IMG/VR virus record: IMGVR_UViG_3300011244_000004
Location: 1 to 38,942 of that record
Reading direction: 5' to 3' (one strand)
Origin: a virus
DNA: 38,942 nt
The notes under the pieces are model-generated. The model had not been told where the DNA came from. It saw nothing but the letters and a program-made list of their open reading frames with translations, and searched no databases. A program made the position numbers and the translations under genes. This document shows, piece after piece, positions 1 to 38,942 of the stretch. Numbering within the stretch: position 1 is the first letter of the stretch; each line of letters starts with the position of its first letter.

Positions 1-275
1 GCCGTCTGGTTGCAGCCCCGGCCGCAGTACAGGCGGGGCGCGAGGGCGCTCTGGCCCGTCGCCGTGACGGTCGTCCCGCAGACGACGCAGTCGAACGTCA
101 CGGCGGCGTCCCACCGGGTGGGGGGGCGACGGAGCGGGGCGGGGCGCTCCGTCGCCGGAGGGGGCATCGGCCCGGCTGGCGCCGGCGAGGGGGCGTGGCG
201 GGTCGCCCCGCGCAGGACGAGGCGGTCGATTCCGTTCGGGCCGGGGACGCGCTCGAAGTAGACGGAGGCGGTCAT
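1..275 (-). CDS. Small zinc-binding protein (partial, runs off the window)
   Basis: The minus-strand frame opens at an ATG (273-275) that overlaps the stop of the annealing-protein gene upstream as ATGA, so the two are probably translationally coupled. The visible 91 residues end with a CVVCG motif and then LYCGRGC, a CxxC...CxxxC arrangement typical of a small zinc ribbon. A Pro/Ala-rich linker separates a short N-terminal strand region from the zinc knuckle. The 3' end is cut off by the window edge. The function is unknown; many such small zinc-ribbon proteins occur in this genome. Confidence 0.6.
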   Translation of the reverse strand, partial: MTASVYFERVPGPNGIDRLVLRGATRHAPSPAPAGPMPPPATERPAPLRRPPTRWDAAVTFDCVVCGTTVTATGQSALAPRLYCGRGCNQT

Positions 276-958
276 CGCTCCGCCCCCATTGCGCTGACGA
301 GCTCGGTAATGAGGTCGCTGGCCTGCTTGCGGGTGAACTGCGCCAGTCCCTCCGGGTTCGTGCGCCCGGTCGCGCGGAGCATGCGGGCGATGGTCTGGAG
401 CTGCTTGGGCGTGGCGCCCGACGCGCCGAGGTAGGCGGGCGCTGGTTCGTCCGGCCGGCGGGGCAACGAGGGTCCGTCCGCGTCGGCGGGATGGGGTGCG
501 TCGTCCTGGGGCCACGGCTCGTGGACGACGGGAGCCGGACGGGGGCGGAGATCGGCGTTCACTCGGGCGGCGCCGTTGGTGGCGACGCCGGGAGCGCGGG
601 CCGGGGCAGGCGCCTCGGTGTGGTCTTCGGTGGGGTCATCGGCCAGCAGTTCGCCGATGTTGAGGGCGTCTTTCAAAGCGCGAGCTTTGGCTCTTGTTTC
701 CGCGAGACGGATGGTGGCATTGACCATCATCCGGTTGACGTTCTCTGGCGAGGCATCCCCGTAGCCGGTAAAGAAGCCCCGCTCGGTCTCCACTTCGGCG
801 TAGCAGATGGCCACATGGCCGTTCTCCGGGCCAGGGATTTGCACCAGTTTGGTGGTGATCCGCTTCAGCCCGGCTTGATGTGCAGCGTTGAGGACGCCCG
901 CGTACAGAATGAACTTCTTGCCGTCCCGCTCGATGATGTGCTCCGGTGAGATAGGCAT
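272..958 (-). CDS. Rad52/Erf-like single-strand annealing protein (putative)
   Basis: This 228-residue protein probably promotes annealing of complementary single strands during phage recombination or replication. The N-terminal ~110 residues form a compact alpha/beta domain ending in a segment rich in Ala, Lys and Arg (AETRAKARALKDALNIGE), which resembles the helix of Rad52/DdrA-type annealing proteins. A Pro/Ala-rich linker follows, and then a C-terminal helical domain starting ATPKQLQTIARMLRATG, of the kind found at the end of many phage annealing proteins. The start at 958 was chosen because AGAGG lies upstream and the TAATG junction couples it to the HNH gene. A longer upstream extension in the same frame is a shadow of that HNH gene. 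The family assignment rests on pattern recognition only. Confidence 0.6.
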   Translation of the reverse strand: MPISPEHIIERDGKKFILYAGVLNAAHQAGLKRITTKLVQIPGPENGHVAICYAEVETERGFFTGYGDASPENVNRMMVNATIRLAETRAKARALKDALNIGELLADDPTEDHTEAPAPARAPGVATNGAARVNADLRPRPAPVVHEPWPQDDAPHPADADGPSLPRRPDEPAPAYLGASGATPKQLQTIARMLRATGRTNPEGLAQFTRKQASDLITELVSAMGAER

Positions 959-1488
959 TACAGAACCTCTTTCCAGCACGCGCCGCTGCGAATGAGACTG
1001 ATCAGTGCGGGGGACACGCCGTAGAACTTCGCCGCGGCCCTCCCGGTCAAGGCGAGGTTGCTCCGAATAGCGTCCACCTGTGCCTGGTTCAACTTGGCGC
1101 TTCGTCCGCGCCGCACGTTGATCGCCCGCGGGACCGGCTCGAGGTGATCTGGGTTGACACAGAGCGTTACGCGGCAGAGGTGGTCGAGTTCTTTGCCTGC
1201 CGGCACTGGGCCATAGCGGGCCTCGTAGTAGAGGAGGTAGGCGTTCTTGTTGGTCTTCAGCGCCGGTACGTAGTGGGAGCCATAGCCCTTGGATCTGGCT
1301 CGCTGCCAGATCCAGCAGGGCGTGGCGTACCCGCGGTCTTCTTCTCGGTACTCGACCGGGGAGCGGCGTCCGGCATGACCGGGAACGAAGCGGATGGGGG
1401 CACCTTTGACCAAGCCCCATCGTTTGTCGGTACTCCTAGCTAGCGGTGTCGGCTCGCCACACCCGCACTCGCACAACCTCGCGTCCAT
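958..1488 (-). CDS. HNH endonuclease with C-terminal HTH
   Basis: This 176-residue protein is a probable homing-type HNH nuclease. An N-terminal cysteine cluster (CECGCGEP) leads to an HNH_3-like core with ELDHLCRVTLCVNPDHLEPV, containing the paired His, Asn and Cys residues expected of the beta-beta-alpha metal site. The last ~50 residues (KLNQAQVDAIRSN...SPALISLIRSG) look like a helix-turn-helix used for target recognition. The ATG at 1488 overlaps the stop of the upstream gene as TAATG, and its own stop overlaps the next start the same way, so it sits inside an operon. Unlike the two plus-strand HNH genes it has no hairpin leader. Confidence 0.85.
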   Translation of the reverse strand: MDARLCECGCGEPTPLARSTDKRWGLVKGAPIRFVPGHAGRRSPVEYREEDRGYATPCWIWQRARSKGYGSHYVPALKTNKNAYLLYYEARYGPVPAGKELDHLCRVTLCVNPDHLEPVPRAINVRRGRSAKLNQAQVDAIRSNLALTGRAAAKFYGVSPALISLIRSGACWKEVL

Positions 1489-1919
1489 TACTGCCCCCAT
1501 TCGTCGAGTTGCCGCCGCGTCTCCTGGGGCGTCTGCACCCAGGCGCCGGGGTCGTCCTCGGTGGGCGACCAGTCGGCCCCCGGCGCGGCGGGGCCGTACT
1601 CCCGGAGGAACAGCCGCCACACCTGGCGGGCGAGGGCCACCTCCATCCACGGCCGCGGCGCGGGGTGGTCGGCCAGGGTCTCGGCCACGCGCATGGCCAG
1701 GACGTGGGGCAGGGGGCACCCGGTGGAGAGGGCGGGGGCGGTCGGGTCGACGGTCTGCTCGCCGATCCGCACCACGACGCCGGCGGGGATGGCGCAGAAG
1801 GGGCAGCCCCGCTTCCCGCCGCGGAAGGTGCCGGCGGCCCAGATGGTGTGGGCCTCGAAGTACAGCGAGCGGGCGCGTTCGGCGTAGGGGCTGGTTGCGT
1901 TCTGGTCTATACTGGTCAT
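1488..1919 (-). CDS. Hypothetical phage protein with CxxC motif
   Basis: This 143-residue soluble protein contains a CPFC motif near residue 39 and a C-terminal Trp/Arg-rich helical part (ALARQVWRLFLREYG). No family was recognised. It starts at ATG 1919 behind a weak GAGAG box and ends in a TAATG overlap with the HNH gene, so it is likely co-transcribed with it. A strong intercistronic hairpin (1939-1968) lies just upstream of its start. Confidence 0.55.
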   Translation of the reverse strand: MTSIDQNATSPYAERARSLYFEAHTIWAAGTFRGGKRGCPFCAIPAGVVVRIGEQTVDPTAPALSTGCPLPHVLAMRVAETLADHPAPRPWMEVALARQVWRLFLREYGPAAPGADWSPTEDDPGAWVQTPQETRRQLDEWGQ

Positions 1920-1938
1920 GTCAGTCTCGCTCTCTCTG

Positions 1939-1968
1939 AGCCGCGTGATGTTTGCCCATCACGCGGCT
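1939..1968. other. Perfect 12-bp stem-loop between two early genes
   Basis: AGCCGCGTGATG (1939-1950) and CATCACGCGGCT (1957-1968) are perfect inverted repeats around a 6-nt loop. The right arm overlaps the stop codon of the minus-strand gene ending at 1959. On the plus strand the stem is followed by TCGCTTTTGG, a weak T-tract, so it could act as a plus-strand terminator. On the minus strand it has no T-tract and could be an RNA-processing or stability element. Confidence 0.5.
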
Positions 1969-2165
1969 TCGCTTTTGGTGGCGCGCTCGGCGACGGCGAA
2001 CAGCAGCGCGCACGCGCTCATCAGCAACGCCACCTGCTCCTCGGCGCTACGAAGTCGCGCCGCCGCCGGCAAGCCCGGCTCCTCCCGGAGCCGCTTCTCT
2101 AAGGACTGCCGCTCGCACAGCGCGTAATCCCGCGCTTGCGCGGCGCGTCCTCGTCGGCTATTCAT
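1959..2165 (-). CDS. Small helical hypothetical protein
   Basis: This 68-residue protein is Arg/Ala-rich at the N-terminus and has a hydrophobic C-terminal helix (EEQVALLMSACALLFAVAERA) that could be a membrane segment or a helical hairpin. The ATG at 2165 lies one base after the stop of the XRE regulator gene, so the two are in one operon downstream of the repressor promoter. No family was recognised. Confidence 0.5.
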   Translation of the reverse strand: MNSRRGRAAQARDYALCERQSLEKRLREEPGLPAAARLRSAEEQVALLMSACALLFAVAERATKSEAA

Positions 2166-2166
2166 G

Positions 2167-2451
2167 TCATTCCCCTCCCCCCTCGCCCGGATTGGCCGCG
2201 CTCCCGGCGGCGCGGGCGGTCGTCGGTGCGGGAAGCAGTCCCAGGTCGTCCGCCACGTAGGTGGCGAACTCCGGCCACTGGGCGATGACGGACTGCGCGA
2301 ACTCCAGGGAGTACTGGCGCCGCTCTCCCAGCACGAGAGAGACGAGCGACCGACTCACGCCCAGCCGCGCCGCCAGTTCGGCCTGCGATAGCCCCAGCCG
2401 GTGCTGCTTGGCGCGTAATCGTTCCGCGAAGGTTCCGGTGCTTGCCCGCAT
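2167..2451 (-). CDS. XRE-family HTH regulator (Cro/CI-like)
   Basis: This 94-residue DNA-binding protein carries a canonical XRE helix-turn-helix at residues ~8-45 (LRAKQHRLGLSQAELAARLG followed by VSRSLVSLVLGERR). The ATG at 2451 is 7 bases after a -10 box, so the transcript is probably leaderless. Upstream ORF extensions are antisense shadow. It is divergent from the longer HTH regulator at 2564, and an inverted repeat sits between its own -35 and -10, which points to autoregulation. Together the pair form a candidate lysogeny/lysis switch. Confidence 0.8.
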   Translation of the reverse strand: MRASTGTFAERLRAKQHRLGLSQAELAARLGVSRSLVSLVLGERRQYSLEFAQSVIAQWPEFATYVADDLGLLPAPTTARAAGSAANPGEGGGE

Positions 2452-2458
2452 GGGAGAC

Positions 2459-2487
2459 AGTGTAACCGTCAAGTTACAAATTGTCAA
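2459..2487 (-). promoter_or_regulatory. Repressor promoter, leaderless, with embedded operator
   Basis: On the minus strand TTGACA (2487-2482), a 17-bp spacer and TACACT (2464-2459) form a near-consensus sigma-70 promoter, 7 bases before ATG 2451. The spacer region overlaps the inverted repeat TGTAAC-N6-GTTACA (2461-2478). A protein bound there would block the promoter. Confidence 0.75.
2461..2478. promoter_or_regulatory. Operator 1: TGTAAC-N6-GTTACA
   Basis: This is a perfect 6-bp inverted repeat around 6 bases, lying inside the minus-strand promoter between the two divergent HTH genes. A related half-site GTTACAC occurs at 2521-2527. The likely ligand is one or both of the flanking regulators, by inference from position. 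Confidence 0.6.
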
Positions 2488-2546
2488 CGCGTCGGAACAT
2501 ATTCGGGACACGGGGCGCATGTTACACCACGCCCGCGGCGGCCGAA

Positions 2547-2559
2547 TTACACTGTGTAA
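2547..2559. promoter_or_regulatory. Operator 2 overlapping the plus-strand -10 box
   Basis: TTACAC-T-GTGTAA is a 13-bp palindrome that contains TACACT (2548-2553), the probable -10 box for the plus-strand regulator, 10 bases before its ATG at 2564. It shares the TTACAC core with operator 1, which suggests the same regulator contacts both promoters. The -35 region of this promoter is poor. Confidence 0.5.
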
Positions 2560-2563
2560 ACAG

Positions 2564-3427
2564 ATGCGATTCGATGCTGTGCTCGCAGGAAAGCGGCTCC
2601 GGGCCCTCCGAGAGGCGGGCGGCTGGTCGACCCGCGACTTGGAACGACGCGCCGCGGCGGCCGGCCGGGAACTCTCCCACACCACCGTGTCCCAGGTGGA
2701 GCTGGGCCGCCGGAAGCGTCGGAGTATCGACGTCTTGGAGACGCTGGCGCTCGTGTTGGGCTGGCCGGACTACGAGGCCATGCTGGAGAGCGAAGCCCTC
2801 GAGCCGCCGCGTCCGCCCAACGGTGTGACGTATTCGCCTGACAAACCGGCCACCGTGGTATCTACTGAGGGGGAAGCAGCGTTACCCCCGGTGGGGGACT
2901 TCGACGGGCGAGTGACGGACACGCCACCGCGGTGGTATCCCGGCTATGTATTGTGGCGCGATGAAGACCCGCGAGACGCGACGACGGCAGCGAACGCCCG
3001 GCGCCCGGGGCGTCGCGTTTCGCGGCAAGACGACGAATTATTCGCCATGGGGGACGTGGTGATCGCGGTTCGTGTCGAGGACGTCGGCCCGCTGGTGATG
3101 CAGACCTCCTTCGGGCAGGTGGGCCCGAAGTGGACCTTCTTCGTCGACCAGGCGAAGGCGGCGACCGTCGCGCCGGGCAAGATGGTGGCGGCCATGAGCG
3201 AGGGGCAGTTGGTCGCCGGCCAGCTCCGGCAGACGCCGGAGGGGGCGTGGGTCGTCCGCGTCTCCCCGACCAGCCAGCGGCCCATCCGGCGCGAGGATAT
3301 CGTGGGCGAGGTCGTCCGATACCAGATGCCCACTCCGATCACGGCGTGGATTCCCGACGACCATGAGCCGCCGCCGGGTGGCAGCGAGCCGGCCGGGCCG
3401 CACTACGTCAACGGCCCGGCCCGCTAG
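2564..3427 (+). CDS. HTH repressor with S24-like C-terminal domain (CI-like)
   Basis: This 287-residue regulator has an XRE helix-turn-helix in residues ~1-65 (LRALREAGGWSTRDLERRAA... SHTTVSQVELGRRKRRSID). A linker follows, and then a C-terminal half (residues ~165-270) whose pattern GKMVAAMSEGQLVAGQLR...WVVRVSPTS...IRREDIVGEVV resembles the beta-rich S24/LexA peptidase fold. The usual Ser-Lys catalytic pair is not evident: the expected Lys is Gln/Arg here. If it is a CI-type repressor it may therefore not self-cleave. ATG 2564 was chosen because the promoter-operator region ends there; longer starts run through the operators. Head-to-head with the small XRE gene. Confidence 0.75.
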   Translation: MRFDAVLAGKRLRALREAGGWSTRDLERRAAAAGRELSHTTVSQVELGRRKRRSIDVLETLALVLGWPDYEAMLESEALEPPRPPNGVTYSPDKPATVVSTEGEAALPPVGDFDGRVTDTPPRWYPGYVLWRDEDPRDATTAANARRPGRRVSRQDDELFAMGDVVIAVRVEDVGPLVMQTSFGQVGPKWTFFVDQAKAATVAPGKMVAAMSEGQLVAGQLRQTPEGAWVVRVSPTSQRPIRREDIVGEVVRYQMPTPITAWIPDDHEPPPGGSEPAGPHYVNGPAR

Positions 3428-3445
3428 CCCACAACCCGCCTTCCG

Positions 3446-4006
3446 GTGGGCCGTTCCGAGAGCGTGACTAACCAGAACGGCCCCCCACCGGAGCCACCGG
3501 ACGACGCCTCCGGACCCACCGGAGGGGGGCGGTGGCTCCCCATCGGCGAGGCCGCCCGCCTCCTGGCCCTGAGCCCCGACGCCGTCCGCAAGCGGATCGG
3601 GACGGGGTCGCTGCGGGGCCGGCGCCAGAAGGGCGAGCGGTTCTGGTGGGTGTGGCTCCCGGCCGACCTCAGTCCGTCGGCGCCACCGGACGGCCCACCG
3701 GAAACGGTGCAGACCCCACCGGAACCACCGGAACCACCGGAAGCAGCGACCGGAGCGACGCCGGTGGCCGTGGCGGCGCTGGCGCAGGGCCTCGAGCGGG
3801 CGATGACGCTGGTCGAGAAGCTCCAGGAGGAGAACCGGAACCTGGCGGGGCAGTTAGGGTTTCGGGAGGCGCAGCTGCAGACGGCGAACGACACGATCCG
3901 GCGGCTGCAGGCGCCGCCACCGGAACCGGTACAGCGCCCACCGGTGGCGCCACCGGAACCACCGGAACGGCCTCGGCGCTGGTGGGACTGGTGGCTGGGG
4001 CGGTAG
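3446..4006 (+). CDS. HTH plus coiled-coil protein with Pro-Pro-Glu repeats
   Basis: This 186-residue protein has a Pro/Glu-rich N-terminus, then a MerR/excisionase-like helix-turn-helix (WLPIGEAARLLALSPDAVRK), then PPEPPEPPE repeats, a coiled coil (residues ~110-150, ending FREAQLQTANDTIRRLQ), and more Pro-rich repeats before a Trp-rich tail. It follows the CI-like gene by 18 bases and is probably in its operon. The start may be GTG 3446 or GTG 3464; the latter has a GAGAG box close upstream. The layout (DNA-binding head, oligomerisation helix, repeated DNA inside the gene) is reminiscent of plasmid or phage initiators and of KfrA-like proteins, but no family was recognised. Confidence 0.7.
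   Translation: MGRSESVTNQNGPPPEPPDDASGPTGGGRWLPIGEAARLLALSPDAVRKRIGTGSLRGRRQKGERFWWVWLPADLSPSAPPDGPPETVQTPPEPPEPPEAATGATPVAVAALAQGLERAMTLVEKLQEENRNLAGQLGFREAQLQTANDTIRRLQAPPPEPVQRPPVAPPEPPERPRRWWDWWLGR
3485..3966. repeat. CCACCGGA iteron-like repeats inside a gene
   Basis: Eleven exact copies of CCACCGGA, plus one CCACCGGT variant, lie in three clusters (about 3485-3530, 3685-3742 and 3918-3966). Several are tandem at 9-bp spacing (CCACCGGAACCACCGGAA). They encode Pro-Pro-Glu-type codons, but the strict reuse of CCA-CCG-GAA in a genome that generally prefers CCC/CCG for Pro suggests the DNA itself may be under selection. Lambda keeps its origin iterons inside gene O, so an origin or a protein-binding array is possible. 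Confidence 0.5.
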
Positions 4007-4559
4007 CGATCGGCCGGGCGTGCCCGTTAGCCACCGCCCACGCCCGGAACGTCTCGTAAGAGGTGATAGACGGTCTCTCTACGTCTTTAGGAGTCCCGAC
4101 ACGGGCGTCACCGTCGCCAGGTTGGGCGACCCCGCACGCGGCGGGACGATCCGCGCTGTACGAGTCACCTGGCGCCCCGTGGGGCACGTTCGTCGTCGCC
4201 CCCGGACGCGGGTAGCGGAAGACGTACTCCGACGCCAGCGCCCGGCCGGTTCGGTCGGCCCGGGCGAACACCTCGAGGAGTCCGGCGGACACCAGCAGGG
4301 CCAGCCACCGCTGCACCGAGCGGACGGAGCAGCGGAGGGAGAGGGCCAGTTCGGGGACGGCGACGACGCAGCCCTGGCCGTGGGCGAGGCTGGAGCGGGA
4401 CTGCCGCGCGGCGTGGAGGCCGAGGCGCTGGTAGAGGGCGGCGCAGTCCCGGGCGACGGCGCGCGGCACGGCGGCGTAGATGCGGTCGACGGACGCCTCC
4501 GAGGCCATGCCGAACAGGCCGAGGCGGTTGGGGGAGCGGAGGGTAGTGCGGTCTAACAT
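3669..4559 (-). CDS. Replication-type winged-helix protein (C-terminal extent doubtful)
   Basis: The N-terminal ~110 residues form a helical domain with a likely winged helix-turn-helix (VPELALSLRCSVRSVQRWLA followed by LLVSAGLLEVF), as in plasmid and phage RepA/DnaD-like initiation proteins that recognise an origin. A segment near residue 165 (SITSYETFRAWAVANG) also looks like real protein. The start at 4559 has AAGGAG nine bases upstream. Beyond residue ~185 the frame is low-complexity Pro/Val/Ala and lies antisense to the plus-strand HTH/coiled-coil gene for about 338 bp. That tail may be genuine overlap or mere absence of stops in GC-rich DNA. Confidence 0.6.
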   Translation of the reverse strand: MLDRTTLRSPNRLGLFGMASEASVDRIYAAVPRAVARDCAALYQRLGLHAARQSRSSLAHGQGCVVAVPELALSLRCSVRSVQRWLALLVSAGLLEVFARADRTGRALASEYVFRYPRPGATTNVPHGAPGDSYSADRPAACGVAQPGDGDARVGTPKDVERPSITSYETFRAWAVANGHARPIATAPATSPTSAEAVPVVPVAPPVGAVPVPVAAPAAAGSCRSPSAAAPPETLTAPPGSGSPPGASRPASSPARGPAPAPPRPPASLRSLLPVVPVVPVGSAPFPVGRPVAPTD

Positions 4560-4619
4560 GGTCCCAAACTCCTTGCACAGCAGGGCTTGGGGGCTGTAGA
4601 CTCGGCACCAGTCACGAGT

Positions 4620-4764
4620 GCGGTCGTCTGCCCCTAGACCTCAAGAAGCTCCCCGGTTGGCGCCGGGGGGCTTCTGTCTTTCTGTGAAGCGTCAGGGTAG
4701 CAGAGAAGGGCGCGGCGGGGGCGCCGCGTTCTAGGCCCGAGTACCGTCGTAGTCGGTACTCGGA
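4620..4764. other. Structured intergenic region with three hairpins
   Basis: No gene was found between the start at 4559 and the membrane-protein stop at 4765. The region holds three strong hairpins. One is 4645-4674 (12-bp stem with one G-T pair, loop TTGGCG). The second is CGCGGCG-GGGG-CGCCGCG at 4711-4728. The third is CCGAGTACCG / CGGTACTCGG at 4737-4763 (10-bp perfect stem, 7-nt loop). They may be terminators between converging transcripts or parts of a small RNA. Confidence 0.45.
4645..4684 (+). terminator. Probable intrinsic terminator (plus strand)
   Basis: A GAAGCTCCCCGG / CCGGGGGGCTTC stem with a 6-nt loop is followed on the plus strand by TGTCTTTCTG. The T-tract is imperfect. In the minus direction the same stem is followed by TTGAGG and would be weaker. 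It could stop transcripts of the plus-strand repressor operon. Confidence 0.45.
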
Positions 4765-5115
4765 TCAGCGGCCCTCGACGGCCGACTCGACGAACACCAC
4801 GGCGACGAAGACGAGGAGTGTGGCGAGTGCCCACAGGAAGGACCGCGTCCAGGTGCGCCCGAACTGGAAGCGGAACATCCCGACGATTACGATCAGCAGC
4901 GCCCCCGATCCCACGAGCAGGAAGACGCCGTCGTTGCCGAGGCGGTACGCCAGGATGACCGCATTGATGACGACGGCGACGATCAGCAGTGGCACGAAGG
5001 AGAGGAGGATGCGCCGGGGATGGCCGACGAGGGCGCGACTCGTGCGGGCGATGACCGCGAGCGCGACGAGGCACCCGATGCACGCGGTGCTGTTCAGCCA
5101 AGCGAGCCAGTCCAT
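4765..5115 (-). CDS. Four-helix membrane protein
   Basis: This 116-residue integral membrane protein has about four hydrophobic segments: residues ~5-20 (STACIGCLVALAVIA), ~32-50 (ILLSFVPLLIVAVVINAVIL), ~58-75 (VFLLVGSGALLIVIVGMF) and ~88-108. ATG 5115 was preferred to an in-frame upstream ATG because AGGAGCGACACG precedes it with good spacing. No family was recognised. Placed among early genes, it might act in superinfection exclusion, but this is only inference from location. Confidence 0.65.
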   Translation of the reverse strand: MDWLAWLNSTACIGCLVALAVIARTSRALVGHPRRILLSFVPLLIVAVVINAVILAYRLGNDGVFLLVGSGALLIVIVGMFRFQFGRTWTRSFLWALATLLVFVAVVFVESAVEGR

Positions 5116-5200
5116 CGTGTCGCTCCTCCTCCGAGTCGGGTGGTACACTGAGCGTGGACGCGGGGTGACAACCGTTCCGTCGTGCCCTGAGCGCCGGCCT

Positions 5201-5485
5201 TCACGAGGGCCGGCGCTCGTTCGTTTCTCCCGTGTCCGGCGGCGGCACGTGCTCCACGAGGTCGACGGTCTCGTCCGGCAGCAACGCCTCGACGGCCCGG
5301 AGTGCCCGTTTGAGGTGCCGCGCCATCGCCTCGTGCTCCCACTGCATGAGCGGGGGCCGCTCCGAGAAATCCATCGCTCGGCGGTACAACTCCAGCACCA
5401 CCGCTCGCAGGGTCGCGTTCTCTTCCATCACCCGGCCGAGCGCCTGCCGGCGCAGTTCAGAGAGTTCGCCTGTCGCTTCATCCAT
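5201..5485 (-). CDS. Small helical hypothetical protein
   Basis: This 94-residue, charged and probably all-helical protein (ELRRQALGRVMEENATLRAV) ends in a Pro-rich tail. The start at ATG 5485 is supported by AGGAGAACGACG. It is the first gene after the AT-rich promoter/operator at 5561-5603. The N-terminal half could form a coiled coil. Function unknown. Confidence 0.6.
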   Translation of the reverse strand: MDEATGELSELRRQALGRVMEENATLRAVVLELYRRAMDFSERPPLMQWEHEAMARHLKRALRAVEALLPDETVDLVEHVPPPDTGETNERRPS

Positions 5486-5560
5486 CGTCGTTCTCCTGTC
5501 TACTCTGCTCAATACTTCCGACATTCCAGCGGGCGGCGGGGAGGCTCCAGATAGGGACGC

Positions 5561-5580
5561 TTATGATTATTCTCATAATC
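5561..5580. promoter_or_regulatory. AT-rich operator-like inverted repeats
   Basis: TTATGA-N6-TCATAA (5561-5578) overlaps GATTAT-TCTC-ATAATC (5565-5580). This AT-rich island stands out in GC-rich surroundings. It overlaps the -10 box of the promoter assigned below and is likely a regulator site; the nearby XRE protein (5836-6111) is one candidate. Confidence 0.5.
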
Positions 5581-5603
5581 GTCACCGCTGTGCTCCAGCA
5601 CAA
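5575..5603 (-). promoter_or_regulatory. Minus-strand promoter for the 5485 gene
   Basis: On the minus strand TTGTGC (5603-5598), a 17-bp spacer and GATTAT (5580-5575) make a plausible sigma-70 promoter reading into the genes at 5485 and 5115. The -10 overlaps the inverted repeats. Between here and the stop at 5648 there is also a GCGCCGA / TCGGCGC hairpin (5615-5633). Confidence 0.45.
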
Positions 5604-5647
5604 GGGCGGGACCGGCGCCGACCCGATCGGCGCAGGGGGTCAGGGGG

Positions 5648-5839
5648 CTAGGGCTTGGCCAGCGCGCCGCCGATGATGCGCTCGCACTCGGCCGTCCACG
5701 GCTCGCCCGACCGGATGACTGAGGCGGCGAAGGAGAGGGCGGCGCGGAGGGCGGCGTTCTCGGCTTCCAGCCGCGCCTTCGCGGCCACCAGGTCACGGAC
5801 GGTCTGTAGTTTCGCTTCCCACTCGGCGTCGGTCATCAT
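5648..5839 (-). CDS. Small coiled-coil hypothetical protein
   Basis: This 63-residue helical protein has a heptad-like segment (VAAKARLEAENAALRAALSF). It starts at the first of two ATGs (5837-5839), eight bases after AGGAG. The start overlaps the stop of the XRE gene upstream (ATGA), so it is translationally coupled to it. No family was recognised. Confidence 0.6.
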   Translation of the reverse strand: MMTDAEWEAKLQTVRDLVAAKARLEAENAALRAALSFAASVIRSGEPWTAECERIIGGALAKP

Positions 5840-6111
5840 CGGCAGTGCTCCTGTCGGCGGGCGCGGCGGGCCAGGAACGCCGCGGCGGCGAGGGCATCCG
5901 CCTCGACGCCGAGCGCCGTCGCGAGGCGGCGCGCGCGCGCGTCGAGCGGGATGTAGCGGCCCCGCTCGATCCAATGCAGGTACGCGCTGCTGATGCCGGC
6001 GTCCTGGGCCACCGCCGTGAGGGTCCGCCCCGCGGCGTGGCGCGCCCCGCTGACGATCAGCGCGAAGGGGGACGCGGCGGCGTCCGGATCGGTCCGTCCT
6101 CCCTTGGGCAT
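5836..6111 (-). CDS. XRE-family HTH regulator
   Basis: This 91-residue protein has a helix-turn-helix at residues ~28-70 (RTLTAVAQDAGISSAYLHWI then ERGRYIPLDARARRLATALG), the standard XRE arrangement. ATG 6111 is preceded by GAGG. It lies in the minus-strand operon downstream of the methyltransferase. The closest operator-like sequence is the AT-rich repeat at 5561-5580, just past the following gene. Confidence 0.75.
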   Translation of the reverse strand: MPKGGRTDPDAAASPFALIVSGARHAAGRTLTAVAQDAGISSAYLHWIERGRYIPLDARARRLATALGVEADALAAAAFLARRARRQEHCR

Positions 6112-6131
6112 CGGGTCGTTCCTCGTTCTCG

Positions 6132-6305
6132 CTAGCGAAAGTATCCGACCACGGTGCCGATCGGCCGCCGGACGCCGACGACGGCGCCGTGCTCGGTGCA
6201 GCGGTCGTGGGGTGTCTGGCCCTCGCGGGGGCCGTAGCGCGACGTGGGGAGGCCGCAGACGGGGCAGCGGGTGCGGGCGGTGGTGAGGGTCGGTACGATA
6301 GTCAT
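6132..6305 (-). CDS. Zinc-ribbon microprotein
   Basis: This 57-residue protein contains CPVCGLP near residue 14 and C..H residues near 38 (HDRCTEHG), a likely Cys3His zinc site. ATG 6305 is preceded by GGAG. It lies between the methyltransferase and the XRE regulator on the same strand. Function unknown. Confidence 0.6.
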   Translation of the reverse strand: MTIVPTLTTARTRCPVCGLPTSRYGPREGQTPHDRCTEHGAVVGVRRPIGTVVGYFR

Positions 6306-6371
6306 GGTCGGTCTCTTCTCCAGAGGGATCGATCGGGCGCCGGCCGGTGCTTGAACACCGGCCGGCGCTGT

Positions 6372-7097
6372 TTACGCGGTGCGGGCGGGCTGCAGCGTGG
6401 CCCGACGGACAGCCTGTGCGATCGTCCGCCCCATCGGCAGCGGGACGCCGGCAGCGATGACTTGCAGCTTCCCTTGTGCCGTGAAGGGCGCGTCCGCCAG
6501 GAAGTCTTCCGGGAGCCCCTGCAGCCGGCACGCCTCGGCCGTCGTGTAGCGGGCCACCTTGTGGCGCGTATGCCCTTCCCGGTAGCCCTTGGCACCGCGC
6601 TCCCCGGCGTGGGCAGCCGTGACGGCGGCACTCCACACCGGGTGCTCTAAGGCGGCCAACTCCACTGAGAGGCGGCGCCCGTCGCGGGAGCCGAAACTGA
6701 AGCGCCGCTCACGGTTCTGCTCCTGGCCGAGCCAGCGGTTGTTGAGCAGGAGGTCGTGGACGAGGTAACCGGCGACGACGGGGAGCGGGGCGTTTCGGAC
6801 GTTCTCCATCAGGAACCAGACGGGCTGGGCCTCGTCCACGACCCGCTCGTACTCCGGGATGAGGTCGACGAACTCGACGCCCCTGGCCCGGCAGAGGTTG
6901 GCCAACCCGCCGAATTTCTGGCAGGGCGGCCCGCCGATGACCCCGGCGAAGATATCCGCCGGTGGCGAGAACCGACGCACGTCGCCGCCCCAGAGCCGAT
7001 CGGGGCCGCGCACCACGACGAACCCCTCGTCCTCGAAGGCCCGATCGAGCAGACCGATGCCGGGGAACAGGCTCAAGACGAGGGGCGCTGTGGTCAC
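6372..7097 (-). CDS. DNA (cytosine-5) methyltransferase
   Basis: This 241-residue enzyme would transfer a methyl group from S-adenosylmethionine to carbon 5 of cytosine in DNA. The order of motifs is conserved: motif I LFPGIGLLDRAF (residues 10-21), motif IV GGPPCQ with the catalytic Cys59, motif VI ENV (98-100), motif VIII QNRERR (127-132), and a C-terminal QGLPEDF/GRTIAQAV region matching motifs IX-X. It is shorter than typical C5 enzymes (300 or more residues), with a small target-recognition region. GTG 7097 overlaps the upstream stop as GTGA. No restriction enzyme is nearby, so it may protect phage DNA or make the 5mC substrate for further modification (see the glycosyltransferase at 35229-36113). 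Confidence 0.88.
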   Translation of the reverse strand: MTTAPLVLSLFPGIGLLDRAFEDEGFVVVRGPDRLWGGDVRRFSPPADIFAGVIGGPPCQKFGGLANLCRARGVEFVDLIPEYERVVDEAQPVWFLMENVRNAPLPVVAGYLVHDLLLNNRWLGQEQNRERRFSFGSRDGRRLSVELAALEHPVWSAAVTAAHAGERGAKGYREGHTRHKVARYTTAEACRLQGLPEDFLADAPFTAQGKLQVIAAGVPLPMGRTIAQAVRRATLQPARTA

Positions 7098-7294
7098 TTG
7101 CCCAGCGCCTCGGCCGTCTGCTCGGCCGACCAGCCGTAGTACTTGGCCATGATCTCGGCCGTCGTCTGCTGCCGGGTGGCCCCCGCGGCCCGCTTGCGCA
7201 TCACGCCCAACACGAACCGGGCGTCGGCGCTGGTCGGGGCGTGGCGCTCGAGGAGCGGGAGGAGGGCGGTGCGCTTCGGTGTGGTGGCTTTCAT
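7094..7294 (-). CDS. Small hypothetical protein upstream of the methyltransferase
   Basis: This 66-residue helical protein (ADARFVLGVMRKRAAGATRQ then QTTAEIMAKYYGWSAEQTAE) starts at ATG 7294 in an ATGA overlap with the preceding stop and ends in a GTGA overlap with the methyltransferase. It is clearly part of the same operon. No family was recognised. Confidence 0.55.
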   Translation of the reverse strand: MKATTPKRTALLPLLERHAPTSADARFVLGVMRKRAAGATRQQTTAEIMAKYYGWSAEQTAEALGK

Positions 7295-7557
7295 GGGTGG
7301 GCCTTTCTGACGGCGACCCGGTCGAACGCTTCAGCGCACTCCCGGCAGAGGGTGACCGGCCCCCACAGGAGTCGGCGGGTGGTGGTCGCGTGGGCGGGGC
7401 ACCAGTCGCAGCGGGTCACTCGTCTGTCCTCTCGGCGGGCCGCGTCCGGTGAGTGGGTGAGTACCGGCTCCTTGCCCTCCCGCCTGGCCTTCGTCCGCCA
7501 CCCTTCTGAGGGGCTCTGCGGTGCCGTTCCAGCGGTTTCGTTCAGCGCTTGCGTCAC
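7291..7557 (-). CDS. Zinc-binding small protein (start uncertain)
   Basis: The convincing part is the C-terminal 42 residues, with CDWC...LCREC, a four-Cys zinc site. GTG 7557 would give 88 residues and overlaps, as GTGA, the stop of a 24-codon leader frame (7628-7554). GTG 7417-7419 has a better ribosome site (GAGAGG eight bases upstream) and would give 42 residues. The gene is the first of the methyltransferase operon, reading away from the control region at 7629-7721. Confidence 0.5.
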   Translation of the reverse strand: MTQALNETAGTAPQSPSEGWRTKARREGKEPVLTHSPDAARREDRRVTRCDWCPAHATTTRRLLWGPVTLCRECAEAFDRVAVRKAHP

Positions 7558-7628
7558 TCGAAAGTGTCCGGGCTACTGGTTCGGGGGGAGCCGGTGCGGG
7601 TGGTTCTTTCGTTCCCTCCCGCATTCAT

Positions 7629-7721
7629 AAGATAACATACTTGTACGCACTTGTAAATACCCTGGAGGCACCAATCTGCAAACTCGTAGAAACTCATACG
7701 CACTTGTGGTAACATGTACGC
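7629..7721. promoter_or_regulatory. Divergent promoter region with TACGCACTTGT repeats
   Basis: TACGCACTTGT occurs exactly at 7644-7654 and 7697-7707, 53 bp apart (about five helical turns), and ACTTGTA is also repeated at 7640 and 7649. For the plus strand, TAGAAA (7687-7692), 17 bp and TAACAT (7710-7715) precede ATG 7722 by six bases, so the transcript would be leaderless. For the minus strand, TTTACA (7658-7653), 17 bp and TATCTT (7634-7629) with an upstream TGT form an extended -10 promoter. The repeats overlap both promoters. Confidence 0.6.
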
Positions 7722-7904
7722 ATGGGAGCGAGCGAGCGGATGTTGACCGTAAAACAGGTAGCGGAAGAGCTGCAGGTGAAGCCCATTACCGTGCAGCGCT
7801 GGCTACAGCAGGGAAAGCTACGAGGGTTCAAGCCAGGGGGCACCCGCATGGGGTGGCGGGTGCCGGAAAGCGAAGTACAGCGGGTGCTTCGAGGGGAGGG
7901 GTAG
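7722..7904 (+). CDS. Excisionase/MerR-like HTH protein
   Basis: This 60-residue DNA-binding protein matches the HTH_17/excisionase pattern: MLTVKQVAEELQVKPITVQR then WLQQGKLRGFKPGGTRMGWR and SEVQRVL. Such proteins bind direct repeats and act as excision directionality factors or early regulators. Repeats of the right kind (TACGCACTTGT) lie directly upstream. The ATG is six bases after the -10 box, indicating a leaderless message. No integrase is in the window, so a purely regulatory role is equally possible. Confidence 0.8.
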   Translation: MGASERMLTVKQVAEELQVKPITVQRWLQQGKLRGFKPGGTRMGWRVPESEVQRVLRGEG

Positions 7905-8051
7905 ATGGCCGAACCTATCACCGTCACGCTGCCGCTCTGGGGGTGGCTCGCGCTCGCGCTCGGGTGGTTCGTGGGCGGAGTCGCCGGGAACATCACCGGC
8001 GACTGGCTGACCGGAAAGTGGAAGTCGAAGGAAGGGGGAGCCGATGCCTGA
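7905..8051 (+). CDS. Single-pass membrane microprotein
   Basis: This 48-residue protein has one hydrophobic segment (residues ~10-29, LWGWLALALGWFVGGVAG) followed by a Lys-rich tail (GKWKSKEGG). GAGGGGAGGG lies just upstream of the ATG. Its stop lies within the next gene (8-base overlap), so the three plus-strand genes form one operon. Function unknown. Confidence 0.6.
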   Translation: MAEPITVTLPLWGWLALALGWFVGGVAGNITGDWLTGKWKSKEGGADA

Positions 8052-8331
8052 ACCGCCGCCCACCCGGTCGGCCTACGTGGGGCGCGAGGGGGAGCGCATC
8101 GCGGCGCTAGAGAAGGCGCTGCGGGCGCTGGTGGCGGTGGAGCCGGTGTCCTTCGAGCAGGGTGACTCCGGCGGGACGTGCGTCTACTGTGAGCAGTACC
8201 GGGAACGCTTGGGCGAGCCGTTCCCGCACACGGGTGGGTGTCCCTGGGTCCGGGCGCGGGCGCTGCTCAGCGACGGAAGTGGTCACGCCCCCACGGACCA
8301 GGGAACGGCGCCGCCGTCGGGGGGCGGGTGA
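8044..8331 (+). CDS. CxxC...HxxxCPW zinc-binding protein
   Basis: This 95-residue protein has an N-terminal helix (IAALEKALRALVAVE) and then CVYCEQYRERLGEPFPHTGG followed by CPW, a Cys3His zinc motif. A second copy of the same module occurs at 29775-30053 (CQHC...FPHEDDCPW), so the phage carries two paralogues of this family. GAAGGGGGAG precedes the ATG. Its 3' end overlaps the converging minus-strand gene by 65 bp. The function is not known. Confidence 0.6.
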   Translation: MPEPPPTRSAYVGREGERIAALEKALRALVAVEPVSFEQGDSGGTCVYCEQYRERLGEPFPHTGGCPWVRARALLSDGSGHAPTDQGTAPPSGGG

Positions 8332-8479
8332 ACGGGCCGCGGGTCACCGTCACGCGGGGCACCCCGGCCCGGCGGTAGCCCCCACCGGACCCGCGCCAGA
8401 AGACGAGGACGGCCAGGACGCGGAGGGCCAGCCAGAACGGGAACCAAGCCGCTTTGAGGGCGAAGCGGAAGAGGGTCAC
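8267..8479 (-). CDS. Small membrane protein
   Basis: This 70-residue protein has one strongly hydrophobic segment (residues ~8-24, LKAAWFPFWLALRVLAVLVF) and an Arg/Pro-rich cytosolic tail. GTG 8479 overlaps the upstream stop as GTGA, so it is translated together with that gene. It converges on the zinc-binding gene and overlaps its end. No family was recognised. Confidence 0.5.
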   Translation of the reverse strand: MTLFRFALKAAWFPFWLALRVLAVLVFWRGSGGGYRRAGVPRVTVTRGPFTRPPTAAPFPGPWGRDHFRR

Positions 8480-8790
8480 GGGGGCGGCTCCGCGTCGGTG
8501 TCCCACAACCGGGTCGTGAAGGCGAACGGCTCGACGGGGCCCTTCCGATCGGCGGGCTCGGTGTCGAAGCGCCACATAAAGGCCGCCGCCTCAAAGGGGA
8601 GCCGGTATTCGACCCAGTGGTTCGGACCCTGCTTGAGCACCAGTTCGTCGCAGACGGTCACGCCCCGATAGCCGAGACGCCGCACCGCGCGCGCGATGGG
8701 GCACCGGCGCCCGTTCAGGCGCCGCCCCCTGGCGATGTCGTCGTCGGTGACCTCGACGTGCAGGACGTCGGGCAACGTGGGAATGGTCAC
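8476..8790 (-). CDS. Hypothetical phage protein (RRCPIARAVRR motif)
   Basis: This 104-residue protein has VTDDDIARGRRLNGRRCPIA at residues ~14-33, a pattern seen in small actinophage proteins of unknown function, followed by a beta-rich region (WVEYRLPFEAAAFMWRFD). GTG 8790 overlaps the ATPase stop as GTGA. It is part of the ATPase operon. Confidence 0.6.
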   Translation of the reverse strand: MTIPTLPDVLHVEVTDDDIARGRRLNGRRCPIARAVRRLGYRGVTVCDELVLKQGPNHWVEYRLPFEAAAFMWRFDTEPADRKGPVEPFAFTTRLWDTDAEPPP

Positions 8791-10217
8791 GCCGTCATCT
8801 CCTTCCCGGCTTCCTTGAGCGCCAACCTACCACCGTCCTCCGTCGACTCGAGCCAACCGTCGTCGACGAGGTGCCGGATGTGGGCGTAGGCTGCCGTCCG
8901 CGCCACCACCCGTTCCGCGATGAGCCTATCGCGCAGCGCCGGCCTCAGCCACGGGCCGTCTCCCGCGGCCGCCAGGAACGCCAGGATCTTCTGGCAGTTC
9001 TCGTCCCGGCCGGGCGGCGTCCGCACCACCCGGAGGCGCGCGGGGCCCGCCGGAGCGGGCACGGACGACGGCGTGAGCACGGGAAGAGGCAAGGGCGTGA
9101 GGCTCGGAGCGTCCGTCCGCCGAACCGTCTCCGGCGCGGACGGCACCACGGACGACGCCCCGACCGGCGCGAAGGACACCGTCAGCGGCCCCTCGCCCGG
9201 CCCGCCGCCCACGAACGCCACCCCGACCTGGAAGGACTCCGCCCGCCGGCCGAAATTCGTCTTGCTGTGCGTGAACGACACCAGCCCGCGACTCACCGCC
9301 CGCAGGGTCACCTCGCTGCGGATCTTGGCGTACTTCATGAAGGAGCCGACCGCTCCCTTCGCCGGGTCTTTGCCCAGGTGGTCGATGGCGAACACCGGCA
9401 CCCCCCAGAACTCGAAGGAGCCGAACAACCGGTTCATCGCACCGGCGTCGTTCGTCGTCACCGTGAAGGCGCCGATGGTGATGCTGTCCAACCCGATCGC
9501 CTCCACCCGGTGCCGCCGCACCGCGTCGCGCACCGCCGCCCACCCCTCCGGCGACGCCAGCGACACGCCGCTCAGGTTCAGGTAGTGCAAGCCCCTCGGC
9601 GGCCGCTTCAGCCCCATCCCCCGCGCCACCGCGTAGGCCCGGCCCCAGAACGTCTCGCTGTCCAGCTCGCAGTCCACGTAGAGGAAGCTCCGCAGCCGCC
9701 GCGGCGTCAGGCCGCACCACGGCGCTCCCGTCAGGCACGCCACGCCGAACGCCTCGAGCAGGTAGCTCTTGGCCGTCCCCGCCGTCCCCACCAGCGCCGT
9801 CACGTAGCCCCGTTCCTCCCGCCACACGAACGGCCAGCGCCAGCCGAACCGCCACCGGGGGCGCGGCCCGTAGGGCACCAGATCGTCCAGCAGCCACCGC
9901 CGCGGGGCCGGCTCCTTCCCGCCCGGCCCCTCCACCGCGATGGCCCCCTTCCTGCGTCCGCCGCCCGAGACGTCCGCCTCCGCTTGGCCCGCTCCCTTAC
10001 GGGGCTGCTGGCCCGCGGACGGACGGACGGACGGGGCTCCGGGACGCATCCGCTCTTGCAGGACGCCTAACCCCGTGGCCACCGCGACCCCGAGCAGACC
10101 CAGGGCGACGGCCGGCCGGAGCAGTTCGCCGCTGCCGAGGTACGAGTCCAGCCCGCGCACGGCGTCCAGGAGGTTGGCCGCCTGGTCGGGGCCGAAGCCC
10201 CCGGGCGGGACGGTCAT
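8787..10217 (-). CDS. AAA_25/RepA-like ATPase with N-terminal membrane segment
   Basis: This 476-residue RecA-fold ATPase resembles the RepA/AAA_25 helicase-type proteins used in plasmid and phage replication. Residues ~35-52 (PAVALGLLGVAVATGLGVL) form a predicted membrane helix, which is unusual for this family. Walker A is GTAGTAKS (144-151). A Walker B-like strand FLYVDCE and a second acidic strand (AIGLDSITIG) follow, then a sensor-like VFAIDHLGKD. The last ~70 residues form a winged helix (LRDRLIAERVVARTAAYAHI). ATG 10217 overlaps the upstream XRE stop. A role as replicative helicase or helicase loader is likely; membrane anchoring is inference. Confidence 0.75.
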   Translation of the reverse strand: MTVPPGGFGPDQAANLLDAVRGLDSYLGSGELLRPAVALGLLGVAVATGLGVLQERMRPGAPSVRPSAGQQPRKGAGQAEADVSGGGRRKGAIAVEGPGGKEPAPRRWLLDDLVPYGPRPRWRFGWRWPFVWREERGYVTALVGTAGTAKSYLLEAFGVACLTGAPWCGLTPRRLRSFLYVDCELDSETFWGRAYAVARGMGLKRPPRGLHYLNLSGVSLASPEGWAAVRDAVRRHRVEAIGLDSITIGAFTVTTNDAGAMNRLFGSFEFWGVPVFAIDHLGKDPAKGAVGSFMKYAKIRSEVTLRAVSRGLVSFTHSKTNFGRRAESFQVGVAFVGGGPGEGPLTVSFAPVGASSVVPSAPETVRRTDAPSLTPLPLPVLTPSSVPAPAGPARLRVVRTPPGRDENCQKILAFLAAAGDGPWLRPALRDRLIAERVVARTAAYAHIRHLVDDGWLESTEDGGRLALKEAGKEMTA

Positions 10218-10435
10218 CCCAGGATGTCCGCCGGGGCGTGCAGCACTTGGGTCGGGACGCCGAGGGCCACGGCCAGTTTGTGGACGGTCTTGAGCTTGGC
10301 GCTGTACCCCGCCTCGATGGCCCCGATGGCGCGCTCGGAGACGCCCGACCGGTCGGAGAGCTCCCACTGCGTCCACCCCTTGTCGAGCCGGAGGGGCCGC
10401 AGCCAGTGGAGGTAGCGGTGGCCGGAGGCGGCTAC
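10214..10435 (-). CDS. XRE HTH protein without a canonical start codon
   Basis: This frame encodes about 73 residues with a clear XRE helix-turn-helix (PLRLDKGWTQWELSDRSGVS then ERAIGAIEAGYSAKLKTVHK). No ATG, GTG or TTG lies in frame between the stop of the preceding XRE gene and the HTH. The first in-frame codon after that stop is GTA (10435-10433). Possible explanations are a non-standard start, a -1 frameshift from the upstream XRE gene (which would make a two-headed regulator), or a much longer start at 10702 overlapping that gene. The stop overlaps the ATPase start as ATGA, so it must be translated into the ATPase. Confidence 0.5.
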   Translation of the reverse strand, partial: VAASGHRYLHWLRPLRLDKGWTQWELSDRSGVSERAIGAIEAGYSAKLKTVHKLAVALGVPTQVLHAPADILG

Positions 10436-10713
10436 TCCGACGCGGCGGGCTGGAGTTCCTGCGGATCGACGTTCAGGGCGGCGGCGAGTTTGCCGACCGT
10501 CGTCGCCTCGGCGTGGGTCTGCTCCCGCTCGAGCCGGTTGATGGTCGCCGCGGACACCCCGGACGTCTCTGCCAACCGCGCCTGCGTCATCGCCCGTCGC
10601 AACCGCCACATCCGGAGTCGGGGCAACGGAGTCCCTCTCGGCATCAGGCTCAGGATAGCAGGAATGTCCCATCTTCCCATCTCCTTCACGTCTCCTGGGC
10701 AAGAAACACGCAT
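10432..10713 (-). CDS. XRE-family HTH regulator
   Basis: This protein is up to 93 residues. The HTH lies at residues ~38-90 (MTQARLAETSGVSAATINRL then EREQTHAEATTVGKLAAALN). ATG 10713 is close to a TACACT box (10731-10726), giving a nearly leaderless message; an internal Met at residue 24 is an alternative. It is the first gene of the minus-strand ATPase operon and is divergent from the 10755 gene, so it is a good candidate to control both. Confidence 0.75.
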   Translation of the reverse strand: MRVSCPGDVKEMGRWDIPAILSLMPRGTPLPRLRMWRLRRAMTQARLAETSGVSAATINRLEREQTHAEATTVGKLAAALNVDPQELQPAASE

Positions 10714-10754
10714 TTACACATCAGGAGTGTAGCAGGATATGCTAATGTGAAAGC
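10714..10754. promoter_or_regulatory. 41-bp divergent promoter region
   Basis: Only 41 bases separate two divergent start codons. On the minus strand TACACT (10731-10726) is 12 bases from ATG 10713, with TTCACA (10752-10747) upstream at a short spacing. On the plus strand TTTACA (10713-10718) and TATGCT (10738-10743) stand before GTG 10755. TTTACACAT (10713-10721) and ATGTGAAA (10745-10752) form an imperfect inverted repeat, a likely operator. Confidence 0.5.
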
Positions 10755-10928
10755 GTGACACGACGGACGGCGGCGTATCCGGGGCAACCGGTCGACCTCT
10801 TCCACGCGGCCACGGAGCGGGCGCAGGGACAGAAGGTCGAGGAACTCCGGCGGGCGTTGGCGGCCTTCCGGCGGAAGCTACACCAGGCGCAGTTGGAGCG
10901 GAGGAGGAACAGACATGGGTCTGCGTGA
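10755..10928 (+). CDS. Small charged helical protein
   Basis: This 57-residue protein starts at GTG 10755, a few bases after the -10 region, so it is probably leaderless. Residues ~20-55 (ERAQGQKVEELRRALAAFRR then KLHQAQLERRR) form one long basic amphipathic helix. Its end overlaps the next start by 14 bp. No family was recognised. Confidence 0.5.
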   Translation: MTRRTAAYPGQPVDLFHAATERAQGQKVEELRRALAAFRRKLHQAQLERRRNRHGSA

Positions 10929-11157
10929 GTGGCGGATACGGAACGCGCCGATGCTGACGACGCTGGCGCAATCGGTCGCGTACGGACTGTTGGCCTACGG
11001 GCTGTGCGTCATCTTCGCCGTGGCCTTGGCGACGGCGCTCCCCATCGTCGGCGGGCGGGTCGCGCCCGCCTTCATCTGGCAGGGGGTCTTCGCGTGGGCG
11101 GCGGCCGGCGCCCTGCGGGCGGTGGCGCGGCTGGACGCCCAGGGCGGGGGCGCCTGA
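10915..11157 (+). CDS. Two-helix membrane protein
   Basis: This 80-residue protein has hydrophobic segments at ~20-42 (SVAYGLLAYGLCVIFAVALA) and ~52-70 (FIWQGVFAWAAAGALRAVA). GGAGGAGGAACAGAC precedes the ATG, and its stop overlaps the following ATG (TGATG). It is the middle gene of a three-gene plus-strand unit. Function unknown. Confidence 0.6.
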   Translation: MGLREWRIRNAPMLTTLAQSVAYGLLAYGLCVIFAVALATALPIVGGRVAPAFIWQGVFAWAAAGALRAVARLDAQGGGA

Positions 11158-11426
11158 TGCTCCCGCAGTTGGGCGCCGCCGCGATCACCGTCCCGCCCCA
11201 GGTCATCAGCGTCGTCAGTCTCATCGTCGGGGCGTTCGCCGCGTGGTCGGGCGTCAACGGCGTCATCCACATCGCCAAGGGGGCCAGCATGTTCTCCGGC
11301 GCCAAGGGCCGCCCGCAGAAGCGGGAGGAAGCGGTGGAGACGTGCATGGACGGCGCCTGGGGGCTGGCGATCGGGGCCGGTCTCATCGGCATCATCGCGG
11401 TCGTCCGGTCGGCTGCCGGGGTCTAG
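11157..11426 (+). CDS. Two-helix membrane protein with basic loop
   Basis: This 89-residue protein has membrane segments at ~17-38 (VISVVSLIVGAFAAWSGVNG) and ~66-86 (AWGLAIGAGLIGIIAVVRSA), joined by a basic loop (GAKGRPQKREE). The arrangement resembles small TrbC/VirB2-like or holin-like proteins, but the sequence is not diagnostic. It starts at ATG 11157, coupled to the upstream stop, and converges tail-to-tail with the minus-strand late genes one base after its own stop. Confidence 0.55.
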   Translation: MLPQLGAAAITVPPQVISVVSLIVGAFAAWSGVNGVIHIAKGASMFSGAKGRPQKREEAVETCMDGAWGLAIGAGLIGIIAVVRSAAGV

Positions 11427-11427
11427 G

Positions 11428-11640
11428 CTAGGCCGCCCGGTGGTGCTCCAACCAGCCCGGCCGCGGTCCGGTGTCCCGGCAGTCCCCGCGGCGGCGGTGT
11501 TCGCGGAAGGCGGCGAATACCTTGAACCGGACGAAGCAGTCCTGACAGGTGTACACCGCCATCAGTTCCCCGGGCAGGGCGTTGCGGAAGATCCCCGTCT
11601 CGAAGTAATCGGTCGGCAGGAGCTTGCCGTCCCGGATCAC
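11428..11640 (-). CDS. C2H2/C2HC zinc-finger-like small protein
   Basis: This 70-residue protein has YTCQDCFVRFKVFAAFREHR followed by RRGDC, a CxxC...H...C zinc-finger pattern. GTG 11640 overlaps the upstream stop as GTGA. It is the last gene of the leftward late operon. Function unknown. Confidence 0.55.
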   Translation of the reverse strand: MIRDGKLLPTDYFETGIFRNALPGELMAVYTCQDCFVRFKVFAAFREHRRRGDCRDTGPRPGWLEHHRAA

Positions 11641-11846
11641 GCCGCGTCCGGGGTTGGGCTGTCCGCAAACTCCGCTTCGACCTCTTCCAGCGTCGGCCAG
11701 TGGTCGGTCCCGTTGGCCGCGGCGTCCTCTTCGGCGTCGAGCGCCATCTCCACCAACGCCCGCGAGATGGTGAGACCCTGCGCCGCTGCGCTGGCGACGG
11801 CGCCGGTGATGATGGCCTCCCGTTGTTCGGGTGTGGAGGTCGTCAT
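11637..11846 (-). CDS. Small acidic hypothetical protein
   Basis: This 69-residue acidic, helical protein (ALVEMALDAEEDAAANG, TLEEVEAEFADS) starts at ATG 11846, nine bases after the endolysin stop, and is coupled to the following zinc-finger gene. No family was recognised. Confidence 0.5.
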   Translation of the reverse strand: MTTSTPEQREAIITGAVASAAAQGLTISRALVEMALDAEEDAAANGTDHWPTLEEVEAEFADSPTPDAA

Positions 11847-11855
11847 GACCTGCTC

Positions 11856-13118
11856 CTATCCCACCAGGCTCGTCTTCCACCCGCCCTCGGTCTCTCGGGC
11901 GAAGATGGTTCCCCGTTGGAACACCTGCATCTTTCCGCCGCTCCGCAAGTCCTCTTCTGGCCCCAACGGGGAACCCAGGTCTCTGCCCGACCGGAGTTCG
12001 GCTTTCCACCGTTTCGGGATCGCGAAGTCTGACGTGCCCTCGGCGTAGAACTCGCGCCACACCTGCGCGCGGGCCTCGTGTTCCAACTCGGCGTCGTTGA
12101 GTACGGGTTCTTCCATCTCGGGGGTGTCCTCTCCGGTCTCCGCTGCGCCGGGCCACGTCGCGGCCAGGTAGGCGAAGGGGTCCATGTAGACGTCGAGTAC
12201 GCGGTCTTTGCTCCACCCGGTGGGCCACTGCGTCCAGCTCGCCGGTTTGGCGTAGGTCACCTCCCAATGGGTGTGCGCCCACTGCCAGTTGCCGGTCTTG
12301 CCGCAGGTGCCGAGCAGCGCCCGGCGGGGCAGACGCTCCCCTTCGCGGCAGGCGATGGCGTGGAGGTGGGCCAGGTGCAGCCAGTGGCCGTCCGTCGCCT
12401 CGAGCCAGACGTGGTTGCCGAATCCGGTGGTGAGCCGGTCCCACGGCAGCACCCGGCGCACGACGCAGTCGGTCGGCGCGCGCACCGGCTTGCCCAGGTC
12501 GGCGTCGCCGCCGGCGCCAGCGTTCAGGTCGACGCCCGGATGCCAGACGCCGTCGCCTTGCTTCTCAGCAAACCCGTACCCGCCGAGCAGGGGGTTGGCC
12601 CGGCTCGCCCCCTCGAGGGGCATGACGGCGTCCGTCTCGGGCAGCACCGGCAGGACGGTGGCCCAGTCGAACCACACCGGGTCCGAGCGGTCCGACTGGA
12701 CGTGCCCGTGGCCGAAGACCGGCAGCGGCCCGTACCTGGCTCTGAGGTCGAGCAGGAGGGCCTGCAGCGCCCGATACTGCGCCTGGGTGTAGGGGCGCCC
12801 CTGTTGGCGCCACTTCTGGCTGCTGACGAGCTCGATCGACACACACCAGCAGTTCGCCGCGCTCGCTTCCCACGGCCGGCTATGAGGGAGCCACGCCGGG
12901 TGCCAACGGTCGGTCGCCCGCACCCCCCACGCCACGTCGCCCTCAGCAACATGGGCCTCGACGGTGCCGTCGCGTAGCACTTGATAGTGCCAAGAACCAC
13001 CGGCGTGACAGCGGGCCGGATCGTCGGTCTCGGTCGAGTGAAGTGCTATTCCCGCCAGCGGGCGCGACGCTTGGAACGTCGGCGTGAAGAACGGCGTCGG
13101 GACGGCGACGGCATCCAC
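11856..13118 (-). CDS. Endolysin: amidase_2 + M23 peptidase + LGFP-like tail
   Basis: This 420-residue cell-wall hydrolase probably lyses the host at the end of infection. Residues ~20-155 match an N-acetylmuramoyl-L-alanine amidase (amidase_2) with IALHSTET, HYQVLRDGTVEAHVAEGD, CVSIELVSSQ and GHGHVQSDRSDP carrying the zinc-ligand histidines. Residues ~180-310 match an M23 endopeptidase: HPGVDLNAG, GKPVRAP, FGNHVWLE, HLAHLHAI and HTHWEV supply the HxxxD and HxH ligands. The C-terminus (LGSPLGPEEDLRSGGKMQVF) resembles an LGFP wall-binding repeat. GTG 13118 sits one base before the holin stop, so the two are coupled. Two catalytic domains in one endolysin that cut different bonds are uncommon. 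Confidence 0.85.
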   Translation of the reverse strand: MDAVAVPTPFFTPTFQASRPLAGIALHSTETDDPARCHAGGSWHYQVLRDGTVEAHVAEGDVAWGVRATDRWHPAWLPHSRPWEASAANCWCVSIELVSSQKWRQQGRPYTQAQYRALQALLLDLRARYGPLPVFGHGHVQSDRSDPVWFDWATVLPVLPETDAVMPLEGASRANPLLGGYGFAEKQGDGVWHPGVDLNAGAGGDADLGKPVRAPTDCVVRRVLPWDRLTTGFGNHVWLEATDGHWLHLAHLHAIACREGERLPRRALLGTCGKTGNWQWAHTHWEVTYAKPASWTQWPTGWSKDRVLDVYMDPFAYLAATWPGAAETGEDTPEMEEPVLNDAELEHEARAQVWREFYAEGTSDFAIPKRWKAELRSGRDLGSPLGPEEDLRSGGKMQVFQRGTIFARETEGGWKTSLVG

Positions 13119-13119
13119 G

Positions 13120-13347
13120 TCAAGGCGCTCCCGGCGGCTGCTGCATGGGCGTCTGCCCCGGCCCCTTGGCCCCGATTCCCTTAAGCTGGTTGGCTAGCAG
13201 GGTCAAGGGGACTTGGAGGATGACCAGCCACCGCACCAGCGTGGTGCTCAGGCCCAGGTCGGCCGGGTCGGTGAGGACGACGGCGGCGATGAGCGACTGC
13301 AGGCAGAGGATGCCGATCAGCAGGAGGTCACTCTGACGTGGTGAGAT
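13120..13347 (-). CDS. Putative holin with ATC start
   Basis: This 75-residue frame has two hydrophobic segments, ~10-27 (LLLIGILCLQSLIAAVVL) and ~42-58 (WLVILQVPLTLLANQL), and a polar, Pro/Gln-rich tail: the form and place of a holin directly before the endolysin. No ATG, GTG or TTG exists in frame before the first membrane helix. The codon at the ideal distance (7 nt) from a perfect AAGGAG is ATC (13347-13345). It may use the rare ATC start, or the ATG may have been lost by mutation or sequencing error. Its stop overlaps the endolysin start region. Confidence 0.6.
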   Translation of the reverse strand: MSPRQSDLLLIGILCLQSLIAAVVLTDPADLGLSTTLVRWLVILQVPLTLLANQLKGIGAKGPGQTPMQQPPGAP

Positions 13348-13366
13348 GGTCGTGCTCCTTTCCCGA

Positions 13367-14185
13367 CTACTGGCGGGCGACGGCGTAGATGGCCATGCCG
13401 ATCCCGAACAAGGTGCCGAGGGCGGCGAGGGCGGCGAACGCGAAGCGGGTGGACGTGTCCTGCTGGGTGGTCGTCCCGACCTGGCGCGACTGCATGGCCG
13501 TGACCTGGGTCGCCAGGAGGGCGAGGGTGTCTTTCAGGTCGTTGATCTTGCCGTCCGTGTTCGTGGCGTTGGTGCGGAGCTGTCCGGCCAGACTCTCGGC
13601 GGTGGTGTTCTGGAGGATGCGCAACTGCTCGAGTAAGTCGCGGGTCTGCTTGTCGCTCTTCTCGGCGGCGACGGCATTGGCAGTGTTCTGGGACGCGACC
13701 AATTCTTTCTGCGCCGACAGGGCGACCGAGGTGGCCTCCTTGCTGGCCGTGAACGCCGTCGCGACGGCCTCCTTGGCCTCTCGGGAGGTCTGTTCTTGCC
13801 GCTTGTCCTGCTGCTCGAACTGGCGCAAGATGGCGTCGAACTGCCGTTGGATGCCGTCCAGTTGGAGTTGGACGCCGTTGAACTTCTCGCCGAACTCCTT
13901 CTCGTGCAACTCCTTGAGGGAGCCGACCCGCTTATCGACGTCGGTGGGAACAGAGGTGATCGACTCCTGGAAGACCCGGAGGGCGTTCTCGATGGCGACG
14001 ATGCGGACGCCGAACGTCTCTTTGACGGCCTCGCGGGCGTCGTGGGCGTTCTCGAAACGGATGTTCAGCAGCGTCATCAGGTCGTGGATGCGCTGCTCGA
14101 TCACTTCCAAAGTGCGCGAGGTCGGATCAGGGTTGGGGACGATCTCCGGCTGCGGCGCCGGCGTGAGGGCGTTGTTGGCGGTCAT
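13367..14185 (-). CDS. Long coiled-coil protein with C-terminal membrane anchor
   Basis: This 272-residue protein is almost entirely predicted coiled coil from residue ~25 to ~235 (for example EVIEQRIHDLMTLLNIRFEN, FNGVQLQLDGIQRQFDAILR). It ends in one membrane helix (FAFAALAALGTLFGIGMAIY) and a very short tail. It lies just upstream of the holin and is likely part of the lysis or cell-exit set. Tail-anchored coiled-coil proteins of this type sit in actinophage lysis cassettes, where some have been proposed as holin partners. GGAGG precedes the ATG at 14185. Confidence 0.65.
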   Translation of the reverse strand: MTANNALTPAPQPEIVPNPDPTSRTLEVIEQRIHDLMTLLNIRFENAHDAREAVKETFGVRIVAIENALRVFQESITSVPTDVDKRVGSLKELHEKEFGEKFNGVQLQLDGIQRQFDAILRQFEQQDKRQEQTSREAKEAVATAFTASKEATSVALSAQKELVASQNTANAVAAEKSDKQTRDLLEQLRILQNTTAESLAGQLRTNATNTDGKINDLKDTLALLATQVTAMQSRQVGTTTQQDTSTRFAFAALAALGTLFGIGMAIYAVARQ

Positions 14186-14240
14186 CTCGACCGCCCCCTC
14201 CCCGCGCTGCCCGGCGCCACATCATCACCCACGTCTGCGC

Positions 14241-14537
14241 CTACGCCGGTCCCGGCGCCCCGGCCAGCTCGTTGAACGCGGTCGCGGCGCTGGTCAGCAG
14301 CTGCGCGTCCGTGGGCGTGGCCGACAGCCCGGTTTCGGCCGCGATGGCTCGAGCGAAGCGCAACTCCCACACCTCCGGCTCGGTCAGCACGGCCAGGGCC
14401 AGGTCGGCCCGCAGCTCGTGGTGGTCGACCGACGACGCCTCCTTGGCCGCCACGCGGGCGGCGGTGATGCCCGCCTGCCCCGCCCGGCGCCTATTCGTCG
14501 CGTCGATCACCCACGTCACTTGCTCGGTGAGGGTCAT
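14241..14537 (-). CDS. Hypothetical protein between tail fibre and lysis genes
   Basis: This 98-residue helical protein (AKEASSVDHHELRADLALAV) starts in an ATGA overlap with the preceding gene. No domain was recognised. It is placed where tail accessory or fibre-chaperone genes are common. Confidence 0.55.
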   Translation of the reverse strand: MTLTEQVTWVIDATNRRRAGQAGITAARVAAKEASSVDHHELRADLALAVLTEPEVWELRFARAIAAETGLSATPTDAQLLTSAATAFNELAGAPGPA

Positions 14538-14881
14538 TTGGGTCGCGCCTCCAGCACGGTCAGCACGGCGTCTCGTAGTTGGGCCAGGGTGGTCGCCGCC
14601 CCGGCCTGCGTCTTCGCCCGCTCGTAGTCTCCCCGCACCCGCTCGCGGTGGCGGAGGGCCCGCACCCGAGCCAGGCGGGTGGCCGGTTCGTAGCGCGTCT
14701 GAGGTATGTGGGCGGCCACCACGGCGGCCACGGCGGCCTCCGAGGTGCCGTCGGGGAACGACAGCGTGATGGTGGCGCCGTCGCTCTGCACCAGGTCCGG
14801 CACCAGGCCGGCCGTGACGAGGGCGTCGTGGAGCTGATTGGCGTCCTTGCCGGCGGCCGGGTAGTCCAGCACGATGGACAT
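14534..14881 (-). CDS. Hypothetical protein downstream of the tail fibre
   Basis: This 115-residue protein begins with a beta-rich half (DLVQSDGATITLSFPDGTSE) and ends in a helical half (RHRERVRGDYERAKTQAG). ATG 14881 was chosen over a GTG nine bases earlier because it lies just beyond the tail-fibre stop at 14884. The function is unknown; a tail-fibre accessory role is inferred from position only. Confidence 0.55.
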   Translation of the reverse strand: MSIVLDYPAAGKDANQLHDALVTAGLVPDLVQSDGATITLSFPDGTSEAAVAAVVAAHIPQTRYEPATRLARVRALRHRERVRGDYERAKTQAGAATTLAQLRDAVLTVLEARPK

Positions 14882-14883
14882 CG

Positions 14884-15456
14884 CTAGCACTTCACCGCAC
14901 AGAAGTTGGGGCTATAGGCCGAGGAGGCGGCGACGTTGAGGGCGCCCCCGCTGGTCTGGTTGGCCAACACCTCGATGTAATCGTTGGCGGCGAAGAGGAA
15001 GGCCGGGGCCGTGCAGGGGACGACGCTCTCTGCCCCCGCGGGCGCCGCCGGGATGTTGGCCATGCCGATGACGGTCGCGCCGTTCAGGCGGATCTTGACG
15101 ATCCGGGTGCCGGCGCTGTTGCTGTCGAAGGCGATACAGGCCGACACGTTGTACATCCCCGGCGTGCGGATCACGACGCGGGAGTTGTTGGTTACCAGGT
15201 CGTGCATCAGGCCGTCGGGGGAGGCGTCCACGCGCTCGCTGTTGAAGGCCAGCACGGTCTCGATGCCGCTGGTCAGCGACTGCGCCGCCGAGTGGTAGAC
15301 GTGGCACCCGATGTAGCCCCCGTTCCCCGCCAGGGAGAACAGGAGCGACATGGCCCGGTTCCAAAAAACAGCGGATATAACGTCATCCGTTGCGCCCTCC
15401 AAGCCGCCGGCGGCTAGCGTTTGGTTCGGGTTCACGACGGTCGTTGTTAAAGCCAA
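14884..15456 (-). CDS. C1q-like tail fibre / receptor-binding protein
   Basis: This 190-residue protein has a short phage N-terminal part (ALTTTVVNPNQTLAAGGLEG then DDVISAVFWNRAMS). From residue ~48 there is a C1q/TNF-like jelly roll (HVYHSAAQSL, IETVLAFNSERVDASPDGLM, NNSRVVIRTPGMYNVSACIA, KIRLNGATVIG). Such domains trimerise at fibre tips and bind host receptors. The start used now is TTG 15456 with GAAGGGAG upstream. The original start appears to lie on the far side of the HNH cassette at 16265, where the same first six residues are encoded with an even better ribosome site. Confidence 0.75.
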   Translation of the reverse strand: MALTTTVVNPNQTLAAGGLEGATDDVISAVFWNRAMSLLFSLAGNGGYIGCHVYHSAAQSLTSGIETVLAFNSERVDASPDGLMHDLVTNNSRVVIRTPGMYNVSACIAFDSNSAGTRIVKIRLNGATVIGMANIPAAPAGAESVVPCTAPAFLFAANDYIEVLANQTSGGALNVAASSAYSPNFCAVKC

Positions 15457-15484
15457 GGGAACGTCTCCCTTCTCTGGAAACTGT

Positions 15485-15540
15485 TAAAATAAGACATAAG
15501 AAATGCCGGCGCGCTGCTGAAACAGCCGCCGGCGTGGCAC
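15485..15540 (+). ncRNA. Structured leader of HNH cassette 1
   Basis: TAAAAT (15485-15490) is a likely -10 box. A hairpin at 15505-15533 follows: GCCGGCG, bulged C, GCTG, loop CTGAAA, CAGC, CGCCGGC, then GTGGCAC. The leader of the second HNH cassette (23184-23242) has the same lengths, bulge and flanking GTGGCAC but different paired bases, with compensatory changes in both stems. The start codon is 27 bases past the stem. It is likely a cis-acting RNA controlling the nuclease message. Confidence 0.6.
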
Positions 15541-15560
15541 CTGTCACGGGAGGTGACGAG

Positions 15561-16247
15561 ATGCAGGGAAAGCGTACCAGGGCGCCGGGCACGGTTCGGC
15601 GCATCTGCCAGCACTGCGGCGCCGAGTTCTTCGTCCACGGCGTTTACCCCGGCTCGAACGACGGCAAGTACTGCTGTCACGCCCACTACGCGCTGGCAAA
15701 GACACGGCCGTGGCTGGAGCGGTTCTGGGCCTCTGTGGACAAGACGAGTAGCCCACACGGGTGCTGGCTGTGGACACCCAAAGGCGAAAACCGGGGCTAC
15801 GGCACGTTCACGAGTCCGCAGATCACCCCCCGAACGCAGATGGCGCATCGGCTCGCGTGGAAGGTACTGCGGGGGCCGATCCCAGAAGGGGGCATGGTGC
15901 TCCACCGCTGCGAGGCGAACTACGCGCCCGGGGATGTCACATACCGGCGGTGTTGCAACCCTGAGCACCTGTACCTCGGGGATCACGCCGCCAACATGGC
16001 CGATCGGGTGCGGAGCGGCCGGGGCTCCCAAGGGGCACGGCACAACACGGTCACGCACCCGGAATTGGTGCCTCGAGGACAACGGCACGGATGCGCCAGG
16101 TTGACCGATGCCGACGTGATGACGATGCGTGCTCGCTATGCGGCCGGAGAGAGCGCCGCTGCCCTCAGCGAAGCGTTCGGCGTGCACCTCCGAACCGCGT
16201 TTCGCGTCGTCCGCCGCGAGCGATGGCAACATCTTCCTCCTTCGTAG
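15561..16247 (+). CDS. HNH homing endonuclease (cassette 1)
   Basis: This 228-residue nuclease is encoded against the direction of the late operon. An N-terminal zinc knuckle (CQHCGAEFF...CCHAHY) is followed by a domain shared with the 23262 HNH protein (FWASVDKTSS..CWLW, TQMAHRLAWKVLRGPIPEGG, VLHRCEANYA...CCNPEHLYLG) carrying the HNH metal residues. The C-terminus ends in an HTH (MRARYAAGESAAALSEAFGV). ATG 15561 has GGGAGGTGA upstream. The gene, its leader and promoter form a self-contained mobile cassette inserted at the start of the tail-fibre gene. Confidence 0.88.
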   Translation: MQGKRTRAPGTVRRICQHCGAEFFVHGVYPGSNDGKYCCHAHYALAKTRPWLERFWASVDKTSSPHGCWLWTPKGENRGYGTFTSPQITPRTQMAHRLAWKVLRGPIPEGGMVLHRCEANYAPGDVTYRRCCNPEHLYLGDHAANMADRVRSGRGSQGARHNTVTHPELVPRGQRHGCARLTDADVMTMRARYAAGESAAALSEAFGVHLRTAFRVVRRERWQHLPPS

Positions 16248-16280
16248 CGTGGTAGTCAGAGCCATGTCTCATCGCTCCTT
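16248..16280 (-). pseudogene. Displaced original 5' end of the tail-fibre gene
   Basis: On the minus strand AAGGAGCGATGAGAC precedes ATG 16265 and the codons for Met-Ala-Leu-Thr-Thr-Thr, after which the frame runs into the antisense of the HNH gene exactly at the HNH stop. The intact fibre gene at 15456 begins with the same six residues, encoded by different codons. This is best read as the pre-insertion start region. A ribosome starting here would read 272 codons antisense to the HNH gene and stop at 15447, ten bases inside the fibre gene. Confidence 0.65.
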
Positions 16281-16284
16281 GTGG

Positions 16285-17541
16285 TCACCAGGCCAGGGTG
16301 CCGGTGCCCAGTTTTCCGTAGGTGGCGTGTCCCAACCGCCAGTAGTTCGCGGCCGCGCCGGTCGGGGCCTTGGACACCCCCCAGGTGCAGGTGTGGATCT
16401 GGCCCTGCTCCGAGATGCTCCAGGCGTGGGACACCCGCTCGATGAAGAAGTCCGTGGCGGTCAGCCCTTTGGTGCCGGGCAGGGTGTGCGTCACCGTGAT
16501 CCGGTCGCCCACCTCCCGGCCCAGGATGTGCGGCCACAGCGTCGTCCGGTTCGCCTGGGCGTCCAGCCCGATCGCGCGGATGCGGGATACCGGCTGCTCC
16601 TGCGCGGTCAGGATGGCCTGGGCGAAGCTCTTGCGGGCGCCGTCCTCGCCCAACTGCTCGGCCACGTCGTCGGACACCGTGTAGGGGACGTTGCCGTGCT
16701 CGCGCTGGCTGGCGGCGTCGGACACCACGTAGCTCGTGCTGTCCTGCAGTCGGATGGACACCTCGTTGGCCAGCCCCTCCTCGGTGTAGGCCCCCTCGAC
16801 CAGCACCACCGGCAGCGCCGTCCCCGCGCCGAACGTCCCGCTGGAGGTCACCGTCTGCCGGTAGTACCGGGAGTGGAAGACGGCGGTGCCGTCCCCCCGG
16901 ATAAAGAAGTTCCCGCGCTCGGCCTGGATGATCTGGTCGAGGTGCTGCAGGGCGGACACGCCGTCCAGCGTCTTGCCGGGGAGGATCAGGTAGCCCGCGG
17001 TGAGGGAGCGCTTCAGGTAGGGCCAGTCCAGCTCGTCCAGGACGGCGCCGATGCGCACGTCGGTGCGCTGCGCCGGGAACGTGCGGGTGAGGGTGCGCCG
17101 GGCGAGGCGCTTGAACAGGTCGGTGAACCCCACCCGGACGGACGCGCCCAGCGCCGTGGGGGACGGCTCGTAGGCGTCGGCGAAGCCGTACCCGAGCGTG
17201 TAGGTCACGCTGTTCCACACCGCCTGCGCCCGCCCGCGCTTGTTGAGCCGGACGTAGGGGTAGTACCCACTCCCCGTGTGCTCCGGGTCGAGCGCGCCGT
17301 CGTCGTCGTCCAGCTGCATCGACAGCGTCCCGGCGGCCACCCCGCTGCCCGCGTCGTCCCGCCCGTGCGTGGTCTCGAAGGCGTAGAGCCGGGTTTGCAC
17401 CGACGTCCAGTCGGCGTCCAGGACGTCGCCCGCCAGCTTCCCCGTGCCGAGCTTGCCGTTGGTGGCGTGGCCCAGCCGGAGATAGCCCGTGTAGGGCGGG
17501 TTCAGGAGCAGATGAGCGTGGTAGACGGGATAGGAGGCCAT
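16285..17541 (-). CDS. Minor tail protein (tail tip / hub)
   Basis: This 418-residue structural protein follows the tape measure directly, the place of distal-tail or hub proteins. Its middle (residues ~85-360) is beta-rich (VGFTDLFKRLARRTL, FFIRGDGTAVFHSRYYRQTV, VGDRITVTHTLPGT). The same motif closes both ends: RLGHATNGKLGTGKLA at ~22-37 and RLGHATYGKLGTGTLA at ~402-417. This suggests paired strands or a duplicated oligomerisation element. ATG 17541 abuts the tape-measure stop. The exact family was not identified. Confidence 0.7.
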   Translation of the reverse strand: MASYPVYHAHLLLNPPYTGYLRLGHATNGKLGTGKLAGDVLDADWTSVQTRLYAFETTHGRDDAGSGVAAGTLSMQLDDDDGALDPEHTGSGYYPYVRLNKRGRAQAVWNSVTYTLGYGFADAYEPSPTALGASVRVGFTDLFKRLARRTLTRTFPAQRTDVRIGAVLDELDWPYLKRSLTAGYLILPGKTLDGVSALQHLDQIIQAERGNFFIRGDGTAVFHSRYYRQTVTSSGTFGAGTALPVVLVEGAYTEEGLANEVSIRLQDSTSYVVSDAASQREHGNVPYTVSDDVAEQLGEDGARKSFAQAILTAQEQPVSRIRAIGLDAQANRTTLWPHILGREVGDRITVTHTLPGTKGLTATDFFIERVSHAWSISEQGQIHTCTWGVSKAPTGAAANYWRLGHATYGKLGTGTLAW

Positions 17542-20500
17542 CTAGGGGAGCGCCCCCCCGACGCCGTTGGCCCCCGCGTTGACGGCGGCGAAGCGGCGGG
17601 TCTCGGACCGCTGCAGCCGGCCGACCACCTGCCCGTTCATGACCACGGACAGGCTGGCGATGGCCCGAGCCAGGGCCTCGTAGTCGATCCCTTGGCCGGC
17701 CGCACCGCCCCGGATGGCCGCTAGCTGGCCGGGAGTGAAGATCCCCTCTCCGCCGTGGACGACCGCGTTCCGCGCGACCCCGAACGGGCCGGGCACCATC
17801 CCGCCCTCGGCGTACTCGTACCCGGTGGTGGAGTCGCTATTGTTGCCCCCGAAGATGTCCCGCGACGTCGAGTTGCTGCTGCCGTAGGCCGCCTCGGGGT
17901 AGGTGTCACCCCACGCCAGCGGGTCGAACCGGCCGATATTGGCCCGCCAGTAGGCCGTGTCCGGCACCGGCGCGTAGTAGCCCGGCCCCGTCGGCCGACC
18001 GCCGATGGAGTCCATCCCGGTCGGGCCCGGCATCCCGGCCTGGGCCGCGTTCCCGAGTTCGGCGGCGTGCTCCCGCTCCCACTTCGCCCGGTCGCCCCCG
18101 AACATGTCTCTGACCGCTTGGGGCTGGTTCTCCCAGGTGGCCCCACCACCTCCGGTGGCGCCCGGCCCGCCGCCCTGGCCCACGCGAGCGACGGCCTCGG
18201 CCGCCCGCGACGCGGCGCCCACCACCTCTTCCAGCCGGGAGAGCACCCCGCCGATGAACCCGTCGAGGGCCGTCATGCCCTCTTCCGTCATCGGCCCCAC
18301 CTTGTCCAGGAACTTCTCCTTGAGGTCTTGCGCCTTCTGGGTGTAGCTCTTGCGCAGGGCGTCTTGCTCCTTCTGCTCCGTCTCGATGATCTTGGCCAGC
18401 TTGTCGTTCATCGCCTTCGTGATGGCCGCCACGCGGGTGTCCCGGTCGGCGTTGGTGCGCACCGCGTTGCGGGCCAACGCTTCGTCCTCGAGGTCGTCGT
18501 TGAACTTCTGGGCGTCGGCCTGCTGCTTCTTCTTGAAGTCGGCGGCCACGACGTCGGCCGCCCGGCGCTTGGCCAGGTCGGCGGTCGCCTTCTTGAACGA
18601 CGCCTCCAGGGCGGTCGCGTCGGCCTTGGCCTTCCGGTCGCGTTCGTCGTCGTCCAGTCGGCGGGTGCGGTCGCGGTCCTCCCGCGTGCGGGCGAACTTG
18701 ACCGCCAGCGCGGCCCGAGCGTCGTCGTCCTTGGCGTCCAGGAGGTCCTGGTTGAGCCGGTACTCGGCGTCGGCGTCCTCCCGCTCCCGCTTGCGGTCGA
18801 CGTCGGCCGCGGACTCCTCCACCCGCAGGCGGCGGTCGGCCAGCTGCTCGGCCTGCTTGACCAGCAGATCGGCGTCGTCCCGGGCCTGCTTGAACGCCTG
18901 TCCGGCGGCGTCCTGCCCGGTAGCGAAGTCCGCCCGGCGCCCCCGGATGCCCCGGTTGAGGGTCTGGGCGTCCAGCGCGTCCTGGATCTTGTCCCGCGCC
19001 TTGTCCAGCTCGGTCTGGACGTCCTCGGCGCCCTTGCGGATGGTCTCCTGGGTGGCGTCGTACGCCTTCTGGGCGATGTCCGCCGACTTCGAGGACGTCT
19101 CCCGCTCCAGCGTCTCCAGCCCCCGGGCCAGGTCGCGCATGGCCTCGCCCCGCACCAGCGCCGTCTTCTCTTCGGCGGCGCGCACGGCGTCCATGCCGTC
19201 CAACTGGAGGTCGTAGAGCTTGTCCTCCAGGCCGGCGGCCAGATCGGTCATCCGGCGCCCGTGGTCTTCTTGCAGTTGGGCGATGCGCTCGTTGACCCCC
19301 ACGCGCTCCTTGACCGTGGCCCGCGCCGCCTCTTCGCGGAGGTCGGCCAACTTCCGGTCGAAGGCGCGTTGTTCTTTGTCTTGCGCCCGCTGGTGCATCC
19401 CTTCGGCGTCCTCCTGCTTCTGCAGGGAGGCCATCTGGGCCTGCTCCACCAGCGTGTACGTCTTGGCGAACTGCGCGCCCAGGATCGTGCCCAGGTTGGC
19501 GAAGGCGGCGGCCGACTGCGCCTCGGCGGTGTCGCGGACGCTCGCCAGCAACTCCTCCACCGCGGCCACGGCGGCGGCGGCCTCCCCGTCGATGCCGACG
19601 ACGAAGCCCTCCACCGTCTGCTCGCCGATCTCCTCGAACACCTTGGAGGGGGAGCCGATGTTGAGGAGGTCTTTTGCGGCCTGCACGGCCGCCGCGGCCA
19701 CGTTGCGGGCCGCCGTCTTGACCCACTCCAGGCCGGCGTTGATGCCGTTCTTGATGCCGTCCACGATGGCGGTGCCCACCGACAGCGCCGCCGAGGCGAC
19801 GACGGGGCCGTAGCCCCGGAGGAAGGCGTCGATCTCCTTGATCTTGGTGATGACCGCTTCCACCGCCGGGATGACGTTCTCCTTGATGACCTTCCAGGCC
19901 GTGTCGACGGCGTTGCGGAACGTCTCGTTGCTGTTGTAGGCGGCCACCAGCATCCCGATCAGGGCGCCGATGGCCACCACGACGATGCCGATGGGGTTGG
20001 CCGTCAGGGCGGCGTTGAGGAGCCACTGGGCGGCGGTCATGGCCGCCAGGCCGAGGGCGGTGCCGAAGGCCGCCGCCCCGGCCAGGGTGGTCTGCACGAC
20101 CAGGAGCGTGAGGAGGCCCGCCGCGATCCCGGCGGCGGCGCCCATCACCTGGAGGCCGCCCTGCGTGCCGGCCAGCCACCCGACGGCTTTCTCGGCGGCC
20201 TGGGCGACGGCGTTGACCACCTCGGCGGTGGCGGAGAGGAAGCCCTGCGCGCCGTCCGACGCCTCGCCCGCCGCCGCGATGTTCTCCGCGGCGCCCGCGA
20301 GGTGGGGCAGCGAGGCCGCCACCGCCTCGCCGATGGTGTCGAAGAGCCGGCCGATGATCTCGCCCGTGGGGGCGAAGTCCGCGAAGGCGCCCTGCACCGC
20401 CGAGATGACGGGGGTGAGCTGCCCCGTGAGCCAGTCGACGGCCGTGCCGCCGGCCTTGACCACCAGATCCATCGCGTACGCCCAGTCGCCCCGGACGGCG

Positions 20501-21558
20501 TTGAGGGCCGCCCGCCCGAGGTCGGCCACGATGCTGCCGGCCGTGCCGAACGAGTTGTCCAGGAAGTCCAGGGCGTCCACCGCAGCCTGCTCGAGCCCGT
20601 TCATGGCGTTGGCCCAGTCGCCGTGGACCGCCGCCAGGGCCGACGCCGCCAGGGTGGCCACGATCGGCCCGATGGGCTGCAGGAACTCGACCAGGCGCCC
20701 GATGGCCCCCGCGGCCACCCGCACCCCTTCGGCCAGGAAGTCGCCGAGGTTCGTGGCGAAGGCGCCGACCGCTTCGCTGTTGGTGGCCAGCCAGCCCGAC
20801 ATGGCGTCCAACTGTTCGCCGAGGGCCGCCAGGATGGGCTCTCCCACCTTCTGCTGGATGCCGGCGAGGGCGTCCTGGAAGGTGGAGAACCGGCCCGCGG
20901 TCGTGGCCGCCAGTCCGGCCACCAGATCCATGTCGGCGCCCATCTCTTTGAGCGCCCGGCCCACGATCTCGGCGTTCGGCACCCCCTCCGCCTTGAGGCG
21001 GTTGATCAGCTCGCGGGGGATGTTGAACCGCTCCATCACCGAGACGAAGTCGCCGGAGAGGGCCTCGCGCAGGGCGAAGGCCGCGCCCTCCAGGCCCTGC
21101 GCCGGGTTCAGGGCCGCCAGGATCTCGGCCTGCTGGACCAGCCCCATCAGCCCGCCGGTGGCCGACTTCGACGCGGGCAGCAGCATGGACGCGGCGTTCG
21201 CCATCTCGTTGAAGGCGAACGGCGTCTTGTCGGCCTCGGCCCGCACCTGGGCCAGGATCTGCGCCGTGGCCCCCGCGTCCTTGGTGAAGGCGTTCATGCG
21301 CCCCGTCACCTGCTCGAAGTTGGAGGCCAGCCCCACGCCCAGCACCCCGCCCAGCCCCGACGCGGCGCCGGCCACGGCGGCGATGCCCTGCGCCGCCAGC
21401 CCGATGGTGCCCAGCGCGGCCGTCAGCTTCCCCACCGCCCCGATGGGGCCGGAGACGGCGCTGCCCAAGCCGCCGAGGGCCTTCTGCACGGCGCCGATCG
21501 GGCCGGAGGCGTTGTCCTTCCCCTGTAGATCAACTACTACCTGGGCGACGCTCGCCAC
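17542..21558 (-). CDS. Tail tape measure protein
   Basis: This 1338-residue protein sets tail length and is ejected with DNA. The order of regions is typical: an Ala/Gly-rich N-terminus with the phage tape-measure repeat region (FNEMANAASMLLPASKSATG), central hydrophobic membrane segments (around residues 465-540, AAGIAAGLLTLLVVQTTLAG), then a very long coiled coil rich in Lys/Glu/Arg (about 680-1130), and a Gly-rich C-terminus. At ~1.5 angstrom per residue the tail would be about 200 nm (inference). GTG 21558 has GGAGGG upstream. A 1257-codon open frame on the opposite strand is a composition shadow. Confidence 0.9.
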   Translation of the reverse strand: MASVAQVVVDLQGKDNASGPIGAVQKALGGLGSAVSGPIGAVGKLTAALGTIGLAAQGIAAVAGAASGLGGVLGVGLASNFEQVTGRMNAFTKDAGATAQILAQVRAEADKTPFAFNEMANAASMLLPASKSATGGLMGLVQQAEILAALNPAQGLEGAAFALREALSGDFVSVMERFNIPRELINRLKAEGVPNAEIVGRALKEMGADMDLVAGLAATTAGRFSTFQDALAGIQQKVGEPILAALGEQLDAMSGWLATNSEAVGAFATNLGDFLAEGVRVAAGAIGRLVEFLQPIGPIVATLAASALAAVHGDWANAMNGLEQAAVDALDFLDNSFGTAGSIVADLGRAALNAVRGDWAYAMDLVVKAGGTAVDWLTGQLTPVISAVQGAFADFAPTGEIIGRLFDTIGEAVAASLPHLAGAAENIAAAGEASDGAQGFLSATAEVVNAVAQAAEKAVGWLAGTQGGLQVMGAAAGIAAGLLTLLVVQTTLAGAAAFGTALGLAAMTAAQWLLNAALTANPIGIVVVAIGALIGMLVAAYNSNETFRNAVDTAWKVIKENVIPAVEAVITKIKEIDAFLRGYGPVVASAALSVGTAIVDGIKNGINAGLEWVKTAARNVAAAAVQAAKDLLNIGSPSKVFEEIGEQTVEGFVVGIDGEAAAAVAAVEELLASVRDTAEAQSAAAFANLGTILGAQFAKTYTLVEQAQMASLQKQEDAEGMHQRAQDKEQRAFDRKLADLREEAARATVKERVGVNERIAQLQEDHGRRMTDLAAGLEDKLYDLQLDGMDAVRAAEEKTALVRGEAMRDLARGLETLERETSSKSADIAQKAYDATQETIRKGAEDVQTELDKARDKIQDALDAQTLNRGIRGRRADFATGQDAAGQAFKQARDDADLLVKQAEQLADRRLRVEESAADVDRKREREDADAEYRLNQDLLDAKDDDARAALAVKFARTREDRDRTRRLDDDERDRKAKADATALEASFKKATADLAKRRAADVVAADFKKKQQADAQKFNDDLEDEALARNAVRTNADRDTRVAAITKAMNDKLAKIIETEQKEQDALRKSYTQKAQDLKEKFLDKVGPMTEEGMTALDGFIGGVLSRLEEVVGAASRAAEAVARVGQGGGPGATGGGGATWENQPQAVRDMFGGDRAKWEREHAAELGNAAQAGMPGPTGMDSIGGRPTGPGYYAPVPDTAYWRANIGRFDPLAWGDTYPEAAYGSSNSTSRDIFGGNNSDSTTGYEYAEGGMVPGPFGVARNAVVHGGEGIFTPGQLAAIRGGAAGQGIDYEALARAIASLSVVMNGQVVGRLQRSETRRFAAVNAGANGVGGALP

Positions 21559-21612
21559 TACCCGAGCCCTCCGACCGAGGGCGGCCGTACCCGGAACGCA
21601 ACCGCCACGGCG

Positions 21613-21668
21613 TACAGTGGGAGGGTCCGGGGGCGCTCGAGCGCCCCCGGACGGAAAGAACAGACGAG
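21613..21668 (+). promoter_or_regulatory. Promoter-like box and perfect palindrome before the lipoprotein
   Basis: TACAGT (21613-21618) could be a -10 box. A perfect 28-bp palindrome follows (arms GTCCGGGGGCGCTC at 21625-21638 and GAGCGCCCCCGGAC at 21639-21652), 16 bases before the ATG. The RNA would begin with a very stable hairpin. The layout (box, hairpin, start codon) repeats that of the two HNH cassettes, though the hairpin sequence differs. Confidence 0.5.
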
Positions 21669-22031
21669 ATGTGGCGCGGACTGCTGCTTGCCGTAGGACT
21701 GGTAGCGCTGTTGAGTCAGGCGGGGTGCGGCGACGGAGGGCCGGGGGCCGCGAAGCCGTTGGCCGTCGTGGGGGAGCCCCTGGTGACGCGCCCGAACCCG
21801 ACGACGGTCATGGCCGCCGGCCGGGTCAAGAACAGCGCGCAAGGAGTCATCTCCGGCATCGTCACCGTGACCCTGTTCGGCGCCGACGGGAAGATCGTCG
21901 GCACGGCGCAGGGCGCCGCCAACTCGGTGGCCCCCGGCGATGAGGTGACCTACCAGGCCATGGGGATCGTCACCGCCGACGCGCAGTGGACGCGGGTCGA
22001 GGCGAAGGTCACCACGCAGTTCGCCGGCTAG
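21669..22031 (+). CDS. Putative lipoprotein moron with FxLYD-like domain
   Basis: This 120-residue protein is encoded against the late operon, between the tail chaperone and the tape measure. It begins with a lipoprotein-type signal (WRGLLLAVGLVALLSQAGC, Cys20; the lipobox is imperfect because Gln stands at -3). The mature part (VMAAGRVKNSAQGVISGIVT, VTLFGADGKIVGTAQGAANS, VAPGDEVTYQAM) matches the FxLYD beta-sandwich pattern seen in bacterial lipoproteins. A membrane-anchored lipoprotein expressed from its own promoter in a prophage often alters the host surface or blocks superinfection. That role is inference. Confidence 0.7.
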   Translation: MWRGLLLAVGLVALLSQAGCGDGGPGAAKPLAVVGEPLVTRPNPTTVMAAGRVKNSAQGVISGIVTVTLFGADGKIVGTAQGAANSVAPGDEVTYQAMGIVTADAQWTRVEAKVTTQFAG

Positions 22032-22803
22032 CGTGCGGGCGTGGATGGCCGGCGGCGTTCCCGCTCCGCCTCCGCCTCGCCCTCCAGCCGCATAATCAGC
22101 AGCGCCTCCCGGATCTCGCCCACCGGCGCCTCGTCTACTTGCCAAGGGGGGACGTGCCAGCGCGCGGCCAGCGTGGCGCGGATGTAGCCCCACGGCACCG
22201 GTAGGCCCGCCTTGCGGCTGGCGCGCATCCATTTCTCTAGCGCCGCCTGTTCCCGCGGCGAATGAAGTTTGGGAGTTCTTCCGCCGCCTGCTTCTGCAGG
22301 GCGATGACCGCCGTCGCCAGCTCGGTGGGGATGCGCTCCCAGAAGGAGAGGTCCGAGGGCTGGGGGAGCAGGCTCCCGTCGAAGTCGGTCCAGCCGTTGT
22401 GCCACAGCACCACCTTCGAGAGGGCGGCGCGCATGAACTGCTCGCGCTCGTCCACCCAGGCGTTCAGCTCCTCCAGGGTGGCGCCCTGCTCGGGGTCGGG
22501 CCGGTCGCGGAAGGAGTTCCCGGCCATGTCCTGCTCCAACCGCTGGGGGTAGTTGACCCACAGGCGCACCTTGAAGCCGGGGTACTCGGGCACGTCGCGC
22601 TCGACCTCCCGCCGCCGGAGTTGGGGGCCGGCGGCGGGAGCCGCGCCCGCGGGTGCGGGAGCGGAGGCGAGAGGAACGGCGACTACCGTCGCTGGGGGGG
22701 CCGACGGCGGTAGCCCCTGGTGTGGCACCGCCCCGTTGCCCTGCGGCTCCTGCGCGGGGTCATCGGCCCGCTGCTCGATGACGACGTCGTACGCTTGTGA
22801 CAC
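22028..22803 (-). CDS. Tail assembly chaperone gpGT (-1 frameshift product)
   Basis: A -1 slip at CCCAAAC (22273-22267) joins 179 codons of gpG to a 79-codon second frame ending at 22028, giving 258 residues. The second-frame part (REQAALEKWMRASRKAGLPV...RWHVPPWQVDEAPVGEIREA) is well formed and has no start codon of its own. This matches the conserved gpG/gpGT arrangement of long-tailed phages, in which the longer form is made at low frequency and recruits the tape measure for tail tube assembly. Confidence 0.85.
22237..22803 (-). CDS. Tail assembly chaperone gpG
   Basis: This 188-residue protein is the unshifted product. It has a Pro/Ala-rich N-terminus and a conserved-looking domain (PGFKVRLWVNYPQRLEQDMA, LEELNAWVDEREQFMRAALS, VVLWHNGWTDFDGS). 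The start is GTG 22803, with AGGAGGG upstream; ATG starts further up fall in the spacer. The position between tail tube and tape measure is the standard one. Confidence 0.8.
   Translation of the reverse strand: MSQAYDVVIEQRADDPAQEPQGNGAVPHQGLPPSAPPATVVAVPLASAPAPAGAAPAAGPQLRRREVERDVPEYPGFKVRLWVNYPQRLEQDMAGNSFRDRPDPEQGATLEELNAWVDEREQFMRAALSKVVLWHNGWTDFDGSLLPQPSDLSFWERIPTELATAVIALQKQAAEELPNFIRRGNRRR
22241..22273 (-). other. Programmed -1 frameshift signal
   Basis: The heptamer C CCA AAC (22273-22267) is in the correct register of the gpG frame. Six bases later a hairpin CGCCGC (22260-22255), loop of 8, GCGGCG (22246-22241) provides a typical stimulator. The gpG stop (TAG) follows at once. Confidence 0.85.
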
Positions 22804-22935
22804 AGAAAAGCCCTCCTCTTGGTGTGAGAAGGGCCACTGAGGGCCACAAGCGGTGTGTGAGCAGTGCTGGTCCGGACCGGCTGGTCTCAATACGCAACCG
22901 GCACGCGAGGGCCGCTCCGAACCAGCCCGCCACCC

Positions 22936-23160
22936 TCAGTCTAGCACGACCGGTTCCGGGTCGCCGCTCTCGTTCGAGTGACCCGACTTACACCGGATGT
23001 GCCAGGGGCGGGCGGCGCTTTCGGCCAGCACGCGCCCGCATTCCCAGCACCTAGGACGATGGTCAACCACGAGTTGCCACGCCCCCGGGCGCACCTCCGC
23101 CGTCTGGAGCGGCCGACCCTTGGGGTCGGCCCGTGGGGCGGGCGCTACCGGGGGAGACAC
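22936..23160 (-). CDS. Zinc-ribbon small protein between tail genes
   Basis: Up to 74 residues. The C-terminal part CWECGRVLAESAARPWHIRC then KSGHS is a CxxC...C..H zinc site resembling small Com-like phage proteins. GTG 23160 lacks a good ribosome site; an internal GTG at VRPGAW follows GGAG closely. The HNH cassette lies directly upstream and may have removed the native start. The 132 bases from its stop to the gpG start contain no gene that I can see. Confidence 0.5.
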   Translation of the reverse strand: MSPPVAPAPRADPKGRPLQTAEVRPGAWQLVVDHRPRCWECGRVLAESAARPWHIRCKSGHSNESGDPEPVVLD

Positions 23161-23183
23161 GGCGCGCCCCAGGGAGCGGATGG

Positions 23184-23242
23184 TAAAATAGGGGGGTAGA
23201 GAAGTGCCGCCGCGGTGTTGGAAGCACCCGGCGGCGTGGCAC
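23184..23242 (+). ncRNA. Structured leader of HNH cassette 2
   Basis: TAAAAT (23184-23189) is followed by a hairpin at 23206-23235: GCCGCCG, bulged C, GGTG, loop TTGGAAG, CACC, CGGCGGC, then GTGGCAC. The architecture equals that of the leader at 15485-15540. The paired changes (G-C to C-G in the lower stem, C-G to G-C in the upper stem) keep the pairing. Confidence 0.6.
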
Positions 23243-23261
23243 TCACGGATGGAGGTCCGCT

Positions 23262-23870
23262 GTGCAGAATGAGTTTACCGAGTCCGACCGCGCCCGCTTT
23301 TGGGCGAAGGTCGACAAAACCCCCACCTGTTGGCTCTGGCGTGGCGGGTTCTTCAACGCCGGGTACGGCTGCTTCTTCCTGCATGGTCGGTCTCAGATGG
23401 CCCACCGGATCGCCTGGCAGCTGCTCCACGGCCCGATCCCCGACGAGACGCCCTGTGTGCTGCACCACTGCGACGTGAAGGCGTGCGTTAACGCCGAGCG
23501 GTGTCTCTTCTTGGGGACGATGGCTGACAACATGGCGGATCGGGACGCCAAGGGACGGCAGGCGTCCGGCGACCGGAGCGGCGCCCGCCTCCACCCCGAA
23601 CGTCTCCGACGGGGCGACAATCATCCGCTCCGCCTCAATCCAGGAGCCGCCGCCCGCGGTATCCGCCACGGCTCGGTCACGAAGCCGGGGCAGGTCCGGC
23701 GCGGTGAGACGCACGGTCGGGCGCTGCTGACGGACGACGACGTTCGGGCCATCAGAGACCAGTACGCCCAAGGCGGCATCAGTCAGGCCGCCCTGGGCGC
23801 TGCGTACGGCGTCGATCAACGAACCGTCAGCCTCATCGTGCTCGGCAAGGGATGGAAACACATAGTCTAA
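23262..23870 (+). CDS. HNH homing endonuclease (cassette 2)
   Basis: This 202-residue paralogue of the 15561 nuclease shares ARFWAKVDKTPTCWLWRGG, SQMAHRIAWQLLHGPIPDET, VLHHCDVKACVNAERCLFLG (the HNH core) and a C-terminal HTH (IRDQYAQGGISQAALGAAYG). GTG 23262 has GGAGG upstream. It is encoded against the late operon, immediately downstream of the tail tube gene, and the two genes converge with only 9 bases between stop codons. It lacks the extra N-terminal zinc knuckle of cassette 1. Confidence 0.88.
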   Translation: MQNEFTESDRARFWAKVDKTPTCWLWRGGFFNAGYGCFFLHGRSQMAHRIAWQLLHGPIPDETPCVLHHCDVKACVNAERCLFLGTMADNMADRDAKGRQASGDRSGARLHPERLRRGDNHPLRLNPGAAARGIRHGSVTKPGQVRRGETHGRALLTDDDVRAIRDQYAQGGISQAALGAAYGVDQRTVSLIVLGKGWKHIV

Positions 23871-23880
23871 GACTATGTGT
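23858..23880. terminator. Palindrome at the HNH2 / tail-tube junction
   Basis: ACACATAGTCT and AGACTATGTGT are perfect 11-bp inverted repeats around a single A (23869). They span the HNH stop codon and reach the last base of the tail tube stop. The repeat is AT-richer than its surroundings and symmetric, so it could work as a bidirectional terminator, although no T-tract is present. It could also mark the cassette boundary. Confidence 0.5.
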
Positions 23881-24869
23881 CACCAATTTGTCACCCTCGT
23901 CGACTGCGTCTGAATCCGCATGCCGAACGCGGGCGTCGGATCATAAATGAAACCGAAACTTCCCTCATACGTTCGTGTCCCCTCGTCTTCGCCCAACAGG
24001 TTCATGGACGTCCACACCAGGGGGATGTCGACGACCATCTGCTGGTAGTACGTGGTCTCGATCAGGTCGTTGGTGCCGAACTTGAGACGCACCCGACGCT
24101 TGGTGGAGGCGACGAAGTTGTTGTACTCGGTCAGGGCCTGCGCCCCCGCCGCCTCGAAGACGAGCGAGCCGGTGACCTCCATCGGGTTGACCACCGCGCT
24201 CTGCATGGCGTTCGTGTTGGCGGCGGTGAACTTGCGCCCGAGGTTGTTCGAGAGGGTGATCGACCACGACACGATGCTCTGCGCGGCGGCGATGACGGTG
24301 GTGCCGTAGTTGTCGGCCCCGCCGAAGGCGTCGATGGCCAACGTCGTTTCCCAGCCCTCGAAGAAGGAAGGCACCCGGGCGGTGGCCGTGCCGGTCAGGG
24401 CCGTCTGCGTGACGTTGGCGGCGAACAGCTCGCCGGAGATGGTGTTGGCCCCGTTGGCGCTCCCGTCGATCTTGAGGGTGTTGACGTAGCAGCCCGTCAT
24501 CTGCCACGGGCGCGCGCCGTCGTACCACTGGATCGTGCCCGACGAGTTCGTGCCGGGAACGAACGTGTGCAGCCGGACGGTGCCGGCCGGGGTGGTGATC
24601 GTGGCCGGGCCGAAAAACATGGCCAGGATCTCATTGGCCTCGTCGCACGAGACCGGCAGCGAGAACGTCCCGACGGGCATGGCCGGACCGGGCGTGGCCT
24701 CCAGCGTGTTGTCGCGGGTGCCCGTAAGGAACTGGTGCCGGCGGTTCTCGCCGCCCCGGTTGAACCCGGCGCCGGGCATGAAGTAGATCCGCCTCGACGG
24801 CGCAACTCCGGTGCCGTACGTGCTTTCGAGTCCCGCACGGAACTCCTGCAAAGTGAGTTGGCCTGGCAT
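23880..24869 (-). CDS. Major tail tube protein
   Basis: This 329-residue protein is the probable subunit of the tail tube. It has the phage-tube pattern: QEFRAGLESTYGTGVAPSRR at the N-terminus, a hydrophilic early loop (GGENRRHQFLTGTRDNTLEA), and beta strands such as TGCYVNTLKIDGSANGANTI, SGELFAANV and SIVSWSITLSNNLGRKFTAA. ATG 24869 has AAGGAG upstream. Gene order (terminator, small gene, tube, chaperone, tape measure) agrees. Confidence 0.85.
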   Translation of the reverse strand: MPGQLTLQEFRAGLESTYGTGVAPSRRIYFMPGAGFNRGGENRRHQFLTGTRDNTLEATPGPAMPVGTFSLPVSCDEANEILAMFFGPATITTPAGTVRLHTFVPGTNSSGTIQWYDGARPWQMTGCYVNTLKIDGSANGANTISGELFAANVTQTALTGTATARVPSFFEGWETTLAIDAFGGADNYGTTVIAAAQSIVSWSITLSNNLGRKFTAANTNAMQSAVVNPMEVTGSLVFEAAGAQALTEYNNFVASTKRRVRLKFGTNDLIETTYYQQMVVDIPLVWTSMNLLGEDEGTRTYEGSFGFIYDPTPAFGMRIQTQSTRVTNW

Positions 24870-24873
24870 CGGG

Positions 24874-25134
24874 TTACTCCTTCACCGCCGCAGCGGGAGC
24901 CGCACGGCCACTGCTGCGCTTGTGTTCGGCGTCGGTGCCCGCCTCGTAGAGGGGGCTCTCCCGGACGGCGGACCGGGCGCCGGGGGACAGGACGGACCAA
25001 TCGTCGTCGGTCAGGTCGCGCGCCGGCAGGTTGTGGACGATCCCGTCCTCGTCCCGGTGCTGGGCCCACTGGCTGCCGTCGTCCGGCCCGACCCACTTGG
25101 CCCGCACGCGGTCGTGGGTGCTGCTCTCGCTCAT
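24874..25134 (-). CDS. Small acidic protein before the tail tube
   Basis: This 86-residue hydrophilic protein (HRDEDGIVHNLPARDLTDDD) ends in an Ala-rich, basic tail. GAGG precedes ATG 25134. Its N-terminal half is probably a small beta domain. The function is unknown; a tail-assembly accessory role is inferred from position. Confidence 0.55.
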   Translation of the reverse strand: MSESSTHDRVRAKWVGPDDGSQWAQHRDEDGIVHNLPARDLTDDDWSVLSPGARSAVRESPLYEAGTDAEHKRSSGRAAPAAAVKE

Positions 25135-25160
25135 GGCTTCGTCCTCACTTCGGTTCGGGC

Positions 25161-25589
25161 TCAGAAGGTCGTGGATTGGGTGACGGTCACCAGCACCGGG
25201 AACACGCGGAACTCGCGCCCGGCGATGGGCTGGTACGTGGGGCTATCCCCCAAGGAGAAGTCCCAGTCCATGGCGTCGCACGTCCCGGCCAAGTCGGTCC
25301 GTTTCTCGACGGTGAGCGCCACGGCCAGGGCGTCGACCCAGGCCGCCAGGGTGGTCTCTGCGCTCGCCTCCGCCCCCTCGACGGCGTAGGCGAAGCCGAT
25401 GAAGTAGTTGGCGTCCCGGCGCAGCACGCCCACGGGCTGCACCACGGTGCGCTGGCCGGCGAGGGCGATGTAGGCCACCACCTGGCTGCCCGGGCTCTCC
25501 GGCACGCCGACGTACACCGCCTGCATGCCCGGCAGGGCCTCCAGGACGGCCACCAGACGGTTGAGGGGGGCGAGGCTGTCCAGTGCCAC
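25161..25589 (-). CDS. Tail terminator-like protein
   Basis: This 142-residue alpha/beta protein has the profile of siphovirus tail terminators (gpU-like): NRLVAVLEALPGMQAVYVGV, VVQPVGVLRRDANYFIGFAY and a C-terminal FRVFPVLVTVTQSTTF strand. It would cap the tail tube and join it to the head. GTG 25589 lies two bases after the upstream stop. The identification rests on gene order and secondary-structure pattern. Confidence 0.6.
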   Translation of the reverse strand: MALDSLAPLNRLVAVLEALPGMQAVYVGVPESPGSQVVAYIALAGQRTVVQPVGVLRRDANYFIGFAYAVEGAEASAETTLAAWVDALAVALTVEKRTDLAGTCDAMDWDFSLGDSPTYQPIAGREFRVFPVLVTVTQSTTF

Positions 25590-25591
25590 CG

Positions 25592-25957
25592 CTAGAGCCT
25601 CCCGCCCGTAGTGGTGTGGATCGAGCCTCGAAGATTGCCGGTGTCCACCCGCGCCCGCTGCTGGGCGCCTCCCTGCACCTTGAACCCCAGGCCGTGCATG
25701 GCCCCCCGGACCGAGGCGGCGCCCTTGGGCAGAGCGGCGGTGATGGCCGGGCCGATGGCGGGCGTGACGGCGGCGAGGGCGTCCCGCAGGAAGTGGGTGC
25801 CGGACTGGAAGCGCGTCCCCTCCTCCTGGTAGATGGCGTAGTCCACGGTGGTGCCGATCAACACCGTGGTAGACGCCAGCGCGGCGGCGCCCTCTCGGTA
25901 CTGGGCCGTCATCTTGACGGCCTCGGGGACGCCGCGGATCACGACCGTGACGGGCAT
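25592..25957 (-). CDS. HK97 gp10-like head-tail protein
   Basis: This 121-residue protein contains YAIYQEEGTRFQSGTHFLRD, the typical signature of the HK97-gp10/phage tail-component family, and a C-terminal RVDTGNLRGSIH motif. These proteins take part in head-tail or tail completion. ATG 25957 follows the upstream stop directly. Confidence 0.75.
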   Translation of the reverse strand: MPVTVVIRGVPEAVKMTAQYREGAAALASTTVLIGTTVDYAIYQEEGTRFQSGTHFLRDALAAVTPAIGPAITAALPKGAASVRGAMHGLGFKVQGGAQQRARVDTGNLRGSIHTTTGGRL

Positions 25958-25958
25958 C

Positions 25959-26315
25959 TCAGAGGGCCCTCACCAGTTCCACTTGGAAGGCGATCGTCGC
26001 GCCCGATACCGGCGCCTTGACCGGCAACGGCGAGCCCGGCGTGGTGGGGTTCCAGCGCACGCCCTCGGCCAACACCTGGAAGGCGACCGCGGGCAGGGTG
26101 TCGTCCGGCGACCACTGGAACTGGCGCCGGGCGGCCAGCTCTGCCCGGGCGGGCCCGGTGGGGGCCGGCTGCAGCGAGAGCGCGTCCACCCGGCAGGGGA
26201 AGGCGGCCACGGCCAACACCGTGAAGGTGCCGGTGCCGGCGCCCGTGCCGGCGGCGCGGGTGTAGAGGGCCACGGTGTCCCGGAAGTAGCGCCGGGGCGT
26301 CATCAGGCGGGGCAT
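25959..26315 (-). CDS. Head closure / head-tail joining protein
   Basis: This 118-residue protein opens with RLMTPRRYFRDTVALYTRAA and carries PCRVDALSLQ and a long beta region ending FQVELVRAL, a pattern like phage head-tail joining (stopper) proteins. ATG 26315 was chosen because the upstream stop is at 26318; longer forms are shadow. Confidence 0.6.
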   Translation of the reverse strand: MPRLMTPRRYFRDTVALYTRAAGTGAGTGTFTVLAVAAFPCRVDALSLQPAPTGPARAELAARRQFQWSPDDTLPAVAFQVLAEGVRWNPTTPGSPLPVKAPVSGATIAFQVELVRAL

Positions 26316-26317
26316 AG

Positions 26318-26788
26318 CTAGGGCAGCACCCGTTCGTCGGCGCTCAGCGACGCGTAGGGGTCGTGTGGCCGGAACACGGCGTCGATGCCCAGAGCGAAGG
26401 CGCCCTGTGCCGTGTCGTACCCGGCGGCCTCGGCTTCGGCCCGGGCCAACTCCGCCGTGATCTGCTTGTAGAGCTGGCCCCGGGACTCGGAGGTGCCCGC
26501 CGAGGCGAAGTCGAACTCCCCGGCGGCGCGCCCGGCCGCGAGGCGCCACGCCTCGCGCCGGGCCAGGACGAGCAACCGCTGGAGATCGGTCGCGCCCGAG
26601 AGGGCGTCCCCTGCCAGGTAGGCGTCGCCGTAGTAGGCCAGCACCGTATGGAGGATCGCCACGTCGTATGAGCCGCGGGCGTCGTCGTCGCCCCCGGGCG
26701 ACAGCCCGAGGACGTCCGCGACCGTGCCCAGCACCGTATGGAGGTACTGGGCCAGCCAGGGTTCGGTCAGCGTCGCCGGGGGCAGCAC
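26318..26788 (-). CDS. Head-tail connector (adaptor) protein
   Basis: This 156-residue, largely helical protein (DVAILHTVLAYYGDAYLAGD, LQRLLVLARREAWRLAAGRA, QLYKQITAELARAEAEAAGY) sits in the adaptor position between capsid and stopper genes. Adaptors of this type attach to the portal. The start at 26788 lies nine bases after the upstream stop. Confidence 0.65.
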   Translation of the reverse strand: MLPPATLTEPWLAQYLHTVLGTVADVLGLSPGGDDDARGSYDVAILHTVLAYYGDAYLAGDALSGATDLQRLLVLARREAWRLAAGRAAGEFDFASAGTSESRGQLYKQITAELARAEAEAAGYDTAQGAFALGIDAVFRPHDPYASLSADERVLP

Positions 26789-26797
26789 CGCAGGCGC

Positions 26798-27004
26798 CTA
26801 CTTCTTGCCCTTGAAGGGCTCGCCGTTGGCGTCCACGTCACGGCCGTCGGCCGTGACGTAGTGGCCGCCCTCGACCGTCTCGTCGAGACGCTTGTCGGCC
26901 GCCTCGGCGGCGTCGTCGGCCATGACCCGCTGCACCCGCTCCTGCGGCGTCTCCGCCTTGGCGGGGGCATCCTGGGGCGCGTCGTCGCGTTTCTGATCAG
27001 CCAT
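26798..27004 (-). CDS. Small charged protein after the capsid gene
   Basis: This 68-residue, strongly hydrophilic protein (QKRDDAPQDAPAKAETPQER, VTADGRDVDANGEPFKGKK) is found in many siphoviruses directly after the capsid gene, without known function. GGAGG precedes ATG 27004. Confidence 0.6.
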   Translation of the reverse strand: MADQKRDDAPQDAPAKAETPQERVQRVMADDAAEAADKRLDETVEGGHYVTADGRDVDANGEPFKGKK

Positions 27005-27017
27005 CGTGATGCCCTCC

Positions 27018-28079
27018 TTAGTTCAGGGTGGGATCGGCGTAGGTGGCGTTGCCGGTGTAGAGCACGGCGCCGTTCGTGCGGTTCCACACGCCGATGCCGA
27101 ACTCGTGGGCCAGCACCCGCGCCCGTAGGGGGTGGCTCTCCTCGTCCGCCTCGAGGTTCAGCCCGCGGGGGCCGACGTTGGGGACGCGCATCACCAGGGG
27201 CTTCGGCGCGCCGTCCATGAAGCAGAGGACGTAGGAGGCGGGCACCCACGGCTTGACCACGATCTCGGCCCCGCGGTAGGTGCCGATGGCCCGGTCGTAC
27301 AGGTTGAAGGGGTCGATGGTGCGGTTGCTGCTCACGGCGTTGTTCGCCGGCACCACGCCGGGGTAGTTGTAGGCCACGAAGCCCACGAAGCCGGACACGG
27401 CCACTTCCTGCGCCCGGTTGATGTAGACCTTGGCCATGCCCGTGGCGTAGTGCTCCACCACCGTCTCGATCAGGGCCGTCAGGTCGGCGGCCACGAAGGA
27501 GCCGGTGCCCAGGTAATGGGTGTGGGTCGACGCCGTGAAGGACACGCCCGACGGCCCCATCGGGATCGCCATCGAGTCGGCGTTGACCAGCCGCTTGACG
27601 GACAGGTCGATGCGGTCCTCGGCGCGCCCGGCCAGTCGGTCGTTGAAGGTGTAGTTGGTGGAGCGGAACAGGGCCCGCTTCAGCTCGCGCTGCTGCATCC
27701 GCCGGTCGGCCGCCAGGATGGCGTCGAACTGGGCGGCCAGCTGCTGGGCCGAGACGCGGGCGAAGAAGTGGCGCGTCCACTGCACGGCGGCGGCGGTGCG
27801 GCGCAGCGGGAACCCGACGGTGGCGCCCGCCGTCACCTTCTGGGCGTCCGGCGTGCCGAACTCGTCGATCTCTTCCATGACGGCTTCGTCGTTGCCGCCG
27901 TAGACGCGCTGGCGGTCGGTGGTGACGTCCATCAGCGAGCCGACCATGTCGGCCAGCAGGGCGTTGTGCGCCGTGAGCGCGTCGTTGATGGCCATCCAGG
28001 CGTTGTCCTCGCCGATGTCCTGGATGGTGGTGTTGGTGTTGCGGAGCAGGTCGAGCGTGTAGAGCGTTCCGAAGGCCAT
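27018..28079 (-). CDS. HK97-fold major capsid protein
   Basis: This 353-residue main shell protein shows the arrangement of HK97-type capsids: an N-terminal arm, a long helical spine (VSAQQLAAQFDAILAADRRM), the tyrosine-rich strand region FRSTNYTFNDRLAGRAEDRI, and a P-domain/A-domain with AVSGFVGFVAYNYPGVVPAN and VNADSMAIPMGPSGVSFTAS. GGAAGAGGAGAACGAG precedes the ATG. It follows the scaffold and decoration genes. Confidence 0.88.
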   Translation of the reverse strand: MAFGTLYTLDLLRNTNTTIQDIGEDNAWMAINDALTAHNALLADMVGSLMDVTTDRQRVYGGNDEAVMEEIDEFGTPDAQKVTAGATVGFPLRRTAAAVQWTRHFFARVSAQQLAAQFDAILAADRRMQQRELKRALFRSTNYTFNDRLAGRAEDRIDLSVKRLVNADSMAIPMGPSGVSFTASTHTHYLGTGSFVAADLTALIETVVEHYATGMAKVYINRAQEVAVSGFVGFVAYNYPGVVPANNAVSSNRTIDPFNLYDRAIGTYRGAEIVVKPWVPASYVLCFMDGAPKPLVMRVPNVGPRGLNLEADEESHPLRARVLAHEFGIGVWNRTNGAVLYTGNATYADPTLN

Positions 28080-28106
28080 CTCGTTCTCCTCTTCCTATCC
28101 CGCTGC

Positions 28107-28502
28107 CTAGTACCGGCTCGCGAACAGGCGGATGCGAGTGGCGTCGACGACGAACCCGATGGGGGCCGTCCCGCCGGTGGTCGCGGCGTCGTCCAGCAGC
28201 CCCGCGGTGGTGCTGAGGAAGACGTTGGCGCCCGGGGTCAGCGCGGCGCCGTAGCGCCAGTTGGCGTCCATGACCAGGGTCACCGCCTCGCCGATCGCGG
28301 TGATCTGGGAGGCGAAGCCCCGGACTTTGGCCGCCGCGTTGGCGGCGGTGCCGGTGCTCTTCATCACCAGGCCGGTGGACGCGATGTAGCAGGCGTCCCC
28401 GGCGGCCAGCACTTCGCCGGCCACCAGGCCGGTCAAGCGGTCCTTCTGGGGCACCAGCAAGGACGAGAAGGAGGGCGTACCCACCTTCGTTATCGCAGCC
28501 AT
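28107..28502 (-). CDS. Capsid decoration / DUF2190-like protein
   Basis: This 131-residue beta-rich protein has a pattern shared with DUF2190/head decoration proteins (TGLVAGEVLAAGDACYIAST, VTLVMDANWRYGAALTPGAN, GFVVDATRIRLFASRY). It lies between scaffold and capsid. ATG 28502 has GGAG upstream. Confidence 0.75.
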   Translation of the reverse strand: MAAITKVGTPSFSSLLVPQKDRLTGLVAGEVLAAGDACYIASTGLVMKSTGTAANAAAKVRGFASQITAIGEAVTLVMDANWRYGAALTPGANVFLSTTAGLLDDAATTGGTAPIGFVVDATRIRLFASRY

Positions 28503-28553
28503 GAGGTTGCTCCGTGTCTCTCTGCCGGCGCCCCTCCGTGTTCGTGGAGGGGG

Positions 28554-29213
28554 TCAGAGCCGGCCGTATTCTCCGGTGGACACCAACCGCTCGCGGGCGG
28601 CGGCGACCCCGTCTTCGGGCTGGGGCGTGCGGGCGGCGGGCGTCGGGGGCAACCCCCGGGAGTTGCGCTGCGCCTCTTGCTGGCGCGTCTGGAGGATCAT
28701 CTGGCGCGTCTGCGCGTCGGCCAGTTCCGGGTACTGCTCCCGAAGACGCTCAAGCGCCGCCTTGACGCTCCGCGGGTCGTGGCGGCCCTCGTCGTCGGCC
28801 TTGACGTCGGCCGGGTCGAGCGCGCGATACGCCAACGCGGGAGACGTGAACCCCAACGCCTGGGCTTGCTCCACTACCAGTGACCGCAGCTCACCCGCTC
28901 GGCGGGCGGCGCGCTCGTCGGCGAGGGCCGCTTCTAGTTCCGCGTTCCGCCGCTTCTGGCGCTCGGACTCGGACAGGTCGGCTTCCTCGCGCTCCTGCTT
29001 CGCCTTCCGCAATTCGGCCAACTCCTTGGCCTGGGCTTTGGCCTGCTTCTCGAAGTCCCGCAATTGCGCGATCGTCCGCATCGCCCGCTGGGCGTCGAAC
29101 GGCTCGGCCTCGGGGGTCTCCTGCACAGGCGCGGTGCTAGGGCTGGGCGTCTCTTGCTCGGGCGTCGCGGGCGTCTCGCCCACGGTCACCGTCGCGGTGG
29201 TCTCTGGAGGCAT
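28554..29213 (-). CDS. Capsid scaffold protein
   Basis: This 219-residue protein has an acidic Thr/Pro/Glu-rich N-terminus, a long central coiled coil (FEKQAKAQAKELAELRKAKQ, NAELEAALADERAARRAGEL) and a C-terminal part (QMILQTRQQEAQRNSRGLPP) as expected of a scaffolding protein. ATG 29213 has AGAGGAGACGAG upstream. An in-frame start at 29297 would run through the terminator hairpin and is unlikely. Confidence 0.8.
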   Translation of the reverse strand: MPPETTATVTVGETPATPEQETPSPSTAPVQETPEAEPFDAQRAMRTIAQLRDFEKQAKAQAKELAELRKAKQEREEADLSESERQKRRNAELEAALADERAARRAGELRSLVVEQAQALGFTSPALAYRALDPADVKADDEGRHDPRSVKAALERLREQYPELADAQTRQMILQTRQQEAQRNSRGLPPTPAARTPQPEDGVAAARERLVSTGEYGRL

Positions 29214-29245
29214 CTCGTCTCCTCTGCCGCCGACCGCCAGAACGC

Positions 29246-29287
29246 AAAAAAGCCGGGGCCACTTCCCAAAAGGAAGTGGCCCCGGCT
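29246..29287 (-). terminator. Strong intrinsic terminator upstream of the scaffold gene
   Basis: On the minus strand AGCCGGGGCCACTTCC (29287-29272), loop of 5, GGAAGTGGCCCCGGCT (29266-29251) forms a perfect 16-bp stem, followed by TTTTT and GCG. It lies between the packaging genes and the structural genes, 33 bases before the scaffold start. The plus strand has no T-tract. The 136 bases 29214-29349 contain no gene. Confidence 0.9.
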
Positions 29288-29349
29288 CCGGGTGCATTCG
29301 CTACCGGCCGGTGTGTCTGCTACATCTTAGCACGCTAACTAATAGTGCC

Positions 29350-29592
29350 CTACTCGATAGTGTTACCCGACGCCCACATCACCGCTGTCAAGCGGACGTG
29401 AGCGCCTTTCTCGGCAGGATGGGGCAAGTGCCTGCCTGCGACGCCATCACGGTGGCGTCCACAAACGTTCATGCCGACGCGCACCGTGCCGTCGCCAGCG
29501 ATCACCTCAACTCGATACATTCCCTCAATGGGACAGGGGGTATGCGGGTTGTAGCGCCAGCCCGCCTCGCACGGGGGGTAAATAACGTTCAC
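29350..29592 (-). CDS. Small Cys-containing hypothetical protein
   Basis: This 80-residue protein has IYPPCEAGWRYNPHTPCPIE and VGMNVCGRHRDG, so four Cys/His clusters might bind zinc. GTG 29592 follows AGGAG at a rather long spacing. It is the last gene before the intrinsic terminator. Function unknown. Confidence 0.5.
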   Translation of the reverse strand: MNVIYPPCEAGWRYNPHTPCPIEGMYRVEVIAGDGTVRVGMNVCGRHRDGVAGRHLPHPAEKGAHVRLTAVMWASGNTIE

Positions 29593-29602
29593 TGCCCGCA
29601 GT

Positions 29603-29818
29603 CTACTCCTTAAGAGGGGCGAAGACGTGGCCGCAAATCGGACACTTGACCACGTCGACCGTCCGGTAGCGGGGGTTCCGCTTGAGCCGCTTGTACTGCC
29701 ACTCCGGGTACTCCCGCTCACAGCCGGGGCACAGGAGCATGTTCCCGGACGGAGAATAGAGCGGCGCCGGTGCCTCAGCCAGAATGGACGTCATCTGGCG
29801 CCCCACACTCGCCGTCAT
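29603..29818 (-). CDS. Zinc-ribbon protein
   Basis: This protein is up to 71 residues and carries CPGCEREYPEWQYKRL and, later, KCPICGHVF, a classic CxxC...CxxC zinc ribbon. The start may be ATG 29818 or ATG 29794; neither has a strong ribosome site, but both overlap the upstream gene and could be coupled to it. Confidence 0.6.
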   Translation of the reverse strand: MTASVGRQMTSILAEAPAPLYSPSGNMLLCPGCEREYPEWQYKRLKRNPRYRTVDVVKCPICGHVFAPLKE

Positions 29819-30053
29819 CGGTGAGGAAGATGCCCGTCGCCGCGACGGCCTCTACCCACGGGCAGTCGTCCTCGTGCGGGAACGGGCCAACTCGACGGGT
29901 GCGGTCCCGCCGCGGGTCGGCTTCCCCGTCGCAGTGCTGACACCATTCCTGGTTCCATCCCGGACGCGAGGGCATCTCAGAGAGGTACGTCGGCTCTTGC
30001 ATGAGCAGCGGCGCCACCGCTTCCAGCACGTCCAGCACGCTCCGCCCAGCCAT
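29775..30053 (-). CDS. CxxC...HxxxCPW zinc-binding protein (second copy)
   Basis: This 92-residue protein has the module CQHCDGEADPRRDR then FPHEDDCPWVEAVAAT, the same Cys3His pattern as the protein at 8044-8331. An N-terminal helix (VLDVLEAVAPLLMQ) also corresponds. ATG 30053 overlaps, as TAATG, the stop of a 10-codon frame that bridges it to the gene ending at 30082. Confidence 0.6.
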   Translation of the reverse strand: MAGRSVLDVLEAVAPLLMQEPTYLSEMPSRPGWNQEWCQHCDGEADPRRDRTRRVGPFPHEDDCPWVEAVAATGIFLTDDGECGAPDDVHSG

Positions 30054-30081
30054 TACCGCCCCCGCTTCTTCCTGGCCACGG

Positions 30082-30402
30082 TCACGCCGGCGCCATCTTG
30101 CGGTACTCGCCGGTCACCGGGTCGGTGGGCGACCGTACGACCGGGACAGGAAGTTGCTCTCCTGTTTCCGTCACCTTGCGTAACCACGATCCCCGAAGGG
30201 TCGTCGCGCAGGAAGCACCGCCGGACAAATAGAGCACCGCCTCCATCCCCTCGAGCGCCATCGTCTTCGCCCACGGCTCCCGACTGGCGGTCGACACGTC
30301 CTGCACGGCAATGACCGATGACAGCCTGACCCAGTACGCATCCTCAAGCAAGAGGAAGCCGCCCTGTACGGTTCCGACCGGCGGCGGATAGGTGCTACTC
30401 AT
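30082..30402 (-). CDS. Hypothetical protein between head genes
   Basis: This 106-residue beta-rich protein (TVQGGFLLLEDAYWVRLSSV, MEAVLYLSGGASCATT, ETGEQLPVPVVRS) starts at ATG 30402 in an ATGA overlap with the basic protein upstream. No family was recognised. Confidence 0.55.
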   Translation of the reverse strand: MSSTYPPPVGTVQGGFLLLEDAYWVRLSSVIAVQDVSTASREPWAKTMALEGMEAVLYLSGGASCATTLRGSWLRKVTETGEQLPVPVVRSPTDPVTGEYRKMAPA

Positions 30403-30557
30403 CGCTTCCCCCTCTTCCGTGTACGCGCTCCCTTTTTGGCCATGCTCGAGCGCCCGCCTTTGGTGCGCCCCTTCCAGGAGATGGCCGCCGCCATGCGCTT
30501 GCCCAGCTTGCCGGCGAGCTTCTTGTAGACGTGCCGCCTACTGGTGGGGATGACCAT
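30399..30557 (-). CDS. Highly basic small protein
   Basis: This 52-residue protein has 19 Lys/Arg residues (YKKLAGKLGKRMAAAISWKG, AKKGARTRKRGKR). GGGAGG lies about 11 bases upstream of ATG 30557, and the stop overlaps the next gene. It may bind nucleic acid or be a head-internal peptide. The same frame continues upstream to the stop of the minor head gene with no other start. Confidence 0.5.
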   Translation of the reverse strand: MVIPTSRRHVYKKLAGKLGKRMAAAISWKGRTKGGRSSMAKKGARTRKRGKR

Positions 30558-30620
30558 GACGATGCGCCCACCTCCCTGGGCCGTGCTGGAGTTCCCACGC
30601 CGTGCGCCACCGCTGACAGG

Positions 30621-31640
30621 TCATGGCTTCCTCCGGTTGGCCTGGCGCACCGCTTCCGTGTACGTCGCCTCGCCCCGGTGCGTCCCCCACCGCCGGGAGC
30701 GCCGGAGGATGGTCAGATCCTCGAGCGCGATCCGTCCCTTCTGCAGGGCGTCGTACTTCTTCGGCCCCACCACGGTCCGCTGCACCTCGGCCGGCTGGGC
30801 GCGAAACCAGGCGGCGCCGGTCTGCCCGAAGGGGGCCGGGCCATCCCGTACTTCAGGGATGGGTGTGCAGCGACAGCCGGGGTGGCTCCTGAGCCTCTCG
30901 CTGAGTGGGTGGAAGGTGCCGGACATGACGAGGCAACTCGGACACGTCCTGGGCGAGTGAGCGGCCAGCCAGCGCCATCCGCTGAGGATGTCAGCATTGG
31001 CCGCGTAGGTCTGGTGCGCCGCCTCCTGGTACGACCGGATCACCGCATCCCGCGACACCAGCAGCGCGCGGGCCATGTTCCCCGAGAACGCCGTCCGTAC
31101 AGACTTGGCAATCTGCCTGGGGTTCTGGCCGAGGGCCACGCCCTGAATGAGCGCATCTCCGACCCGCTTGGCAGCGTCCGGTCCCAACTCGTCTAAGAGG
31201 GCGCGCAGCGGGGAGCCGTCCGACACGAAGCCGATGACGGTCTCGATGGCTGCCGGGTGCAGCAGGGGCAGCGCACTCCCCGTGGTGGGCACCGCCGTCG
31301 TCCCGGCCTGCACCAGGGCGGCAGTGTCCCGCTGCGACTGCTCCACCCACCGCGCCTGTTCGCCCGTGAGGAAGGGCGCCAGCCGGGAGGCCACGCTCGA
31401 CACCTCGCCGGCCACCTGGCGCTGCAGGGACAGGAGCCGGTCCTGCTCGTACAGCCACCCGGCGCCCGGTTCCAGGCCGGCGGCGCGAGCCTCTTGGAGT
31501 TGCGTGGTCAGGACGCCGAGGCGCTCGTTGATGGACTGCCACGCCTTGAAGTAGGCGTCCAGCACGACGCGGGACACGGCGCGGTCGCCCCGCAGGAGGG
31601 CGGCGCGCTGGGCCTGGGCGACGGCGTACTGGTCAGGCAT
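30621..31640 (-). CDS. Minor head protein (SPP1 gp7 / Mu F-like)
   Basis: This 339-residue protein is a capsid-associated component. The C-terminal third has the family signature: RTCPSCLVMSGTFHPLSERL followed by RSHPGCRCTPIPEV, with the conserved Cys/His residues. The central part contains AFSGNMARALLVSRDAVIRS and YQEAAHQTYAANADI, typical of phage Mu F-like proteins. ATG 31640 overlaps the preceding stop (TGATG). It follows the portal region as in SPP1. Confidence 0.85.
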   Translation of the reverse strand: MPDQYAVAQAQRAALLRGDRAVSRVVLDAYFKAWQSINERLGVLTTQLQEARAAGLEPGAGWLYEQDRLLSLQRQVAGEVSSVASRLAPFLTGEQARWVEQSQRDTAALVQAGTTAVPTTGSALPLLHPAAIETVIGFVSDGSPLRALLDELGPDAAKRVGDALIQGVALGQNPRQIAKSVRTAFSGNMARALLVSRDAVIRSYQEAAHQTYAANADILSGWRWLAAHSPRTCPSCLVMSGTFHPLSERLRSHPGCRCTPIPEVRDGPAPFGQTGAAWFRAQPAEVQRTVVGPKKYDALQKGRIALEDLTILRRSRRWGTHRGEATYTEAVRQANRRKP

Positions 31641-31882
31641 CAGCCGGAGGCTTCGTCCAGTTGACGACGCCAGCTTTTCAGGAACAGACCCTCCGCCGCT
31701 GCCGCCCGCGCCTTGAGGTCAACCCGCATGTCCTCAAGGTCGATGAAGCGGGGAGCCGGCGTCGCATCCTCTTGCTCAAACCAGTGGTCATAACAGAGCA
31801 TGGCGAGCTGTTCCGTTTCCGTCATGCGGTCGATGCGTTGAGCCAACGACGCAGCGTAGCGCCGGTACTCCTCTTCATCCAT
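31640..31882 (-). CDS. Small hypothetical protein between portal and minor head genes
   Basis: This 80-residue acidic helical protein (MDEEEYRRYAASLAQRIDRM) starts at ATG 31882 (a GTG at 31885 is possible), behind GGGAGG. The end overlaps the minor head start. Function unknown. Confidence 0.55.
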   Translation of the reverse strand: MDEEEYRRYAASLAQRIDRMTETEQLAMLCYDHWFEQEDATPAPRFIDLEDMRVDLKARAAAAEGLFLKSWRRQLDEASG

Positions 31883-31886
31883 CACC

Positions 31887-33512
31887 CTATCGCCTCCCGA
31901 ATTGCCCGTTGGCCGGCGGGGCCTGCCCGTTCAGTGGGGGCGACGGTTGGCCGAACGCGCCCGGACCACCGGGCGGCATCGCCCCCCGGTCCAGGGCGGT
32001 CAGCAGTTTGTCGGCCGCCTGCTCGGCGTCGGCTTCCTCCTCTTCGGCCATGGCGTCGATCTCCCCGTCGGACAGCCCGAGGTCGCGCTGTACCTGCTTC
32101 TTCGACCACCCGAGCTGCAGGCGCAAGATGGCCGCCTCGGCCGCCGCCTTGTCCGCCTCGGCGTCCGACAGGGGGTCGGGCGGCAGCACCGGCCGCGGGG
32201 CGAAGGTGTGCATCAGCAACCCGGCCTCGTAGGCCCCCTCACCGAAGCCCTCGAAGCCGGAGATGCCGGACGCGGCGCCCACGGAGAGGGCCATCATGTG
32301 CGCCCGCTGCAGGGCCCGGTCGGCGTTGCCCCGCGCCCGGCGGCAGCGCGCCACCGCCGGCGCCAGCAGCTTCTCTAGCGCCCGTCCTGAGAGTTCGGTA
32401 GCCCCGCTCAAACGGCTCCAGATCATCTCCGGGAAGTCCGCCGCCACGGCCGCCTCGTCCCCGTCAAGGGCCGCCTGGTAGGCGGCGTAGTCCAGTTGGG
32501 CCACCAACTGGCGGAGCGTCCAGCCCCCCGGCACGCGGAAGAACCGCTCGTCCCCGATCGTCACCACGCCGTCGGCGTCGGTCACCTGGGGCGCCGGCAT
32601 CGGCCGCCCCGAGGGGTCTTGCCCGGCCCGCTCTAAGGCCCAATCCGGGTGGTTGTGGTTGAACAGCAACTGCGAGGCGCGGGTGGCCTTGCGGTTCAGC
32701 TCATCGAACTTATCGAGCCCCCCCTCAAAGCAGGAGGAGCCGCGTTCGCCGCCCCCGTCCTCGAAGCGGGCCTGCACGAAGGGAACGAAGTCCACGCCGT
32801 AGGCCGAGAGGGGCAGCACCTCATCAGGGGCGCCGAGGTCTCCGAGGGGTGTATCCGGGTTCCACTTGTGAACCCAGCGCCGATAGACGCCGGCGGATTT
32901 GGACCAGTGCTCGGTGTGCCAGCGGTCCTCCGGGACGACGCGGGTCGCAGCCGGCGCGTTGGTGTAGTCCGCCAGGGGGACGTCGAGCCGCAGCGTCTTG
33001 ACGTGGCCCCGCTCGCTGGTCACGTCGGTGACCCACTGCGGCTTCACTTTCTCGAGGTACACGGCGTCCCGCTCCGGGGGCTGGGCCACCCGCAGGAAGA
33101 GGTCGCCGTGCAGGGCCAGCCACAGGGCACAGACGTCTTTCTCGGCCGCCCAATTCGACCATTCCCACACGCGCCGCAGGGCCGCCTCGACGGCCTCCTG
33201 CTGGCCCGCAGCGAGCGTATCCGGGAACTCGAGGGGGAAGGCTTCGTCCAGGTCGCCCGGCCACAGGTGGGCCTGGTAGAAGGCCGTGATGCGCTTGGCC
33301 GGCGTGCGGATGCCTTTGAGCGCCTCCTGCTTGACCCCTTCGTCCCGAGTGAACTCCGCCAGCCAGTCATACAATGCGTTGTTCTGGTGGTACGCCTCGA
33401 CGAGGTCGTAGTAGTGGCGGTGGCCCACCGCCGAGGACGCGGCGGCGTTGAGGCGGGCCAGGGTCAGGCGGTGGGTGTCGGGGGTGCCCCAGAGGGCGGC
33501 CAGCGCACGCAT
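31887..33512 (-). CDS. Portal protein
   Basis: This 541-residue ring protein forms the DNA gate of the capsid. The pattern is that of siphovirus portals: an N-terminal region DLVEAYHQNNALYDWLAEFT, wing/stem regions (WSNWAAEKDVCALWLALHGD, YLEKVKPQWVTDVTSERGHV), a long helix (FEGGLDKFDELNRKATRASQ), and an acidic C-terminal helical part (LGLSDGEIDAMAEEEEADAE). The ATG at 33512 is coupled to the large-terminase stop. Confidence 0.88.
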   Translation of the reverse strand: MRALAALWGTPDTHRLTLARLNAAASSAVGHRHYYDLVEAYHQNNALYDWLAEFTRDEGVKQEALKGIRTPAKRITAFYQAHLWPGDLDEAFPLEFPDTLAAGQQEAVEAALRRVWEWSNWAAEKDVCALWLALHGDLFLRVAQPPERDAVYLEKVKPQWVTDVTSERGHVKTLRLDVPLADYTNAPAATRVVPEDRWHTEHWSKSAGVYRRWVHKWNPDTPLGDLGAPDEVLPLSAYGVDFVPFVQARFEDGGGERGSSCFEGGLDKFDELNRKATRASQLLFNHNHPDWALERAGQDPSGRPMPAPQVTDADGVVTIGDERFFRVPGGWTLRQLVAQLDYAAYQAALDGDEAAVAADFPEMIWSRLSGATELSGRALEKLLAPAVARCRRARGNADRALQRAHMMALSVGAASGISGFEGFGEGAYEAGLLMHTFAPRPVLPPDPLSDAEADKAAAEAAILRLQLGWSKKQVQRDLGLSDGEIDAMAEEEEADAEQAADKLLTALDRGAMPPGGPGAFGQPSPPLNGQAPPANGQFGRR

Positions 33513-34810
33513 CAGACGTCTCTTCTCTGCCCCGGATCATCGGGGCTGGGGCTCTCAATGACGGCGCGCCGGCCCTGCACCCCTTCGGCGAGGTAGTGCT
33601 CGAGCCATTGGACGAGTTGGCTGAAGGCGTCTACTTGGTCGTCATTCGCCGCTGACGGGAAGTCGAATAACTCCTGCTCGAAACTGTGCAGCCAGGGCAC
33701 CCGCTCTCCCGGCACGGGCAGGCGCACCGCTCCGGCGGCGCACCATACCGCCGCCTGGCTGGCCCGCTGCTGCTTGCTGCCGATGGGCATGAAGGCCACC
33801 AGCCGCTGCGACTCGCCCGCCGGGAGGACGGAGGCCAGGGTCTGGTAGGCGCTGGTGCCGCTGCCCTTGTCCTCGATGATCTCGCCCAGGAGCTTGCCGT
33901 CGGCGTTCCACTTCTGGCGCATGCGCCCCATCTGGGGCAGGAGGTTGGGGAACGCCAGTCGATCGCGCCACACGTCCACCACCCGCAGGCGGTAGTCGCT
34001 GCCCAGTTCGCCCACGACGCAAGCGCAGTAGTCGCTGGTCTCTTTGTCCTTCAGGCCCGTGTCCCAGGAGATGTACCGCCCCACGATCGTCAGGGGCGGG
34101 ACGGTCGCCGCCGGGTCGTAGCGCGTATCCTGGAACTGCTCCCGGGTGTAGATGTCGAAGGCGTCGGCCACGAACTCGGCGTCCCACTCCTGCCGAAAGA
34201 CGTTCTCCGGGACGCGCGTCTTGGCTAGCTCGTACGCCCGCTTGATGGTGGGCATGGGGTTGGCACTCGACGGCGCGCTGAACGAGGCGACGTCGGCGTC
34301 CATGTGCAGGATCCCGCGCTGCCACTCCCGCCAGTACCAGTTCCGCCCGGCCGGAGTGCTGATCAGGATGGCGTCGCCGTCGTAGTCCGCTAATGCGGGC
34401 TGCACCACGTCCGTCCAGGTGGTCTCGCCGATGCGGGCCGCTTCCTCCAGCACGGCCAGGTGGAACGCCTCCCCCCGCAGGCCGACGTCGTTGTCCCCGG
34501 AGTACACGCCCAGCGACCCGCCGGTGTGGGGGAACTCGACGGTGCGGTCGGCCCTGCTCAGGGTGACCGCCTTCTCTCGCACCAGCGGCCCCACGGCCGT
34601 CTCGATCCAGCGCCACACCGGCCGGGCGTTGCGGTACGTCGGCACCACCCAGGCCACCCGTGCGCCATCCGACGCCGACGCCAGAGCGATGGCGCCGGCC
34701 ATGACCGTCTTCCCAAATCTGCGGCCACATGCCACTACCTTGGTTTTGGCCGGGTGGGTGGCGATGGCCCACTGATCGGCCCGCAGGCGGGGCAGGTACA
34801 GGTCACTCAT
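33512..34810 (-). CDS. terL: Terminase large subunit
   Basis: This 432-residue packaging motor contains Walker A CGRRFGKT (residues 28-35), Walker B LAVLEEAAR (about 118-126), the coupling region ISTPAGRNWYW, and the RNase H-type nuclease residues ISWDTG, EDKGSGT and DDQVDAFSQL. All catalytic acids are present, so it should be active. ATG 34810 overlaps the small-subunit stop (ATGA). Confidence 0.93.
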   Translation of the reverse strand: MSDLYLPRLRADQWAIATHPAKTKVVACGRRFGKTVMAGAIALASASDGARVAWVVPTYRNARPVWRWIETAVGPLVREKAVTLSRADRTVEFPHTGGSLGVYSGDNDVGLRGEAFHLAVLEEAARIGETTWTDVVQPALADYDGDAILISTPAGRNWYWREWQRGILHMDADVASFSAPSSANPMPTIKRAYELAKTRVPENVFRQEWDAEFVADAFDIYTREQFQDTRYDPAATVPPLTIVGRYISWDTGLKDKETSDYCACVVGELGSDYRLRVVDVWRDRLAFPNLLPQMGRMRQKWNADGKLLGEIIEDKGSGTSAYQTLASVLPAGESQRLVAFMPIGSKQQRASQAAVWCAAGAVRLPVPGERVPWLHSFEQELFDFPSAANDDQVDAFSQLVQWLEHYLAEGVQGRRAVIESPSPDDPGQRRDV

Positions 34811-35229
34811 CCGGCCGCCTCTTCATCGGGCGGCGCCAGAGCCCGGATGGAATGGCGGTAGTCGACGGCTTTCACCTCAACCACGCCGGTGTGCTCGGTC
34901 GTCTGGCGGATCGGCCCACCGCCCGGGCCCGTGTGCTCATTCACCGTGCGCCCGTACTCCTGCGGGTAGCGCCGCTCGAGCTTCCACGCCGCCGCCTGCC
35001 AGGTGCCCTCGTTGGCCGCCCGCTCGATCTTGGCCAGCCAGCCGATGGCGCCTCGGCCCTCGGCTTCCTGGAGGGCGGCCGCGAAGGCCGGACTTTTCTC
35101 GCGCAATAAACGCAGACTTTCGTAGCTCACGCCCCCGTATTTGGCGGCCAGGTCGTACGTCGCGCCGATGGCGACGGCGTCGCAGATCCGCTTCTGCACC
35201 TCGGGAGTGAGCTTGAGACGCGCGGCCAT
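34807..35229 (-). CDS. terS: Terminase small subunit (putative)
   Basis: This 140-residue protein has an N-terminal HTH (LTPEVQKRICDAVAIGATYD then LAAKYGGVSYESLRLLREKS) and a helical middle (RGAIGWLAKIERAANEGTWQ) typical of small subunits, which bind the packaging site. ATG 35229 overlaps the glycosyltransferase stop. It lies directly before terL. Confidence 0.8.
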   Translation of the reverse strand: MAARLKLTPEVQKRICDAVAIGATYDLAAKYGGVSYESLRLLREKSPAFAAALQEAEGRGAIGWLAKIERAANEGTWQAAAWKLERRYPQEYGRTVNEHTGPGGGPIRQTTEHTGVVEVKAVDYRHSIRALAPPDEEAAG

Positions 35230-36113
35230 CAGGCGCGCTCCTGTTCCGCAAGCAGCGCCCGCAGTCGTTCGCTCTTGATCTCCGGCGCGACCTGCGCGAG
35301 CCGCATTCCGTACTCGTTCGGGCCGTCGGAGATGACGGCGTCCGGCTTGCGGCGCAGTGGTGTGTCGAACTTGCGCCAAGCGTTCTTGACGACGTGCTGC
35401 GGGCGCTTAAACCGGCGATCGGTCTGCACGACGCCGGGCCAGAGGCGCTCTAGCGAGCGAGCCATCTTGAGCCGACCGTCGCCCTGGTAGAGGTCGGTGG
35501 TGTTCCCTCCCCGGAGCGTCATCGTCGTCTTCTTCTCGATGAGGAAGGCGTTTAGGAGCACGGTACACCAGCCGTCCGCGAGCACCTGGAGGCAGAGGTC
35601 CGTGTCGTCGTTGTAGCGGCTCCGCCAACGGTGCGGGATGCGGTTCAGCACGAGCGAGCACGAGTAGACGCGGGCGTTGCGGTAGAACGGCACGCTCGGC
35701 TGAAGGGCGAACATGGTGTAGTTCAGCCCCGCCACGGCCACGTTCTCGTAGCGGTCGACGAAATCCTCTAGGACGGAGAGCGCGATCCCCGCGTGACAAG
35801 GGAGCCGGTTACCGCGGTGGAACCGGAATGTTTCTCGGAGGTTGTCGTCGAGTTGCCAGTGCCGCTCGTACCCGGCGGCGGTCGCGTGGGCCTTGATCCA
35901 ATTTCGTGCGTAGATGAGCCCCCGGTCGTTCTCCGGAAGCACCAATAGCGGTACGTCCGGGAACCGTGCCGCGTAGGCATCCCGTTCCTGCGGCTCCACG
36001 ACGAGGCGGAAGGGCACCCCGTCCCGCGTAAGGAGTCGCGGCGTTAGACACACGACGTCGCGGCCCTTCGAGGGCATGTACACCGGATACCGCGGCACGC
36101 CGGGTGCGGTCAT
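35229..36113 (-). CDS. TET-associated glycosyltransferase (TAGT-like)
   Basis: This 294-residue GT-A-like glycosyltransferase resembles the TAGT family described with phage TET/JBP dioxygenases, which add sugar to 5-hydroxymethylcytosine-type bases in DNA. Visible features are YPVYMPSKGRD at the N-terminus, PFRLVVEPQERDAYAARFP and VLPENDRGLIYARNWI, a DxD-like WQLDDN (86-91), YENVAVAGLNYTMFALQPSV, and a C-terminal RYNDDTDLCLQVLADGW (about 167-182). GNTTDLYQGDGRLKMARSLE follows. ATG 36113 overlaps the ParB-like stop. No TET gene is in the window, but a C5-methyltransferase (6372-7097) is. Confidence 0.8.
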   Translation of the reverse strand: MTAPGVPRYPVYMPSKGRDVVCLTPRLLTRDGVPFRLVVEPQERDAYAARFPDVPLLVLPENDRGLIYARNWIKAHATAAGYERHWQLDDNLRETFRFHRGNRLPCHAGIALSVLEDFVDRYENVAVAGLNYTMFALQPSVPFYRNARVYSCSLVLNRIPHRWRSRYNDDTDLCLQVLADGWCTVLLNAFLIEKKTTMTLRGGNTTDLYQGDGRLKMARSLERLWPGVVQTDRRFKRPQHVVKNAWRKFDTPLRRKPDAVISDGPNEYGMRLAQVAPEIKSERLRALLAEQERA

Positions 36114-36778
36114 TCGGCCCCTACCTCGAACCGCACCGAGGCTAAATCGTTCCGCTCCATCGGCGGCCACCACGTCGTATCCGACTGCGCCGTGATGCGG
36201 AGCCCCAAGAGCCGGGCGAACTCGGCCCGGTCCTGGTCGGTGCGGAAGTGAACGACGATCTTCGACGCCTCCGGGGCCTCACCGCCCGCATCATAAGCCG
36301 GCATCCCCGCCCACTCCGCCGCCGCGTCGAAGTCCTTGATCTCGCTCGCCGGCCGGGTGACGTACACGAGATTGGCCAGCATCGCCTCGTCGTACCCCGT
36401 CCCCAACAGTCCCTCAAGATCGAAGTCCTTGACCTCCTTGAGCAACTCCGACAGCGCCCGGTCGTCCACTTCCGCTAGGTGCCCCAGCCCGTTGTCGCCG
36501 GCCAGCACCTTGAGCGCCCGCGGTTCATTCGGCTCCAGGGGCAAGCGGATCGCCGGCCCCTCGGTGTAGCCCATCTTCCGAGCGGCCGCGACGATGCCGT
36601 GCCCGGCCAGGATGGTGCCGTCTCGCGCCACGATGATGTTGCGGTACCACCCGTGCTCCCGGAGGCTCTCCATCAGGTGCTCGAGCTGGTCGTCGGGGTG
36701 CTGACGGTAGTTCCGAGCGTGCGGCTTCAGATCGGCCAGCACGACCGTCTCCGGCACGAAGGCCGCCTTCGCGCTCAC
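36110..36778 (-). CDS. ParB-like nuclease-domain protein
   Basis: This 222-residue protein has an N-terminal ParB/sulfiredoxin fold: LADLKPHARNYRQHPDDQLE, LMESLREHGWYRNIIVARDG, TILAGHGIVAAARKMGY. The region LAGDNGLGHLAEVDDRALSE follows the usual ParB pattern. The C-terminal ~90 residues are a separate domain (EASKIVVHFRTDQDRAEFAR). Such proteins are often coded next to DNA-modification genes in phages. GTG 36778 was chosen; longer starts cover the neighbouring small genes. Confidence 0.8.
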   Translation of the reverse strand: MSAKAAFVPETVVLADLKPHARNYRQHPDDQLEHLMESLREHGWYRNIIVARDGTILAGHGIVAAARKMGYTEGPAIRLPLEPNEPRALKVLAGDNGLGHLAEVDDRALSELLKEVKDFDLEGLLGTGYDEAMLANLVYVTRPASEIKDFDAAAEWAGMPAYDAGGEAPEASKIVVHFRTDQDRAEFARLLGLRITAQSDTTWWPPMERNDLASVRFEVGAE

Positions 36779-36870
36779 CCCGGCCCCCGATTGGCCAGGT
36801 ACAGCCCGGTCACCACCAGGGCCACCAGACAGCCCACCACCACCGTCACGAAGAGCGCGACCCCGTCCAT
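36775..36870 (-). CDS. 31-residue single-pass membrane peptide
   Basis: This tiny frame encodes a membrane helix (LFVTVVVGCLVALVVTGLYL). ATG 36870 overlaps the upstream stop as TAATG and its stop overlaps the ParB-like start as GTGA, so the coupling is tight on both sides. Function unknown. Confidence 0.55.
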   Translation of the reverse strand: MDGVALFVTVVVGCLVALVVTGLYLANRGPG

Positions 36871-37058
36871 TACCCCTCGCCGTCCTTGCTCTGGGCTTCG
36901 ACGATCCTGGCGTCGGACTCACGCAACGCCTCGGCCAGATCCCGGATGTCCTGCCTATCCGAGGGCGCGCCCCGCACCAGTTGCGCGTCATGGTCCCGCC
37001 GGGCGGCCTTGCTCAGCACCTCCAAACCCTTGACCGTGACCTCTACCCGCCGTGGCAT
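36870..37058 (-). CDS. Small charged helical protein
   Basis: This 62-residue protein (VTVKGLEVLSKAARRDHDAQ, DIRDLAEALRESDARIVEAQ) is probably an amphipathic helix bundle. ATG 37058 lies one base after the upstream stop. No family was recognised. Confidence 0.5.
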   Translation of the reverse strand: MPRRVEVTVKGLEVLSKAARRDHDAQLVRGAPSDRQDIRDLAEALRESDARIVEAQSKDGEG

Positions 37059-37059
37059 C

Positions 37060-37221
37060 TCAGCCCCCCAGCCGCGCCACGAGCGCCGACCCCGCCCAGA
37101 ACGCCAGCCCCCAGGCCACCAACCTGCTCGGGATGGTCGGATGGGGCACCGCTGCCAGAACGAAGCACACGACGGCAGCGATGAGCATGATCAGCGACAA
37201 AATTCCACCGCCGAGGTTCAT
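37060..37221 (-). CDS. Two-helix membrane protein
   Basis: This 53-residue protein has hydrophobic segments at ~7-24 (ILSLIMLIAAVVCFVLAA) and ~33-49 (LVAWGLAFWAGSALVA). ATG 37221 overlaps the stop of the RHH gene (ATGA). Function unknown. Confidence 0.55.
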   Translation of the reverse strand: MNLGGGILSLIMLIAAVVCFVLAAVPHPTIPSRLVAWGLAFWAGSALVARLGG

Positions 37222-37505
37222 CTCACGTTTCCTTCCTCACGTCTCTTCCGCTTCAATCGCCGACCGCGCACCCGCACGCCCAACGCCCTCCCCGCCGCGT
37301 GCATGACCGCACGGCGGACGAACTGGCTCTGCGTCAACCCCGACTTCTGGGCCGCCTGCCGCACCAGTCCGGCGTCTCCCGCATCGAAGCGCGTGCAGAT
37401 GACGGCGCCGAGGCGCATGGGCCCCTGGCCGGCCGCGACCGCTTGCCATTCGGAGAGGTCGGCGTCGTCCCCGAGGGGCAAGAGGTCGGGATCAGGGGTC
37501 ATCAT
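37218..37505 (-). CDS. Ribbon-helix-helix-like protein
   Basis: This 95-residue protein has a segment VICTRFDAGDAGLVRQAAQK then SGLTQSQFVRRAVMHAAGR, the beta-helix-helix spacing of RHH/Arc-type DNA-binding proteins. A strongly basic tail (RVRGRRLKRKRREEG) follows. ATG 37505 has GGAG seven bases upstream. It may regulate the late operon. Confidence 0.6.
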   Translation of the reverse strand: MMTPDPDLLPLGDDADLSEWQAVAAGQGPMRLGAVICTRFDAGDAGLVRQAAQKSGLTQSQFVRRAVMHAAGRALGVRVRGRRLKRKRREEGNVR

Positions 37506-37542
37506 CCTTCCGCTCCGTCCCGCCGCACCAGCGTGAGATCCT

Positions 37543-37824
37543 TCATGCGGGCCGCCACACCACTCCACTGCCTTTGCAGGAGCGACAGTCGACCGCCGCG
37601 CCGTCCGCCAGCGCCGGGTCATAGAAGGCGGCCGGCCGCTCGCCGCGCCCCTCGCACACGGGGCAGACGTGGGGCGTCGGCGGGGGGTGGATCACCCACC
37701 CCTGCGTCACCGGCGGGACCCGGAACCACCCCCACGGCTGCGCCCCCTCTGCGTCCGTCGGTTCCGGGTCGGCGCCGACGGGCGTGCCGGCCGGTCGCTC
37801 AGTGGCCATCATCGTTCCGCTCAC
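37543..37824 (-). CDS. DnaJ-type zinc-finger protein
   Basis: This 93-residue protein has CPVCEGRGERPAAF and DCRSCKGSGVVW, a double CxxCxGxG knuckle as in the DnaJ zinc domain but in one copy. GTG 37824 (GTGA coupling) or ATG 37812 may be the start; AAGGAGG lies upstream. Function unknown. Confidence 0.55.
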   Translation of the reverse strand: MSGTMMATERPAGTPVGADPEPTDAEGAQPWGWFRVPPVTQGWVIHPPPTPHVCPVCEGRGERPAAFYDPALADGAAVDCRSCKGSGVVWRPA

Positions 37825-37997
37825 CCCTCCTTCGCTTTCCGCTCCGCATCGCGCAGTTCCCGCACCGCCTCGCGCAAGTCCTTGATGGCGCCGTTATCGG
37901 GCACCGTGGTGAGGCGGTCGTTGACGGCCAGTTTCTCGCGGGCCACGTCGCCGAGGATGCGGGCGCAGGTCGGGCTGACGGACACTTTCTCGCTCAT
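37821..37997 (-). CDS. Small charged protein
   Basis: This 58-residue helical protein (IKDLREAVRELRDAERKAKE) starts at ATG 37997 in an ATGA overlap with the upstream gene. No family was recognised. Confidence 0.55.
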   Translation of the reverse strand: MSEKVSVSPTCARILGDVAREKLAVNDRLTTVPDNGAIKDLREAVRELRDAERKAKEG

Positions 37998-38365
37998 CGC
38001 CTTCCCGCCTCCAGCAGTTGCAGACGGAGTGTTTCTGGATCGAGGCCGAACCACCACAGCGCCCTGAGGGTGGAGCCGTACTCCCCCGTCTCCATCCACC
38101 GTTGCGTCTCGAGCACCAAATCCTCTTCCCACCCGACGGCGTCCTCGTGCCTCGCCCGGCAGGGATGCGCGAGGGCGCCCGTCTCCACCCATCGGAGGGT
38201 GGGGCTGAACTTCCGGCCCAGCAGCGCCGACAGCAGCCGGTGGTACGGATCATGCGCGTCGTTCAGCCGGTCGACGGCGTCGCCCCCGGTGTAGCCGCAC
38301 CACGCCGCCGTCTGCCGTTGCTGCTCGGCCTGGACGTCCGCCGGGGAGCGAGGGTCGTGGGTCAC
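37994..38365 (-). CDS. Hypothetical protein
   Basis: This 123-residue protein is Trp-rich and helical (AWCGYTGGDAVDRLNDAHDP, ETQRWMETGEYGSTLRALWW). GTG 38365 overlaps the stop of the preceding gene as GTGA. No family was recognised. Confidence 0.5.
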   Translation of the reverse strand: MTHDPRSPADVQAEQQRQTAAWCGYTGGDAVDRLNDAHDPYHRLLSALLGRKFSPTLRWVETGALAHPCRARHEDAVGWEEDLVLETQRWMETGEYGSTLRALWWFGLDPETLRLQLLEAGRR

Positions 38366-38658
38366 AGGAGGTCACGCCTCGGCTCGACGTAGAAGCGGCC
38401 CTGCTCGGCCCGCTGCACCGACCCGGACGACACCCAGATTTTCCACCAGTGGCCGGGCAGACCCGCCACCGAGTCGGCGTAGTAGGCCCCGCCGCTGCCG
38501 GTGTTGGTCACCGCCGGTTCGACCTGTTCGCCGGTCTCTTCCCGGATGAGGATCAGCTCGAGCGTCGGCGTGTTGGTCAGGGCGCCCGCGTAGTCCCGCA
38601 CGGTGTTCGAGAAGCGGACGAGATTGCCCTGCAGATAGATCGGCACAGAAGTCGCCAT
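38362..38658 (-). CDS. Beta-rich phage structural protein (putative)
   Basis: This 98-residue protein is predicted to be an Ig-like beta sandwich (NTPTLELILIREETGEQ, SGGAYYADSVAGLPGHWW, EQGRFYVEPRRDLL), a pattern of small virion or tail accessory proteins. ATG 38658 was chosen because the next gene ends at 38661. Its place before the packaging genes, and not after the tail genes, is unusual. Confidence 0.5.
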   Translation of the reverse strand: MATSVPIYLQGNLVRFSNTVRDYAGALTNTPTLELILIREETGEQVEPAVTNTGSGGAYYADSVAGLPGHWWKIWVSSGSVQRAEQGRFYVEPRRDLL

Positions 38659-38660
38659 AC

Positions 38661-38912
38661 CTACGCCTCCACCAGTTCCATGCTGCCCAACTCGGTGTCT
38701 TGGGTAGTCATGCCGCCCAGCTCGACGTCTCCGAGGAGGAAGGAGGCCAGGGCGGCGTCGGTCAGGACGAAGGTGCCCCGGAAGTCGCTCTGCTCTCCCG
38801 CCGCACCCGTGACGGGCCGCAGCGTGCCGGCCGCTGCGCCGATGAACACCAGCGAGGCGACGCCCGCGCTCAGGACCGGCGGCGTCGTCCCGGCGATCCA
38901 CCAGGCGACCAC
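38661..38912 (-). CDS. Small hypothetical beta-rich protein
   Basis: This 83-residue protein has LG-type short repeats near the end (LLGDVELGGMTTQDTELGSM). GTG 38912 is directly preceded by an in-frame stop, so the gene is complete at this end, but no ribosome site is visible. It is coupled to the next gene (three-base gap). It may be a virion protein. Confidence 0.45.
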   Translation of the reverse strand: MVAWWIAGTTPPVLSAGVASLVFIGAAAGTLRPVTGAAGEQSDFRGTFVLTDAALASFLLGDVELGGMTTQDTELGSMELVEA

Positions 38913-38942
38913 CTACGTGCAGAAGGCGCCCGGTGACTACGT

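What the first reader, a model, noticed from the sequence alone, without database searches (positions are those of the whole stretch)
15485..23242. Covarying hairpin leaders on two HNH cassettes
Two related plus-strand HNH genes (15561 and 23262) share a leader: TAAAAT, then a hairpin with a 7-bp lower stem, one bulged C, a 4-bp upper stem and a 6-7-nt loop, then GTGGCAC and the ribosome site. The stems are GCCGGCG/CGCCGGC with GCTG/CAGC, and GCCGCCG/CGGCGGC with GGTG/CACC. Both stems differ by compensatory base-pair swaps, so the structure and not the sequence is conserved. I know of no named RNA family with this form. It may delay or tune nuclease expression, or shield the cassette from antisense late transcription. 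TGCC...GGCA could form an alternative pairing, so a switch is possible.
Basis: partly seen in the sequence, partly recalled or inferred. Interest (0 to 1): 0.78.

Follow-up and report, generated by a model that had tools for sequence, protein, structure and literature searches.

The report
Antisense small RNA on mobile nucleases
The hairpins are not leaders of the nuclease genes; they are the tail end of a previously unnamed small RNA made from the opposite DNA strand, which covers the start signal of many unrelated 'jumping' DNA-cutting genes in phages, plasmids and bacteria and probably keeps them switched down.

Summary
Both hairpins are present, and about 100 further copies were found in phages, Deinococcus plasmids, Chloroflexota and Actinomycetota. 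Departures from Watson-Crick pairing in the stems are almost all A·C on the gene strand and so G·U on the opposite strand (117 versus 4). The RNA under selection is therefore transcribed opposite to the nuclease genes.

In the window the RNAs run 15564→~15497 and 23265→~23198, minus strand. Each starts opposite base 4 of an HNH gene and covers its start codon and ribosome site.

The same RNA lies opposite unrelated mobile genes: HNH, GIY-YIG, MTES_1575/DUF559 (Vsr-like), PD-(D/E)XK, recombinases, TnpB, solo Cas1, SWIM and RepA. It also occurs without a gene. Rfam has no match. Best explanation: a modular cis-antisense RNA that blocks translation of mobile nucleases, like RNA-OUT or art200 but a distinct, transferable family. 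Transcription and repression are inferred, not shown.

The parts
15497..15564 (-). Small RNA 1, about 68 nt, cis-antisense to the start of HNH gene 1
   Evidence: Minus-strand covariance model R2: 64.1 bits, E=6.9e-12. Sequence and fold -37.8 kcal/mol.
15571..15579 (-). Extended -10 box of small RNA 1 (TGG-TACGCT), 6 nt upstream of +1 G at 15564
   Evidence: Aligned position: T-12/A-11/T-7 in 97-98 of 98 distinct copies and in 22 of 23 copies found by hairpin-only patterns.
15537..15564 (-). 5' hairpin of small RNA 1; loop CUCCC is complementary to the SD of the HNH gene; stem contains CAU, complement of the start codon
15505..15533 (-).
15482..15490 (+). Extended -10 promoter of HNH gene 1 (TGTTAAAAT)
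   Evidence: TGnTATAAT-like in phage copies: mean score 9.07 versus 6.33 shuffled.
15561..16247 (+). HNH gene 1 (HNH_3 plus HTH), the antisense-covered gene
   Evidence: Pfam HNH_3 4.5e-7, above its cut-off; phrog_1872 2.5e-24.
23198..23265 (-). Small RNA 2, about 68 nt, cis-antisense to the start of HNH gene 2
   Evidence: R2: 62.1 bits, E=1.9e-11. Fold -33.8 kcal/mol.
23272..23277 (-). -10 box of small RNA 2 (TAAACT, preceded by CGG), 6 nt upstream of +1 G at 23265
23239..23265 (-). 5' hairpin of small RNA 2, loop carries CCUCC complementary to the SD GGAGG
23206..23235 (-). Terminator hairpin of small RNA 2, followed by ACTTCTCT at 23205-23198
23181..23189 (+). Extended -10 promoter of HNH gene 2 (TGGTAAAAT)
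23262..23870 (+). HNH gene 2 (HNH_3), the antisense-covered gene
   Evidence: Pfam HNH_3 6.4e-8; phrog_59 1.7e-22.

Best explanation
Each hairpin is the intrinsic terminator of a small RNA gene of about 68 nt on the minus strand, opposite the start of an HNH homing-type nuclease gene. The small RNA has its own extended -10 promoter inside codons 4-7 of the HNH gene. It starts opposite base 4 of the gene, so its 5' end is complementary to the start codon, and folds into a 5' hairpin that shows the complement of the Shine-Dalgarno in its loop. It then ends at the reported hairpin and a T-rich tract. [Supported by comparative sequence evidence.] It is transcribed, and it pairs with the nuclease mRNA, probably first loop to loop between the anti-SD loop and the SD-bearing hairpin of the mRNA, which blocks ribosome binding and may lead to decay of the duplex. 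[Inferred.] This keeps expression of mobile, DNA-cutting enzymes low and dose-limited, for example falling as copy number rises. [Inferred.] The same RNA module has been attached to many unrelated mobile genes, and copies without a gene may act in trans. [Distribution shown; trans action inferred.]
For: RNAalifold: minus strand 19 pairs, -31.1 kcal/mol, 13 pairs with double changes; plus strand 11 pairs, -22.1. Pair counts on the minus strand: 95.7% paired versus 75.3% shuffled, covariation 0.531 versus 0.141, 0 of 500 shuffles as high; slid controls at most 0.142. Promoter: sense columns A-NNN-TA 101/101, 102/102, 101/101, G opposite +1; 22/23 in copies found with hairpin-only patterns, chance per site 0.0066; exact in 13 of 16 readable loci found with R2, which contains no promoter columns. 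Terminator: at least 4 T in 8 nt after the hairpin on the minus side in 63 of 98 distinct copies, 0 of 98 on the plus side. Anti-SD loop and CAU/GUG stem. Diverse targets.
Against: No transcript data: start, end and repression are predicted. A -35 element was not found. The T-tract is weak in some phage copies (21 of 42 have at least 4 T in 8). The -10 boxes are often non-consensus (TACGCT, TAAACT). Some cellular copies have no gene opposite, so a purely cis role cannot be the whole story. The 5' hairpin alone is not significant against shuffles in every copy. Part of the A-NNN-TA invariance in low-scoring R1 hits is selection by the model, which is why the pattern-only and R2 subsets are quoted.
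Confidence: 0.78

Rival explanations
1. Plus-strand 5' leader: a riboregulator of the HNH mRNA that delays or tunes translation, possibly a TGCC/GGCA switch.
For: Real covarying hairpin between a sense -10 box and the SD in phage and Deinococcus copies. The mRNA can fold with the start codon in a stem.
Against: Wobbles are A.C on this strand (117 versus 4). Weaker consensus fold. Most cellular copies lack the sense promoter but keep everything else. Copies exist without an ORF. TGCC is not conserved while GTGGCA is.
Confidence: 0.06
2. A trans-acting anti-Shine-Dalgarno small RNA (cuckoo/CcsR-like architecture) that regulates many host mRNAs; overlap with mobile genes reflects where it is carried.
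For: C-rich loops (CCUCC, CUCC, CCUUAA), two-hairpin architecture, 26 distinct cellular copies with no ORF of at least 100 aa starting at the site. Sub-threshold CcsR1 match on the minus strand (13.7 versus gathering 65.3).
Against: Most copies start exactly opposite the 4th base of an ORF (ATG in 68 of 98), which trans action does not need.
Confidence: 0.12
3. Transcriptional interference: convergent face-to-face promoters plus a terminator, with the RNA itself unimportant.
For: Opposed extended -10 boxes about 80-90 bp apart in phage and Deinococcus copies.
Against: The 5' hairpin with its anti-SD loop covaries, which promoter collision does not require; most cellular copies lack the opposing promoter.
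Confidence: 0.07
4. A DNA element such as an IS200/IS605-type transposon end or recombination site that moves the nuclease cassettes.
For: Occurs in Deinococcus tnpB elements and mobile genes; imperfect hairpin with a bulge.
Against: In Deinococcus another palindrome (GCCTCCCGCAAGGGAGGC-like) lies some tens of bases further out and looks more like the IS end (inference). The G.U strand bias and -10/+1/T-tract features are transcript features. No matching right end was searched for systematically.
Confidence: 0.05

Closest known systems
IS200 art200 antisense RNA / IS10 RNA-OUT (cis-antisense control of transposase)
   Same: Antisense transcript of a mobile-element gene that lowers its expression; art200 pairs with tnpA mRNA and promotes its decay (PMC12594629). 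RNA-OUT covers the start region (own knowledge).
   Different: Those belong to one element family each; here one small-RNA family is shared by many unrelated gene families and three or more phyla. No sequence or covariance relation was found.
PtaRNA1 (RF01811), plasmid-transferred antisense RNA
   Same: Short (~72 nt) horizontally spread cis-antisense RNA (own knowledge). A sub-threshold full-length match lies at the right place and strand in one Deinococcus copy.
   Different: 17.3 bits versus gathering 47, E=8.4; not seen in the window or 18 further loci. Different target genes.
Cuckoo RNAs / CcsR1 (RF02791) of Alphaproteobacteria
   Same: 5' hairpin with an anti-SD loop followed by an intrinsic terminator; weak minus-strand match in the window.
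   Different: 13.7 versus 65.3 bits gathering; those are trans-encoded stress RNAs (own knowledge), whereas these mostly lie opposite mobile nuclease genes. No hit in a 249-genome sample of the phylum of G005 (an Undibacterium, Pseudomonadota) with model R1.
Plasmid copy-number antisense RNAs (CopA, RNAI) and type I antitoxins (Sok)
   Same: Loop-presenting antisense RNA against translation of a rep or toxin gene (own knowledge). One copy here lies opposite a RepA_C gene (L308) and one opposite a 28-aa hydrophobic peptide (L317).
   Different: No homology; here the targets are mainly nucleases, TnpB and Cas1.

Membership tests
Any of 4227 Rfam 15 families | Covariance-model score at or above the gathering threshold at the site | tested here: not met
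   No match in the window at gathering threshold; at relaxed thresholds only sub-threshold or unrelated matches at copies.
PtaRNA1 (RF01811) | Score at least 47 bits | tested here: not met
   17.3 bits in L287 only; absent elsewhere.
Cuckoo/CcsR1 (RF02791) | Score at least 65.3 bits | tested here: not met
   13.7 bits, E=1.3 in a 501-base search.
Cis-antisense small RNA (class) | Transcribed strand is opposite to the target gene | tested here: met
   G.U versus A.C test 117:4; -10/+1/T-tract on the minus strand. Comparative evidence only.
Cis-antisense small RNA (class) | Complementary to the translation initiation region | tested here: met
   Starts opposite base 4 of the ORF and covers start codon and SD; anti-SD in the 5' loop in most copies.
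Cis-antisense small RNA (class) | RNA detected and reduces target expression | not testable with these tools
   Needs RNA-seq or reporters.
IS200/IS605 transposon end | Element boundary with its cleavage site next to the hairpin, and a matching right end | not tested
   Only the Deinococcus upstream regions were read; no systematic boundary analysis.
Type I toxin-antitoxin | Small toxic peptide as target | tested here: not met
   Most targets are proteins of 120-560 aa; a 28-aa hydrophobic peptide only in L317. Toxicity not testable.

The most novel reading that the evidence does not exclude
A single, horizontally spread antisense-RNA module works as a plug-in safety lock for mobile DNA-cutting enzymes of unrelated families (HNH, GIY-YIG, TnpB, solo Cas1, recombinases), and the gene-less copies in Chloroflexota and Actinomycetota chromosomes act in trans, silencing incoming nucleases and so protecting the host genome.
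Probability: 0.15. Interest if true: 0.9.

Novelty: new variant of a known kind. Interest (0 to 1): 0.74.

Why it matters
How free-standing homing nucleases, TnpB and solo Cas1 are kept from harming their carriers is largely open. A compact RNA with its own promoter and terminator that sits over the start codon of many unrelated mobile nucleases would be a shared, exchangeable control part. It would predict copy-number-dependent silencing that can be tested at once in Deinococcus tnpB elements. It would also be an RNA family missing from Rfam, and a caution that covariation alone does not tell which strand is the RNA; the G.U versus A.C count does.

Tried and rejected
(1) Plus-strand leader and TGCC/GGCA switch: rejected by the wobble count and by copies that lose TGCC. 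(2) Group I intron or other known RNA: no Rfam match. (3) IS605 end hairpin: considered when Deinococcus tnpB copies appeared; put aside because another palindrome lies further out and the features are those of a transcript. (4) PtaRNA1 and CcsR1 membership: far below gathering scores. (5) blastn for the leader in cultured phages gave no credible copy. (6) The loose TAAAAT-led pattern: 9 of the 10 viral hits looked like chance; the genome-contig scan with a looser version gave no copy that I pursued. (7) Cas1 as part of CRISPR loci: no CRISPR-like repeats around five Cas1 copies, and methylase/hsdS genes beside one, so called solo Cas1. (8) Literature searches found no description of this RNA, in the open-access library only.

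Full report
Observation. Both leaders are present as described and both genes are HNH_3 nucleases. The window is an IMG/VR virus record whose tape-measure, terminase and other structural genes lie on the minus strand. Rfam has nothing here.

More copies. A pattern from the two leaders found a third copy, again upstream of an HNH gene (L011). Hairpin-only patterns and a start-region pattern gave some 40 phage copies. blastn found copies upstream of tnpB (IS200/IS605) in seven Deinococcus plasmid records. Covariance model R1 found copies in 22 of 301 Chloroflexota genomes and in 21 of 198 genomes of the phylum of an Acidimicrobiaceae MAG (Actinomycetota). It found none in a 249-genome sample of the phylum of an Undibacterium (Pseudomonadota; searches drew largely the same genomes). 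Covariation on the first 21-sequence alignment was strong.

What else is conserved. Conservation extends past the hairpin to a second hairpin around the ribosome site and into the first codons, as ATGC-N6-A-NNN-TACC, although the encoded proteins are unrelated. In 102 aligned places the A, T and A of A-NNN-TA are invariant, with free letters between. Read on the other strand this is TAnnnT, the three invariant bases of a -10 box, usually preceded by G at -14 and often T at -15. After a 6-nt spacer comes a near-invariant G at +1. The R1 model contains these columns, so weak R1 hits are partly selected for them. Two cleaner sets agree: 22 of 23 copies found with hairpin-only patterns, and 13 of 16 readable loci found with model R2, which starts at +1 (one of 17 printed loci, L376, was mis-indexed at a contig edge, and three have a similar box displaced by 1-4 nt).

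Terminator.

Strand test. In both hairpins, pairs that are not Watson-Crick are A.C on the gene strand (39 and 78) and hardly ever G.T (1 and 3). A.C on one strand is G.U on the other. This is the strongest evidence that the RNA under selection is antisense to the gene; R1 was built on the gene strand, so its bias runs the other way. RNAalifold on 40 copies gives two hairpins and -31.1 kcal/mol on the minus strand but one hairpin and -22.1 on the plus strand. On the minus strand 95.7% of cells pair, covariation is 0.531 against 0.141 in shuffles and at most 0.142 in slid controls, and 13 of 19 pairs have double changes.

Anatomy in the window. Small RNA 1: minus 15564 to about 15497, extended -10 TGGTACGCT at 15579-15571, 5' hairpin with loop CUCCC, linker CAC, terminator hairpin 15533-15505, tail ATTTCTTA. 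Small RNA 2: minus 23265 to about 23198, -10 TAAACT at 23277-23272, loop with CCUCC, terminator hairpin 23235-23206, tail ACTTCTCT. Each starts opposite base 4 of its HNH gene and covers start codon and Shine-Dalgarno. The mRNA can fold with the SD in a loop, so a loop-loop first contact is plausible (inference).

Sense promoter. TAAAAT is an extended -10 box of the HNH gene. Such boxes are enriched upstream of phage and Deinococcus copies (scores 9.07 and 8.5 against about 6.3 shuffled) but hardly upstream of cellular copies (6.9 and 6.5 against 6.0-6.2).

Targets. Among 38 phage ORFs: HNH_3 16, HNH 6, GIY-YIG 2, and single cases of serine recombinase, MTES_1575/DUF559 (Vsr-like), PD-(D/E)XK, endonuclease VII and NUMOD4-HNH. 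Among 32 cellular or plasmid ORFs: Cas1 9, TnpB 6, SWIM 3, HNH_3 2, and single RepA_C, resolvase and ArdC-N cases. No CRISPR-like repeats lie beside five Cas1 copies; one is beside type I methylase and specificity genes. Of the 98 distinct copies, 26 cellular ones have no ORF of at least 100 aa starting at the site (a few of these have an ORF in another register), and several score better with R2 than with R1, e.g. G132:C88 47.5 against 42 and G049:C69 46.9 against 34.6.

Host. The window terminase matches Chloroflexota genomes better (36% identity, E=1.6e-47 in G115) than cultured phages (best E about 4e-19; different search statistics). One Chloroflexota bin carries a phage contig with this RNA opposite an HNH gene (G067:C155 = L361). 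A Chloroflexota host is likely but not shown.

Distribution with R2. 20 of 301 Chloroflexota genomes, 1 of 179 in the phylum of a Bryobacterales MAG, 0 of 179 in the phylum of a Paenibacillus. Deinococcota genomes could not be searched as a group.

Function. The design, an antisense RNA covering the start region with an anti-SD loop and its own promoter and terminator, is that of cis-antisense repressors such as IS200 art200 (PMC12594629), RNA-OUT, CopA and Sok (own knowledge). I infer translational repression in cis. Trans action of gene-less copies is possible. Neither transcription nor repression is shown here.

Limits. E-values are rough (short calibration). The A.C/G.T counts are cells, not independent events, but they agree in phage and both cellular classes; the few Deinococcus copies agree for hairpin 1.

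Noticed in passing
window 23858-23880: Perfect 11-bp inverted repeat ACACATAGTCT-A-AGACTATGTGT spanning the stop codon of HNH gene 2; terminator-like but without a clear T-run, so possibly the 3' end of the cassette.
   Followed up: no
window 15505-15533 and 23206-23235, minus strand: The small-RNA terminators point in the same direction as the minus-strand structural genes, so they could be polar on late transcription unless the phage reads through them.
   Followed up: no
L290, L292, L295, L316, L319, L320, L340, L341, L353: Cas1 genes (some with an N-terminal Cys-rich zinc-finger-like segment) under this small RNA; the five neighbourhoods checked have no CRISPR-like repeats, one lies next to hsdM/hsdS.
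   Followed up: partly
L294, L296, L297, L298, L300, L301, L304, L343, L344, L352, L355: Gene-less copies in Chloroflexota genomes, several within a few hundred bases of tRNA genes and followed by a third hairpin; candidate stand-alone trans-acting small RNAs.
   Followed up: partly
L325, L327, L346 (also L345, L329): The small RNA lies opposite the start of small SWIM zinc-finger genes in genomes of the Actinomycetota set; function unknown.
   Followed up: no
L308:1569-2510 and L317:1568 onward: One copy lies opposite a plasmid RepA_C gene and one opposite a 28-aa hydrophobic peptide, recalling plasmid copy-number antisense RNAs and type I toxin-antitoxin pairs.
   Followed up: no
L303, L307, L354: Low-scoring copies upstream of NifH-like genes in Chloroflexota; they lack the usual linker and may be a related but different element or chance.
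   Followed up: no
window 33512-34810: Terminase best matched in Chloroflexota genomes, suggesting a Chloroflexota host for this uncultured phage.
   Followed up: partly
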